In this document: piece after piece, positions 1 to 38,161 of the stretch
How the letters are laid out: each line of letters opens with the position of its first letter
Numbering within the stretch: the first letter of the stretch is position 1
Origin: a virus
IMG/VR virus record: IMGVR_UViG_3300029309_000110
Span: 1-38,161 of that record
DNA length: 38,161 nucleotides
Strand: one strand, 5' to 3'
The notes under the pieces: model-generated
The model's database searches: none
What the model saw: the letters and a program-made list of their open reading frames with translations, nothing else
What the model was told of the DNA's origin: nothing
Translations under genes and position numbers: made by a program

Positions 1-100
1 AGCATCGGCGGGACGTACCTTGACTGCCAACACTTGGACTACAGCATCAAGATCATGCGAGCTTACCTCGACCGCTACTGCACCGAGCGGAGACTCGGGC
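1..100. repeat. Terminal direct repeat, left copy (assembly overlap)
   Basis: Bases 1 to 98 are identical to 38,062 to 38,159. Base 99 is G here and T at 38,160, and base 100 matches 38,161. The repeat lies inside a coding sequence that becomes intact when the copies are merged, so this is most simply the overlap of a circular or circularly permuted assembly of 38,061 bp and not a gene duplication. Confidence 0.95.
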
Positions 101-210
101 GGAAGCCAACTGACTTTGACCGTGCCAGAACGTGGGTCGGTGGACCCCGTGGGCCATGGCGTGAATCCTCTATCCCCTACGCAAACAGAATCATGGGAGC
201 AATGAAATGA
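1..210 (+). CDS. Lysozyme-like endolysin, C-terminal part (gene split by the contig junction)
   Basis: This frame is open from base 1 and ends TGA at 208 to 210. It continues the gene that starts at 37,885 on the right; the joined product is 128 residues. This half carries the Cys-x-x-Leu-Asp-Tyr region, a Tyr-Leu-Asp-Arg-Tyr segment and an Ala-Arg-Thr-Trp-Val-Gly-Gly-Pro motif. The last resembles the Ala-Arg-x-x-x-Gly-Gly-Pro signature of destabilase/i-type lysozyme-like enzymes. Its expected role is cutting peptidoglycan glycan strands. The stop overlaps the next start (ATGA at 207 to 210), so it is translationally coupled to the single-strand DNA protein. The family call rests on motifs only. 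Confidence 0.75.
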   Translation, partial: SIGGTYLDCQHLDYSIKIMRAYLDRYCTERRLGRKPTDFDRARTWVGGPRGPWRESSIPYANRIMGAMK

Positions 211-953
211 CTGCACCGAAACCAATCATCCAAAACATCAAGGGCAAAGACTACGAGGTCGTTGCCAGCCGGGTTGCCCGGTTCCGTCACGATCACCCAG
301 AGCGGGCCATCCTGACCGAGTGCATCCACAACGGTGAAGAGCGGGTGGTCTACAAGGCCACCGTCTGCGACGAGAATCACTTGCCTATCGCTGTCGGCCA
401 TGCTGAGGAGTATCGCAACGCCGGCATGATCAACAAGACCTCGGCCACTGAAAACTGTGAGACATCAGCCATCGGTCGTGCGTTGGGCATCTTGGGTTAT
501 GATGTATGCAACTCAATCGCTTCAGCTGATGAAGTCGAGCGAGCGATCTCTCAACAGGACTCACGTCCTTTCTCTTCGCCTGCCCCAGCCCCCGCCGCTC
601 CCTCCCACACGCCTGCACCACCTCCAGCAGGCTCAGGGGGCGGGGCAGCAGGAGATATTCCTGCCGGCCACAGGCTGGTTGAGTTTCGCAAATACTTCGA
701 GAACGAAACCTCCAAAGGCAAGCCGTACATCAAAGCCTATGCCAAGGTGGATGGCGAAGACATGGACGTGTACGTCTGGGACGCACACAACCTTCAGATC
801 GTGAAGGACAACTGCCCCGGTCAACTCGCGGCGACTGGTGAATACGAAGAGTTCCGAGGCAAGACACGCTTCAAACTGGGCAACGCTCAGACCATCGAGG
901 AAGCACCCGCACCACAGAAGGGAGCATTTGATGACTCAGACATCCCATTCTAA
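207..953 (+). CDS. Single-strand DNA annealing/binding protein (ERF-like N-terminus, SSB-type C-terminal tip)
   Basis: The product has 248 residues in three parts. Residues 1 to 115 contain a Thr-Ser-Ala-Thr-Glu-Asn-Cys-Glu-Thr-Ser-Ala-Ile-Gly-Arg-Ala-Leu motif (about 78 to 93), typical of ERF-like phage annealing and ssDNA-binding proteins. Residues 118 to 150 are a Pro/Ala/Gly linker. Residues 152 to 233 look like a small beta-rich, possibly OB-type, domain. The protein ends Phe-Asp-Asp-Ser-Asp-Ile-Pro-Phe, close to the acidic Asp-Asp-Asp-Ile-Pro-Phe tip with which bacterial SSB recruits partner proteins. It probably coats and anneals single strands made by the exonuclease at 37,046. ATGA overlap couples it to the endolysin upstream. 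Annealase versus SSB cannot be settled from the sequence alone. Confidence 0.8.
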   Translation: MTAPKPIIQNIKGKDYEVVASRVARFRHDHPERAILTECIHNGEERVVYKATVCDENHLPIAVGHAEEYRNAGMINKTSATENCETSAIGRALGILGYDVCNSIASADEVERAISQQDSRPFSSPAPAPAAPSHTPAPPPAGSGGGAAGDIPAGHRLVEFRKYFENETSKGKPYIKAYAKVDGEDMDVYVWDAHNLQIVKDNCPGQLAATGEYEEFRGKTRFKLGNAQTIEEAPAPQKGAFDDSDIPF

Positions 954-1293
954 TGCGATCTTTGAATTGACCATGAGCCCGGCAGCGGCCAAGCAGGTGG
1001 CAAGTGGGCTAAGGCACTACTTGGTGAGTCCTCACCCGTACATCGACACTTCAAAACGTCACCGTGACATTGCAGTGGACTTGCTTTGCAAGATCACTGA
1101 GTATCTTGCCAGCGACCTCCGCACCAAGTTTTTCTACTACAAGCTGTACACCCAGATGGAGAAGACCATGGTGGCGGACGTGTTGAATCACGGCATGGTT
1201 GATGAGACCAACAACAAACTTATCGACCACATTCGTGAGCAACTTTTCGGTGCAGGCGACGACAGAATGTACGACGATGCTACGAGTCTGTGA
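931..1293 (+). CDS. Hypothetical protein in replication operon
   Basis: I do not recognise this 120-residue protein. I chose the ATG at 931 because GGAG lies at 921 and the gene then overlaps the end of the SSB-like gene by 23 bases, as is common in this operon; an in-frame start at 838 would overlap far more. It is mostly helical in appearance and mildly charged, without cysteine clusters or membrane segments. It lies between the ssDNA protein and the replication initiator, so a role in replication or recombination is an inference from position only. Confidence 0.75.
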   Translation: MTQTSHSNAIFELTMSPAAAKQVASGLRHYLVSPHPYIDTSKRHRDIAVDLLCKITEYLASDLRTKFFYYKLYTQMEKTMVADVLNHGMVDETNNKLIDHIREQLFGAGDDRMYDDATSL

Positions 1294-1895
1294 TGTCTTG
1301 GATCAAGATGCGTACAAATTTGAGAACGGACGGTCGCGTCCGTCGAGTCGCCCGCCTTTGTGACATCTCCAAGGCCGAGTGCATAGGCCACCTCTTCGTC
1401 TTCTGGTCACTCGCCGACGAGCATTCCACCGACGGCGTGCTCAAGAACTGGGACAAAGAGTCCGTCGATGACGAGACTTGCCCCGGCTTCTTCAACGCCT
1501 TGGCGGAGGTCGAGTGGGCAGATACAACCCCAGATGGGGAGGTGGTCGTGCCTCGGTTCTCGGATCACAATGGTCGGTCGGCCAAGACGCGGGCTCAGGG
1601 AGCGTCCAGAGCCGCCAAGTACCGGGCAAGGGCGGAAGCCGTCATGGAATCCGCAGCCCCTGAGAAGCCATCTGAGCCCCCGCAAGAGGATTCTGGTGGT
1701 AAGATCGGGTGGTATGCCAAGCTCGATGCCATGGGTCTGGACAAAATGCAGTCGATTCAACTGGTCAAGCGTGTGTTTGACGATCACGGAGAGCAGGGAG
1801 AGCAGTGGCTAACCAAGGTGACTGAGACATGCAAGACCAAGAGAAGCCCGATTGCGTACCTGAAGAAGATCATCAAGAACGAGTACGGTCTCTGA
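1293..1895 (+). CDS. Replication initiator, DnaD/phage O-like replisome organiser
   Basis: This 200-residue protein opens with Trp-Ile-Lys-Met-Arg-Thr-Asn-Leu and a winged-helix-like stretch (Val-Ala-Arg-Leu-Cys, then Ala-Glu-Cys-Ile-Gly-His-Leu, then Phe-Trp-Ser-Leu-Ala-Asp). That is the usual layout of phage replisome-organiser N-termini. A basic Arg/Ala-rich linker follows (about 100 to 120), and the C-terminus has a Tyr-Leu-Lys-Lys-Ile pattern like DnaD-type tails. It would bind the origin and recruit the host helicase. ATG at 1,293 overlaps the previous stop by one base (TGATG); a GTG one codon earlier is an alternative. No helicase or polymerase gene accompanies it. Confidence 0.75.
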   Translation: MSWIKMRTNLRTDGRVRRVARLCDISKAECIGHLFVFWSLADEHSTDGVLKNWDKESVDDETCPGFFNALAEVEWADTTPDGEVVVPRFSDHNGRSAKTRAQGASRAAKYRARAEAVMESAAPEKPSEPPQEDSGGKIGWYAKLDAMGLDKMQSIQLVKRVFDDHGEQGEQWLTKVTETCKTKRSPIAYLKKIIKNEYGL

Positions 1896-2305
1896 TCTTC
1901 AACGTGCATGGACGCCCCGTCCCCTTGCCAAGACCTCGTGTCTTCAAGGGGCGGGCAGTGTCCATCGTGAACCCCAAAGCAAGAGCCTGGAAGGGAGCGG
2001 TGTTGGCGGCTGCGAAACTGACGGCAGCGGCGTGTGGATGGACACCGTCACACCGCCCCCTCCGGCTTGAGCTTATCTTCACCTACCAGAGACCCAAGAA
2101 GCACTTCGACAGCAAGGGTCTGGTGAAAGAGAACTACCACTCAGCCCACATGGTCGGACGACCCGACATCGACAACCTTGCGAAGATGATCATGGACGCC
2201 GTCAATGGCGTTCTTTTTGTTGACGATTCTCAGGTGGTCTACCTGTCCGCTACGAAGCAGTACGCCTCAGAGGACGGGGTACACCTCACGCTCACTGAGC
2301 TCTAG
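1829..2305 (+). CDS. rusA: RusA-family Holliday junction resolvase
   Basis: RusA is a metal-dependent endonuclease that cuts four-way DNA junctions. The family signature Arg-Pro-Asp-Ile-Asp-Asn-Leu-Ala-Lys is at residues 111 to 119. It is followed by Ala-Val-Asn-Gly-Val-Leu-Phe-Val-Asp-Asp-Ser-Gln-Val (124 to 136). Asp113, Asp115 and Asp132/133 are the expected acidic catalytic residues. The N-terminal Gly-Arg-Pro-Val-Pro-x-Pro-Arg-Pro-Arg (28 to 37) also fits. The only ATG (1,829) gives a 67-base overlap with the initiator gene. RusA homology begins near residue 22, where a CTG at 1,892 would overlap the previous stop in CTGA form, so the true start may be 1,892 or GTG at 1,904. It is last in the rightward operon and overlaps the convergent late unit. 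Confidence 0.9.
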   Translation: MQDQEKPDCVPEEDHQERVRSLIFNVHGRPVPLPRPRVFKGRAVSIVNPKARAWKGAVLAAAKLTAAACGWTPSHRPLRLELIFTYQRPKKHFDSKGLVKENYHSAHMVGRPDIDNLAKMIMDAVNGVLFVDDSQVVYLSATKQYASEDGVHLTLTEL

Positions 2306-5300
2306 CGGCCTTGCGTTCTTCACGCTTACGAGCGCCCTCTTGACGGGCCTCTCGGAACACGGCCTTGAACTCTTCGCTGAACTCGTTGCCTGACTCGGCA
2401 CTGATGTTCATCAGCTTCCTGAGTTGATACTCGGCAGACCGAAGCTCGGCTGGGCTGGCATCGGTGAATGCTGCCTCCAACACCCTGAACGGCTGGCTGA
2501 TAGGCAGACCACCAAGCAAAGCAATGTCGGTAAACAATCGCTCACGAATCTCCGCCGCCCTGTCTGGGTCATCCTCACCAGCCAGTTTGAAGAACCCTTC
2601 ACCAATGTTTACAACGGTGTCAACTCCAACAGGAATTAAGGAATCAGACAAGTAGTCTGTGGTTCTACCGTAATCTACGGGTCTGTTCTCATTGCTGGCC
2701 TCGATGGTCTCAGCGATGATGCTTGACACTTCACGGCTGGTGATGAATGACAACAAGGGGAACGGGCTGGCACGGACAATGCCCTCTTCGATGAACATAT
2801 CCAAGGCACGGTCGGTTGCTTTTTGTTTGTGCAACTCCGCGAGAACTTCCTTCTTCTCATCCTCGTCACCAATGGCGCTGGCAAGCAGCATGTTCCAAAG
2901 ATAAGTCACGCCCACGTTGATTGCGGCGTTGCCCCCAATGAAGACAGCGGCCTTCTTGGCGGTGTCACCGCTCGCCAGCTTGGAGCCGGGCTCATACAAC
3001 CGCGAGTATGTTTTCATTGGGTCCGAAGTAAACGCCAGCAGACTCGAAAGGTAGCCGCCCTCTGTGCGAAGTTTGGCGGTCACGTTTGAATCATCAAGAG
3101 GAGACGAAGTGTTCTGCGTCCTGCGAATCGCTGTCTCAGCAGCAAGGATTGAATCAGGTGACGCCTCACTCTCACCTCGCTTGTTCATCTCAGCCTGCAC
3201 AGCAGTAGCCACGATGATGCGATCCAAAAGTCTCAAGGTCGGGATTGCTCGTGGCAACCCAGCCAGCGAGCTTCGTGCCTGATTCAAGTGCTCGGCAGCT
3301 CGACCCACGTCTCCAGACATTGCTGCTTGTCCCGATGCAATGATGTTCTTGAAAGTATCACCGACGACGTTGTGCAACTGGGCGATGTCAGCAATGCCGG
3401 CAGACCCATCGTCACGACTGAACACCACTCGGCGATCAACTGCATTGCTGGAGTCACGATCCCACAGATACCCAGACTTCTTGGACACTTGGTCTTGGAA
3501 GAACCCGCCAAAGGTACGGCCTGCAACCATGCCCATGACTTGCTTCAAGGCTCCCGCCACCTCTTTGGAAGAGTATTCGGTTTGCAAAGTGTTGAGGCCA
3601 CCGAACAGAATGCGTCCCCAGGTTGGCGGGCTCATCACCAAGATACCACCCACAACAGTAGATACAAAGCCAAGCGACGGGTCAGATACTGCTGGCAAGA
3701 CTCTGGTGGCATAGCCGACGTGCTTGAGCATGCGGTCGTATGACTCGCTGCCAAACTTCCGCGTGATAAGCTGACGAACCTCAGCACGAGTGACAGTAGA
3801 CCAGAGGGTGCGAACATCCTCGGCCATATAGCCAAGCTCCAACGACTTGTCCATGTGGTCGAAGTAGTCGCCAGCAAAGTCAGATACGACAATCGAGCCA
3901 GAGGCAGATCGCTGCTTGGTGAACCCGGCGTTCTCGGCGAAGATGGTGGCGACACCACCTCTACCCTTCTGCTCGATCTCCTCAAGGCTTGTGATCCTTG
4001 TAGTGACCTCGGATGTTCTGGGCTCATACCCCGCCACCATCGGAGGCACGTTGCCTGTGATGCGGAACAGGGCAGCCATTGCAGGGTTGCGAAGATCCTG
4101 CTCTCGGGCATCCTTCATGTCTGCAACCAACTGCTTCAGGTGTGGTGGCGCCGCCTCGCGGATTGCAAAGATGTCACTGATAAGGTCGGGTCCGCCCGCT
4201 GGTATTGCTGAGCCCTTGTCCCCGACCCGAAGTGACAGCTTGCCTCGACGGCCAACGATGTCCAAGGTCTCATTGTCCATGGCAAGCAACTTCAAGAACT
4301 GACCGAGCGTGACCTCGTAGTTCTTGCCGCCCAGTCTGACGGTATGCTTCTCGGTGTTGATGCGGCCTCGGGTATTAGATGCACGAGCCCTGAAGTCTGC
4401 CAAGTCACGGAAGCCTGCACGTCGTACAGCTTCATCCAACTTCTCCATGTGGTCTCGACGTGCCTTCAGCATGCGAGATTCGGCGCGGGTTAAAGCATTC
4501 CATGCTCCGCCAAGACCCAACATCTTCAGGGTGGACTGCAAGTCAAGCCCGCCCCGCTGGAAAATACTGAACGTGCTGCTCGTGACTTCACCAGTTGCCG
4601 TTCTTTCACGGTCAGCCCTACCGGAAACGGTATTTTCAACCAATCTTTCACCGGCTTCAATGGTCCTGATCTGCTCAGACTTGGCTTCTTCCATGGCGAC
4701 ACGGTCATCTCGGTACAACACCTCGGCCTGGTTGAGGAGCTCGTCCAGAATCTGTGAGTTCTCAACCATCTCAGAAACTTCTTGATCAGTCTTGGGCAGC
4801 TTGCCCTTCCGCCCACCCGGCAGACGACCCGATGCGTAGATGGTTTTGATACCCGTCCGAGTGTCGTCATCCATCTTGGTTGAACGGTTGAGGAGCTTCT
4901 TCATTCTCCTCTCGAAGCGGTTGACTTTGTTGGCGTGATGATCTACCAACGCACGGCGAAGGACTTCACGTTCGAGCTCCAACAATTTCTCTTCAGTCCG
5001 GGCGTTCATCAACCTCTTGGTAAATCTTGGACGTGACTCTTTGTCCAGATTCTCTTCGATGAACTTCAACGTCTCTCGCTTCGCGTCTGCCAGACGTACC
5101 CGCTTGGCCTTGAGGTCAGCCTCACGACGGCTCATCTTCCGCATCTGATCCCGAAGAGCAGCCTCTTTGTCGGCACGAGCAATCTCTGCTTGAATCTTGG
5201 AACCCTCTTCAAGACCACGAAGGGCAGCGATGTCCGGCCTGGTTCCCTCGCGAGCAGCCAGACGCTGCCGTTCACGATCCATGATCACGTCAAGAGCAGT

Positions 5301-8300
5301 CTTGAAGGCGCCGGCTCCACGCTTCTTGCCCATGCGTGCTTCGATGCCGGCACGTTCTCGTGCGGGCTTGGTCATTGGAGTCTTCTTCTGACCCTTGCGG
5401 CTGCGTGCGAAGACAAGCGGTGAGGACACTTGTCTTACATCAGAGTCCGTACCCACCACACCAGCACGTTGTTCTCGAATAGCAACCGAGTCCTGGGGCT
5501 GATTCTTGAGAACCCGATACGCACCAGACAACGCAACCTCAAGCACAGACAACTGGCTTCCGTGGTTCGTGGTCAAGCTGTCCTCGGGTAGCCTCAGCAA
5601 CTCTTCGATAGCTGACAGTTGGACCTGCAAAGCTGACTGCATCTCAGGGACCAAACCTTGTTGATCTCTTGCCACGAGACTGGATGGGACACGAGCCAAG
5701 AAGTCTTGCGTATCTCGATCAGTCATGGCATGAGCCACAAACTCGTCAAGGTTGCTCACGTTGTAGTCACCCACACCGCCCTTGTCGAAGTCTGGAGAGC
5801 GGTGATACACCAACGCATCAAGGTATGCCTCACAGATTGCACGCATCCAAGGCACAGTCTCTGACGGGTCTTTGTCCAAGTATGCTTCAGCAGCAAGTTC
5901 GTCGGAGGCTTGCGGAGCATCACCAGCTTGCGACTCAAACCGTTGGTCGAGGCTGCTCATGTCCATTCTGGTTTTGCTCTTGTAGCCACCTAACACACGG
6001 GCAAGTTCATCCCTGATTGCAAGATTAGTTCTGGCATGAACCACCTCGTGCAACAAAGTCTCAACACCGCCTACGGCATCAACACCGTACGCAGCACCGG
6101 CGCCGTAGAGTTCTGCCTTTGGCGCGAAGTATCCTGATGGACCGATACAAAGACACCCCTTCTCCACCCAGTTGTCTGGCAATGAACCATTGACTGCGTT
6201 TGGCATAAGAGCTTGAGCCCTTCTCTTTTTGCCCACGGCAGGTCGAGGTTGACTCGCGGCTGTGTCGGCCTGCGTGTCTCTCATAGGCGGAACAAACACA
6301 CCCATGTAGCTGCCCCGTTGCTGGGTATCAATGGGCATATCCAAGTCCATGCCCAGATCAATGAGGTGATTGGCCAAGGCTTTTGATGCTTCGTTGCGAC
6401 CGCCCTGTGAACGGACGATTCGCAAGGCAACACCCTCAATCACAGCGATGTCATCAGCCATCTCTGGAACCAATTCTCGAAGCCGATTCATACGAGCCTT
6501 GATGCTGTCCTCGGGGTTCATCGCGGCGACGACGTGCAACGCTTCACCAACCGTGGCTGCCTTCCTGATCTTGCTCCAACCATAGTCGTTGGCGTTGATC
6601 AGCAACGTGTGAGCAATCTCAGGAGAGGTACGAAGTATGACTTCACCCGTACCAAAGTGAGCCCCCAAGTCGTCAACTTTGCCAGATGAGATGAGTTTGT
6701 CCAACACCTTCGTGGCATTGTCATTCACCCGCATCATCAACTGGTGTTCGTTTGTTCGTTGCTCTACGTCTACGCCTTTGCCAAACCCTTCAGAGTCAGC
6801 GGGGACGACGTGGACGCTAAGCTCACCTACCCTTACGCTTGGTCTTCGGCGTCGGGCGAACTGGGGGTTTCCGGGGAAGTCTTTCTTGATTCGCTTGGCG
6901 ACGGAGTCATTGGCTTCCTGCTGTCTTGTTCGGAAGTCGGCTCGGTGGGCCTGGGTGGAGTGTCGAAGGTGATGAAGCCTGAATGCTTGACTTCCTCCAA
7001 TAGCCTTCGCTGCTCTTGCTTGCTCATCTTTTGGCAGTTTGGCGAGACGCCCATAAACTTTGCGGACGACCTTGGCCCCTGTACTGTTCTCTTCACCCTG
7101 GCGGGCAACAGCCGCTGGCGCGAGGAGAGCAAGTTGTTCAGCTCTTGTAGGAGCGATTCGTAAGATGACTTCTCGTTGTCCTCTGCTGAGAGCTCGGAAT
7201 CGCTTGGGTTCTGGTCTTGCGTTGTCATAATCATCCCTTGCCTTTGCGGCATCTTGACGGGCTAGTCGTCTTTCGGTTCTTTTCTGATCCACCTTCGCAT
7301 CAAGATCAGTTGTATCTTTGCCGGCGTCCCTCGCCTTATTACGTCGAAGTATAGCATTGTCGTACTGGGTATCGACACGATCTCTCTTGCTCTCCGCTTT
7401 TTCTTTGGCGGTTTTCAGCTTATCTTGCCTCTTCGCAAACGCCTCGTCGCTCTCCATCTCCCCTGTGGGGATGCCATCAAAGAACGTGCCAGAATCTATT
7501 TCAGTTTCTGCGGACTGAAGAATAATCTGGTCCTCGGCCCGAGTGATATCGGACTCGGTCGGTGCGGTTTGACCATCTGGATACAACTCGTTCCACGGTT
7601 TGCCGAACACATAACTAAAGTCGCTGTCCAGTCGAACCCCATCTGCGGGTGTGGTGATGACAGCTTGAACCGTGGGAATGACCTGACCAATAGCGGTTTC
7701 GATTTCGGTGTTTGTCTGCTGATCAGTCTCTGCGAAGTCGTTGAAGTTTGCAAAGATGATAAGCGTACCGTTTGACACGGGCTGAACAAGTGGTGTGACG
7801 TTGGGGTTGCTGATGCCTTGCTGGATAGCAGCGACTTCAACATTGGTCACAACGTGTCCGCGTGTGAACACAACGGTCACACCCAAGCCGTCTGGAGCTC
7901 CGTCAACATCGGTCAAACGGTGGGATGCCGCAGCCTCTTGACCAAGAGACACCGACACGAAAGAGACTGCATCTACCGCATCAGACACTGAACCACCGGG
8001 AACCACGACATTGACTACATTGTTGAGAATCAAGTTGCCTTCGGTGTCTGGGTATGCACCGAGTGGACCGTTGACTACTACCCCGCCATCAAGACCAGTT
8101 CCAACCTGTGTCTGGCCGGGCGAAGAAGTTCTCATGTGAGTCAAAGACGTGGCCGCAGATGTCAACGACATCGTTGGATTGACCGACTTGTTTTGAGTAG
8201 CTGCCGCAAGGTCTTGAACAAGTGTCACGTTCTTAGTGCGGCCTGGCGTGACGGTTGCCTTGCGGCCACCTGATCCAACTTCAACAGGCCCCTTCGACAA

Positions 8301-11300
8301 CTGAGACCGCTTAGCCGAATTTGTAGTTCCTCGGACAAGGCCAGTGCCAGATGGGTCAATGACAACCTCAAGCATGAACGCCGCGTTGTCGATTTGCAAA
8401 GCTGCTTCCAACATTTGTTGGGCGCTTATGTCTGTGCGATTTGCTGACAACGTGGCTAAGAAAGCATTGTTTGGACCGTACAGTTCAGCCAACAACTTCC
8501 GAGACAATGTTCGTATCTCTGGCGAAGAGTTTGAATCGACCGCAGTGCCAAGCAGGTACTTGCCAATGTTGTTTGCTCTTCGTCCTTCAACAGTTGCTTC
8601 GGTCGCTACTTCGACTGTTGCTTTGCCGCTTCCCTCTCCACGGAAGAACGCCGCTGCCTCCAAGATGTCCTCGACTTTGGGGTCAAGGAAAGCGTCCTTG
8701 GTCATGGTGAGAACACCGTCAACCTTGGTCGCTAGGCCCGCCTCGTAGGCTTGCTCCAAGAACTCATCTAAGCTCTCTGAGAACGTGCCGGTGTCATCAC
8801 CACGGGTAGACCACATGACCGCTTGCAACTGCCAAGGCCGGAAAGGCTCGACGGCCATAGCTTCTTGTGGAGTCAAATCCTCGCCGCGTGCCAACTTGGC
8901 TCGGGCATCAGCCGCTTGCTGTGTCTGGCTTGACTGCCCATTGACATCTTGAGCGACAAGACCCAAGAAGTCTGACATCAGTTCGTACACCAATGGGTCG
9001 GCAAACGCCTCTTGAGGGATACCGAAGAACCGTGCCATGATCACATCAAGCGTGGGCAGCGGCACAGAGTCAGCCGTACCCATACCCAAAGCCAATGTGT
9101 TGTTGAACGATCCAACCTTGAACTGGCCTGGAGCATCTCCGTACTCGCCGGCTTCAGCTTCGAGCACACCCTTGGGCTCCATGACAGACACGTTGGTCGG
9201 ACGCCCAGCGATGTGAGCAGCGATCAAACCAAGAGCACGTCGAAGGTTCTGGCGAACGTTGGTGCGGGGAGATGTAGCAGAGATAAACTGTGACACCACC
9301 GTGGACAGGGACGGGGCGCCCTCCATGAACGGGAAGGCACGGACCAAGTCCTGACCGAAGGCTTCATACCAGAATCGCTGAGCCCAGCTACCGTTGATGG
9401 CAGCGTTCACGAAGTTGGCGTTTGGGGTGCGGTATGACCCATCAGCCGAGTAGGTGACCGTGTGACGGATGATCTTGTTGTCGTCATCAGACACGTCCGG
9501 TTGCGGTGGGTTTGCAGCGATGGCAGATTGATACTCTGCCTCGGTCATCACGCCCCGAGCGTCTGGACGGATGCCAGTCCTCGTGCTACCGATGTCAAAC
9601 TCAGCTTCTGGTTTGCCTTTGACCTTCAGTGCGATTGAAGACTTTGCACGATCAACTGCATCTTCACCGTGTCGCTCACGAAGACGATCCTCGGCCTGAG
9701 ACATCAATCCATCGACGCGGTCTTGGGTCAAGCTCACGCCATAGTCAATGCGAGTGGCTCGAACACGCTCGATGTCCTCTGGCTCGTTCTCATCAAACGT
9801 GGCGAAGCTGTTGCCCGAGGCCATGCGAAGTGGCTCGCCTGGGTTGAGGTTGACCGGTGCTCCACCTGTCCTTGACGACTCAGGCACTTGATCACGAACG
9901 TCATGCACCGTCACGTTGCTTGGTGCTTTGCCGTACCCACGAGGCTTGGTGCGACGGTCACGAGCAGACATAAAGCCGTCACCGTCTACTGGTGTCTCGG
10001 GTTCCAGAGGTGTGTCTGATGTCGAGTCGGGGTTTGTGACAGCTGCTTCTGCTCCCGCTGATGCACGGGCCATCGAAAAGGACAGAAGAGATGCGTCTTG
10101 AATTGTCGTATCCGCTTCAGGTGACACGCTCGCACGACCAGCTACACCCGAACGCTTGTCTGTGTTTGCAGCTTCAAGAGCAGCAATAACTTTAGTCGCC
10201 ATCTTGGCTTCTGCACCCAACAGTCCAAGTGCAGCCAGACGCTGGGATATTGGTCCCTCAAGAGCAGACAAACCTTCTTCCACTGTTTGAGCTGCACCTT
10301 CAAGCTCAGCACGCATTGACACCCCGAGTCCTACCTCTGGGGTTGGTGCTTTTCTATTTTCAGCTTGGTCAATGACGTTAGCTGCCGCTGCATCCAAAGT
10401 TCCACGAACAGGCCTGTCTGCTGGATCAAGAGCTGCCTCTTGCTCTACACCCCTCTTGGTGTAGCGGCGGAACCCCTTGTACACATTCAAGTCTCCCACC
10501 AAACCTCGGATCTCTTTGTAAAGAGCTGGGTCGAGGTGCTGCACCATGTGAACAATCTCATGCACGCCGTATGCAAACATCAGCGTCTCATTCGTCCGCG
10601 AACGCTTGCCGGTTTGTGGCATGCGTCTTATGTAGACTGTGCCGGCAGACTCGTTGGTGTAAAAAGCAGGATTACCACCCAATGCTGTGCCTTCGCCACC
10701 TTCAAAGAAGACGACGTTAGTGGCGCCAAGTTTCTTCAGTCGCGCCGCAGTTTTTGTTTCGGACTCTGTTTGCTCGTTTTTCTTGATTCGTCTGGCCGGA
10801 GTGAAATCGCCTTCACCATCTACCTTCGACTGTGCTTTGCCGCCGTATTGCTTGAGCACCTGGTCGGCAGTCTTACGTCCGGCTTGCAGAATACTGTTGC
10901 CTTCACCATCAACCATGTCCCGAACTTTGACACCTTCTCGTGCCTGTTCGTCTACGGTTTCAAGCAACTCAAGAGTCCGTGTGTGCTCTTGAAGATCCAT
11001 GTTGATCTTTTCAGCTTCTGCAATTGACTCGTCTGCTGCTTCCAAATGACCGGCCTTGGTGTCTTCAGAAATACCTTTGCGATTAGCAAGTTTCTGACGA
11101 CGTTCAGCTTCAGCCTGAGCTGCATCGCGAGCCTCTTCAAGCTCTTTTCTGTTCTTACGTCTTTCCGTCAGTTCTTCGGCCCGAGCAGCATCATCTTTGT
11201 TGGTGAACAAGCCAAGCATGGATCTATCGCCACCAAGGTTTGCTTCATTCAATGCTTGAGCAACCTCGGGCATCACACGCTTGGCGCCACCACGAACTTG

Positions 11301-12368
11301 CAACTCTTGAACAGCTGACTGAAAGACAGACGTGCCGCCTTGAATCGTGCCGCCGGCAATCGCTCCGATAGCAAAGGATCGCCCTGCACCTTGGACGAAG
11401 TCCATAGTTAAAACACTTCTACCCTCAATGTCCTCAGCACGACCAGCGATCATGTCCTGTACCTGGCCAACACTACGGTTTACCAAATCTGCCGCTAGTT
11501 CTTGCGAACCTTCTGCAAGTGCTCCGCCACCAACGGTCGTGAGTGCCGAGATAGAACGACCCTTCAAACCCCTGAGTTGTTGAAGATCCTCTAGCTTGTC
11601 AAGGGTCAGTGACAACCGACCAGCGTCGTCCGCTTTGCCGAGAAGTTTGCCACCAATACCTTTTGCTAATTTGCCCCCCGTCTTCTCCAAAATAATCTCT
11701 GTTGCAGCCATTGAGAAGCCACGAGTGTTTGCCTCAAAGCTGTCGAAATCCAAGGCTTCTTGCCCTCGCCTCAACCTCGCTTGGTTAGCAACGGCTTGGT
11801 CGTGCATTGACTCGTAGTACCCATTGTCATAGCTACGCAAGAACAAGCGACCAAGGCCCACAACAGTACCGATCTTTGCACCCACGAGAGTACCGACACC
11901 AGGTACGATTGAACCTACTGCTGCAAAAGCAGCGGCTGTTCCGCCAACCTCAGACGCCATTTGGCCCAAGGTAAAGCCAGTCTGCTCACTGAAGTCTGTA
12001 CCAGACGCCGAGGTAGACGCCTGCTGACGAGCCATGAAGTAGGCTTCAGCTTCTTCGCCTTCGAGCCCAGTAAAGTTGAACCCGTTCTGACCAAGCTGAA
12101 TAAAAGCATCGTCAGTCGATTGAGCAAAGCCGGCGACCAAGTTGCTGAAGAATCCATCAGACGCATCGACTTTCTTTTCACGAAGAGTTTGCTCGTATAC
12201 GTTGTAAGCCTCTTTGTCACGAAACAACCCAGGCAGCAGTATTTCAGTAGCGGTCTTTTCGCGTGCCTCTTGTTCAGGGTCCACGAACCGTCCCCGAAGT
12301 CTGCGGGGCGTCCCCCTTGAGATCAGTCGAAGATGATCGTCTACTGCTTTTTGGATTGGGTCTGACAT
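2292..12368 (-). CDS. Giant internal virion/ejection protein, large polyvalent-protein type
   Basis: The product is about 3,358 residues, starting at the ATG one base after the preceding stop. A Gly/Ala-rich hydrophobic stretch lies at about 140 to 178, then a charged coiled coil at about 390 to 435. Two zinc-peptidase-type HExxH motifs follow: His-Glu-Ile-Val-His at 603 to 607 and His-Glu-Val-Val-His at 2107 to 2111. A domain near 990 to 1040 contains Ala-Thr-Ser-Pro-Arg-Thr-Asn-Val-Arg-Gln-Asn, which I associate with phage polyvalent proteins. More charged coiled coils lie at about 1640 to 1720 and 2390 to 2470. Hydrophobic segments near 2905 to 2920 and 3140 to 3165 could insert into membrane. 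It is the last gene of the late unit, after other virion genes. I infer that it is packaged and ejected with the DNA. Polymerase motifs like those of N4 virion RNA polymerase were not seen. Confidence 0.85.
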   Translation of the reverse strand: MSDPIQKAVDDHLRLISRGTPRRLRGRFVDPEQEAREKTATEILLPGLFRDKEAYNVYEQTLREKKVDASDGFFSNLVAGFAQSTDDAFIQLGQNGFNFTGLEGEEAEAYFMARQQASTSASGTDFSEQTGFTLGQMASEVGGTAAAFAAVGSIVPGVGTLVGAKIGTVVGLGRLFLRSYDNGYYESMHDQAVANQARLRRGQEALDFDSFEANTRGFSMAATEIILEKTGGKLAKGIGGKLLGKADDAGRLSLTLDKLEDLQQLRGLKGRSISALTTVGGGALAEGSQELAADLVNRSVGQVQDMIAGRAEDIEGRSVLTMDFVQGAGRSFAIGAIAGGTIQGGTSVFQSAVQELQVRGGAKRVMPEVAQALNEANLGGDRSMLGLFTNKDDAARAEELTERRKNRKELEEARDAAQAEAERRQKLANRKGISEDTKAGHLEAADESIAEAEKINMDLQEHTRTLELLETVDEQAREGVKVRDMVDGEGNSILQAGRKTADQVLKQYGGKAQSKVDGEGDFTPARRIKKNEQTESETKTAARLKKLGATNVVFFEGGEGTALGGNPAFYTNESAGTVYIRRMPQTGKRSRTNETLMFAYGVHEIVHMVQHLDPALYKEIRGLVGDLNVYKGFRRYTKRGVEQEAALDPADRPVRGTLDAAAANVIDQAENRKAPTPEVGLGVSMRAELEGAAQTVEEGLSALEGPISQRLAALGLLGAEAKMATKVIAALEAANTDKRSGVAGRASVSPEADTTIQDASLLSFSMARASAGAEAAVTNPDSTSDTPLEPETPVDGDGFMSARDRRTKPRGYGKAPSNVTVHDVRDQVPESSRTGGAPVNLNPGEPLRMASGNSFATFDENEPEDIERVRATRIDYGVSLTQDRVDGLMSQAEDRLRERHGEDAVDRAKSSIALKVKGKPEAEFDIGSTRTGIRPDARGVMTEAEYQSAIAANPPQPDVSDDDNKIIRHTVTYSADGSYRTPNANFVNAAINGSWAQRFWYEAFGQDLVRAFPFMEGAPSLSTVVSQFISATSPRTNVRQNLRRALGLIAAHIAGRPTNVSVMEPKGVLEAEAGEYGDAPGQFKVGSFNNTLALGMGTADSVPLPTLDVIMARFFGIPQEAFADPLVYELMSDFLGLVAQDVNGQSSQTQQAADARAKLARGEDLTPQEAMAVEPFRPWQLQAVMWSTRGDDTGTFSESLDEFLEQAYEAGLATKVDGVLTMTKDAFLDPKVEDILEAAAFFRGEGSGKATVEVATEATVEGRRANNIGKYLLGTAVDSNSSPEIRTLSRKLLAELYGPNNAFLATLSANRTDISAQQMLEAALQIDNAAFMLEVVIDPSGTGLVRGTTNSAKRSQLSKGPVEVGSGGRKATVTPGRTKNVTLVQDLAAATQNKSVNPTMSLTSAATSLTHMRTSSPGQTQVGTGLDGGVVVNGPLGAYPDTEGNLILNNVVNVVVPGGSVSDAVDAVSFVSVSLGQEAAASHRLTDVDGAPDGLGVTVVFTRGHVVTNVEVAAIQQGISNPNVTPLVQPVSNGTLIIFANFNDFAETDQQTNTEIETAIGQVIPTVQAVITTPADGVRLDSDFSYVFGKPWNELYPDGQTAPTESDITRAEDQIILQSAETEIDSGTFFDGIPTGEMESDEAFAKRQDKLKTAKEKAESKRDRVDTQYDNAILRRNKARDAGKDTTDLDAKVDQKRTERRLARQDAAKARDDYDNARPEPKRFRALSRGQREVILRIAPTRAEQLALLAPAAVARQGEENSTGAKVVRKVYGRLAKLPKDEQARAAKAIGGSQAFRLHHLRHSTQAHRADFRTRQQEANDSVAKRIKKDFPGNPQFARRRRPSVRVGELSVHVVPADSEGFGKGVDVEQRTNEHQLMMRVNDNATKVLDKLISSGKVDDLGAHFGTGEVILRTSPEIAHTLLINANDYGWSKIRKAATVGEALHVVAAMNPEDSIKARMNRLRELVPEMADDIAVIEGVALRIVRSQGGRNEASKALANHLIDLGMDLDMPIDTQQRGSYMGVFVPPMRDTQADTAASQPRPAVGKKRRAQALMPNAVNGSLPDNWVEKGCLCIGPSGYFAPKAELYGAGAAYGVDAVGGVETLLHEVVHARTNLAIRDELARVLGGYKSKTRMDMSSLDQRFESQAGDAPQASDELAAEAYLDKDPSETVPWMRAICEAYLDALVYHRSPDFDKGGVGDYNVSNLDEFVAHAMTDRDTQDFLARVPSSLVARDQQGLVPEMQSALQVQLSAIEELLRLPEDSLTTNHGSQLSVLEVALSGAYRVLKNQPQDSVAIREQRAGVVGTDSDVRQVSSPLVFARSRKGQKKTPMTKPARERAGIEARMGKKRGAGAFKTALDVIMDRERQRLAAREGTRPDIAALRGLEEGSKIQAEIARADKEAALRDQMRKMSRREADLKAKRVRLADAKRETLKFIEENLDKESRPRFTKRLMNARTEEKLLELEREVLRRALVDHHANKVNRFERRMKKLLNRSTKMDDDTRTGIKTIYASGRLPGGRKGKLPKTDQEVSEMVENSQILDELLNQAEVLYRDDRVAMEEAKSEQIRTIEAGERLVENTVSGRADRERTATGEVTSSTFSIFQRGGLDLQSTLKMLGLGGAWNALTRAESRMLKARRDHMEKLDEAVRRAGFRDLADFRARASNTRGRINTEKHTVRLGGKNYEVTLGQFLKLLAMDNETLDIVGRRGKLSLRVGDKGSAIPAGGPDLISDIFAIREAAPPHLKQLVADMKDAREQDLRNPAMAALFRITGNVPPMVAGYEPRTSEVTTRITSLEEIEQKGRGGVATIFAENAGFTKQRSASGSIVVSDFAGDYFDHMDKSLELGYMAEDVRTLWSTVTRAEVRQLITRKFGSESYDRMLKHVGYATRVLPAVSDPSLGFVSTVVGGILVMSPPTWGRILFGGLNTLQTEYSSKEVAGALKQVMGMVAGRTFGGFFQDQVSKKSGYLWDRDSSNAVDRRVVFSRDDGSAGIADIAQLHNVVGDTFKNIIASGQAAMSGDVGRAAEHLNQARSSLAGLPRAIPTLRLLDRIIVATAVQAEMNKRGESEASPDSILAAETAIRRTQNTSSPLDDSNVTAKLRTEGGYLSSLLAFTSDPMKTYSRLYEPGSKLASGDTAKKAAVFIGGNAAINVGVTYLWNMLLASAIGDEDEKKEVLAELHKQKATDRALDMFIEEGIVRASPFPLLSFITSREVSSIIAETIEASNENRPVDYGRTTDYLSDSLIPVGVDTVVNIGEGFFKLAGEDDPDRAAEIRERLFTDIALLGGLPISQPFRVLEAAFTDASPAELRSAEYQLRKLMNISAESGNEFSEEFKAVFREARQEGARKREERKAARAQ

Positions 12369-12369
12369 T

Positions 12370-13815
12370 TTATTTCGGGACTTCCATGTCATTCGTGGTT
12401 TGTTGAGCTTTTCTGCGTAAGCTACCAGTTTGATCTGGTGCAGGTTCTGCTTGTGTATCCTCGTTCAGAACTTGTTGAATACGAAGTTGCCTACCTTGCA
12501 GATCAGCAATCGCTTTGTTAAACGTCGGCACGTTATATCTGTTCTGAACAATCTGCATGATTCTCTGGGCAAACATAGCATTGTCACCCATACCTCTAGC
12601 TTCTTCAACAAGTCTGGAGGCTACTTCGCTTTCAGTCATGCCTGAAGCATTGATCCCCATAGCGTCGAGTTGAAGTCGAACGAATTCAGCTGCGTGGATT
12701 ACCCTGTCTTCCATGTTAGTTTCGCCGTCATCGTTATAATCAGGGACTTGCTTGGGTGGGAATGCCCTTAGCCCCTTTTGTTCTACCCCAACCTGAGCTT
12801 TGCCTGTCCGTTGAGACATCGTTGTTTGTTGTGCTTCTACGAACGCATTGCCCGCTCCAATCAAATCTGCGACCACCTGGGTGGCATACTCTGGAGACAT
12901 AGGGGCAACCCTAGCAGCAGATGCTGACACGGCTTTTACAAGGCTTGCAAACTGGGGCGACTCGGCCAAGTCAACAGCACTCAAGTTTGGATCTTCACTT
13001 ACACGCTGTCGTAGAGCAGAGAAAGCCTGTTGAAGTTTGGGGTCACCTACGACGACGGGAGCAGCAAAGAACTGAGCAACTTCTCCAGAGTCCGTGGTTT
13101 GTTCCCAATCCGCAGACTTGTTGGACGCACTGTGTAGGAATTGGTAACCACCAAACACTGTGGACATCCGGCCCTGAGCTGCCGGCGACAAACCTTGGCC
13201 AGCCATGTCTGAGTTTTCTTGCTGCAAAAGTGCAAACCGACGGTCAACTCCTTGGCCATGAACGTCGTTTCTTGCTCGCAGAGCTGTTTCTTCAGCAGCC
13301 TTGATTGCACGCATGTCTGTTCGGTCAAAGCCAAGCAAGGTGGTAAGCACCGCCGCTGGGTTTTGTTCGTACTGGCTGCGGTACACCTGAGCCGCACTTT
13401 CCGACAGTCCGCCTTCTTCTATCATTCCAGACAGAAGTCCATCAAAAGACTCTCGGTTCTGCTCAACATACGCGTCACGGTCATTGTCGCGTAAAACTGA
13501 CCCAAGAATTTGACGGCGTTGATCCTCGCGTGATTTAAGTGCGGCTTGGATTGTGCCAGGCGATACGTCCAAGATCATGCCATTTGGCAACTTGGCGACG
13601 GGAGAACCGAAAGACATGCCAAAGTCAATGCCTTCCAAGCCTCGATAAGTCCCGTTTTCCAAGGCAGCCAAAGCGTCGGAAGAGGACATGCTGCCAAAAA
13701 TCTGCGGGTCACCAGTAGCAATCTGTTGCAATGATCGACCAGCGAACTGCTTGGCCATGTCCCGTGACTCTTGGGTGGATGGGTAATCAAACTTTGAATC
13801 GTCGAACACTGACAT
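12370..13815 (-). CDS. Putative internal virion protein with dockerin-like calcium loop
   Basis: This 481-residue, Gln/Ala-rich and probably helical protein has no clear family. At about residues 357 to 370 it holds Asp-Tyr-Asn-Asp-Asp-Gly-Glu-Thr-Asn-Met-Glu-Asp. This fits the Asp-x-Asn-x-Asp-Gly-x-x-Asn-x-x-Asp pattern of dockerin/EF-hand calcium loops and is followed by a helix. It lies between another virion protein and the giant protein, with gaps of one or two bases on each side, so coordinated expression is likely. By position it may correspond to the middle-sized internal (ejection) proteins of podoviruses. That role is inferred. Confidence 0.75.
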   Translation of the reverse strand: MSVFDDSKFDYPSTQESRDMAKQFAGRSLQQIATGDPQIFGSMSSSDALAALENGTYRGLEGIDFGMSFGSPVAKLPNGMILDVSPGTIQAALKSREDQRRQILGSVLRDNDRDAYVEQNRESFDGLLSGMIEEGGLSESAAQVYRSQYEQNPAAVLTTLLGFDRTDMRAIKAAEETALRARNDVHGQGVDRRFALLQQENSDMAGQGLSPAAQGRMSTVFGGYQFLHSASNKSADWEQTTDSGEVAQFFAAPVVVGDPKLQQAFSALRQRVSEDPNLSAVDLAESPQFASLVKAVSASAARVAPMSPEYATQVVADLIGAGNAFVEAQQTTMSQRTGKAQVGVEQKGLRAFPPKQVPDYNDDGETNMEDRVIHAAEFVRLQLDAMGINASGMTESEVASRLVEEARGMGDNAMFAQRIMQIVQNRYNVPTFNKAIADLQGRQLRIQQVLNEDTQAEPAPDQTGSLRRKAQQTTNDMEVPK

Positions 13816-13817
13816 AT

Positions 13818-14330
13818 TTAGAACCTCGGCGGCTCAAGCCGCGCTGCATCTAGGGTTGGTGGAGCAAATGGATCTTGCTCCTGTTCTGTAGGTGCGGGCA
13901 TGGCGTTCTCAACTGCGTTGCTCACACCTTCATTTTTCTTCTTCTCGGCCTCAAGAGCACTGGAGATCGACACAAAGCCAAGCTGCTTAATCTTCTGTTG
14001 GGCATCTTTATTCATCTGAGCATTGAAGTCAATCAGTGGTTGAACGCCTGATTTGAAAGCTGCGGCAAAGCCGGCGCCACTCAAGCCCAGGCTTTTCCGG
14101 CGTTCACCCTCTGCCTCAAGACCAGCAGCTAACGCAGAGGCAAACGAAGCACCGAACTTCTGACGTTCAAACTTCTCGTCTTTGCGAACAGCCCGTTGCG
14201 CCAGCTTTCGTTTGCGTTCATCAGTATCAGCCGCAGCAAACTTGTCAAGCAAATCCGGGGACACTTGACGCAGTTTTCGGCCTTCTTGTTTGGCTAGCTT
14301 CATTAACTCATTTATTTGTGATGCACTCAT
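13818..14330 (-). CDS. Putative small internal virion protein
   Basis: The product has 170 residues. Its N-terminal half is very basic and helical (Lys/Arg-rich to about residue 60), and the C-terminal third is Pro/Glu-rich and probably disordered. A Gly/Ala-rich hydrophobic centre (about 63 to 95) contains repeated Ala-Ala-Ala-Phe and Gly-Leu-type steps. I know no family for it. Tight spacing between two virion-protein genes suggests it belongs to the same internal or ejected set. Confidence 0.7.
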   Translation of the reverse strand: MSASQINELMKLAKQEGRKLRQVSPDLLDKFAAADTDERKRKLAQRAVRKDEKFERQKFGASFASALAAGLEAEGERRKSLGLSGAGFAAAFKSGVQPLIDFNAQMNKDAQQKIKQLGFVSISSALEAEKKKNEGVSNAVENAMPAPTEQEQDPFAPPTLDAARLEPPRF

Positions 14331-14332
14331 GA

Positions 14333-15091
14333 TTATCCTCCTGGTGCGCCCATGCTGCTTGTGACGGCGCTGATACCAGCACTAACGATTTGTTCGCCTA
14401 AGTTGAAGCCTGTGCCGACGTTGGCTACGAGAGACTTACCGATGTCCAGACCTGTTTGTGCAACACCAGATTGAGACGCCAGTGTTTGGGAAGCGAGTTG
14501 CTGACCCAGTCCAGAAATGGCTGCGGTATAGGATCGACGGACATCACTGAGCTGGCCGGCTTGTTGACCAATCAAACCAATTTCTGCTTGACCAACATTC
14601 GCCATGGTCTGGGCTCGGTTCAAGCCTAGCTGCATTTCGCGTTCCGCAAATCGCTCCTTGGATCGACGTTCCTCACGAGCACCTTCTCTGGCGATAGCCT
14701 CAGTCTGTGCCTGACCGAATGTCGTCATGCCAAGGCCGGACAACGCCCCTTGTGCAACAGACCGTAGAGATGCCGCCTCAGTGGCTCTGGAGATGTCTTG
14801 AAGCTCTTGACCGTATGTCTCCGACAACTTAGCGGCAGCTTGATCGAAGCCTTCTTCAAGTTGACTCGTGACTCGTTCGTCAAAAAGAGCACGTTGCTCT
14901 TGGAAAGCAGCCTGCAATGACTCGATGTCCAAAGCCTGGTCGGCAGACACTTGGTCAATGATGCCCATCATCCGAGACTCAAAGAGAGGAAGATACTCTT
15001 TAAGCATCTTTCCTTCAAACCGACGACGCTCCGCGCGAAGCATATCGGCTCTCTTGTCTTCATCTCCAAACAAGTCGTTTAGAAAACCCAT
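14333..15091 (-). CDS. Putative internal virion protein, helical
   Basis: The protein has 252 residues. I chose the ATG at 15,091 because it overlaps the nozzle gene stop by one base (TAATG); 63 further upstream bases are in frame but would run into that gene. Residues 1 to about 120 are charged and helical with long coiled-coil character, and the remainder is Ala/Gly/Gln-rich. The composition and place after the tail nozzle resemble T7 gp14-like internal virion proteins, but there is no motif that proves it. Its product likely sits inside the capsid and is ejected with DNA. Confidence 0.75.
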   Translation of the reverse strand: MGFLNDLFGDEDKRADMLRAERRRFEGKMLKEYLPLFESRMMGIIDQVSADQALDIESLQAAFQEQRALFDERVTSQLEEGFDQAAAKLSETYGQELQDISRATEAASLRSVAQGALSGLGMTTFGQAQTEAIAREGAREERRSKERFAEREMQLGLNRAQTMANVGQAEIGLIGQQAGQLSDVRRSYTAAISGLGQQLASQTLASQSGVAQTGLDIGKSLVANVGTGFNLGEQIVSAGISAVTSSMGAPGG

Positions 15092-17712
15092 TACGAAACA
15101 CTCCTGACTGGCCCGCCATCTTCGACATCGACGGACAGATCCTCCAATGCCCACGCTCGTGATGTAGCGCCAATCTTGATAAATACATCACTTGCTCTAA
15201 TTCTTGTTCGCTTAGCCGTGGAACGCCCACGAGACAGCAGTACATTTGAGGTTGCCTGTGCGTCCCTAAACTGCGAGCCTGTAATTGTTGCAACCACAGA
15301 CGTTGGCAGTAACCCAGACAAATACTGAATTGTTGTTGGGGTTCCAGACACAAGGGTACTGGTTTGGAAGTACACAACACCGCCCTCTTTAATTTCCCAC
15401 TTACCGTCTGTATTGCGGCTCACGGTATAACCTCCGGGGCCTGCAAAAACCGTATCGTTGATAAGCGTTCCCGTTGACTGGGGGGTGTACTGCCCGTCAG
15501 GCTCGCCGGCAACACCACCGAACACAGTGCCATCCGACTGTGCATCAGTGCCGCCAGCTTCGTCACCTCCATCACAGGCAACGCCAAGAAGACTTGTGTC
15601 TTGTGCGTCAGTTCCGCCAGCCTCGTCACCACCATCAACATTTACATTTGTGGTGGCTAGGGTAAAGCCGCTTGCAAAACCAATTGCTTCTTGAGCTGTG
15701 TCGCCAGTAAGAATCGACAAGAACGGACCAGTGGTCACGGTGTCAACATCCGACTCTGACTTCTCACCCAACAACACACGGGTATCTTTGAGGAGAACCC
15801 GACGTGACGGGTCGGCATTGATTGGACCCATCAAAACTTCACTGTCGAAATCTACTGCGTCCGCAACTGGCGGATGAACCGTAGAGAACGTGGTGCTGCT
15901 CAACACTCCACCATCTTGGTGCTGAACAAACGACTCTGGTTGCGAGAGAAGGTGTCCACTTTCTGTCCCAAGCAGGGGGGCTGTTCGGTCACCGTCAACT
16001 GGTCTAAAAGATACAACTGACTTCACGCCACGCATGGAGCTGTTGGCTATTTGCCAAAGCCACCAGCCTCCGTTGGACATATCCAGTGCAAAAATTTCAC
16101 TGGAAGAATCGTCGTCTGTTTTCGTGACACACATCAATGCTGTGCTACGGGCGTCGTCGTACCCCATAACGATGCTCGTGTTTTCAAAGTCCAAACGAGA
16201 AAAAAGATTGTCCAGTCTGTCCTTGGTAATCCTTGCACCTTTTTCAATGTCAAACGTGTTTGGGTCAATAGCAAACACACCTTCGGTTGATGCAATTAGA
16301 CTGGACATCTCGTTGATCGGAGTAAACGCTCTAGGCCCAAGCACACCTACAGTCCTTGATATTTGCCTAAAGACAACATTGTCAAATGCAGGATCTCCAG
16401 TGAGCATGACCAGAGAACTAGTGCAGCCAAAAACCAGACTGTTTGTGCCTACTGGAATCAATGCTTTTATGTTGTCCCCAACAGTACCAAACTTTGTGCC
16501 GGCAGTGCCTGCCAAAGCCTCGACGCCAGCTGTGGTCCCAGCTCCTGGTGTCCAGTCAAATGGGTCAGTAATTTTGCTCAAGAACCAGTTGGTTGGCGTT
16601 GGGTCCACGCCAGCAAGAACCAATCGGGCTCCAAACTGTTGAACCAGCTTGGCTCGAAAAACTGTACCCCCCTGAGAAGCCTGAACAGTTTTGTATGGCC
16701 CGATCCATTGACTCACAATGGCAGGGCTCTGTGAAACATCTACCTTGACGTACTTTGTTCCATCGGTCATGTAAACATAGTTGTGTGGGGCAGTGTCTTC
16801 TCCTCCTGTAAAAGTAGCTGTCCCGAAAGATGCTTCTGATGAGGTCTCGGCTACCGTTGTGTTTCCTGCCAAACCAGCCACTCGTTGTGTGAACGTAACG
16901 GTTGCGCCGCTGGCTTCTGCAATGATAGATCCGTTGTGTCCGTTGGAGCTGTTGACCATGTTTGCAATGTTGGTTGCAGTCCCAGCTGCACTTCCTCCAA
17001 TTTCAAACTCTTGGTTTGTTGCAGTAGCACCCTCTGCCGCCTTTGCCGTGTAGGTCTTAGTTACCTGCGAGGACGCACCATTGAGCCCAGCAGTGTCTGT
17101 AAGAGTAAACGTATCATTGACGTTCATGACATCACTCAGGGTTAGAACTACTGTTGCTCTCTGTTGTCCACTGGCTATCTCATCGGCACGTCCGACATGC
17201 TTCATAACTGCCATTTCAACTTGAGCAGCATCTGCAAAAATTTTGTGGCTCGATAGGTCGCCGCCTGTGCCATCTGGCTGGGCCTCGACCACTTGGCTGG
17301 AGGGTGCAGCTTTCCGAGGCTGCAAAGTTACGTCAGTGCTCTCAGAGTCATAACTCGCGTTAAAAGCGTTTCGGCCTGTAGCTCCAACGACAGTCGCAAG
17401 AACAGGGTCACCAGTCAAATCAGTAACAAAAATTTTACCTCCAGAGACGTAAATAAGCTGTCTCTTCAAAATTTCAGAAGCAACAAATCCTGTCTTAGTG
17501 ACAAATGACTCGGTAGTAATCATGCCCTGTATGGCAGCGCCGGGCTTGCCCATCTGTAAGAAGCCCTGCCTTGTACCGATTCGACGCCTGTTGTCGAATG
17601 AGTCAAACGGGAATACGTTCCTGCACCGCTTGGTAAATCCGTCAACCGATTGTCGGAAAGACAATGAATCGGTAAGACCTTGGATCGGGATGGGAAGGCG
17701 AGAGTACGGCAT
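15091..17712 (-). CDS. Tail tube nozzle-like protein (tail tubular B-like)
   Basis: The product has 873 residues. The N-terminus has the Phe-Arg-Gln-Ser-Val-Asp...Arg-Arg-x-Gly-Thr-Arg-Gln-Gly-Phe pattern seen at the start of podovirus nozzle proteins. The middle holds a Phe-Gly-Cys-Thr-Ser-Ser-Leu-x-x-Leu-Thr-Gly-Asp region like beta-propeller nozzle folds. Residues about 185 to 310 look like an inserted Thr/Ala/Gly-rich beta domain. A short repeat (Gly-Gly-Asp-Glu-Ala-Gly-Gly-Thr-Asp-Ala-Gln) occurs twice near residue 700. It should form the distal tail through which DNA leaves. It starts by TGATG overlap with the fibre gene. P22 gp10-like proteins are the main alternative. Confidence 0.8.
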   Translation of the reverse strand: MPYSRLPIPIQGLTDSLSFRQSVDGFTKRCRNVFPFDSFDNRRRIGTRQGFLQMGKPGAAIQGMITTESFVTKTGFVASEILKRQLIYVSGGKIFVTDLTGDPVLATVVGATGRNAFNASYDSESTDVTLQPRKAAPSSQVVEAQPDGTGGDLSSHKIFADAAQVEMAVMKHVGRADEIASGQQRATVVLTLSDVMNVNDTFTLTDTAGLNGASSQVTKTYTAKAAEGATATNQEFEIGGSAAGTATNIANMVNSSNGHNGSIIAEASGATVTFTQRVAGLAGNTTVAETSSEASFGTATFTGGEDTAPHNYVYMTDGTKYVKVDVSQSPAIVSQWIGPYKTVQASQGGTVFRAKLVQQFGARLVLAGVDPTPTNWFLSKITDPFDWTPGAGTTAGVEALAGTAGTKFGTVGDNIKALIPVGTNSLVFGCTSSLVMLTGDPAFDNVVFRQISRTVGVLGPRAFTPINEMSSLIASTEGVFAIDPNTFDIEKGARITKDRLDNLFSRLDFENTSIVMGYDDARSTALMCVTKTDDDSSSEIFALDMSNGGWWLWQIANSSMRGVKSVVSFRPVDGDRTAPLLGTESGHLLSQPESFVQHQDGGVLSSTTFSTVHPPVADAVDFDSEVLMGPINADPSRRVLLKDTRVLLGEKSESDVDTVTTGPFLSILTGDTAQEAIGFASGFTLATTNVNVDGGDEAGGTDAQDTSLLGVACDGGDEAGGTDAQSDGTVFGGVAGEPDGQYTPQSTGTLINDTVFAGPGGYTVSRNTDGKWEIKEGGVVYFQTSTLVSGTPTTIQYLSGLLPTSVVATITGSQFRDAQATSNVLLSRGRSTAKRTRIRASDVFIKIGATSRAWALEDLSVDVEDGGPVRSVS
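15539..15637 (-). repeat. Two diverged 36-base direct repeats inside the nozzle gene
   Basis: Copies at 15,539 to 15,574 and 15,602 to 15,637 have a 63-base (21-codon) period. Both encode Asp-Gly-Gly-Asp-Glu-Ala-Gly-Gly-Thr-Asp-Ala-Gln. The copies differ mainly at third codon positions, so the peptide has been kept while the DNA drifted, which suggests an old, functional duplication. Confidence 0.85.
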
Positions 17713-19346
17713 CAGGTTACGTCTACAGTCCCAGTAAATGTGACCGTCAAGGTCGCCGCTGTCAGGTGATCTTTGCTACTTGCATTGTCATTATTACGCG
17801 CCCGACAGGCTACGGCTAAAAACAAATCAGATCCGGTTGAGTTTGTAATCGTATGGGTGGTCGTTACCGTCGTTGTACCACCAGTTCCTCCAGTTGGAGT
17901 GGTTCCTTCATTTTCAGCGAGCAATGTTTTTCCTGTTACCAAATCCTTGCTCGTGTAGGAATAGACTTGGGTTTTGGCAGTAATACGATTGTTAAATTGT
18001 TGTCCGCCAAAGATAGAGTTGTTTCCGGTCACCTGCAAACTAATGGTAGCCGTACATGATTCAAGATTGGGAACTTTGAAGATTTCAAAAACATTTGAGG
18101 CGGGCGTTGTTTGCAGATCCGGGTCTGAAGTGGTTGTGTTGGAGTTGGTGGTTCTTTCCACTGTGTGGTTAAGCAAACTGGTATGCAATTCGGTTGTAAA
18201 CGTGCCGTCCGTGTTGCCCGGAATTTCTTGAATTCTGAGGCCAGTTTGTATCCGGCTCGTAACATTCAAAGTGCCAGACGCTTTCTTTTGCCCAGACAAA
18301 ATGCTCCGAAGGTTACGCAGGTTGAAAACTTGGGTTCCATCCATGCCATCAATACTTGATTTTGTGTCCGCGACAATTCTGTCAGCGGTGACCCTGCCGC
18401 TGTAGTCAATCTCAGCAAGATTTTCTGAAGTGCCGTTCTTAACAACGGTGATTGCTTTTTGTGAAGCACCTGCCGCGCTGTTACCGGCAAGCTCTAGTTC
18501 TCCAATCATCGACGTACCACTGCCGGAAACTTTTGCACGGAAGTGTGGATCGTCTAGGTGGTGAGTGGCATCAGCACCACTGTCTGTGTTGTTAGGGGTT
18601 GTAGCAGACCGGACAACGCCGAAGTTAGATGGGTCTGCGTGGTTTGGTGTGTTGCCCAAATTCAAAGTTTTGACGAACACTGACGAACCTTGTGCAATCT
18701 TGAACAGATCGGTCCCGTCTGCTTCTTGCACTCGCATGATTGGGTTGTCTGAGTCATTGGAAGCAGTGACCCTAAATGCAGAGTCAGTAACACCAGCGTC
18801 ATCGACCGGCACAATAGACACGTTGCCTGAGTGATCAACGGCCAAGCCTTTGCCGACCTGACCCGCATCAGGTTGCACCCGAAGCAGGTCGCCGCCAGCG
18901 TTGTCGTCGTCTTGATCTGCTGCACCAAAGACAGACAGAACCACGTCTGCGGTTTGTCCGCGACTTTCGATTGCAACCAACGCAGCCCCGTCAGAAGACT
19001 CGTCATCAGACACTCTGAAGATGTCGTTGCCCGTCTTGTTCTCAACCACAAAGATTGGTACTGACTGTGACGTTGCCCCCTTGACTGTCAAGGGGATCTC
19101 GCTGGCTGGTTGTTCACCACCCATGACTGTTTTAGAGTATCCGGGTTTGAAATAGACACGGCCATCTACATCGTCTCTAAGAGTCACATAGTTACTGCTA
19201 CCGTTTCCGATTAGCAAATACCCGCCAGTCGTTCCAGATTCTTGAACGACCAGCACCTCTCCATCAGCTGGGGTGATAGTAGAGGTAGTGTTTGCGTCAT
19301 TAAACTCAGCTTCTGTACCTCTACGAAGTTGTATCTTTACTGCCAT
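17712..19346 (-). CDS. Tail fibre / receptor-binding protein
   Basis: The product has 544 residues. It begins Met-Ala-Val-Lys-Ile-Gln-Leu-Arg-Arg-Gly-Thr-x-Ala-Glu-Phe, the classic N-terminus of many phage tail fibres. Residues 30 to about 330 repeat short beta units such as Phe-Arg-Val-x-Asp/Ala, Met-Arg-Val-Gln-Glu-Ala-Asp-Gly and Gly-Asn-Val-Ser, as in trimeric beta-helical shafts. The C-terminal third, from about 370, is Thr/Ser/Asn-rich and is the likely tip that meets the host surface. ATG at 19,346 overlaps the small membrane protein stop. The nozzle gene follows directly. Confidence 0.85.
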   Translation of the reverse strand: MAVKIQLRRGTEAEFNDANTTSTITPADGEVLVVQESGTTGGYLLIGNGSSNYVTLRDDVDGRVYFKPGYSKTVMGGEQPASEIPLTVKGATSQSVPIFVVENKTGNDIFRVSDDESSDGAALVAIESRGQTADVVLSVFGAADQDDDNAGGDLLRVQPDAGQVGKGLAVDHSGNVSIVPVDDAGVTDSAFRVTASNDSDNPIMRVQEADGTDLFKIAQGSSVFVKTLNLGNTPNHADPSNFGVVRSATTPNNTDSGADATHHLDDPHFRAKVSGSGTSMIGELELAGNSAAGASQKAITVVKNGTSENLAEIDYSGRVTADRIVADTKSSIDGMDGTQVFNLRNLRSILSGQKKASGTLNVTSRIQTGLRIQEIPGNTDGTFTTELHTSLLNHTVERTTNSNTTTSDPDLQTTPASNVFEIFKVPNLESCTATISLQVTGNNSIFGGQQFNNRITAKTQVYSYTSKDLVTGKTLLAENEGTTPTGGTGGTTTVTTTHTITNSTGSDLFLAVACRARNNDNASSKDHLTAATLTVTFTGTVDVT

Positions 19347-19474
19347 CAGTCAAGTTCCTTCAGGATTTTTCCTTTGAGCCAATCGACGATTGGTCGCCCA
19401 ACCCACATTCCGGCGATGAAGGCCCCGGACACGACGAGCAGGGCGGCAAGAACATCAGAGAACGAATACGACAT
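19346..19474 (-). CDS. Small single-span membrane protein, holin candidate
   Basis: This is a 42-residue product: a short N-terminus, one hydrophobic span (about residues 8 to 28) and a Lys-rich C-terminus ending Lys-Gly-Lys-Ile-Leu-Lys-Glu-Leu-Asp. Its reading frame lies inside the 3' end of the 19,360 to 19,830 gene. Size, topology and position beside other small membrane proteins suggest a holin or antiholin. TGATG-type overlap links it to the fibre gene. It is too short to assign to a family. Confidence 0.65.
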   Translation of the reverse strand: MSYSFSDVLAALLVVSGAFIAGMWVGRPIVDWLKGKILKELD

Positions 19475-19830
19475 AATTTCAAATCCTTCAGGTTGATTCC
19501 AAATACCAGCGTTGCCACTCCAACTGTCCCGATGATCAGCACCAGGGTCCACAAGTAGGTCAAGGCTTCCGCAAGCAATACATTCAGGACAATAAGTCCA
19601 ACACCAGTCAGCAGAGGTATCCACCCCTTCACTCCCCGGCTGATAAAGAGCAGGACCGCCCCACTCATCAGACACAAACCCCCCGCCCAGCGGAACGGCT
19701 CCAGAGCTGCTATCGCTGGGTCGGTGGCTGCTTCTGGGCTCGGCCCCAGTTGGGGCAAAGTAAAACCCAAGCCACCACCACCAGTGGTCTGGCAGCCGAG
19801 AAGCAGGAATATCCACCAGTAACGACTCAC
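19360..19830 (-). CDS. Predicted lipoprotein / multi-span membrane protein, lysis-associated candidate
   Basis: The product has 156 residues, starting at a GTG that overlaps the previous stop (GTGA). Residues 3 to 13 form a very short signal ending in a lipobox (Leu-Leu-Gly-Cys, Cys13), then a Gly-rich stretch. Hydrophobic spans follow at about 48 to 65 and 70 to 112. The last 38 residues (119 to 156) share their DNA with the 42-residue membrane gene in another frame and look atypical (Pro/Cys/Ser-rich). The protein may really end near residue 118, with a frame error, or it may truly overlap. An outer-membrane spanin-like or holin-like role is a guess from context. Confidence 0.6.
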   Translation of the reverse strand: MSRYWWIFLLLGCQTTGGGGLGFTLPQLGPSPEAATDPAIAALEPFRWAGGLCLMSGAVLLFISRGVKGWIPLLTGVGLIVLNVLLAEALTYLWTLVLIIGTVGVATLVFGINLKDLKLCRIRSLMFLPPCSSCPGPSSPECGLGDQSSIGSKEKS

Positions 19831-20024
19831 TTCTCTGTCTTTCCTTCTAACCGTGCAATACGCTGCTCTACGCTTTGGGTTCGTGTTTCAAGCAATCTTA
19901 CAGCCTGATCGAGTCGATCAACGGCATGTCGCAAAGATTCGATAGCAGCCTTGACTTGGGCCGCACCGAAGATGATGCCGATCAGAATGGAGGCTGGTGT
20001 AGCCCAAGCGTCAAAGAATTCCAT
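19827..20024 (-). CDS. Small membrane protein with coiled coil, holin or inner-spanin candidate
   Basis: The 65-residue product has one N-terminal hydrophobic span (about 10 to 28) followed by a regular heptad-like coiled coil to the end (Leu and Val at a/d positions, Arg/Glu elsewhere). This one-span-plus-coil shape is shared by small holin-like proteins and short inner-membrane spanins. The following gene encodes a lipobox protein, which would suit an i-spanin/o-spanin order, but that protein has extra spans. ATG at 20,024 overlaps the previous stop (TAATG). Confidence 0.7.
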   Translation of the reverse strand: MEFFDAWATPASILIGIIFGAAQVKAAIESLRHAVDRLDQAVRLLETRTQSVEQRIARLEGKTEK

Positions 20025-20272
20025 TACTTCTTCTTCTTTCTTCTACGGCCACTCGCAGTGACGGCGTACTCCACACGAGAGGGTCCGGTCTTGCGAGCAG
20101 CAGCTGAACGCTTCTCAGATGCCGTCATCTTGGCCGCGACCTTGGCTGGCCGGCACGCTGGGTAAGGACGCTTGCCCTTCTCTTTGCCCGAACGTCCGCA
20201 CTTCTTGCCGGTCTTGATGTCCCGCCAATCTTCCTTAAACCACTTTGTCAATCCGCCTTGAGGCTTAGCCAT
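20024..20272 (-). CDS. Small basic conserved phage protein (DUF5872-like)
   Basis: The product has 82 residues and is very Lys/Arg-rich. It contains Gly-Gly-Leu-Thr-Lys-Trp-Phe-Lys-Glu-Asp-Trp-Arg-Asp-Ile-Lys-Thr-Gly-Lys, then Cys-Gly-Arg and Tyr-Pro-Ala-Cys-Arg-Pro, and a basic tail Arg-Arg-Arg-Lys-Lys-Lys-Lys. I recognise this arrangement as a small conserved family common in aquatic phages and large viruses. The DUF number is from memory. Function is unknown; charge and late expression would suit nucleic-acid binding or packaging in the virion. TAATG overlaps join it to both neighbours. Confidence 0.85.
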   Translation of the reverse strand: MAKPQGGLTKWFKEDWRDIKTGKKCGRSGKEKGKRPYPACRPAKVAAKMTASEKRSAAARKTGPSRVEYAVTASGRRRKKKK

Positions 20273-20877
20273 TACGAGCGCCTCCGTCTACGAAATAATC
20301 CGAGAATCCCAACAAGTGGCAAGACCCCTGCCTCGGGAATCGGCGTATACTCATCTCCCCACAAACCCCAATCAAAAAGGAGCGTCTCTTGTCCACTCTC
20401 ATCGAAAGCAACGACTGGATCGAAGAGGAAGTCATTCTGTTGGATGGACTGGAAGATGCCATGATTGGGATCGGAGAGCAGAATGGCGGCATCGGGCAGG
20501 TAGCTACCTATAGCGTCAGAAAAATACTGGACATCTTGATGACGAGAGACGACATCTGTTGGGAGTGCGCGTTCGAGTTCTTTAGCTTCAACATCGCTGG
20601 CCTCGGCCTTGGAGTCAAGACCCCCGTCCTCGTCCATGACCTCAAGCCCGACGACGCCATCCGGCACTCCGACACCTGTAGCTGCTGCGACGGAGCCAAT
20701 TGTTGTTGAAAGGCCCAAAGCAAAGTCCAATGACTCTTTGCCGGCGAGCGTAGAAACGACAGTAAGAGCCAGCGTAAGACGCTGGTTCTTGGCGCTGATC
20801 TCTTTGCAGCGGCCCTCACAATCGGAGAGCTGCTTCAATTCTTCAGCCTGTCGCTTCTCGCACGCTGGACAAGTCAT
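20272..20877 (-). CDS. Membrane protein with PEP-CTERM-like C-terminal sorting tail
   Basis: The product has 201 residues. ATG at 20,877 is chosen because it overlaps the previous stop as ATGA. The N-terminus has two cysteine pairs (Cys3, Cys6, Cys20, Cys24) that could bind zinc. A hydrophobic, Ala/Gly-rich region spans about 33 to 70, and an acidic middle follows. The end is Ile-Pro-Glu-Ala (180 to 183), a hydrophobic stretch (184 to 195), then five arginines and Ser. That matches the Pro-Glu-x / hydrophobic / Arg-cluster layout of PEP-CTERM signals, which exosortase cleaves. There is no standard signal peptide. It may instead be a two-span lysis protein, since it borders small membrane genes. 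Confidence 0.7.
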   Translation of the reverse strand: MTCPACEKRQAEELKQLSDCEGRCKEISAKNQRLTLALTVVSTLAGKESLDFALGLSTTIGSVAAATGVGVPDGVVGLEVMDEDGGLDSKAEASDVEAKELERALPTDVVSRHQDVQYFSDAIGSYLPDAAILLSDPNHGIFQSIQQNDFLFDPVVAFDESGQETLLFDWGLWGDEYTPIPEAGVLPLVGILGLFRRRRRS

Positions 20878-21053
20878 GCTCGGTATCCGCCACCACGCTT
20901 TTTGTATGTGCGAACCAACCACGCATTTGCATACGCCGATGGGTACACATCAAACTTTCTCTTGGCCTCCGCCTTCACCCGGCTGTACAAAGCTGGGTTA
21001 GTGGGCTTCGGCCCCTTCTTGGTGGCCTTTTTTGTGGCCTTCTTTTTCGCCAT
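20874..21053 (-). CDS. Small basic conserved phage protein ending in Lys-Lys-Arg-Gly-Gly-Gly-Tyr
   Basis: The product has 59 residues. A Lys/Thr/Ala repeat N-terminus (Ala-Thr-Lys-Lys twice) leads into Asn-Pro-Ala-Leu-Tyr-Ser-Arg-Val-Lys-Ala-Glu-Ala-Lys. Then come Val-Tyr-Pro-Ser-Ala-Tyr-Ala-Asn-Ala-Trp-Leu-Val and the end Tyr-Lys-Lys-Arg-Gly-Gly-Gly-Tyr-Arg. This is a very conserved small protein of aquatic phages and large viruses, often near capsid genes, with no settled function. The N-terminal Lys/Ala repeat resembles histone H1 tails. ATGA and TAATG overlaps join it to its neighbours. Confidence 0.85.
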   Translation of the reverse strand: MAKKKATKKATKKGPKPTNPALYSRVKAEAKRKFDVYPSAYANAWLVRTYKKRGGGYRA

Positions 21054-21184
21054 TACTTACGACGCTTTTTTGCCATCACTTTTTTGCCAAAAGCGGTGTT
21101 GCCGAATTTCTTGGCGCCAGTTCTAGCAACTCTCTTCTTACCCATGGTCTTCTTCTTGCCATTGGTTTTCTTTCGTCCAGCCAT
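21053..21184 (-). CDS. Very small, highly basic protein
   Basis: The product has 43 residues, with close to half of them Lys or Arg and no acidic residues. It ends Met-Ala-Lys-Lys-Arg-Arg-Lys. The stop TAA shares one base with the next start. Composition suits a DNA-condensing or virion-packaged peptide. I know no family for it. It is supported by perfect start/stop overlaps on both sides, since each of its ends coincides with a neighbouring gene's end. Confidence 0.7.
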   Translation of the reverse strand: MAGRKKTNGKKKTMGKKRVARTGAKKFGNTAFGKKVMAKKRRK

Positions 21185-21705
21185 TACAAACCTCGTCTTT
21201 CTTTGACGTATTGAAAAAATTCAGGACTTACTTTGTCGTAGTAGCCCATTTGTTGAAGCACTTCGGATGTCTTATTTACGACAGACAGCCGTTGTACAAA
21301 CACTAACGAGTACGCCTCGTCAAGTAGCTTTCCCCAGTGGTCGGGTTCTAAATCAGGATCATCAGGATCTTCGTCCCCCGCTATGAACGGAAGTAGAACC
21401 AGGTCGATGTTTCTCTCGACCAACTCTTCGTTTGTCTGGTCGCAGTATTCTTCCAAACCGCTACTGCCTTCTTCTGACACTGCAAACGCGATGATCTCGT
21501 ACGAGTCATCCCAAGAGTGGATCGCCTCTGTAAGTTCTTCTTCTCCACCTATCATTACCAAACACTTGTTTTGCACCCATGCCTTCTTGGCAAACGGGCA
21601 AGGCTTGTGTCCGCTGTAGTGATCGCTGGGTACGTCAAGATAGTTCAAGATCCAGTTTTGAATCTCTTGGGTAACGTTCTCAAGATTGAACTGAGCAGTT
21701 GTCAT
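21184..21705 (-). CDS. Conserved hypothetical protein, acidic, with Cys-Pro-Phe-Ala-Lys-Lys motif
   Basis: The 173-residue, acidic product has near its N-terminus Val-Pro-Ser-Asp-His-Tyr-Ser-Gly-His-Lys-Pro-Cys-Pro-Phe-Ala-Lys-Lys-Ala-Trp. An alpha/beta-looking body follows, with an Asp/Glu-rich loop near 115 to 125. The His-x-Pro-Cys-Pro-Phe-Ala block looks like a conserved signature, but I cannot name the family. ATG overlaps the LamG gene stop (ATGA). Its place among virion genes does not by itself make it structural. Confidence 0.75.
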   Translation of the reverse strand: MTTAQFNLENVTQEIQNWILNYLDVPSDHYSGHKPCPFAKKAWVQNKCLVMIGGEEELTEAIHSWDDSYEIIAFAVSEEGSSGLEEYCDQTNEELVERNIDLVLLPFIAGDEDPDDPDLEPDHWGKLLDEAYSLVFVQRLSVVNKTSEVLQQMGYYDKVSPEFFQYVKERRGL

Positions 21706-22598
21706 ACAACACCCGACAATCTGTCTGAGACTACAGGGCCTGACAAGTCTAGTGACGTCTCCCCTATCAAGTCTTGGTTGTGAACACCGTGCAAACCAGC
21801 AGCTGGTGCAAAGTCAAAGTATTGGTGTGAGGATGGTAGATTTGAAACGAGGTCGAACCTATGTGCTAAATACCCTTCAACGCTATCAATATCATCAAGA
21901 TTGGAGAATGGGTTGCCAACTGCTACTACTTCGTAAATCTTCCCATCGTATGGATCACACCCGCCGCCTTGAAATTCTCCAAGCAAAAGAGAGTTGGTTA
22001 CATTGCCGGAGATTGCGTTCATAAAGTTTGAACCACCAGCAGAACCATTGTCTGCACCATTGACTCGGTGTCGAGCCGTGGTTGAGGTCTTGTAGACCAG
22101 GCAAATAGTGTCTGTTTCGTTTGAAATAGGGTTGTTATTACTATCCATTGATACCGCGTTGGAGGGGTCGTTGTCAGCGTCGAAGATAGTAAAAGTAAGT
22201 TTGTTGCCGGCTTTTTGAGAATTAATCCGCCACGAAAAAGATCCGTCTGCTGCGCCAGTACCTTTGGATAAAATTGCTACGGCTGGTGTACTTAAGGTTG
22301 GCTTGATTACGGCGGCCATCATAAATGTGCCGAGATCGTCAAGCGTTTCTATATCGCCTGCTCCCAAAAATTCATCAGTTCCATCAAAATCAACCCCTGG
22401 GATGCCGTTGAGTAATCCTCCAACCGATGGCATTTGCGACACATTTAAATTAAAAAAGCTTTGTCCGTTCGTTATGTTTGGAATTTGATTTGACCATATC
22501 GACACATTTGGAGGGTTAGCCCCGTCAGAGGTGATACCAGTGCCGCCTTTTAGCCACACCTGTGCATTGTCCAAGTTGAGTGGAGTCCACAGTGCCAT
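21702..22598 (-). CDS. LamG/concanavalin-like lectin-domain protein, probable virion surface protein
   Basis: The 298-residue product starts with Leu-x-x-Ala-Gln-Val-Trp-Leu, and a Trp-Ser-Asn-Gln element follows. It contains jelly-roll-type strands and ends its domain with Gly-Lys-Ile-Tyr-Glu-Val-Val-Ala and Val-Glu-Gly-Tyr-Leu-Ala-His-Arg-Phe-Asp-Leu. The latter is close to the Val-Glu-Gly-Tyr-Leu-Ala-His-Lys signature that closes many LamG-like domains in environmental bacteria and phages. Such domains bind glycans, so a head-surface or tail-associated attachment role is likely. A two-base gap separates it from the gene before. Confidence 0.75.
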   Translation of the reverse strand: MALWTPLNLDNAQVWLKGGTGITSDGANPPNVSIWSNQIPNITNGQSFFNLNVSQMPSVGGLLNGIPGVDFDGTDEFLGAGDIETLDDLGTFMMAAVIKPTLSTPAVAILSKGTGAADGSFSWRINSQKAGNKLTFTIFDADNDPSNAVSMDSNNNPISNETDTICLVYKTSTTARHRVNGADNGSAGGSNFMNAISGNVTNSLLLGEFQGGGCDPYDGKIYEVVAVGNPFSNLDDIDSVEGYLAHRFDLVSNLPSSHQYFDFAPAAGLHGVHNQDLIGETSLDLSGPVVSDRLSGVV

Positions 22599-22600
22599 GA

Positions 22601-22921
22601 TCAGTCCGAGATGATGTCAACCTTCATGACCGTGCTCGTACCAACACTGGTGGCCGTAGCCTTCATGTGAGGAGCCAAGGCAATCGTGAATGCGGCCATG
22701 TCGTTTGTCATGTCTGCATCGGTCACAGATTTGATGGTGTAGAAGTTTGTGCCATCCGAGCTGCCGAACACTGTGAGTGTCGCGGTGCTGGTTGCGATCT
22801 TGAACACCGCAACTCCGGTGATACCAGGACCTTTGCCTTGACTGTATTTGTCTTGCAGTTGAACCGCACTTGGAGTGACGCTGTCACTGCTAATAGCGTT
22901 TAGGAGATTATGTACTCTCAT
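22601..22921 (-). CDS. Small beta-rich virion protein candidate
   Basis: The product has 106 residues, rich in Thr, Ser, Val and Ala, in short strand-like segments (Thr-Ala-Thr-Leu-Thr-Val-Phe-Gly-Ser-Ser-Asp-Gly). This looks like a small jelly-roll or Ig-like decoration or tail protein in which Gly-Ser-x-Asp-Gly-x-x-Phe marks a hairpin. There is no firm family. ATG at 22,921 overlaps the previous stop (ATGA). Confidence 0.7.
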   Translation of the reverse strand: MRVHNLLNAISSDSVTPSAVQLQDKYSQGKGPGITGVAVFKIATSTATLTVFGSSDGTNFYTIKSVTDADMTNDMAAFTIALAPHMKATATSVGTSTVMKVDIISD

Positions 22922-23088
22922 TCGTCGTCATCCTCGTCTTTGGGAAACTCGTCGTTTTTGAAAAGATAGTCGATTGCCATTTCTTGCAGGACACCTGCAA
23001 CCACCCATTTGTTCATATCAAACTCAATCGCGTAGTTTTCAACCTGACGCTCCAAAGTTTGTTTGAGATGTTGTGCAGCATTCAACAT
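22918..23088 (-). CDS. Small acidic-tailed hypothetical protein
   Basis: The 56-residue, helical product ends in Lys-Asp-Glu-Asp-Asp-Asp-Glu. ATG at 23,088 overlaps the metallophosphoesterase stop by seven bases; the longer in-frame extension upstream lies wholly opposite that gene in another frame and is not credible. A central Trp-Val-Val-Ala-Gly-Val-Leu-Gln-Glu-Met-Ala motif recalls small phage proteins of unknown function. Confidence 0.65.
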   Translation of the reverse strand: MLNAAQHLKQTLERQVENYAIEFDMNKWVVAGVLQEMAIDYLFKNDEFPKDEDDDE

Positions 23089-23855
23089 TTCATTGTCCTC
23101 AACTCGGCCTCCCATTCCTTCGCATTCAACCGCGAAGCTGTCTCCATCCTCGCTTCGATAATCGCCATACCCGTCCCCCAGTTGTTCGTGTCCTTCCGGC
23201 TCATGTAGTCCGGTTTCAGGGGTCCACACGTCCCAACATTCATATACCACCAAGGCAGGGAAACCTTCCTGGTTCTCATCATCTGGGTGGGAGGGACCGG
23301 TCGATGTGTATGACCCCTCACAAAAAGGCGATACGGGTGGCATCCCGTCGAGTTGTTCATCTGCAAGCCTTCGAGTTCGTCCGATGTCAATCCGCAATCG
23401 AACCCGTGGTAGAACACGATCTGGCCCACCTTGTAGCAGCCCTTCGAGGACTTGATGTAGGGACGCCAGTGCCACTGCCTGAACTCGCTGGCGAACTCCG
23501 TGTTCATCCAGTCGCACGTCTCCCTCAAACCCATAGGTATTCTCCTCGGGTCCGCCCTCTTGATGTTGTCGTCGTGATTCCCCTCGCAGATGATCAGCCG
23601 GCAACCTGTCGGCAGACATTCTCGAATACTCTTCAAGAAGGCTGCGGCATGCCGATACTCGTCCATCAAAGTATGATCGCTTTCGTCGGGATGCACGGAG
23701 GCTGCGGCGGCGTCGAACACGTCGCCACAATGCACGAAGTGAGTGAGACCCGGAGTATTTGTTATCGTTTCCAATATCCATTGATGCGTCTCACTTGGGG
23801 TGTGTGGGGAGTGGGTGCAAGAAATAGCAGCAATTTTCGCAACCTCATGGCCCAT
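23082..23855 (-). CDS. Calcineurin-like metallophosphoesterase
   Basis: The product has 257 residues. ATG at 23,855 is preferred (GGAG about ten bases upstream, one base after the previous stop); an in-frame ATG at 23,885 lies inside that previous gene. The motifs are in family order: Ser-Cys-Thr-His, Cys-Gly-Asp-Val-Phe-Asp, Glu-Gly-Asn-His-Asp, Tyr-His-Gly and Arg-Gly-His-Thr-His-Arg-Pro. These are the two-metal phosphoesterase ligands. The first motif has Cys where Asp-x-His is usual. Substrate is unknown; phage members may trim nucleic acid ends, cyclic nucleotides or phosphoproteins. It is unusual that it sits inside the virion gene block. Confidence 0.85.
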   Translation of the reverse strand: MGHEVAKIAAISCTHSPHTPSETHQWILETITNTPGLTHFVHCGDVFDAAAASVHPDESDHTLMDEYRHAAAFLKSIRECLPTGCRLIICEGNHDDNIKRADPRRIPMGLRETCDWMNTEFASEFRQWHWRPYIKSSKGCYKVGQIVFYHGFDCGLTSDELEGLQMNNSTGCHPYRLFVRGHTHRPVPPTQMMRTRKVSLPWWYMNVGTCGPLKPDYMSRKDTNNWGTGMAIIEARMETASRLNAKEWEAELRTMKC

Positions 23856-23856
23856 T

Positions 23857-24147
23857 TCAACATCTCCATCTCCGTCGAGCTGCACAGATTCTCTTCTTCG
23901 GAGTCTTGGAGCAGTTGATGCCGTGCATCTTCATCTGACCAGCGGATCGCGAGCAGTAAGACTTACGTCTCTTTGCACGAGCTCCAGTGGGCTTACGTTC
24001 GGTTACGGCTGTCTTAAGTTTCGATCCAGGGTTACGACGACGGTATTCCGCAACTCCCTTCTTGGTCATACCCGCACCCTTGGCCGTGGACCTTTTATGG
24101 CCGCTACGGACACTCATGCCTTTCATGCCAGTCTTTCGCTTAGCCAT
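23857..24147 (-). CDS. Small basic conserved phage protein (DUF6321-like)
   Basis: The product has 96 residues, strongly Lys/Arg-rich. It contains Gly-Met-Thr-Lys-Lys-Gly-Val-Ala-Glu-Tyr-Arg-Arg-Arg-Asn-Pro-Gly-Ser-Lys-Leu, then Thr-Ala-Val-Thr and Lys-Arg-Arg-Lys-Ser-Tyr-Cys-Ser-Arg-Ser-Ala-Gly, and ends Arg-Arg-Trp-Arg-Cys. I recognise this as a conserved small family of aquatic phages that often lies near portal and capsid genes (the DUF number is from memory). Cysteines and basic clusters suggest nucleic-acid binding; the function is unproven. TAATG overlap follows the tail adaptor. Confidence 0.85.
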   Translation of the reverse strand: MAKRKTGMKGMSVRSGHKRSTAKGAGMTKKGVAEYRRRNPGSKLKTAVTERKPTGARAKRRKSYCSRSAGQMKMHGINCSKTPKKRICAARRRWRC

Positions 24148-24935
24148 TAGGGATTAGGAATATTGCCGTTGGGGAAGAATTGTAAGTTCTGATATGACGA
24201 TCTTCCACGAACCGCCAACGGCAACGGCCCGTAGTTGGGGACAGGTGTCCCGTCACGTCTCAACGCTTGGTCATAGATTGGCCCCGCCTCGATTACGGCC
24301 ACACGTTGGTTGGTGTCGCCGTTCTCACCGCCTTCAGCAAAAGCACGGATGTATTCGAGGAACAAACCCGTCGCGGACTCGTCAACCGGCAGCTCGAAAG
24401 CTAAACCACTGGCTGATGTGGCAACGTCTGTCGAGCGTACGGTAGGAAAGTTGCGGCGGTACTTGACGCCAATAACATTTGTTTCAGTGCTGCCTGGGGT
24501 TGGGTAAACCTCCAGACGTAGGTCCTTCATGGTGTCTGTGCCGAAGGACGCATCCTCACGAGTTGCTGTGATGTAGAACAGGCCCTCAGTGATATTGAGG
24601 TTCCGAGCCTCGAACTCTGCAAACTTCTCTGGTGAGACAAAGATGAACTCACGGAAGTTGTTGTTGATGGCGAAGACCTTGATGATCGTGCCGGACAGAA
24701 CCTCGCTCAGTGTTGAGTCCGCCGGCAAAGTAATATGCTTTTGGCCTGCGGTGAAATCCAAAGTCAAATCAGAAGATCGCTCACGCCAGGTCCAGTTGTG
24801 ATGAAACAACTGTTGACCAGCCGAGTTGATGATCTCAGCAATACGCTCGTCCACCGTGAGGCCAGTGGCCGATGAGGGGTCGCCACCGCAAGCGAGAAGT
24901 ACGGCAGCTTTTGCACGTTGTACGGTAATCGGCAT
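24147..24935 (-). CDS. Tail adaptor / tail tubular A-like protein
   Basis: The product has 262 residues. The region Leu-Thr-Val-Asp-Glu-Arg-Ile-Ala-Glu-Ile-Ile-Asn then Trp-Thr-Trp-Arg-Glu-Arg resembles the helical start of podovirus head-tail adaptors. Beta-rich segments follow: Ile-Thr-Leu-Pro-Ala-Asp, Val-Ser-Pro-Glu-Lys-Phe-Ala-Glu-Phe-Glu, Leu-Arg-Leu-Glu-Val-Tyr-Pro-Thr-Pro. A late helix, Phe-Leu-Glu-Tyr-Ile-Arg-Ala-Phe-Ala-Glu-Gly, is also adaptor-like. It would connect portal to nozzle. No ribosome-binding site lies close to ATG 24,935; a GC-rich hairpin lies upstream. Confidence 0.65.
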   Translation of the reverse strand: MPITVQRAKAAVLLACGGDPSSATGLTVDERIAEIINSAGQQLFHHNWTWRERSSDLTLDFTAGQKHITLPADSTLSEVLSGTIIKVFAINNNFREFIFVSPEKFAEFEARNLNITEGLFYITATREDASFGTDTMKDLRLEVYPTPGSTETNVIGVKYRRNFPTVRSTDVATSASGLAFELPVDESATGLFLEYIRAFAEGGENGDTNQRVAVIEAGPIYDQALRRDGTPVPNYGPLPLAVRGRSSYQNLQFFPNGNIPNP

Positions 24936-24942
24936 GGGAAGA

Positions 24943-24970
24943 GGAGAAGGGGGCGGTAGCCCCCCTCTCC
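24943..24970 (-). promoter_or_regulatory. GC-rich hairpin between decoration and tail-adaptor genes
   Basis: GGGGGC (24,949 to 24,954), a four-base loop and GCCCCC (24,959 to 24,964) form the stem. After one mismatch, five more pairs extend it to 24,943 and 24,970. On the transcribed (minus) strand there is no U-run, so it is a weak terminator at best. It hides the only purine-rich SD-like sequence ahead of the tail-adaptor start. It may lower tail-protein output relative to capsid, or protect the upstream mRNA end. Confidence 0.6.
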
Positions 24971-24988
24971 CGGTCTTGTATCAATCTC

Positions 24989-25477
24989 TTAGGATTGAGC
25001 GTCAGATGGGATCAGCGTTGCTGAAAGTCCGTCAAACTGGACGACAGCTTTGCCGGAGCCTGCTGCTGCCGCACCATCGGCGGTCAAAGCGATGCCGACG
25101 ATACGGATGTATTCATCCAATTCACCGGAACTGGTATCAACAGCGGGAATCTCGTGCAGAGTTCCTGCAACACCATCGTCGATGGTGAGTGCATTTCCTG
25201 CTGCGACGTTTCCTGAGCAGTTGACTTTGTAGACGCCACGGAGGCCGATACGGCCTTTAGTTCCAGCGTCCACAGCATCAAGCGCAACTCCGAAAGCAGT
25301 CAAGACTACGTCATCAGTGTTTGAAGCAGCAGTCTTAGTGCAGGCAGAGTAAGTGCCATCAGAAGCAAGGGTGAGTTTGACAACGTCACCCGAAGAAAGA
25401 GCGTCGGTGCAAGTAAGGAGCACCGATTCGCTTGCGATTGCGACTTTTCCGTCGCCACCTTGAGTTGCAATTTTCAT
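24989..25477 (-). CDS. Head decoration/fibre-like protein
   Basis: The product has 162 residues, Ala/Gly/Thr/Asp-rich and almost wholly beta in appearance. Elements such as Ser-Gly-Asp-Val-Val-Lys-Leu, Ala-Gly-Asn-Ala-Leu-Thr-Ile-Asp-Asp-Gly and Ile-Val-Gly-Ile-Ala-Leu-Thr-Ala-Asp resemble DUF2190-like decoration proteins. It follows the major capsid gene, separated by 18 bases, which is the usual place for a decoration protein. Co-expression with the capsid protein is expected. Confidence 0.7.
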   Translation of the reverse strand: MKIATQGGDGKVAIASESVLLTCTDALSSGDVVKLTLASDGTYSACTKTAASNTDDVVLTAFGVALDAVDAGTKGRIGLRGVYKVNCSGNVAAGNALTIDDGVAGTLHEIPAVDTSSGELDEYIRIVGIALTADGAAAAGSGKAVVQFDGLSATLIPSDAQS

Positions 25478-25495
25478 GGGAACAGATCCTCTCGA

Positions 25496-26869
25496 TTAGG
25501 CGGTGACGTGCGGGGCAATGATGCCGTGACGCTGCCGCGAGTTTGCAATGATGTTGTACCAGCTGTCCGTGATTTGGACGTAGGTAAACGGTTGATTTGG
25601 GTGACGCATGACCTCGTGCTTCTCCATGTACCGGTTGGAGTGGATCACAGGAGTAAGGTAGTCACCGTTGACGAAGAAGTAACGTGGACCTTGATGGAAC
25701 GTGGTTGCTCCATTTTCAGTACCACCAGCAGTGTTGCTGAGAGATTCGCCAGCGATTTCGCTGAGCTTCTGCTTAGCAGCTGTGCCAGAACCACCAGCAG
25801 GGTGGATAGCAGCAGTGTCGAGCTCAGAGATGTAGGTCAGCGGCACGCCAGCGTAGGTTGGCTGGTTGTAAGCTGCATCTTGAGCGGTGACAGTGCGGTC
25901 GTTCTCGGCCCGAAGAGCTGCCTTGTAAAGGTTGATACCTTCACGCGAGCAAAGAATCTTCTGACGGTTGAACACGATGTTCTCGAAGTAAGCCTCGAAG
26001 GTCGGGGGTGGTCGGAACTGAAGACGGAGATACATCTCGTCAAAAGATCCCAAGAAGCTGAAGACATCAATGTTGTCGAAGTTGTTAATTGGCATCGTGC
26101 CAACAGAAGCAACATCCTTCTTAACGCCATTGAAGCTGCGAGCTGAACCAGTACCGTCGTTGTTACCATCAGAGTCGATGGAGAACGTGGAGGTCGAATC
26201 GTAGAACACGATTTCGTTGGTCCATCGAGCACCTGCACCGCTGGTAGCTGGGGTGATTCCAAGAACGGAGCCAGTGCTGGCATCGACTGGAGCACCACCA
26301 CGAATACCCTTAGCACCACCACCGTCGAGATTGGTTGCGATACCGTTTTCGGTAATCAAAGCGGGCAAAGAGTACGGTTGCTTACCGCCTTCAGCTTCCA
26401 TCTCAGTGACAAAGTTGCCCTGGGTTGGCTTGAACAGAGCCTCTTCCATACCGTTGACCATGGAGGTCACCATTCGCTGTTCCTTGGAACGCTTCAGGTT
26501 CTTGTACATGGCCTTGGTAGCTTCTCCGGTGAGACCGGCTCCACCTTGCAGTTCAATTTCTGCATCGGTGAAGGTCATGTGGTCCATCGAGAAACGCCAG
26601 TTGGCTTTCAGAGTGTCCATCACCTGGGGATTGCTGTAGGTGAAGGTCTCGTTGGGTTGATAGAATTGGAAAGACCGTGCGTCATCCAACATGAGGACGT
26701 CACGAATCTCGTTGCCACCTTGGATGGCTTGGTTTTTTTCTCGAATCAAATCACCGAAGAGGTAGTTACGCTTAACTGCTTCGTTGATGAGAACGTCAGG
26801 TCCGGTGAGATAAACCGGGCCAGTCGCCTCCATGAAATCGAGAAAGTTCTTAATGTGGGTTCCTGCCAC
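25496..26869 (-). CDS. Major capsid protein
   Basis: The 457-residue product starts at a GTG (26,869) with AAGGAG ahead. It begins Ala-Gly-Thr-His-Ile-Lys-Asn-Phe-Leu-Asp and carries an N-arm-like helical region, then an E-loop-like Gly/Asn stretch. The P-domain-like segment Met-Tyr-Lys-Asn-Leu-Lys-Arg-Ser-Lys-Glu-Gln-Arg lies in the middle, and the end is beta-rich. An Asp/Asn/Gly-rich loop near 230 to 245 may bind ions or be surface exposed. Location right after scaffold and before decoration, plus length and composition, supports an HK97-fold capsid subunit. Assignment is by context more than by diagnostic motif. Confidence 0.85.
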   Translation of the reverse strand: MAGTHIKNFLDFMEATGPVYLTGPDVLINEAVKRNYLFGDLIREKNQAIQGGNEIRDVLMLDDARSFQFYQPNETFTYSNPQVMDTLKANWRFSMDHMTFTDAEIELQGGAGLTGEATKAMYKNLKRSKEQRMVTSMVNGMEEALFKPTQGNFVTEMEAEGGKQPYSLPALITENGIATNLDGGGAKGIRGGAPVDASTGSVLGITPATSGAGARWTNEIVFYDSTSTFSIDSDGNNDGTGSARSFNGVKKDVASVGTMPINNFDNIDVFSFLGSFDEMYLRLQFRPPPTFEAYFENIVFNRQKILCSREGINLYKAALRAENDRTVTAQDAAYNQPTYAGVPLTYISELDTAAIHPAGGSGTAAKQKLSEIAGESLSNTAGGTENGATTFHQGPRYFFVNGDYLTPVIHSNRYMEKHEVMRHPNQPFTYVQITDSWYNIIANSRQRHGIIAPHVTA

Positions 26870-26893
26870 GATAAAACTCCTTGAAAGGGACTA

Positions 26894-26907
26894 GCCCCTT
26901 GCGGGGC
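26894..26907 (-). promoter_or_regulatory. Small hairpin upstream of the capsid gene ribosome-binding site
   Basis: GCCCC (26,894 to 26,898), a four-base loop and GGGGC (26,903 to 26,907) lie in the 43-base scaffold-capsid gap. They are upstream of AAGGAG (26,879 to 26,884) and GTG at 26,869. The stem could separate translation of the two genes or stabilise the 5' end of a processed capsid mRNA. Confidence 0.5.
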
Positions 26908-26912
26908 GGGAT

Positions 26913-27812
26913 TTATCGCATTGTGGCTCGCCGTGCGTCTTCCTTTGAACCGCCGTTGAGGATGATGTCAAGTGCAAGATCATCTGCTTCTTCAGGGGTC
27001 AGTGGTCTTTCAGCTCGTACCGATGTGCCTCGCGGCGGGGTGGAAACCTTAGCTGGATCTACTGACGTTCCCCTATCTGATGCTTCAGACCTTGGAACTC
27101 CCATAACCTCTGTGACGGCACGTTGGGCGAGACCCTCAATGCCATTGAATTCACCTGGAGAAGATGTATAGAGCTCTGTCATCCGATCTGCAATCGTCGC
27201 TTTCTCACGCTCCGACACTTCGTCGTAGCTTGTGAGAGCCTGATCAATCCGCAGCTTGGCGATTTCGCCTATCAACGTCTCCACAAGTAACTTCTGCTGA
27301 GGATCTTCTGGAGCAGCAGGCGGGTTTGCCTCCGGCTCTTTGGTCTCCACTGCTTCAGTCTCGGCGACTTCCGTTGGTTCGGGGTCGTCAGGTGCGCTGC
27401 TTGGTTCCGCAGTCCGCGATTCGTCGCTTTCGGGTTGGTTGCCCTGAGCAGCGACCTGCTCTTCAAGATGACGCATCCTTTCGGAATAGCCATCTACATT
27501 ACCTTGCATCTCCATGAGTGTATCAGCCCATTCCGCAAGCTGCTCTGGGTTGTCGGCCAGCTTGTTGAGCACTGCCTCAGGTACTTTCGCCCGTTTGAGA
27601 GCACGCTCTCGCTCAGGAGTCAGTGTGAGATCCTTTGGTTGTTCGTCTTGTACGACGGGTTCTGGCGATTGTTCCCCAGAATCTTCCGTCTTTTTTGGTT
27701 CTTGTTGGGTGCGAGCCATAAGTTGCTCTTGTCGAGCAGTCTTTTGCTCAATGATCCGGTCAAGGATTGCGTCTTCTTCGTCTGAGAACTCTGGTTTTGC
27801 GTCTTCCGACAT
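26913..27812 (-). CDS. Capsid scaffolding protein
   Basis: The product has 299 residues, Glu/Gln/Pro/Ala-rich, with few hydrophobic residues and long predicted helices, as is usual for phage scaffolds. The Pro/Glu-rich linker spans about 140 to 180. The C-terminal part (about 180 to 299) is basic-rich and helical and is the likely capsid-binding end. It lies between portal and capsid genes, the standard order. ATG at 27,812 overlaps the previous stop (TGATG); a TTG one codon upstream is possible. Confidence 0.85.
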   Translation of the reverse strand: MSEDAKPEFSDEEDAILDRIIEQKTARQEQLMARTQQEPKKTEDSGEQSPEPVVQDEQPKDLTLTPERERALKRAKVPEAVLNKLADNPEQLAEWADTLMEMQGNVDGYSERMRHLEEQVAAQGNQPESDESRTAEPSSAPDDPEPTEVAETEAVETKEPEANPPAAPEDPQQKLLVETLIGEIAKLRIDQALTSYDEVSEREKATIADRMTELYTSSPGEFNGIEGLAQRAVTEVMGVPRSEASDRGTSVDPAKVSTPPRGTSVRAERPLTPEEADDLALDIILNGGSKEDARRATMR

Positions 27813-28114
27813 CAATCTCGCTCCAATCCATAGCGTCCCATGATCTCTCTCTCATGTCTACGAGAAGAAATGATGGGCTGGCCTTGCTTGTTTGTCTCAC
27901 AGCCAGGCAGATTCTTAGGCATCGACCGGCTGACATACGGGTACTTATGAGTCACAGTCTCTACTTCAGCAGATACTTGTGCGTCACTAACTAATCTTGT
28001 GAATCGTTCGCCATCACGCTCGATGACTGACCCAATCGGCGGTGCATCAGCCATACGGAAGTGGAACTCCACGATCTTTCCGTCTGATTCTCGGCTGAAC
28101 TCGTACATCGGCAT
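27812..28114 (-). CDS. FmdB-like small protein lacking the zinc-ribbon cysteines
   Basis: The product has 100 residues. It opens Met-Pro-Met-Tyr-Glu-Phe, like FmdB-family zinc-ribbon proteins (Met-Pro-x-Tyr-Glu-Tyr-x-Cys), but the Cys-x-x-Cys site is replaced by Ser-Arg-Glu-Ser-Asp-Gly. The last third (Gly-Gln-Pro-Ile-Ile-Ser-Ser-Arg-Arg-His-Glu-Arg-Glu-Ile) is like the conserved tail of phage-encoded FmdB-like proteins beside portal genes. Only one Cys remains (Cys71). Its function is unknown. It is overlap-coupled to portal and scaffold. Confidence 0.7.
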   Translation of the reverse strand: MPMYEFSRESDGKIVEFHFRMADAPPIGSVIERDGERFTRLVSDAQVSAEVETVTHKYPYVSRSMPKNLPGCETNKQGQPIISSRRHEREIMGRYGLERD

Positions 28115-29880
28115 CAGAATCCACCCCTGCCGCGTGCTGATCGCTCTTGATTGCGCAATTCTTGCGCTGCATCTGCCGGCCCAGTCTGCATTCTGCTGCG
28201 AGCAGCCGCCTGTTGTGACGCAGCTTGGGCTTCTTGCTCTTGCATCTTGGCCTGTTGGGCCTGCTGAGCCTGCTCAACCGCCTTTTTCATCTCTTCAACG
28301 TTGAGAATGTCGCCCATATCTGGAATGTTCAAGGCATCTCCGACGATGGCCGTGAGTCTTTCCCAGTTGATGAACGGCATGGCTGCGACTTGTTGACCAA
28401 CATTGCCGACAATCTGCAAAAGCTCAACCGCACGTCGCTGTTGGAGAGCTTCGCTGGTGCGTTCCATGGAATATGCCTGCACATCCAGGGTCATCTCGGC
28501 AAGATCAATACCCATCTCGCTACCCTTGGCCCGTGCCGGCAAGCCAAAGCTGGAGGCTTGGGGTCCAAGTGGGATCTCGGTGTCGTCATTGACGATGTAC
28601 CAAGCACACTTGTACATGGCTGAGTTGACGGCGTCTGCAAACTGGCGTTGGATGTATCCAAGACGCAAACCACTGGACGCAGAAGCGGTTGATACTTCAG
28701 TTGCGGTGGCATCACCGCTGACCGAACCACGGATGACCTCCGACATACCAGTCAATCGGTCGAGTCGAGCCGACATGATGTTCTGGTAAGCCATCTGCTG
28801 CTGGGTCACACCACCGATTTCCAGTGGTACAACTCGGTCGCGGTCCATGTTTTCGGCAGGAACCACGAACATATCGGGTGTAGATGCCACATCCTGGGCC
28901 ATTTTGGAGCCCCGTGAGTCCACCATGACCAGTCGTCGATAGGCCGCTGCCGAGTACGACATGGTCTTCGCGTGGTCATTTGTCTCCTCAATCAGAGGTA
29001 AAGCCATGGTCATTGGACCCAACGGGTACACATCTGACGGCACTGTGTAGGCGCCGAAGACCGTGTAGGGGCCGCATGCGGGGCCGTAGTAGGGCTGTGG
29101 CTCGCCTGCAATCTGTGCCGAGCCCTCTGCGTCCTCTACAAGACGGATGAGCCCACCGTGGTGTACACCGTCTTTGGCGCCCTCTACCTCCAGCTCAGGA
29201 ACCCACATCTCGATGATGGTGACTTCGTTCCTGTCTGGCACACTGATAGCGCCCCGTGCGTAATCTTCTTTCTGACGGTCGTATGACGCCTTTAGATCGC
29301 GAACCACGGTCAAGTCAAAAGCGTCGTCAGACTCCGCTTGCACCAACAGATCGTCAAGATCCATGTTGTATTCATGACCGAGGTATCGTGCTTCTCGGGC
29401 AGTCTCAGCTGCTGGGTCGATGAAGAACTTCTCGGGGGCTAAGCGATATACCCTGGGCATCAGGCCAGCACCACCCATGTCGATACGTCTCAGGTGCTTG
29501 ACTGGCTCAGGGGTTACGAGCGCAACACCCCAGCACATGGTCATGTCTGTGGCTATTTGTTGTAGCGTAGGACGCAGAGCAGACCGTTTGGCCCACTGAT
29601 TCATTCCAAGCTCAAGTGCGGAGGCTCGTTTGTTGTTTGCAGGGTCATCAGCGGTCACATGGATGCGTGGCACGTCATAGGCCATACGAGGCAAGACGAG
29701 CGACACATACTGGCCGATGATGTTTTCGATGTCGTGGGCAGCGTCGTAATTGGTGTCAGAACGATAAGCCAAGCCGGTAAACCGCTCCTTCATGCCTCGC
29801 CATTGACGCAGGTGCTTTTCTCTCCAGTCTCTGGCCGACCGGATTTCGTCTCTTAAGTTCTCTTCATTGATCCGAAGCAC
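28114..29880 (-). CDS. Portal protein
   Basis: The product has 588 residues, starting at GTG 29,880. The opening (Asp-Trp-Arg-Glu-Lys-His-Leu-Arg-Gln-Trp) is a typical portal start with aromatic residues. The middle region has Pro-Arg-Val-Tyr-Arg-Leu-Ala-Pro-Glu-Lys-Phe-Phe-Ile-Asp-Pro, a motif of podovirus portals. The C-terminus is Gln/Ala-rich coiled coil (about 530 to 575). The subunit forms the dodecameric ring through which DNA is pumped. It overlaps the upstream gene by 17 bases, and the gene order terminase, portal, scaffold, capsid is standard. Confidence 0.9.
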   Translation of the reverse strand: MLRINEENLRDEIRSARDWREKHLRQWRGMKERFTGLAYRSDTNYDAAHDIENIIGQYVSLVLPRMAYDVPRIHVTADDPANNKRASALELGMNQWAKRSALRPTLQQIATDMTMCWGVALVTPEPVKHLRRIDMGGAGLMPRVYRLAPEKFFIDPAAETAREARYLGHEYNMDLDDLLVQAESDDAFDLTVVRDLKASYDRQKEDYARGAISVPDRNEVTIIEMWVPELEVEGAKDGVHHGGLIRLVEDAEGSAQIAGEPQPYYGPACGPYTVFGAYTVPSDVYPLGPMTMALPLIEETNDHAKTMSYSAAAYRRLVMVDSRGSKMAQDVASTPDMFVVPAENMDRDRVVPLEIGGVTQQQMAYQNIMSARLDRLTGMSEVIRGSVSGDATATEVSTASASSGLRLGYIQRQFADAVNSAMYKCAWYIVNDDTEIPLGPQASSFGLPARAKGSEMGIDLAEMTLDVQAYSMERTSEALQQRRAVELLQIVGNVGQQVAAMPFINWERLTAIVGDALNIPDMGDILNVEEMKKAVEQAQQAQQAKMQEQEAQAASQQAAARSRMQTGPADAAQELRNQERSARGRGGF

Positions 29881-30172
29881 GTTTGCTCCTTGGTTTCTTT
29901 GGCGTAGCCTTCTTCGGTGGGTTATACGACGTAGGCTCCACAGGGACCAGATCCTCTTCCATATCTGATCGACTCAAGAGCAACGGTGGTTCGCTGGCAA
30001 TCTCCAGATGGGTGAGCAATTCGTGACAGTCATCTTCAGGCACAAGTATCGTCTTCCTGCCCAACATCTCTGAGCAATCAATCTGTAGATGGACGACAAC
30101 ATGCTGTGGCTTCACCTCAACAGCTGCAATGCTGTTTATCGGAAGATACACATTCATGACTCGAATTAACAC
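29864..30172 (-). CDS. Hypothetical protein between large terminase and portal
   Basis: The product has 102 residues, read from GTG 30,172 with an in-frame ATG at 30,157 as alternative. The first half is beta-rich (Ile-Ala-Ala-Val-Glu-Val-Lys-Pro, Thr-Ile-Leu-Val-Pro-Glu-Asp-Asp). The C-terminal 25 residues are Pro/Lys/Arg-rich and look disordered. Its ribosome-binding site may be supplied by the adjacent polypurine AGGAG repeats. No family is recognised; the stop runs into the portal gene. Confidence 0.7.
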   Translation of the reverse strand: MLIRVMNVYLPINSIAAVEVKPQHVVVHLQIDCSEMLGRKTILVPEDDCHELLTHLEIASEPPLLLSRSDMEEDLVPVEPTSYNPPKKATPKKPRSKRASDQ

Positions 30173-30186
30173 GATTTCACCATACT

Positions 30187-30227
30187 GTTTTTTCCTCTCC
30201 TCTGTTCTCCTCTCCTCTCCTCTCCTC
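30187..30227 (-). repeat. Polypyrimidine/polypurine tract with AGGAG repeats
   Basis: The plus strand here is all C/T except for one G at 30,204. The core is a CTCCT pentamer repeated about four times (30,208 to 30,228), with another near 30,194. On the transcribed strand this reads as tandem AGGAG, the Shine-Dalgarno core, just ahead of the 30,172 start. It may be a multi-site ribosome loading region, a triplex-prone element or a packaging-related sequence. Confidence 0.8.
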
Positions 30228-30251
30228 TAGGTTCGGTTTTAGCGTGACGGT

Positions 30252-30270
30252 TGCGTTACGCATGCGTTAC
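30252..30270. repeat. Paired TGCGTTAC direct repeats with 10-bp palindrome
   Basis: TGCGTTAC occurs at 30,252 to 30,259 and 30,263 to 30,270, and ACGCATGCGT at 30,258 to 30,267 is a perfect palindrome. They sit at the end of the large terminase gene, next to the polypurine tract. A binding site is possible but unproven. Confidence 0.55.
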
Positions 30271-32042
30271 TCACCGAGCCAGATGTCCTCGTCCATGTTC
30301 AGCATGGATCGCCAAGAGAAGTCAGGTTTGCCGTAATCCGATACGGGCCGTTCGTTGTCTGGGTTCGCTTCACCTAGCAGCATTACGGCGCCACCAAAAG
30401 CGATGACTCGGTCACCGTGAGCGTCACGGGCTCCCGAGGACACGTCGATCTCCAGCCTTGCTGGTCCGATGCCCCCATCCTTGTAGATCACCGTAGATTC
30501 CATCTCATCCAATATCTCCCCGTCAGGACAGATGACTGTGTCGTCAGCAATCGCTCGGGCAAGGTCACCAAACAAAACACGCTTTGTAACCCGCGTAGAG
30601 GTCCATCCAACGCGTTTAGTACGGGTCTCAACCCGCTGTCCCAGCCGTTTGTGGTGAAACACGTTGTAATATCTGAGCCTCTCAAAGTCATGTTGCATCG
30701 AAGCACCAGGCCCGTTGACTTCCCAACCAATGAGAACATCTGATCTGCCTCTGGCCCATGACCTCGCAGCACCGACTACCTCACGGGCAAGGTCATACGG
30801 TGGGATTGCCGGATCTACAAACGTGGCAACCACTTCACGACTGTTCGCATCCATCATCACGCAGCAAGCGTTCGCCGCCCCCGTGCCGTAGCTGGGGTCC
30901 ATGAATGCGACAAGCACCGAGTGCTCATCGGGTTCGTTGAATATACGCCAGCGACCCGTCGGGTTATCCACAAGTTCTCCACGAATTGCTTCACATCTTC
31001 GTGCTTTGATGACGTAGTTGCGTTGTCTTTCGAGGTCAACCACCGGAAAGAAACTCCGACCACGGCTGGATGGCAAGGCAAAGACGTTCTCGCGGAGGTC
31101 ATGGATGTCCCGCCGCCTGATCTGACGCTCCAGCCAAGGTGACCACCAGTAACTTCGACCGGGGTCCCCAGTGATGGCGCCTTCAACATCGAGTCTCGGT
31201 TCGCCCCCCGCCGACTTCACGGGGTCATCGACGTAGGTCAGAAGTATGTCTTCAGGGTCGTGGGTCGCTTTGGCCGTCTCCCACAGAGTATTCGTAAAAT
31301 AAGACCCCACCAAGTGAGTCGAGACCGCCCAACGACTCGCAGCCGTGTCCGCCGCTGATCGCCATCCTTCCTCGAATCTGTCTTGGGACGCTGCTTCGTC
31401 AAACAGCACGACCGTCTTTCGAGCACCCCGGCCAATATGGGATGTAGTTGCCTCGCCCGTAATCGCGTTTCCATTCGGATGCTCCAGAATGCAGTGCCTA
31501 CGCCTCTTGCCCCCAGACAGCAGCTCCTGCAACGGGCAGGGCAACCAGGACGGTGGCAGATATTTCAACACATGCTCGGTCTTTGCGAACAGGGTATCGG
31601 GGTCCCCGGTCCTATCAACCAACGCTTCAGTCCGTGAACACAGCAAGACATCCCAGCCGTGGAACAGCCAGCCCCAAACCGCCACTGCTGTGCTCAAAAC
31701 CGACACCCCGGTCTCACGACTCTTCGCCACAGCCATGTCACGACCGCCGGCGACACAGTCCTGCATGGTTCTGATCATGTCCACCTGAGCCGGCCAAGGG
31801 ATAAACGGGACCAGCTTCTGCTCCGCCGGACGCTCCTCACCCGTCTCCTCGTCCACTTCCTTGACCCGTCGAGACCAAACACCCAGTGTTACGAACGCCA
31901 CGGGGTCCCCAGCGGCCAACTCGCCCCACGCTGCTACGTCAGCAGGCCCCCACCCAAACTCTTCAGGAGCCTTGGCTCCAGCCAGCACCAACCGGATGTT
32001 CTGGATCTCAGACTCATTCACTCGGCAGCTCTTTCCGATCAA
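30267..32042 (-). CDS. terL: Terminase large subunit
   Basis: The product has 591 residues from ATG 32,042 (GTG at 32,021 is an alternative start nearer the small-subunit stop). The ATPase has a deviant Walker A, Ala-Lys-Ser-Arg-Glu-Thr-Gly-Val-Ser (106 to 114), and a Walker B with catalytic Glu, Val-Val-Leu-Phe-Asp-Glu-Ala (211 to 217). A Ser-Thr-His coupling-type motif is at 241 to 243. The RNase H-like nuclease shows Met-Asp-Pro-Ser-Tyr-Gly-Thr-Gly (381 to 388), Trp-Glu-Val (440 to 442) and Asp-Ala-His-Gly-Asp (540 to 544). It pumps and cuts DNA at the portal. It overlaps the small subunit by 29 bases and shares its operon. Confidence 0.95.
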   Translation of the reverse strand: MIGKSCRVNESEIQNIRLVLAGAKAPEEFGWGPADVAAWGELAAGDPVAFVTLGVWSRRVKEVDEETGEERPAEQKLVPFIPWPAQVDMIRTMQDCVAGGRDMAVAKSRETGVSVLSTAVAVWGWLFHGWDVLLCSRTEALVDRTGDPDTLFAKTEHVLKYLPPSWLPCPLQELLSGGKRRRHCILEHPNGNAITGEATTSHIGRGARKTVVLFDEAASQDRFEEGWRSAADTAASRWAVSTHLVGSYFTNTLWETAKATHDPEDILLTYVDDPVKSAGGEPRLDVEGAITGDPGRSYWWSPWLERQIRRRDIHDLRENVFALPSSRGRSFFPVVDLERQRNYVIKARRCEAIRGELVDNPTGRWRIFNEPDEHSVLVAFMDPSYGTGAANACCVMMDANSREVVATFVDPAIPPYDLAREVVGAARSWARGRSDVLIGWEVNGPGASMQHDFERLRYYNVFHHKRLGQRVETRTKRVGWTSTRVTKRVLFGDLARAIADDTVICPDGEILDEMESTVIYKDGGIGPARLEIDVSSGARDAHGDRVIAFGGAVMLLGEANPDNERPVSDYGKPDFSWRSMLNMDEDIWLGE

Positions 32043-32634
32043 AGCTCAGCTTACCAGCCCAAGCCTCTGCCGCAGCCTTGACCGCATCCGATCCAGCACC
32101 AATACCCATAATCGGACCACCGTTGGGACCCGACAGCTCAACCCGCTCAATCCGGGGCAACCTGGCTCGCAGCCAAACCTCAGCCGCACGAATCCGGTTC
32201 CGCTCGTCCTCAGCATTCAACGCCATACCACGAAGCATGTCCATCATCGCCTGATCGCCCTGTGCCTCAGCTTCCGCCTCCTCCTCCCTGAAGCCCTCCT
32301 GACGGACTCGCCAGCTCCTCATGGTCTCGTAGTTCAAATCAATGATCCGACACGCCTCAGCCGCCGACCAGCCCTGTCTACGGGCCTCTAGGTAAGGCAG
32401 CCTCTTGGTCTCCCACTGCCTGCTCTGTTTTGTAGGGGTCCTGTCCGAGTCCCTTCCTTGCCGGGAACCCTGACTGCAACTTGCATCCGGCTGACCTGCG
32501 ACCTGACCCCCCCCTACCTGCTGGTCACCTGCCTGCTCGGGAGACTGATCCTTGCGCGCGTGTTGGTCTGGTGTCTGCGCGTTGCTCGCTGCGGGCTGTC
32601 GGGGTGGCTGCTGGTCGATGCGGGCTCGGGGCAT
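32014..32634 (-). CDS. terS: Terminase small subunit
   Basis: The product has 206 residues. The first 70 are Gln/Pro/Ser/Arg-rich and look disordered, an unusually long tail. Residues about 75 to 105 form a helix-turn-helix (Trp-Ser-Ala-Ala-Glu-Ala-Cys-Arg-Ile-Ile-Asp-Leu-Asn-Tyr-Glu-Thr) that would bind the packaging start site. A Glu-rich helix (110 to 125) follows, and the rest probably drives ring assembly and large-subunit binding. It is the first gene of the leftward late unit, beside a divergent regulatory region. Assignment is by HTH plus position before terL. Confidence 0.8.
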   Translation of the reverse strand: MPRARIDQQPPRQPAASNAQTPDQHARKDQSPEQAGDQQVGGGQVAGQPDASCSQGSRQGRDSDRTPTKQSRQWETKRLPYLEARRQGWSAAEACRIIDLNYETMRSWRVRQEGFREEEAEAEAQGDQAMMDMLRGMALNAEDERNRIRAAEVWLRARLPRIERVELSGPNGGPIMGIGAGSDAVKAAAEAWAGKLSFDRKELPSE

Positions 32635-32715
32635 GGCTGTTGTTCCTGTTCCCTGTATAGGGGAGAATGGTCCGGCAATCTGGACAGATGCTGCCTCACG
32701 GTACAGAAACGGGGT

Positions 32716-32756
32716 TGTTCGGGTTCTGTTCGGGTAAAAGAAAGTTCAGAAAGTTC
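32716..32756. repeat. Two pairs of direct repeats, operator/iteron candidates
   Basis: TGTTCGGGT occurs at 32,716 to 32,724 and 32,727 to 32,735 (11-base period, about one helical turn). AGAAAGTTC occurs back to back at 32,739 to 32,747 and 32,748 to 32,756. All lie just upstream of the first early promoter module, so binding by a phage regulator (for example the RHH-like protein at 36,590) is plausible. Confidence 0.75.
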
Positions 32757-32757
32757 T

Positions 32758-32805
32758 AAACAAAATCCTGATTTTCTCCGATATCACAAAATCGTCCTGT
32801 ATAAT
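32758..32805 (+). promoter_or_regulatory. Early promoter module, copy 1
   Basis: The box AAACAAAATCC (32,758 to 32,768) lies 42 bases upstream of a perfect TATAAT (32,800 to 32,805). ATCAC-x-AAA (32,83 to 32,91 of this block, i.e. 32,783 to 32,791) and CTG directly before the -10 are also shared with copy 2 at 34,067. No consensus TTGACA -35 exists at the usual distance, so an activator or non-standard sigma usage is possible. It drives the early arm starting at 32,852. Confidence 0.75.
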
Positions 32806-32851
32806 CTGGGCATGTCCGGCGAAACGGGCAGCAACACTGGAGAACACGACC

Positions 32852-33124
32852 ATGCGTCACATCAAAGTATTTGTATCCTCGACCAAAGCCCACGAACTTA
32901 TGTCCATCATCAATGGCGTGACCCGGAAGATGATGATCCCTGTCCGAATGTTCGACACAGGTTGTGGGATGGAGGGACGCGGCCAGATGTGGATCAAGTT
33001 CGAGGTCTGCGACGACAGCCTGAGTTGGGATGACCTCAAGGCTCGGATCGACACCCTGAACGACAAGACCAAGTGGGCAATGCCCTGCGAGATCGAGGTG
33101 TACGACGACGAGGCCGAAGACTAA
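32852..33124 (+). CDS. Small early protein, unknown
   Basis: This 90-residue protein opens the early arm, 47 bases after the first promoter -10. The ribosome cassette is GGAGAACACGACC just before ATG. It is alpha/beta in appearance (Ile-Lys-Val-Phe-Val-Ser-Ser-Thr at the start, Trp-Ile-Lys-Phe-Glu-Val in the middle, Cys-Glu-Ile-Glu-Val-Tyr near the end) with an acidic tail. I do not recognise it. First genes of early arms often act against host functions, but nothing in the sequence proves that here. Confidence 0.8.
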   Translation: MRHIKVFVSSTKAHELMSIINGVTRKMMIPVRMFDTGCGMEGRGQMWIKFEVCDDSLSWDDLKARIDTLNDKTKWAMPCEIEVYDDEAED

Positions 33125-33146
33125 ACTTCCCAAGGAGAACACGACC

Positions 33147-33365
33147 ATGAACATCATCATTGACAGCAACGAGTACGAAGCCCTTCGCAACGCAGCCTCA
33201 TGCGTGCAGGAGCAACTCAATGTCCTTAACGAGGGCATGAGCAACCAGTCCAACGTCGATGGCTACATCGACCAGCAGGGCATCGACGATGCCATCATCT
33301 GCAAAGAACGAACCCTGATGCATCTCGAAGGACTTCGGGAACGACTCGACGAGCAATTCAACTGA
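33147..33365 (+). CDS. Small early protein, unknown, helical
   Basis: The product has 72 acidic residues with a helical hairpin pattern: a helix at about 8 to 30, a Gly/Asp-containing link, then a helix from about 47 ending Leu-Glu-Gly-Leu-Arg-Glu-Arg-Leu-Asp-Glu. The start cassette is the same 16-mer as in the previous gene (33,134 to 33,149). No family is known to me. Confidence 0.8.
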   Translation: MNIIIDSNEYEALRNAASCVQEQLNVLNEGMSNQSNVDGYIDQQGIDDAIICKERTLMHLEGLRERLDEQFN

Positions 33366-33391
33366 CCGACCCACGGAGAACACTGACCGCT

Positions 33392-33793
33392 ATGAATACC
33401 AAAATCACTATCGAATCCTTCCTCCCATCATCACCCGAGGGCTCAATCATTGAGTCCGGCGTCTTCGGCGGCGACCACCGCGTCAAAGCACGAGCCCTGA
33501 ACCTCATCGAGAAGATGCGAGGCCACAACGAGGCTCTCCGTACTGCGGACATCCACCTCCACTACAACGGCGATTACGGTGCTGTGATCACCGTGGTGGG
33601 CGTGCCTTGGGACTTCAAAGGCTACAAGGGCTTGGATCGCAAGATCACGCCAATGAACAATCGGTACGAGAAAAGCGACCGAACTTACATGCCGAACCTG
33701 ATGCACGCACGGATCTTCGGCACGGGTCAAACCATCGCCGAGAACGAACCCAACAGCCCCGGCTACTGCACCTACGAAGTCGCCTACTGCTGA
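33392..33793 (+). CDS. Early protein, unknown
   Basis: The product has 133 residues, alpha/beta mixed. It contains Phe-Gly-Gly-Asp-His-Arg-Val-Lys-Ala-Arg-Ala and a His-Leu-His-Tyr-Asn-Gly-Asp-Tyr-Gly-Ala-Val-Ile-Thr-Val-Val-Gly-Val-Pro strand region. ATG 33,392 follows GGAGAACACTGACC with a slightly longer spacer than the other cassettes. I do not recognise it. The 80 bases after it are non-coding. Confidence 0.75.
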   Translation: MNTKITIESFLPSSPEGSIIESGVFGGDHRVKARALNLIEKMRGHNEALRTADIHLHYNGDYGAVITVVGVPWDFKGYKGLDRKITPMNNRYEKSDRTYMPNLMHARIFGTGQTIAENEPNSPGYCTYEVAYC

Positions 33794-33873
33794 TCACGAT
33801 CCCCCACCTGTCCACTGCGTCGGAGCAGTGGGCGGGATGGGCGACCCTGACCTGCCCACGGAGAACACTGACC

Positions 33874-34056
33874 ATGAACGCAATGCAAGCCATCGAAATC
33901 ATTGAGACCGGCATGAACGGCGATAAGCCTGCGGATCAGGACACCCTGCTCTGCGCCTGGCAATACCTGATCGACTCAGGGCTCGCCTTCACCTTGCAGG
34001 GCTCGTACGGGCGGACTGCCGCCAACCTGATCGACGCTGGGCTCTGCACCGGCTGA
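33874..34056 (+). CDS. Small conserved phage protein (Leu-Gln-Gly-x-x-Gly-Arg-x-Ala motif)
   Basis: The 60-residue product has an Ala-Ile-Glu-Ile-Ile-Glu helix, then Asp-Thr-Leu-Leu-Cys-Ala-Trp-Gln-Tyr-Leu-Ile-Asp-Ser-Gly, then Leu-Gln-Gly-Ser-Tyr-Gly-Arg-Thr-Ala-Ala-Asn-Leu-Ile-Asp-Ala-Gly-Leu-Cys. I know this pattern from a widespread small phage protein family (DUF7417-like, from memory) of unknown function. ATG at 33,874 is fixed by the cassette GGAGAACACTGACC; longer in-frame extensions overlap the previous gene. Confidence 0.8.
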   Translation: MNAMQAIEIIETGMNGDKPADQDTLLCAWQYLIDSGLAFTLQGSYGRTAANLIDAGLCTG

Positions 34057-34066
34057 AAAAAAAGTG

Positions 34067-34114
34067 AAACAAAATCCCAAGAATCTTTTGAATCACGAAA
34101 ACACACTGTATAAT
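34067..34114 (+). promoter_or_regulatory. Early promoter module, copy 2
   Basis: AAACAAAATCC (34,067 to 34,077) again lies 42 bases before TATAAT (34,109 to 34,114), with ATCAC-x-AAA and CTG shared with copy 1. An A8 run (34,056 to 34,063) precedes it. A TTGAAT at 34,088 could be a poor -35 with 15-base spacing. The module sits in the 94-base gap before the gene at 34,151 and would give a second, internal start for the early arm. Confidence 0.75.
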
Positions 34115-34150
34115 CACACACGAGCCCGAGGGGCTCAGGAGAACCGACCA

Positions 34151-34387
34151 ATGAACGACACCGAAACATCACCGTGGGCGCAAGACGCCGACACCCTCAC
34201 GGCAATCCTCGATCAACTTGGATTCCCACTAAAGCATCTCGACAACCCAATCGACGGGGCATTCGGGGCCTGCGAGCAGGAGCAAGTCATCTATCTGATC
34301 GAGGTGCTTGATGGACACATCGACACCCTCATGAGCAACGAAGGCGTGAAGCAAGCCATTGCCAACGCAATGAAGAAGGGACACTGA
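34151..34387 (+). CDS. Small early protein, unknown
   Basis: The product has 78 acidic, helical residues: Leu-Thr-Ala-Ile-Leu-Asp-Gln-Leu-Gly-Phe-Pro then Val-Ile-Tyr-Leu-Ile-Glu-Val-Leu-Asp-Gly-His-Ile-Asp. ATG at 34,151 is the first gene after promoter copy 2, with GGAGAACCGACC ahead. An earlier in-frame ATG at 34,064 would include the promoter and lacks that cassette. No family is recognised. Confidence 0.75.
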   Translation: MNDTETSPWAQDADTLTAILDQLGFPLKHLDNPIDGAFGACEQEQVIYLIEVLDGHIDTLMSNEGVKQAIANAMKKGH

Positions 34388-34390
34388 CCA

Positions 34391-34702
34391 ATGCAATACA
34401 TCGAGATCATTCAGACACAGTCAGCCACCGTGGTCGAGACCGTCAAGGTCCGCGTGCAAGTCCCCGAAGGCATGACCCAAGAGGAGTTCCGGTATCACAT
34501 CGACGACGAGGGGATCGCCTCTGAGTTCACTGGAGTCCGCGAGGACGATGCGTACATCCAGTACGACAACGATGACCCAGAGGATGGGCCGGTGGCCCGC
34601 GAGACGACGGTGTTCGTGGGGACCGACACAGAGGGTGTGAAGATCGAGCGTTCGTTCGACTGGCACGACCCTGAAATCGAGATGAAGGACGTGACCAAAT
34701 GA
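34391..34702 (+). CDS. Small acidic early protein, unknown
   Basis: The 103-residue, strongly acidic product has a beta-rich start (Ile-Glu-Ile-Ile-Gln-Thr, Val-Lys-Val-Arg-Val-Gln-Val-Pro) and an Asp/Glu-rich middle (Asp-Asn-Asp-Asp-Pro-Glu-Asp-Gly). Acidic early proteins sometimes mimic DNA or titrate host factors; that is only a possibility. It has a three-base gap after the previous gene, with GACCA before ATG. Confidence 0.75.
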   Translation: MQYIEIIQTQSATVVETVKVRVQVPEGMTQEEFRYHIDDEGIASEFTGVREDDAYIQYDNDDPEDGPVARETTVFVGTDTEGVKIERSFDWHDPEIEMKDVTK

Positions 34703-34968
34703 GCGACAACTATGAGATCAAATGCTACGCCCGTCTTGTCGGGATGATGGACAACGGCAGTACCAAGATTGTTGACCACTCGGAGGTCGTACCTCCAGAA
34801 GTCTTCTGGGAGCAGGATCGGCTCGGACAGTTGGATCGAGCAAGCCTGATCGAGGAGATCAACTTCATGGCTGAGATGGTCGTGGAATTTGCCAGCGACA
34901 TTGCCGACGAAGCCGTCGATCAACTGACGTGCCAGCAAAAGCAGATCGAAGCGGAGAACGACCAATGA
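34699..34968 (+). CDS. Small acidic early protein, unknown
   Basis: This 89-residue product begins Met-Ser-Asp-Asn-Tyr-Glu-Ile-Lys-Cys-Tyr-Ala. The second half is one acidic helix (Glu-Glu-Ile-Asn-Phe-Met-Ala-Glu-Met-Val-Val-Glu-Phe-Ala). ATGA overlap joins it to the previous gene. I do not recognise it. Confidence 0.75.
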   Translation: MSDNYEIKCYARLVGMMDNGSTKIVDHSEVVPPEVFWEQDRLGQLDRASLIEEINFMAEMVVEFASDIADEAVDQLTCQQKQIEAENDQ

Positions 34969-35228
34969 GCGTCAAGTCAGACACACGAGCCTTCAGGAAC
35001 TTCTTCGCATTGCCCGGACCACGGTTCACCGTCTTCACCCGGACATGGTGGAGGGAGAACCCAGACTGGCCTGACGGTCTGGAGCCCTGCCCCGGACCCA
35101 AGCGGACCATCGGACATTGCGACACCATCGAGGCAGCACGGCGTATGTGCCGCCAATACAACGAGACCACGGGCCAGACCAAAGCCAACCGGCGACTGTC
35201 CCGCAAAGCAGAATTTACGGAGAACTGA
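34965..35228 (+). CDS. Small basic early protein, unknown
   Basis: The product has 87 Arg-rich residues. It has Phe-Ala-Leu-Pro-Gly-Pro-Arg-Phe-Thr-Val-Phe-Thr-Arg-Thr-Trp-Trp, then a Cys-Pro-Gly-Pro-Lys-Arg stretch and an Arg-rich helical end. Start 34,965 overlaps the previous stop (ATGA) and has GGAGAACGACCA ahead. An upstream in-frame ATG (34,929) lacks this. No family is known to me. Confidence 0.75.
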   Translation: MSVKSDTRAFRNFFALPGPRFTVFTRTWWRENPDWPDGLEPCPGPKRTIGHCDTIEAARRMCRQYNETTGQTKANRRLSRKAEFTEN

Positions 35229-35230
35229 CC

Positions 35231-35674
35231 ATGCCAAACTGGTGCGAAAACAACGTGAGTATTGAAGGGCCAACCGAAGCCATGCAATATTTCTTGGACA
35301 ACTACTGCGTGCAAGATCCCGACTCGGAGCATATGTACCGAATCTCATTTGAGAAGATCATCCCCATCGAGCAGATGCCAGACGAAGAAGGCAAGTGCAA
35401 GGGGTTCGCACAGATCGAACACCAAGCCGAACGATGGGGGTGCAAGTGGGACACCTGCGACTTTGAGATGGAGCATGAGGTATTCAACTCATCAGTCGAT
35501 GCGAAGTTGCAAAGGTCAGGCTTCTACGGGGCATTCGATACCCCGTGGGGTCCGCCCGAGCGAGTGGTCGAACGCCTCCGCGAGATGTTCAACGACGAAC
35601 CCAAAATGGAGGGCCTTGATCTTCAAGAATGGTTCTACAAGGAGCCGGGCATGGAACTGGCGGGGTGGCTTTGA
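35231..35674 (+). CDS. YubB/Api92-like ferredoxin-fold protein (DUF1281-like)
   Basis: The 147-residue product opens Met-Pro-Asn-Trp-Cys-Glu-Asn-Asn-Val-Ser-Ile, the hallmark of the YubB/Api92 ferredoxin-like family carried by plasmids and phages. Later it has Trp-Gly-Cys-Lys-Trp-Asp and Phe-Asp-Thr-Pro-Trp-Gly-Pro-Pro, and it ends Glu-Pro-Gly-Met-Glu-Leu-Ala-Gly-Trp, which is the family end pattern. The function of this family is unknown. The start is set by GGAGAACTGACC just before ATG, although the frame is open further upstream. Confidence 0.85.
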   Translation: MPNWCENNVSIEGPTEAMQYFLDNYCVQDPDSEHMYRISFEKIIPIEQMPDEEGKCKGFAQIEHQAERWGCKWDTCDFEMEHEVFNSSVDAKLQRSGFYGAFDTPWGPPERVVERLREMFNDEPKMEGLDLQEWFYKEPGMELAGWL

Positions 35675-35676
35675 TC

Positions 35677-35997
35677 ATGAACCTCACCTTCCCCCAACAG
35701 CGAGAGAACATCGAGACCCGCAAGTCTGTGTACGGTCTGGAGTGGGTCATGGTGCAAGCCTTCACCCACAACAGATCACCCGAGGACTGCATCGAGATGC
35801 TTCTGGAGACCGAGCAAAGCATGATGGCGATCCTCCGATCCCTTCAGAAGTGCAGGTCATTCAGATGCTCGCCGACCCACACGCGGAACTACCAACAGTG
35901 GCGTTGGTGGACTGACCGCTTCGAGTTCAAACTCAAGTGGGTGCAGGCGACAGGACAAGCGGACAAATACTTCCAAGCAAAGGAACAACACCAATGA
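35677..35997 (+). CDS. Early protein, unknown
   Basis: The 106-residue product is helical and Gln/Arg/Trp-rich, with Glu-Trp-Val-Met-Val-Gln-Ala-Phe-Thr-His-Asn-Arg-Ser-Pro-Glu-Asp-Cys. ATG at 35,677 lies two bases after the previous stop; the longer in-frame reading from 35,629 would overlap it. I do not recognise the protein. Confidence 0.7.
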   Translation: MNLTFPQQRENIETRKSVYGLEWVMVQAFTHNRSPEDCIEMLLETEQSMMAILRSLQKCRSFRCSPTHTRNYQQWRWWTDRFEFKLKWVQATGQADKYFQAKEQHQ

Positions 35998-36593
35998 ATT
36001 TCGTCAAAGAAAAAGCAATGAACCGCCTGCTGGAATCGCTGGCCGACATGCCCAGCACCAAGGCATCCCCATACGGCGTGCATTGCACCGGGGGTGGGGA
36101 GTATGCCTGCCACCGATACGAGTACCCGGACAGCAACGGTGATGGGTACGACGTTCATGCCCGGAACAGCGAAGACGCTCAGGCTATGTACGAATTGCAG
36201 GACATGATCGACTATGAGGACGAAGAGATCGTGGACTTGTGCGAGCAGCCGCTCGGGTTGCCTGAGTCTGCGTACCACCAGGAGCCAAACTGGGATCGGT
36301 TCCCTGACCACAACTTCCCGCAGCGAGTACCCTTCTCAATCAGCGAGCGGGACATGATGCTCAGCCTGTTCGACGGGTATTACGCAAGGCTTGAGGCTGA
36401 CGTGCGTAAGTTCTACGAACACATCGAGGAGATGCACGCCGGCGACTTCAAGTTCGCGGCGGGTCGTGTACTCAAGATGTACCAGATTCGCATGCTGCAA
36501 TTCAAACTCAAGGTTTTATCTGCTCACTGGCGTGACTGGAAGAAGGATGCGGACAAGTTCAACGAACAATTCAGAACAGGAGAAATTAATTGA
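35994..36593 (+). CDS. Early protein, unknown, acidic
   Basis: The product has 199 residues with an acidic, Cys/His-containing first half (Cys-x-Gly-Gly-Gly-Glu-Tyr-Ala-Cys-His) and a helical second half (about 115 to 199) rich in Phe, Lys and Arg. The Cys-His cluster might bind zinc. ATGA overlap joins it to the previous gene. It is the largest gene of the early arm, and no family is known. Confidence 0.75.
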   Translation: MNFVKEKAMNRLLESLADMPSTKASPYGVHCTGGGEYACHRYEYPDSNGDGYDVHARNSEDAQAMYELQDMIDYEDEEIVDLCEQPLGLPESAYHQEPNWDRFPDHNFPQRVPFSISERDMMLSLFDGYYARLEADVRKFYEHIEEMHAGDFKFAAGRVLKMYQIRMLQFKLKVLSAHWRDWKKDADKFNEQFRTGEIN

Positions 36594-36862
36594 CTACCAC
36601 CAACGAGAACACATCGAAGCCTTACCTCGGCCTACGGGTCAGCCAAACCATCCTCGATCAACTGGATGTGTGGGCAGAGCATGAGGCAGCACGGATCATG
36701 GAGGCTGCTGGCGGGGTGGAGATTCTCTTCTCCCGAGCTGAAATCGCACGCAGCATCCTGATGAAAGCCATCAATCGTGAGATGAACGATGGCACAGATT
36801 TGGGCAAACAGTTGGCAGAGATTGCCAGCGTTGGCCTTGCTCGACCCGAAGGGGCTGAGTAA
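36590..36862 (+). CDS. Ribbon-helix-helix-like DNA-binding protein
   Basis: The 90-residue product starts at TTG (36,590) overlapping the previous stop (TTGA), with AGGAG six to ten bases ahead. The pattern Tyr-Leu-Gly-Leu-Arg-Val-Ser (strand), Ile-Leu-Asp-Gln-Leu-Asp-Val-Trp-Ala (helix 1), Phe-Ser-Arg-Ala-Glu-Ile-Ala-Arg-Ser-Ile-Leu (helix 2) fits an RHH fold with an extended loop (about 36 to 46). Such proteins dimerise on short repeats. It is last in the early arm and could repress the early promoters. It is followed by a terminator. Confidence 0.7.
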   Translation: MTTTNENTSKPYLGLRVSQTILDQLDVWAEHEAARIMEAAGGVEILFSRAEIARSILMKAINREMNDGTDLGKQLAEIASVGLARPEGAE

Positions 36863-36869
36863 ACTCCCC

Positions 36870-36891
36870 GAACTACTTTGGTCGGTAGTTC
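36870..36891. other. Stem-loop 1 of the intergenic cluster
   Basis: GAACTAC (36,870 to 36,876) pairs with GTAGTTC (36,885 to 36,891) around an eight-base loop, eight bases after the RHH-gene stop. It contributes to a run of four consecutive stems in 141 bases. Confidence 0.75.
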
Positions 36892-36893
36892 TC

Positions 36894-36928
36894 TCCGAGG
36901 GAGGTGTTCGCACGCCTCCTTCGGGTTT
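36894..36928 (+). terminator. Strong hairpin, probable early terminator
   Basis: A 14-pair stem (36,894 to 36,907 with 36,912 to 36,925, including three G-T pairs) with loop TCGC is followed by only TTT. It ends the early arm right after the RHH gene. The short T-run makes it a possible leaky or attenuated terminator. Confidence 0.75.
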
Positions 36929-36962
36929 GCCCCCTATAAGGCTCGCATTCTGCGAGGGGGGC
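36929..36962 (+). other. Compound stem-loop (hairpin within a G/C stem)
   Basis: GCCCCC (36,929 to 36,934) can pair with GGGGGC (36,957 to 36,962), enclosing a second stem CTCGCA/TGCGAG (36,942 to 36,947 with 36,951 to 36,956). It sits between the two larger hairpins of this non-coding region. Confidence 0.65.
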
Positions 36963-36978
36963 GACAACCCACCCTCCG

Positions 36979-37010
36979 CTTGGCGGCAGCATCCACCCGC
37001 TGCCGTCAGG
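36979..37010 (+). other. Stem-loop 4, leader of the exonuclease gene
   Basis: A 12-pair stem (36,979 to 36,990 with 36,999 to 37,010, a few G-T pairs) has an eight-base loop. It lies 36 bases before the exonuclease ATG and ahead of its AAGGAG site, so it could be an attenuator or a stable 5' end. There is no T-run after it. Confidence 0.65.
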
Positions 37011-37045
37011 CTTAGCCCAACCGGGCGACATCTAAGGAGATACCA

Positions 37046-37888
37046 ATGACCGATCCAAAGTATGGGGTGTATTCCCCTGACCAACTATCAAACTCTGCAT
37101 ACCACGCCATCGGTTTGCCTTGGGCATCAGCCCACCGCTTGGCTACGTTCTCAAGATGGGGTGCAGCCACGGTGACCTACGGGGTGGACAACCCTGACCC
37201 ACCATCCAGTGCCATGGTGCTGGGCTCTGCGATGCACAGTCGCATCCTGACCCCCAAGCATTTCAAGGACGAGTTCAAAGTTTGGACTGGTGACCGACGC
37301 ACCAAGGCCGGCAAAGAGCAGTGGGCTCAGTTCCAACTGACGCTGGGCCAAGCCGAGGTTCTCACCAAAGATCAAGCCAATCAGGTGGAAGCCATGGCTG
37401 ACTCGGTCTCCACCCACCCGACGCTTGGGCCGATGGTCATGGATGCGATCACGCACGACAGTGCAGAGCAGTCCATGTTCGCCGACATCAACGGCGTCAA
37501 CTGCAAGGGTCGGATCGACGCCTTGTGCGACACCCCCATGGGTGTATGCCTGCTTGACCTGAAGACCAGCAGCCGTTCACTGTCCGTCGATGACCTGGTT
37601 CGGACGTGTGCCAACTACGGGTACGTCGAGCAACTGGCCTTGTACCTGCGGCTCTGCACCGAGTGTGGCATCAATGTCCACCGCGTCATGATCGGATTCG
37701 TCGGATCAAACCCACCATACCCCGTGCGTGTTTGCGAAATCACAACGGATTGGCTGGATGCTGCGTCCAAAGTAAACGATGTACGACTTCACGAATGGAA
37801 GACTGCGGACTGGGACTGTCCCGAAGACCACGTCGAACCAATCGCTGATCTTGAAATGCCTGCATGGTATGGGAGCAATGTGGAATGA
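37046..37888 (+). CDS. RecE-like exonuclease, PD-(D/E)XK fold
   Basis: The 280-residue product has Val-Leu-Gly-Ser-Ala-Met-His-Ser-Arg (58 to 66). It has Cys-Lys-Gly-Arg-Ile-Asp-Ala-Leu (153 to 160) with Asp158, then Leu-Leu-Asp-Leu-Lys-Thr-Ser (169 to 175) with Asp171 and Lys173, and Tyr-Val-Glu-Gln-Leu-Ala-Leu-Tyr (193 to 200) with Gln196. These are the PD-(D/E)XK exonuclease signatures of RecE and DUF3799-like proteins. It degrades one strand of DNA ends to give the substrate for the annealing/SSB protein at 207. AAGGAGATACCA lies before ATG. The endolysin follows with ATGA overlap. Confidence 0.9.
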   Translation: MTDPKYGVYSPDQLSNSAYHAIGLPWASAHRLATFSRWGAATVTYGVDNPDPPSSAMVLGSAMHSRILTPKHFKDEFKVWTGDRRTKAGKEQWAQFQLTLGQAEVLTKDQANQVEAMADSVSTHPTLGPMVMDAITHDSAEQSMFADINGVNCKGRIDALCDTPMGVCLLDLKTSSRSLSVDDLVRTCANYGYVEQLALYLRLCTECGINVHRVMIGFVGSNPPYPVRVCEITTDWLDAASKVNDVRLHEWKTADWDCPEDHVEPIADLEMPAWYGSNVE

Positions 37889-38161
37889 TTACTCTGATCT
37901 CAATCGTCATCGGCCTGACCGATCTCACCAAGTACGAAGATGCGACGTGGCTCGTCGAGTCCAGTCGCAAAGAGGGAATGATCTGGGGAGACCAAGGCCG
38001 CAGCCTCGGTCCCCTACAGGTGTCAAAAGCGTGCTGGCAAGATGCCTTGGAATTTGACCCCAGCATCGGCGGGACGTACCTTGACTGCCAACACTTGGAC
38101 TACAGCATCAAGATCATGCGAGCTTACCTCGACCGCTACTGCACCGAGCGGAGACTCGGTC
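37885..38161 (+). CDS. Lysozyme-like endolysin, N-terminal part (continues at base 1)
   Basis: The gene starts with ATG at 37,885, overlapping the exonuclease stop (ATGA). At unit position 38,061 it continues into base 1, giving 128 residues in all. Residues 1 to 11 are hydrophobic. Glu25 in Leu-Val-Glu-Ser-Ser is the likely acid catalyst, and Ser-Leu-Gly-Pro-Leu-Gln-Val (40 to 46) matches the Ser-x-Gly-x-x-Gln-x motif after it. Together with Ala-Arg...Gly-Gly-Pro in the second half, this fits destabilase/i-type lysozyme or lytic transglycosylase-like enzymes. Its place between exonuclease and annealase is unusual for a lysis gene. Confidence 0.8.
   Translation, partial: MITLISIVIGLTDLTKYEDATWLVESSRKEGMIWGDQGRSLGPLQVSKACWQDALEFDPSIGGTYLDCQHLDYSIKIMRAYLDRYCTERRLG
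38062..38161. repeat. Terminal direct repeat, right copy (assembly overlap)
   Basis: This is the right-hand copy of the first 100 bases, with a single mismatch at 38,160 (T against G). The mismatch is synonymous (a Gly codon either way). It sits one base from the contig end, so it may be a population variant or an end-of-assembly error. Confidence 0.95.

Follow-up and report, generated by a model that had tools for sequence, protein, structure and literature searches.

P0001, a 201-residue open reading frame with a C-terminal tail resembling protein-sorting signals, lies on the minus strand of a 38,161-nt stretch of virus DNA (IMG/VR record IMGVR_UViG_3300029309_000110; hereafter the window, meaning this whole stretch). 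The window phage is podovirus-like, encoding an SU10/P22-like portal, an SU10 adaptor, TerL, RusA and a PD-(D/E)XK nuclease, together with a fibre bearing a borderline Mtd_N domain. The features of the locus, and of P0001-bearing loci in relatives, are given below with their evidence in brackets.

20272..20877, minus strand: P0001, 201-aa ORF with a sorting-like tail (homologues; codons 1-65 pN/pS 0.15)
20707..20877, minus strand: conserved N-terminal region of P0001, codons 1-57, with CPxC...CExRC, a long helix and a 13-residue hydrophobic stretch at 34-46 (invariant residues; AlphaFold2)
20275..20340, minus strand: C-terminal tail IPEAGVLPLVGILGLFRRRRRS, codons 180-201 of P0001 (sequence, alignment, codon comparison)
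20281..20285, minus strand: GGAGG, ribosome-binding site of the downstream gene, within the P0001 Arg codons (sequence)
20389..20709, plus strand: phrog_13182-family gene in antisense, 106 aa from a TTG start, nested in phase within P0001 (PHROGs E 2e-15; open in 10/10; pN/pS 0.29)
20377..20382, plus strand: AAGGAG, ribosome-binding site of the antisense gene, 6 bases ahead of the TTG (sequence, conserved in comparison)
20874..21053, minus strand: DUF5872 N-terminal half-gene, 59 aa, upstream of P0001 (Pfam E 4e-9, profile positions 1-38)
20024..20272, minus strand: DUF5872 C-terminal half-gene, 82 aa, downstream of P0001 (Pfam E 1e-5, 26.1 bits against a cut-off of 27.5, profile positions 51-91)
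L024:1961-3004, L027:2591-3634 and L028:3830-4912: putative secreted proteins of 347-360 aa beside P0001 (signal-peptide-like start, dockerin-like C-terminal end)

P0001 begins with ATG, with an alternative GTG start 15 codons further out, and ends in ...TPIPEAGVLPLVGILGLFRRRRRS*. Its tail comprises, in order, IPEA, GVLPLVGILGLF, RRRRR and S; the original prediction, which had described an Ile-Pro-Glu-Ala motif, a hydrophobic span, five Arg and a Ser, was exact in layout and coordinates, with codon 180 (Ile) beginning at position 20340. The Arg-run codons CGG AGG CGC contain GGAGG, and the ATG of the downstream gene overlaps the P0001 stop codon; the number of Arg residues is therefore partly explained by the double use of these codons as a ribosome-binding site. 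At the other end of the protein, AlphaFold2 placed a helix at residues 4-45, with block pLDDT values of 83-90 across residues 1-40; the model as a whole (mean pLDDT 53) is of low confidence beyond this N-terminal helix and too weak for a fold search. The hydrophobic stretch at 34-46 (mean KD 1.84) follows a 33-residue helical, Cys-containing N-terminus, and no clear signal peptide is evident, as judged from hydropathy and AlphaFold2. Codon comparison showed the N-terminal region to be under purifying selection. The middle of P0001 is acidic and variable (24 D/E vs 4 K/R) and unstructured in the model.

Among ten ungapped homologues, divergence at codon positions 1, 2 and 3 was 0.078, 0.035 and 0.183 in P0001 codons 1-65, and 0.163, 0.041 and 0.104 in codons 66-177, where position 1 was the fastest. 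Across codons 66-177, the antisense frame was open in 10/10 sequences with a pN/pS of 0.29, and the sense frame gave 0.81. Furthermore, the GGAG-type site and the TTG of the antisense gene were kept in 11/11 sequences, a relative with 53% identity included. Position 1 was clearly fastest in only one of the other ORFs compared, the longest ORF at 22918-23781 (g287), whose frame differs from that of the true gene at this locus, a metallophosphoesterase at 23885-23082 (minus strand). Because that signal was traced to a wrong-frame gene call, it can be taken as a positive control of the codon-position method. Together, these comparisons indicate that the antisense phrog_13182 gene is real and under purifying selection. 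Homologues of phrog_13182 lie upstream of P0001 and on its strand in L029, G007 and L027, and the short P0001 homologues L022-L030, of which the L022 form has 160 aa, hold no such gene inside; the gene therefore sits reversed within P0001 in the window group. A second, diverged (32%) copy of phrog_13182 was seen on the G003 contig (6539-6315), and TATACT at 20346-20351 (plus strand) is a possible -10 box of the antisense gene.

Reading a Val/Ile/Leu-rich gene in reverse tends to yield acidic, variable sequence like the middle of P0001, which is the antisense shadow of the phrog_13182 gene and not a domain in the window group. An exported acidic domain diversifying together with the tail fibre was considered and rejected, since position 1 diverged fastest, a sign that the constraint on this segment comes from the other strand. 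The overlap is a warning against interpreting the acidic segment as a domain. Checkable examples of phage DNA coding on both strands are rare, and this antisense gene, nested in P0001 and backed by a selection signal from sequence comparison, is one. The sense frame of P0001 was open in 11/11 sequences, which is weak evidence because the chance of encountering no sense stop is already ~0.1-0.2 per sequence given the codon use; the exclusively silent changes in the tail are better evidence for translation through P0001.

Homologues of P0001 were found at nine close loci and about a dozen further ones, all on virus contigs, and on one contig of a metagenome-assembled genome (MAG); several of the marine phages carrying the gene are mutually unrelated. 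IPEAG is identical in the 11 close sequences compared, and its codons have at least 6 substitutions, every one synonymous (P ~4e-4 if neutral). P181, G184 and L188 are invariant in the alignment of 11 homologues, and TAT ACG ahead of the motif is invariant at the DNA level in 11 sequences. Distant homologues (28-46% identity) retain [ILV]-P-x-x-G with the hydrophobic stretch and basic end behind it. Across the family the motif appears as IPEAG, VPESG, VPASG, LPETG (confined to L027), VPTSG, VPNPG and VPSPG (the last two in L029/L030); a hydrophobic stretch and then a basic end come after it in every case, and the hydrophobic residues of the tail swap freely while P and G stay. Given this variety, the family rule is [ILV]-P-x-x-G rather than Pro-Glu-Pro. 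The hydrophobic span measures 10-13 residues and holds a Pro in the window group. In a rule-based scan of 2477 ORFs of at least 60 aa, drawn from the window, from related phages and from four archaeal contigs, P..G followed by hydrophobic residues and a basic C-terminus occurred in 12, all of them P0001 homologues. Collectively, the alignments and the scan show that the tail is more than a chance feature and is conserved at the protein level.

DUF5872 is encoded in two parts, each a small basic protein; P0001 is inserted between them in the window and follows both in L022, L027 and C49. The latter contig belongs to a T7-like phage and carries a P0001 with 81% identity. In tblastn comparisons of C49/G070 with the window phage, the matches were P0001 (81%) and the DUF5872 halves (38-50%), C49 also matching a 96-aa ORF weakly over a short length. 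By this measure the two sides have no structural or packaging genes in common, and C49/G070 encode a T7-type RNA polymerase, a connector, a nozzle and an integrase. Conversely, G004 is near-identical to the window phage in TerL (98%), portal (97%) and the DUF5872C neighbour (100%), yet its P0001 is only 53% identical. P0001 therefore behaves as an exchanged gene, and these identities show it to be an accessory gene passed among unrelated phages. The putative secreted neighbours in L024, L027 and L028 had no family match and end in CP(A/S)DLNEDG(V/I/L)VGF(Q/E)D(L/I)LQVL; we take the CPADLNEDGVVGFQDLL end to be of a kind found in planctomycetes. Near P0001 there are also a 65-aa TM/coiled-coil gene with a weak Rz-like spanin match (E 0.086) and a lipoprotein-like gene. 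Two other genes of the window phage are far more variable than its core genes: a Big_6-like protein at 21702-22598 (minus strand; 25-40% where matched among close relatives) and the fibre at 17712-19346 (minus strand; 26-56% in G002, G003, G004 and G072).

The sole P0001 relative in genome_contigs is C49 itself (L058; G001, PBMS01000049.1; 34 kb), binned in a Euryarchaeota MAG. Its tetranucleotide correlation to the other contigs of the MAG is 0.75-0.78, with 0.96-0.97 among those contigs themselves; because of this mismatch and the T7-like phage genes (RNA polymerase, integrase), mis-binning is likely, and a Marine Group II archaeon was rejected as host. No exosortase match was found in this MAG, in which C49 is probably misplaced, and the dockerin-like end was found in none of 77 genomes from the phylum to which the archaeal MAG belongs, in a scan run without a positive control. 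A planctomycete host was likewise set aside, with no planctomycete match through the integrase, plasmids or the dockerin-like end in searches that did not take in planctomycete genomes. The PEP-CTERM consensus had no match among cultured phages, the query being so short as to be insensitive, and the cultured relatives are too distant to name a host. A holin match in Pseudomonas phage GEC_K2 was dismissed as chance (E = 8, on the strand opposite to the annotated gene).

The single PF07589 match in the window record spans all 24 profile positions but scores 12.0 bits, under the cut-off of 20.7, and the records of 12 relatives had none. Full-length P0001 of the window scored 12.7 with MYXO-CTERM (cut-off 20), and full-length L023 scored 12.6 with LPXTG (cut-off 15.9), the highest LPXTG value for a full-length protein, and 8.7 with PEP_CTERM (cut-off 16). 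The TIGR02595 cut-off was never reached by full-length P0001 proteins, and no full-length family member scanned passed any sorting-signal cut-off. Isolated tails matched mainly sorting-signal models (MYXO, GPS, XDP1, LPXTG, PEP and GlyGly-type MprA) in a scan without a shuffled or unrelated-tail control. The isolated window tail reached 17.0 bits with MYXO-CTERM, under the cut-off of 20, and the L023 tail reached 18.1 with LPXTG (cut-off 15.9) and 16.6 with PEP_CTERM (cut-off 16), the cut-offs being intended for whole proteins. The P0001 tail fits the LPXTG, MYXO, GPS and GlyGly models as well as it fits PEP-CTERM. In our reading it is a tripartite tail of sortase/exosortase-like type; its assignment to the PEP-CTERM type is not established. 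Of the sorting tail originally proposed, the conserved tripartite layout (motif, hydrophobic span, basic cluster), common to unrelated phages, was upheld; the assignment to PEP-CTERM proper was not, as PF07589 and TIGR02595 stay below their cut-offs, Glu is not kept beyond the close group and the span is short. The two outcomes named beforehand as refuting it were half borne out: the profile score fell under threshold, and Pro-Glu is lost in the majority of distant homologues and retained in the close ones.

We assign a probability of roughly 0.42 to P0001 being an accessory envelope protein whose tail is handled by a host sortase/exosortase-like enzyme. P0001 would be a phage accessory protein acting at the host cell envelope. 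Its N-terminal region and its tail, both conserved, are joined by a linker that varies freely; in the window group, this linker is the antisense reading of the reversed phrog_13182 gene, with the sense frame held open and the tail still made. Inserted in the inner membrane with its basic end inside and P-x-x-G at the outer face, the protein may be cut or held at P-x-x-G by a sortase- or exosortase-type enzyme of the host and left at the envelope. Its likely use would be altering the infected-cell surface, for example by excluding other phages; alternatively, it could aid the neighbouring putative secreted protein that some relatives encode. Against such handling stand the full-length scores below the sorting cut-offs, the unclear signal peptide, the short, Pro-containing span and the fact that a plain tail anchor would look alike.

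Such an anchor, never cut, perhaps lysis- or membrane-associated and with P-x-x-G merely capping the helix, is the main rival and nearly as likely. A hydrophobic span with a basic end is a common tail-anchor layout, which accords with the lack of a clear signal peptide, the scores under all cut-offs and the nearby spanin-like and lipoprotein-like genes; however, P and G invariant at fixed spacing across 28-88% identity and silent-only change in IPEAG go beyond an anchor's needs, isolated tails match mainly sorting models, and profile scans found no lysis-family match in any P0001 member. The first proposal, that P0001 is a genuine PEP-CTERM protein and that a host exosortase sorts it, is quite improbable, even with I-P-E, the hydrophobic span and the Arg cluster in the window tail, the isolated L023 tail above the PEP_CTERM cut-off, VPNPG/VPSPG in L029/L030, and the CPADLNEDGVVGFQDLL end of the putative secreted neighbour, presumably of planctomycete kind, counted in its favour. 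The system does occur in Planctomycetes and Verrucomicrobia (PMC1569441). Conversely, PF07589 gives 12.0 vs 20.7 bits and nothing in the relatives, Glu and the second Pro are not conserved, the span is shorter, and the signal peptide present in about 97% of PEP-CTERM proteins (PMC1569441) is not evident in P0001. Highly improbable is a by-product of DNA-level constraint, in which the Arg codons serve the downstream gene's ribosome-binding site and IPEAG the antisense gene's upstream region: GGAGG does lie within the Arg codons, the tail-coding part is directly upstream of the antisense start and TAT ACG is invariant, but silent-only change in the IPEAG codons already largely refutes it, and L022-L030, without the antisense gene, keep V/L-P-x-x-G and a basic end.

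Extended to its full scope, the sortase/exosortase-like reading would have unrelated marine phages exchanging a cargo gene whose product is surface-delivered by host machinery of this type, one group having a second gene reversed and nested in phase in two-strand coding; this entire scenario is rather unlikely. If the tail is processed, P0001 would offer a clear case of phages using C-terminal protein sorting outside Gram-positives, as well as a testable envelope target and a clue to the host group.

Among known systems, PEP-CTERM (PF07589/TIGR02595, exosortase EpsH) resembles the window tail in Pro-Glu, hydrophobic span and basic end, and P0001 has the hydrophobic helix and basic cluster at the extreme C-terminus, with a span of only 10-13 residues. 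Unlike PEP-CTERM proteins, the P0001 family scores under the cut-off and lacks the near-invariant Pro-Glu-Pro, neither Glu nor the second Pro being conserved; moreover, its span is shorter, its signal peptide is not clear and its gene is a phage gene. No literature report of phage-encoded PEP-CTERM proteins was found, judging by titles and abstract openings. LPXTG (TIGR01167, sortase) is approached by the [ILV]-P-x-[ASTP]-G pattern and by a literal LPETG in L027, whereas the full-length proteins fall under the cut-off, only P and G of L-P-x-T-G are kept throughout, the fourth residue is variable, the span is short and no sortase was seen. MYXO-CTERM (TIGR03901) shares the hydrophobic span and Arg cluster with the window tail, which differs in scoring below the cut-off of 20 and in its IPEAG motif holding no Cys, the invariant residue required in the MYXO-CTERM motif according to PMC11980579. 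Finally, the antisense ORF at 20389-20709 matches the profile of phrog_13182, a phage protein family with no assigned function, and differs from its relatives in that, in the window group, the gene is reversed and nested within P0001.
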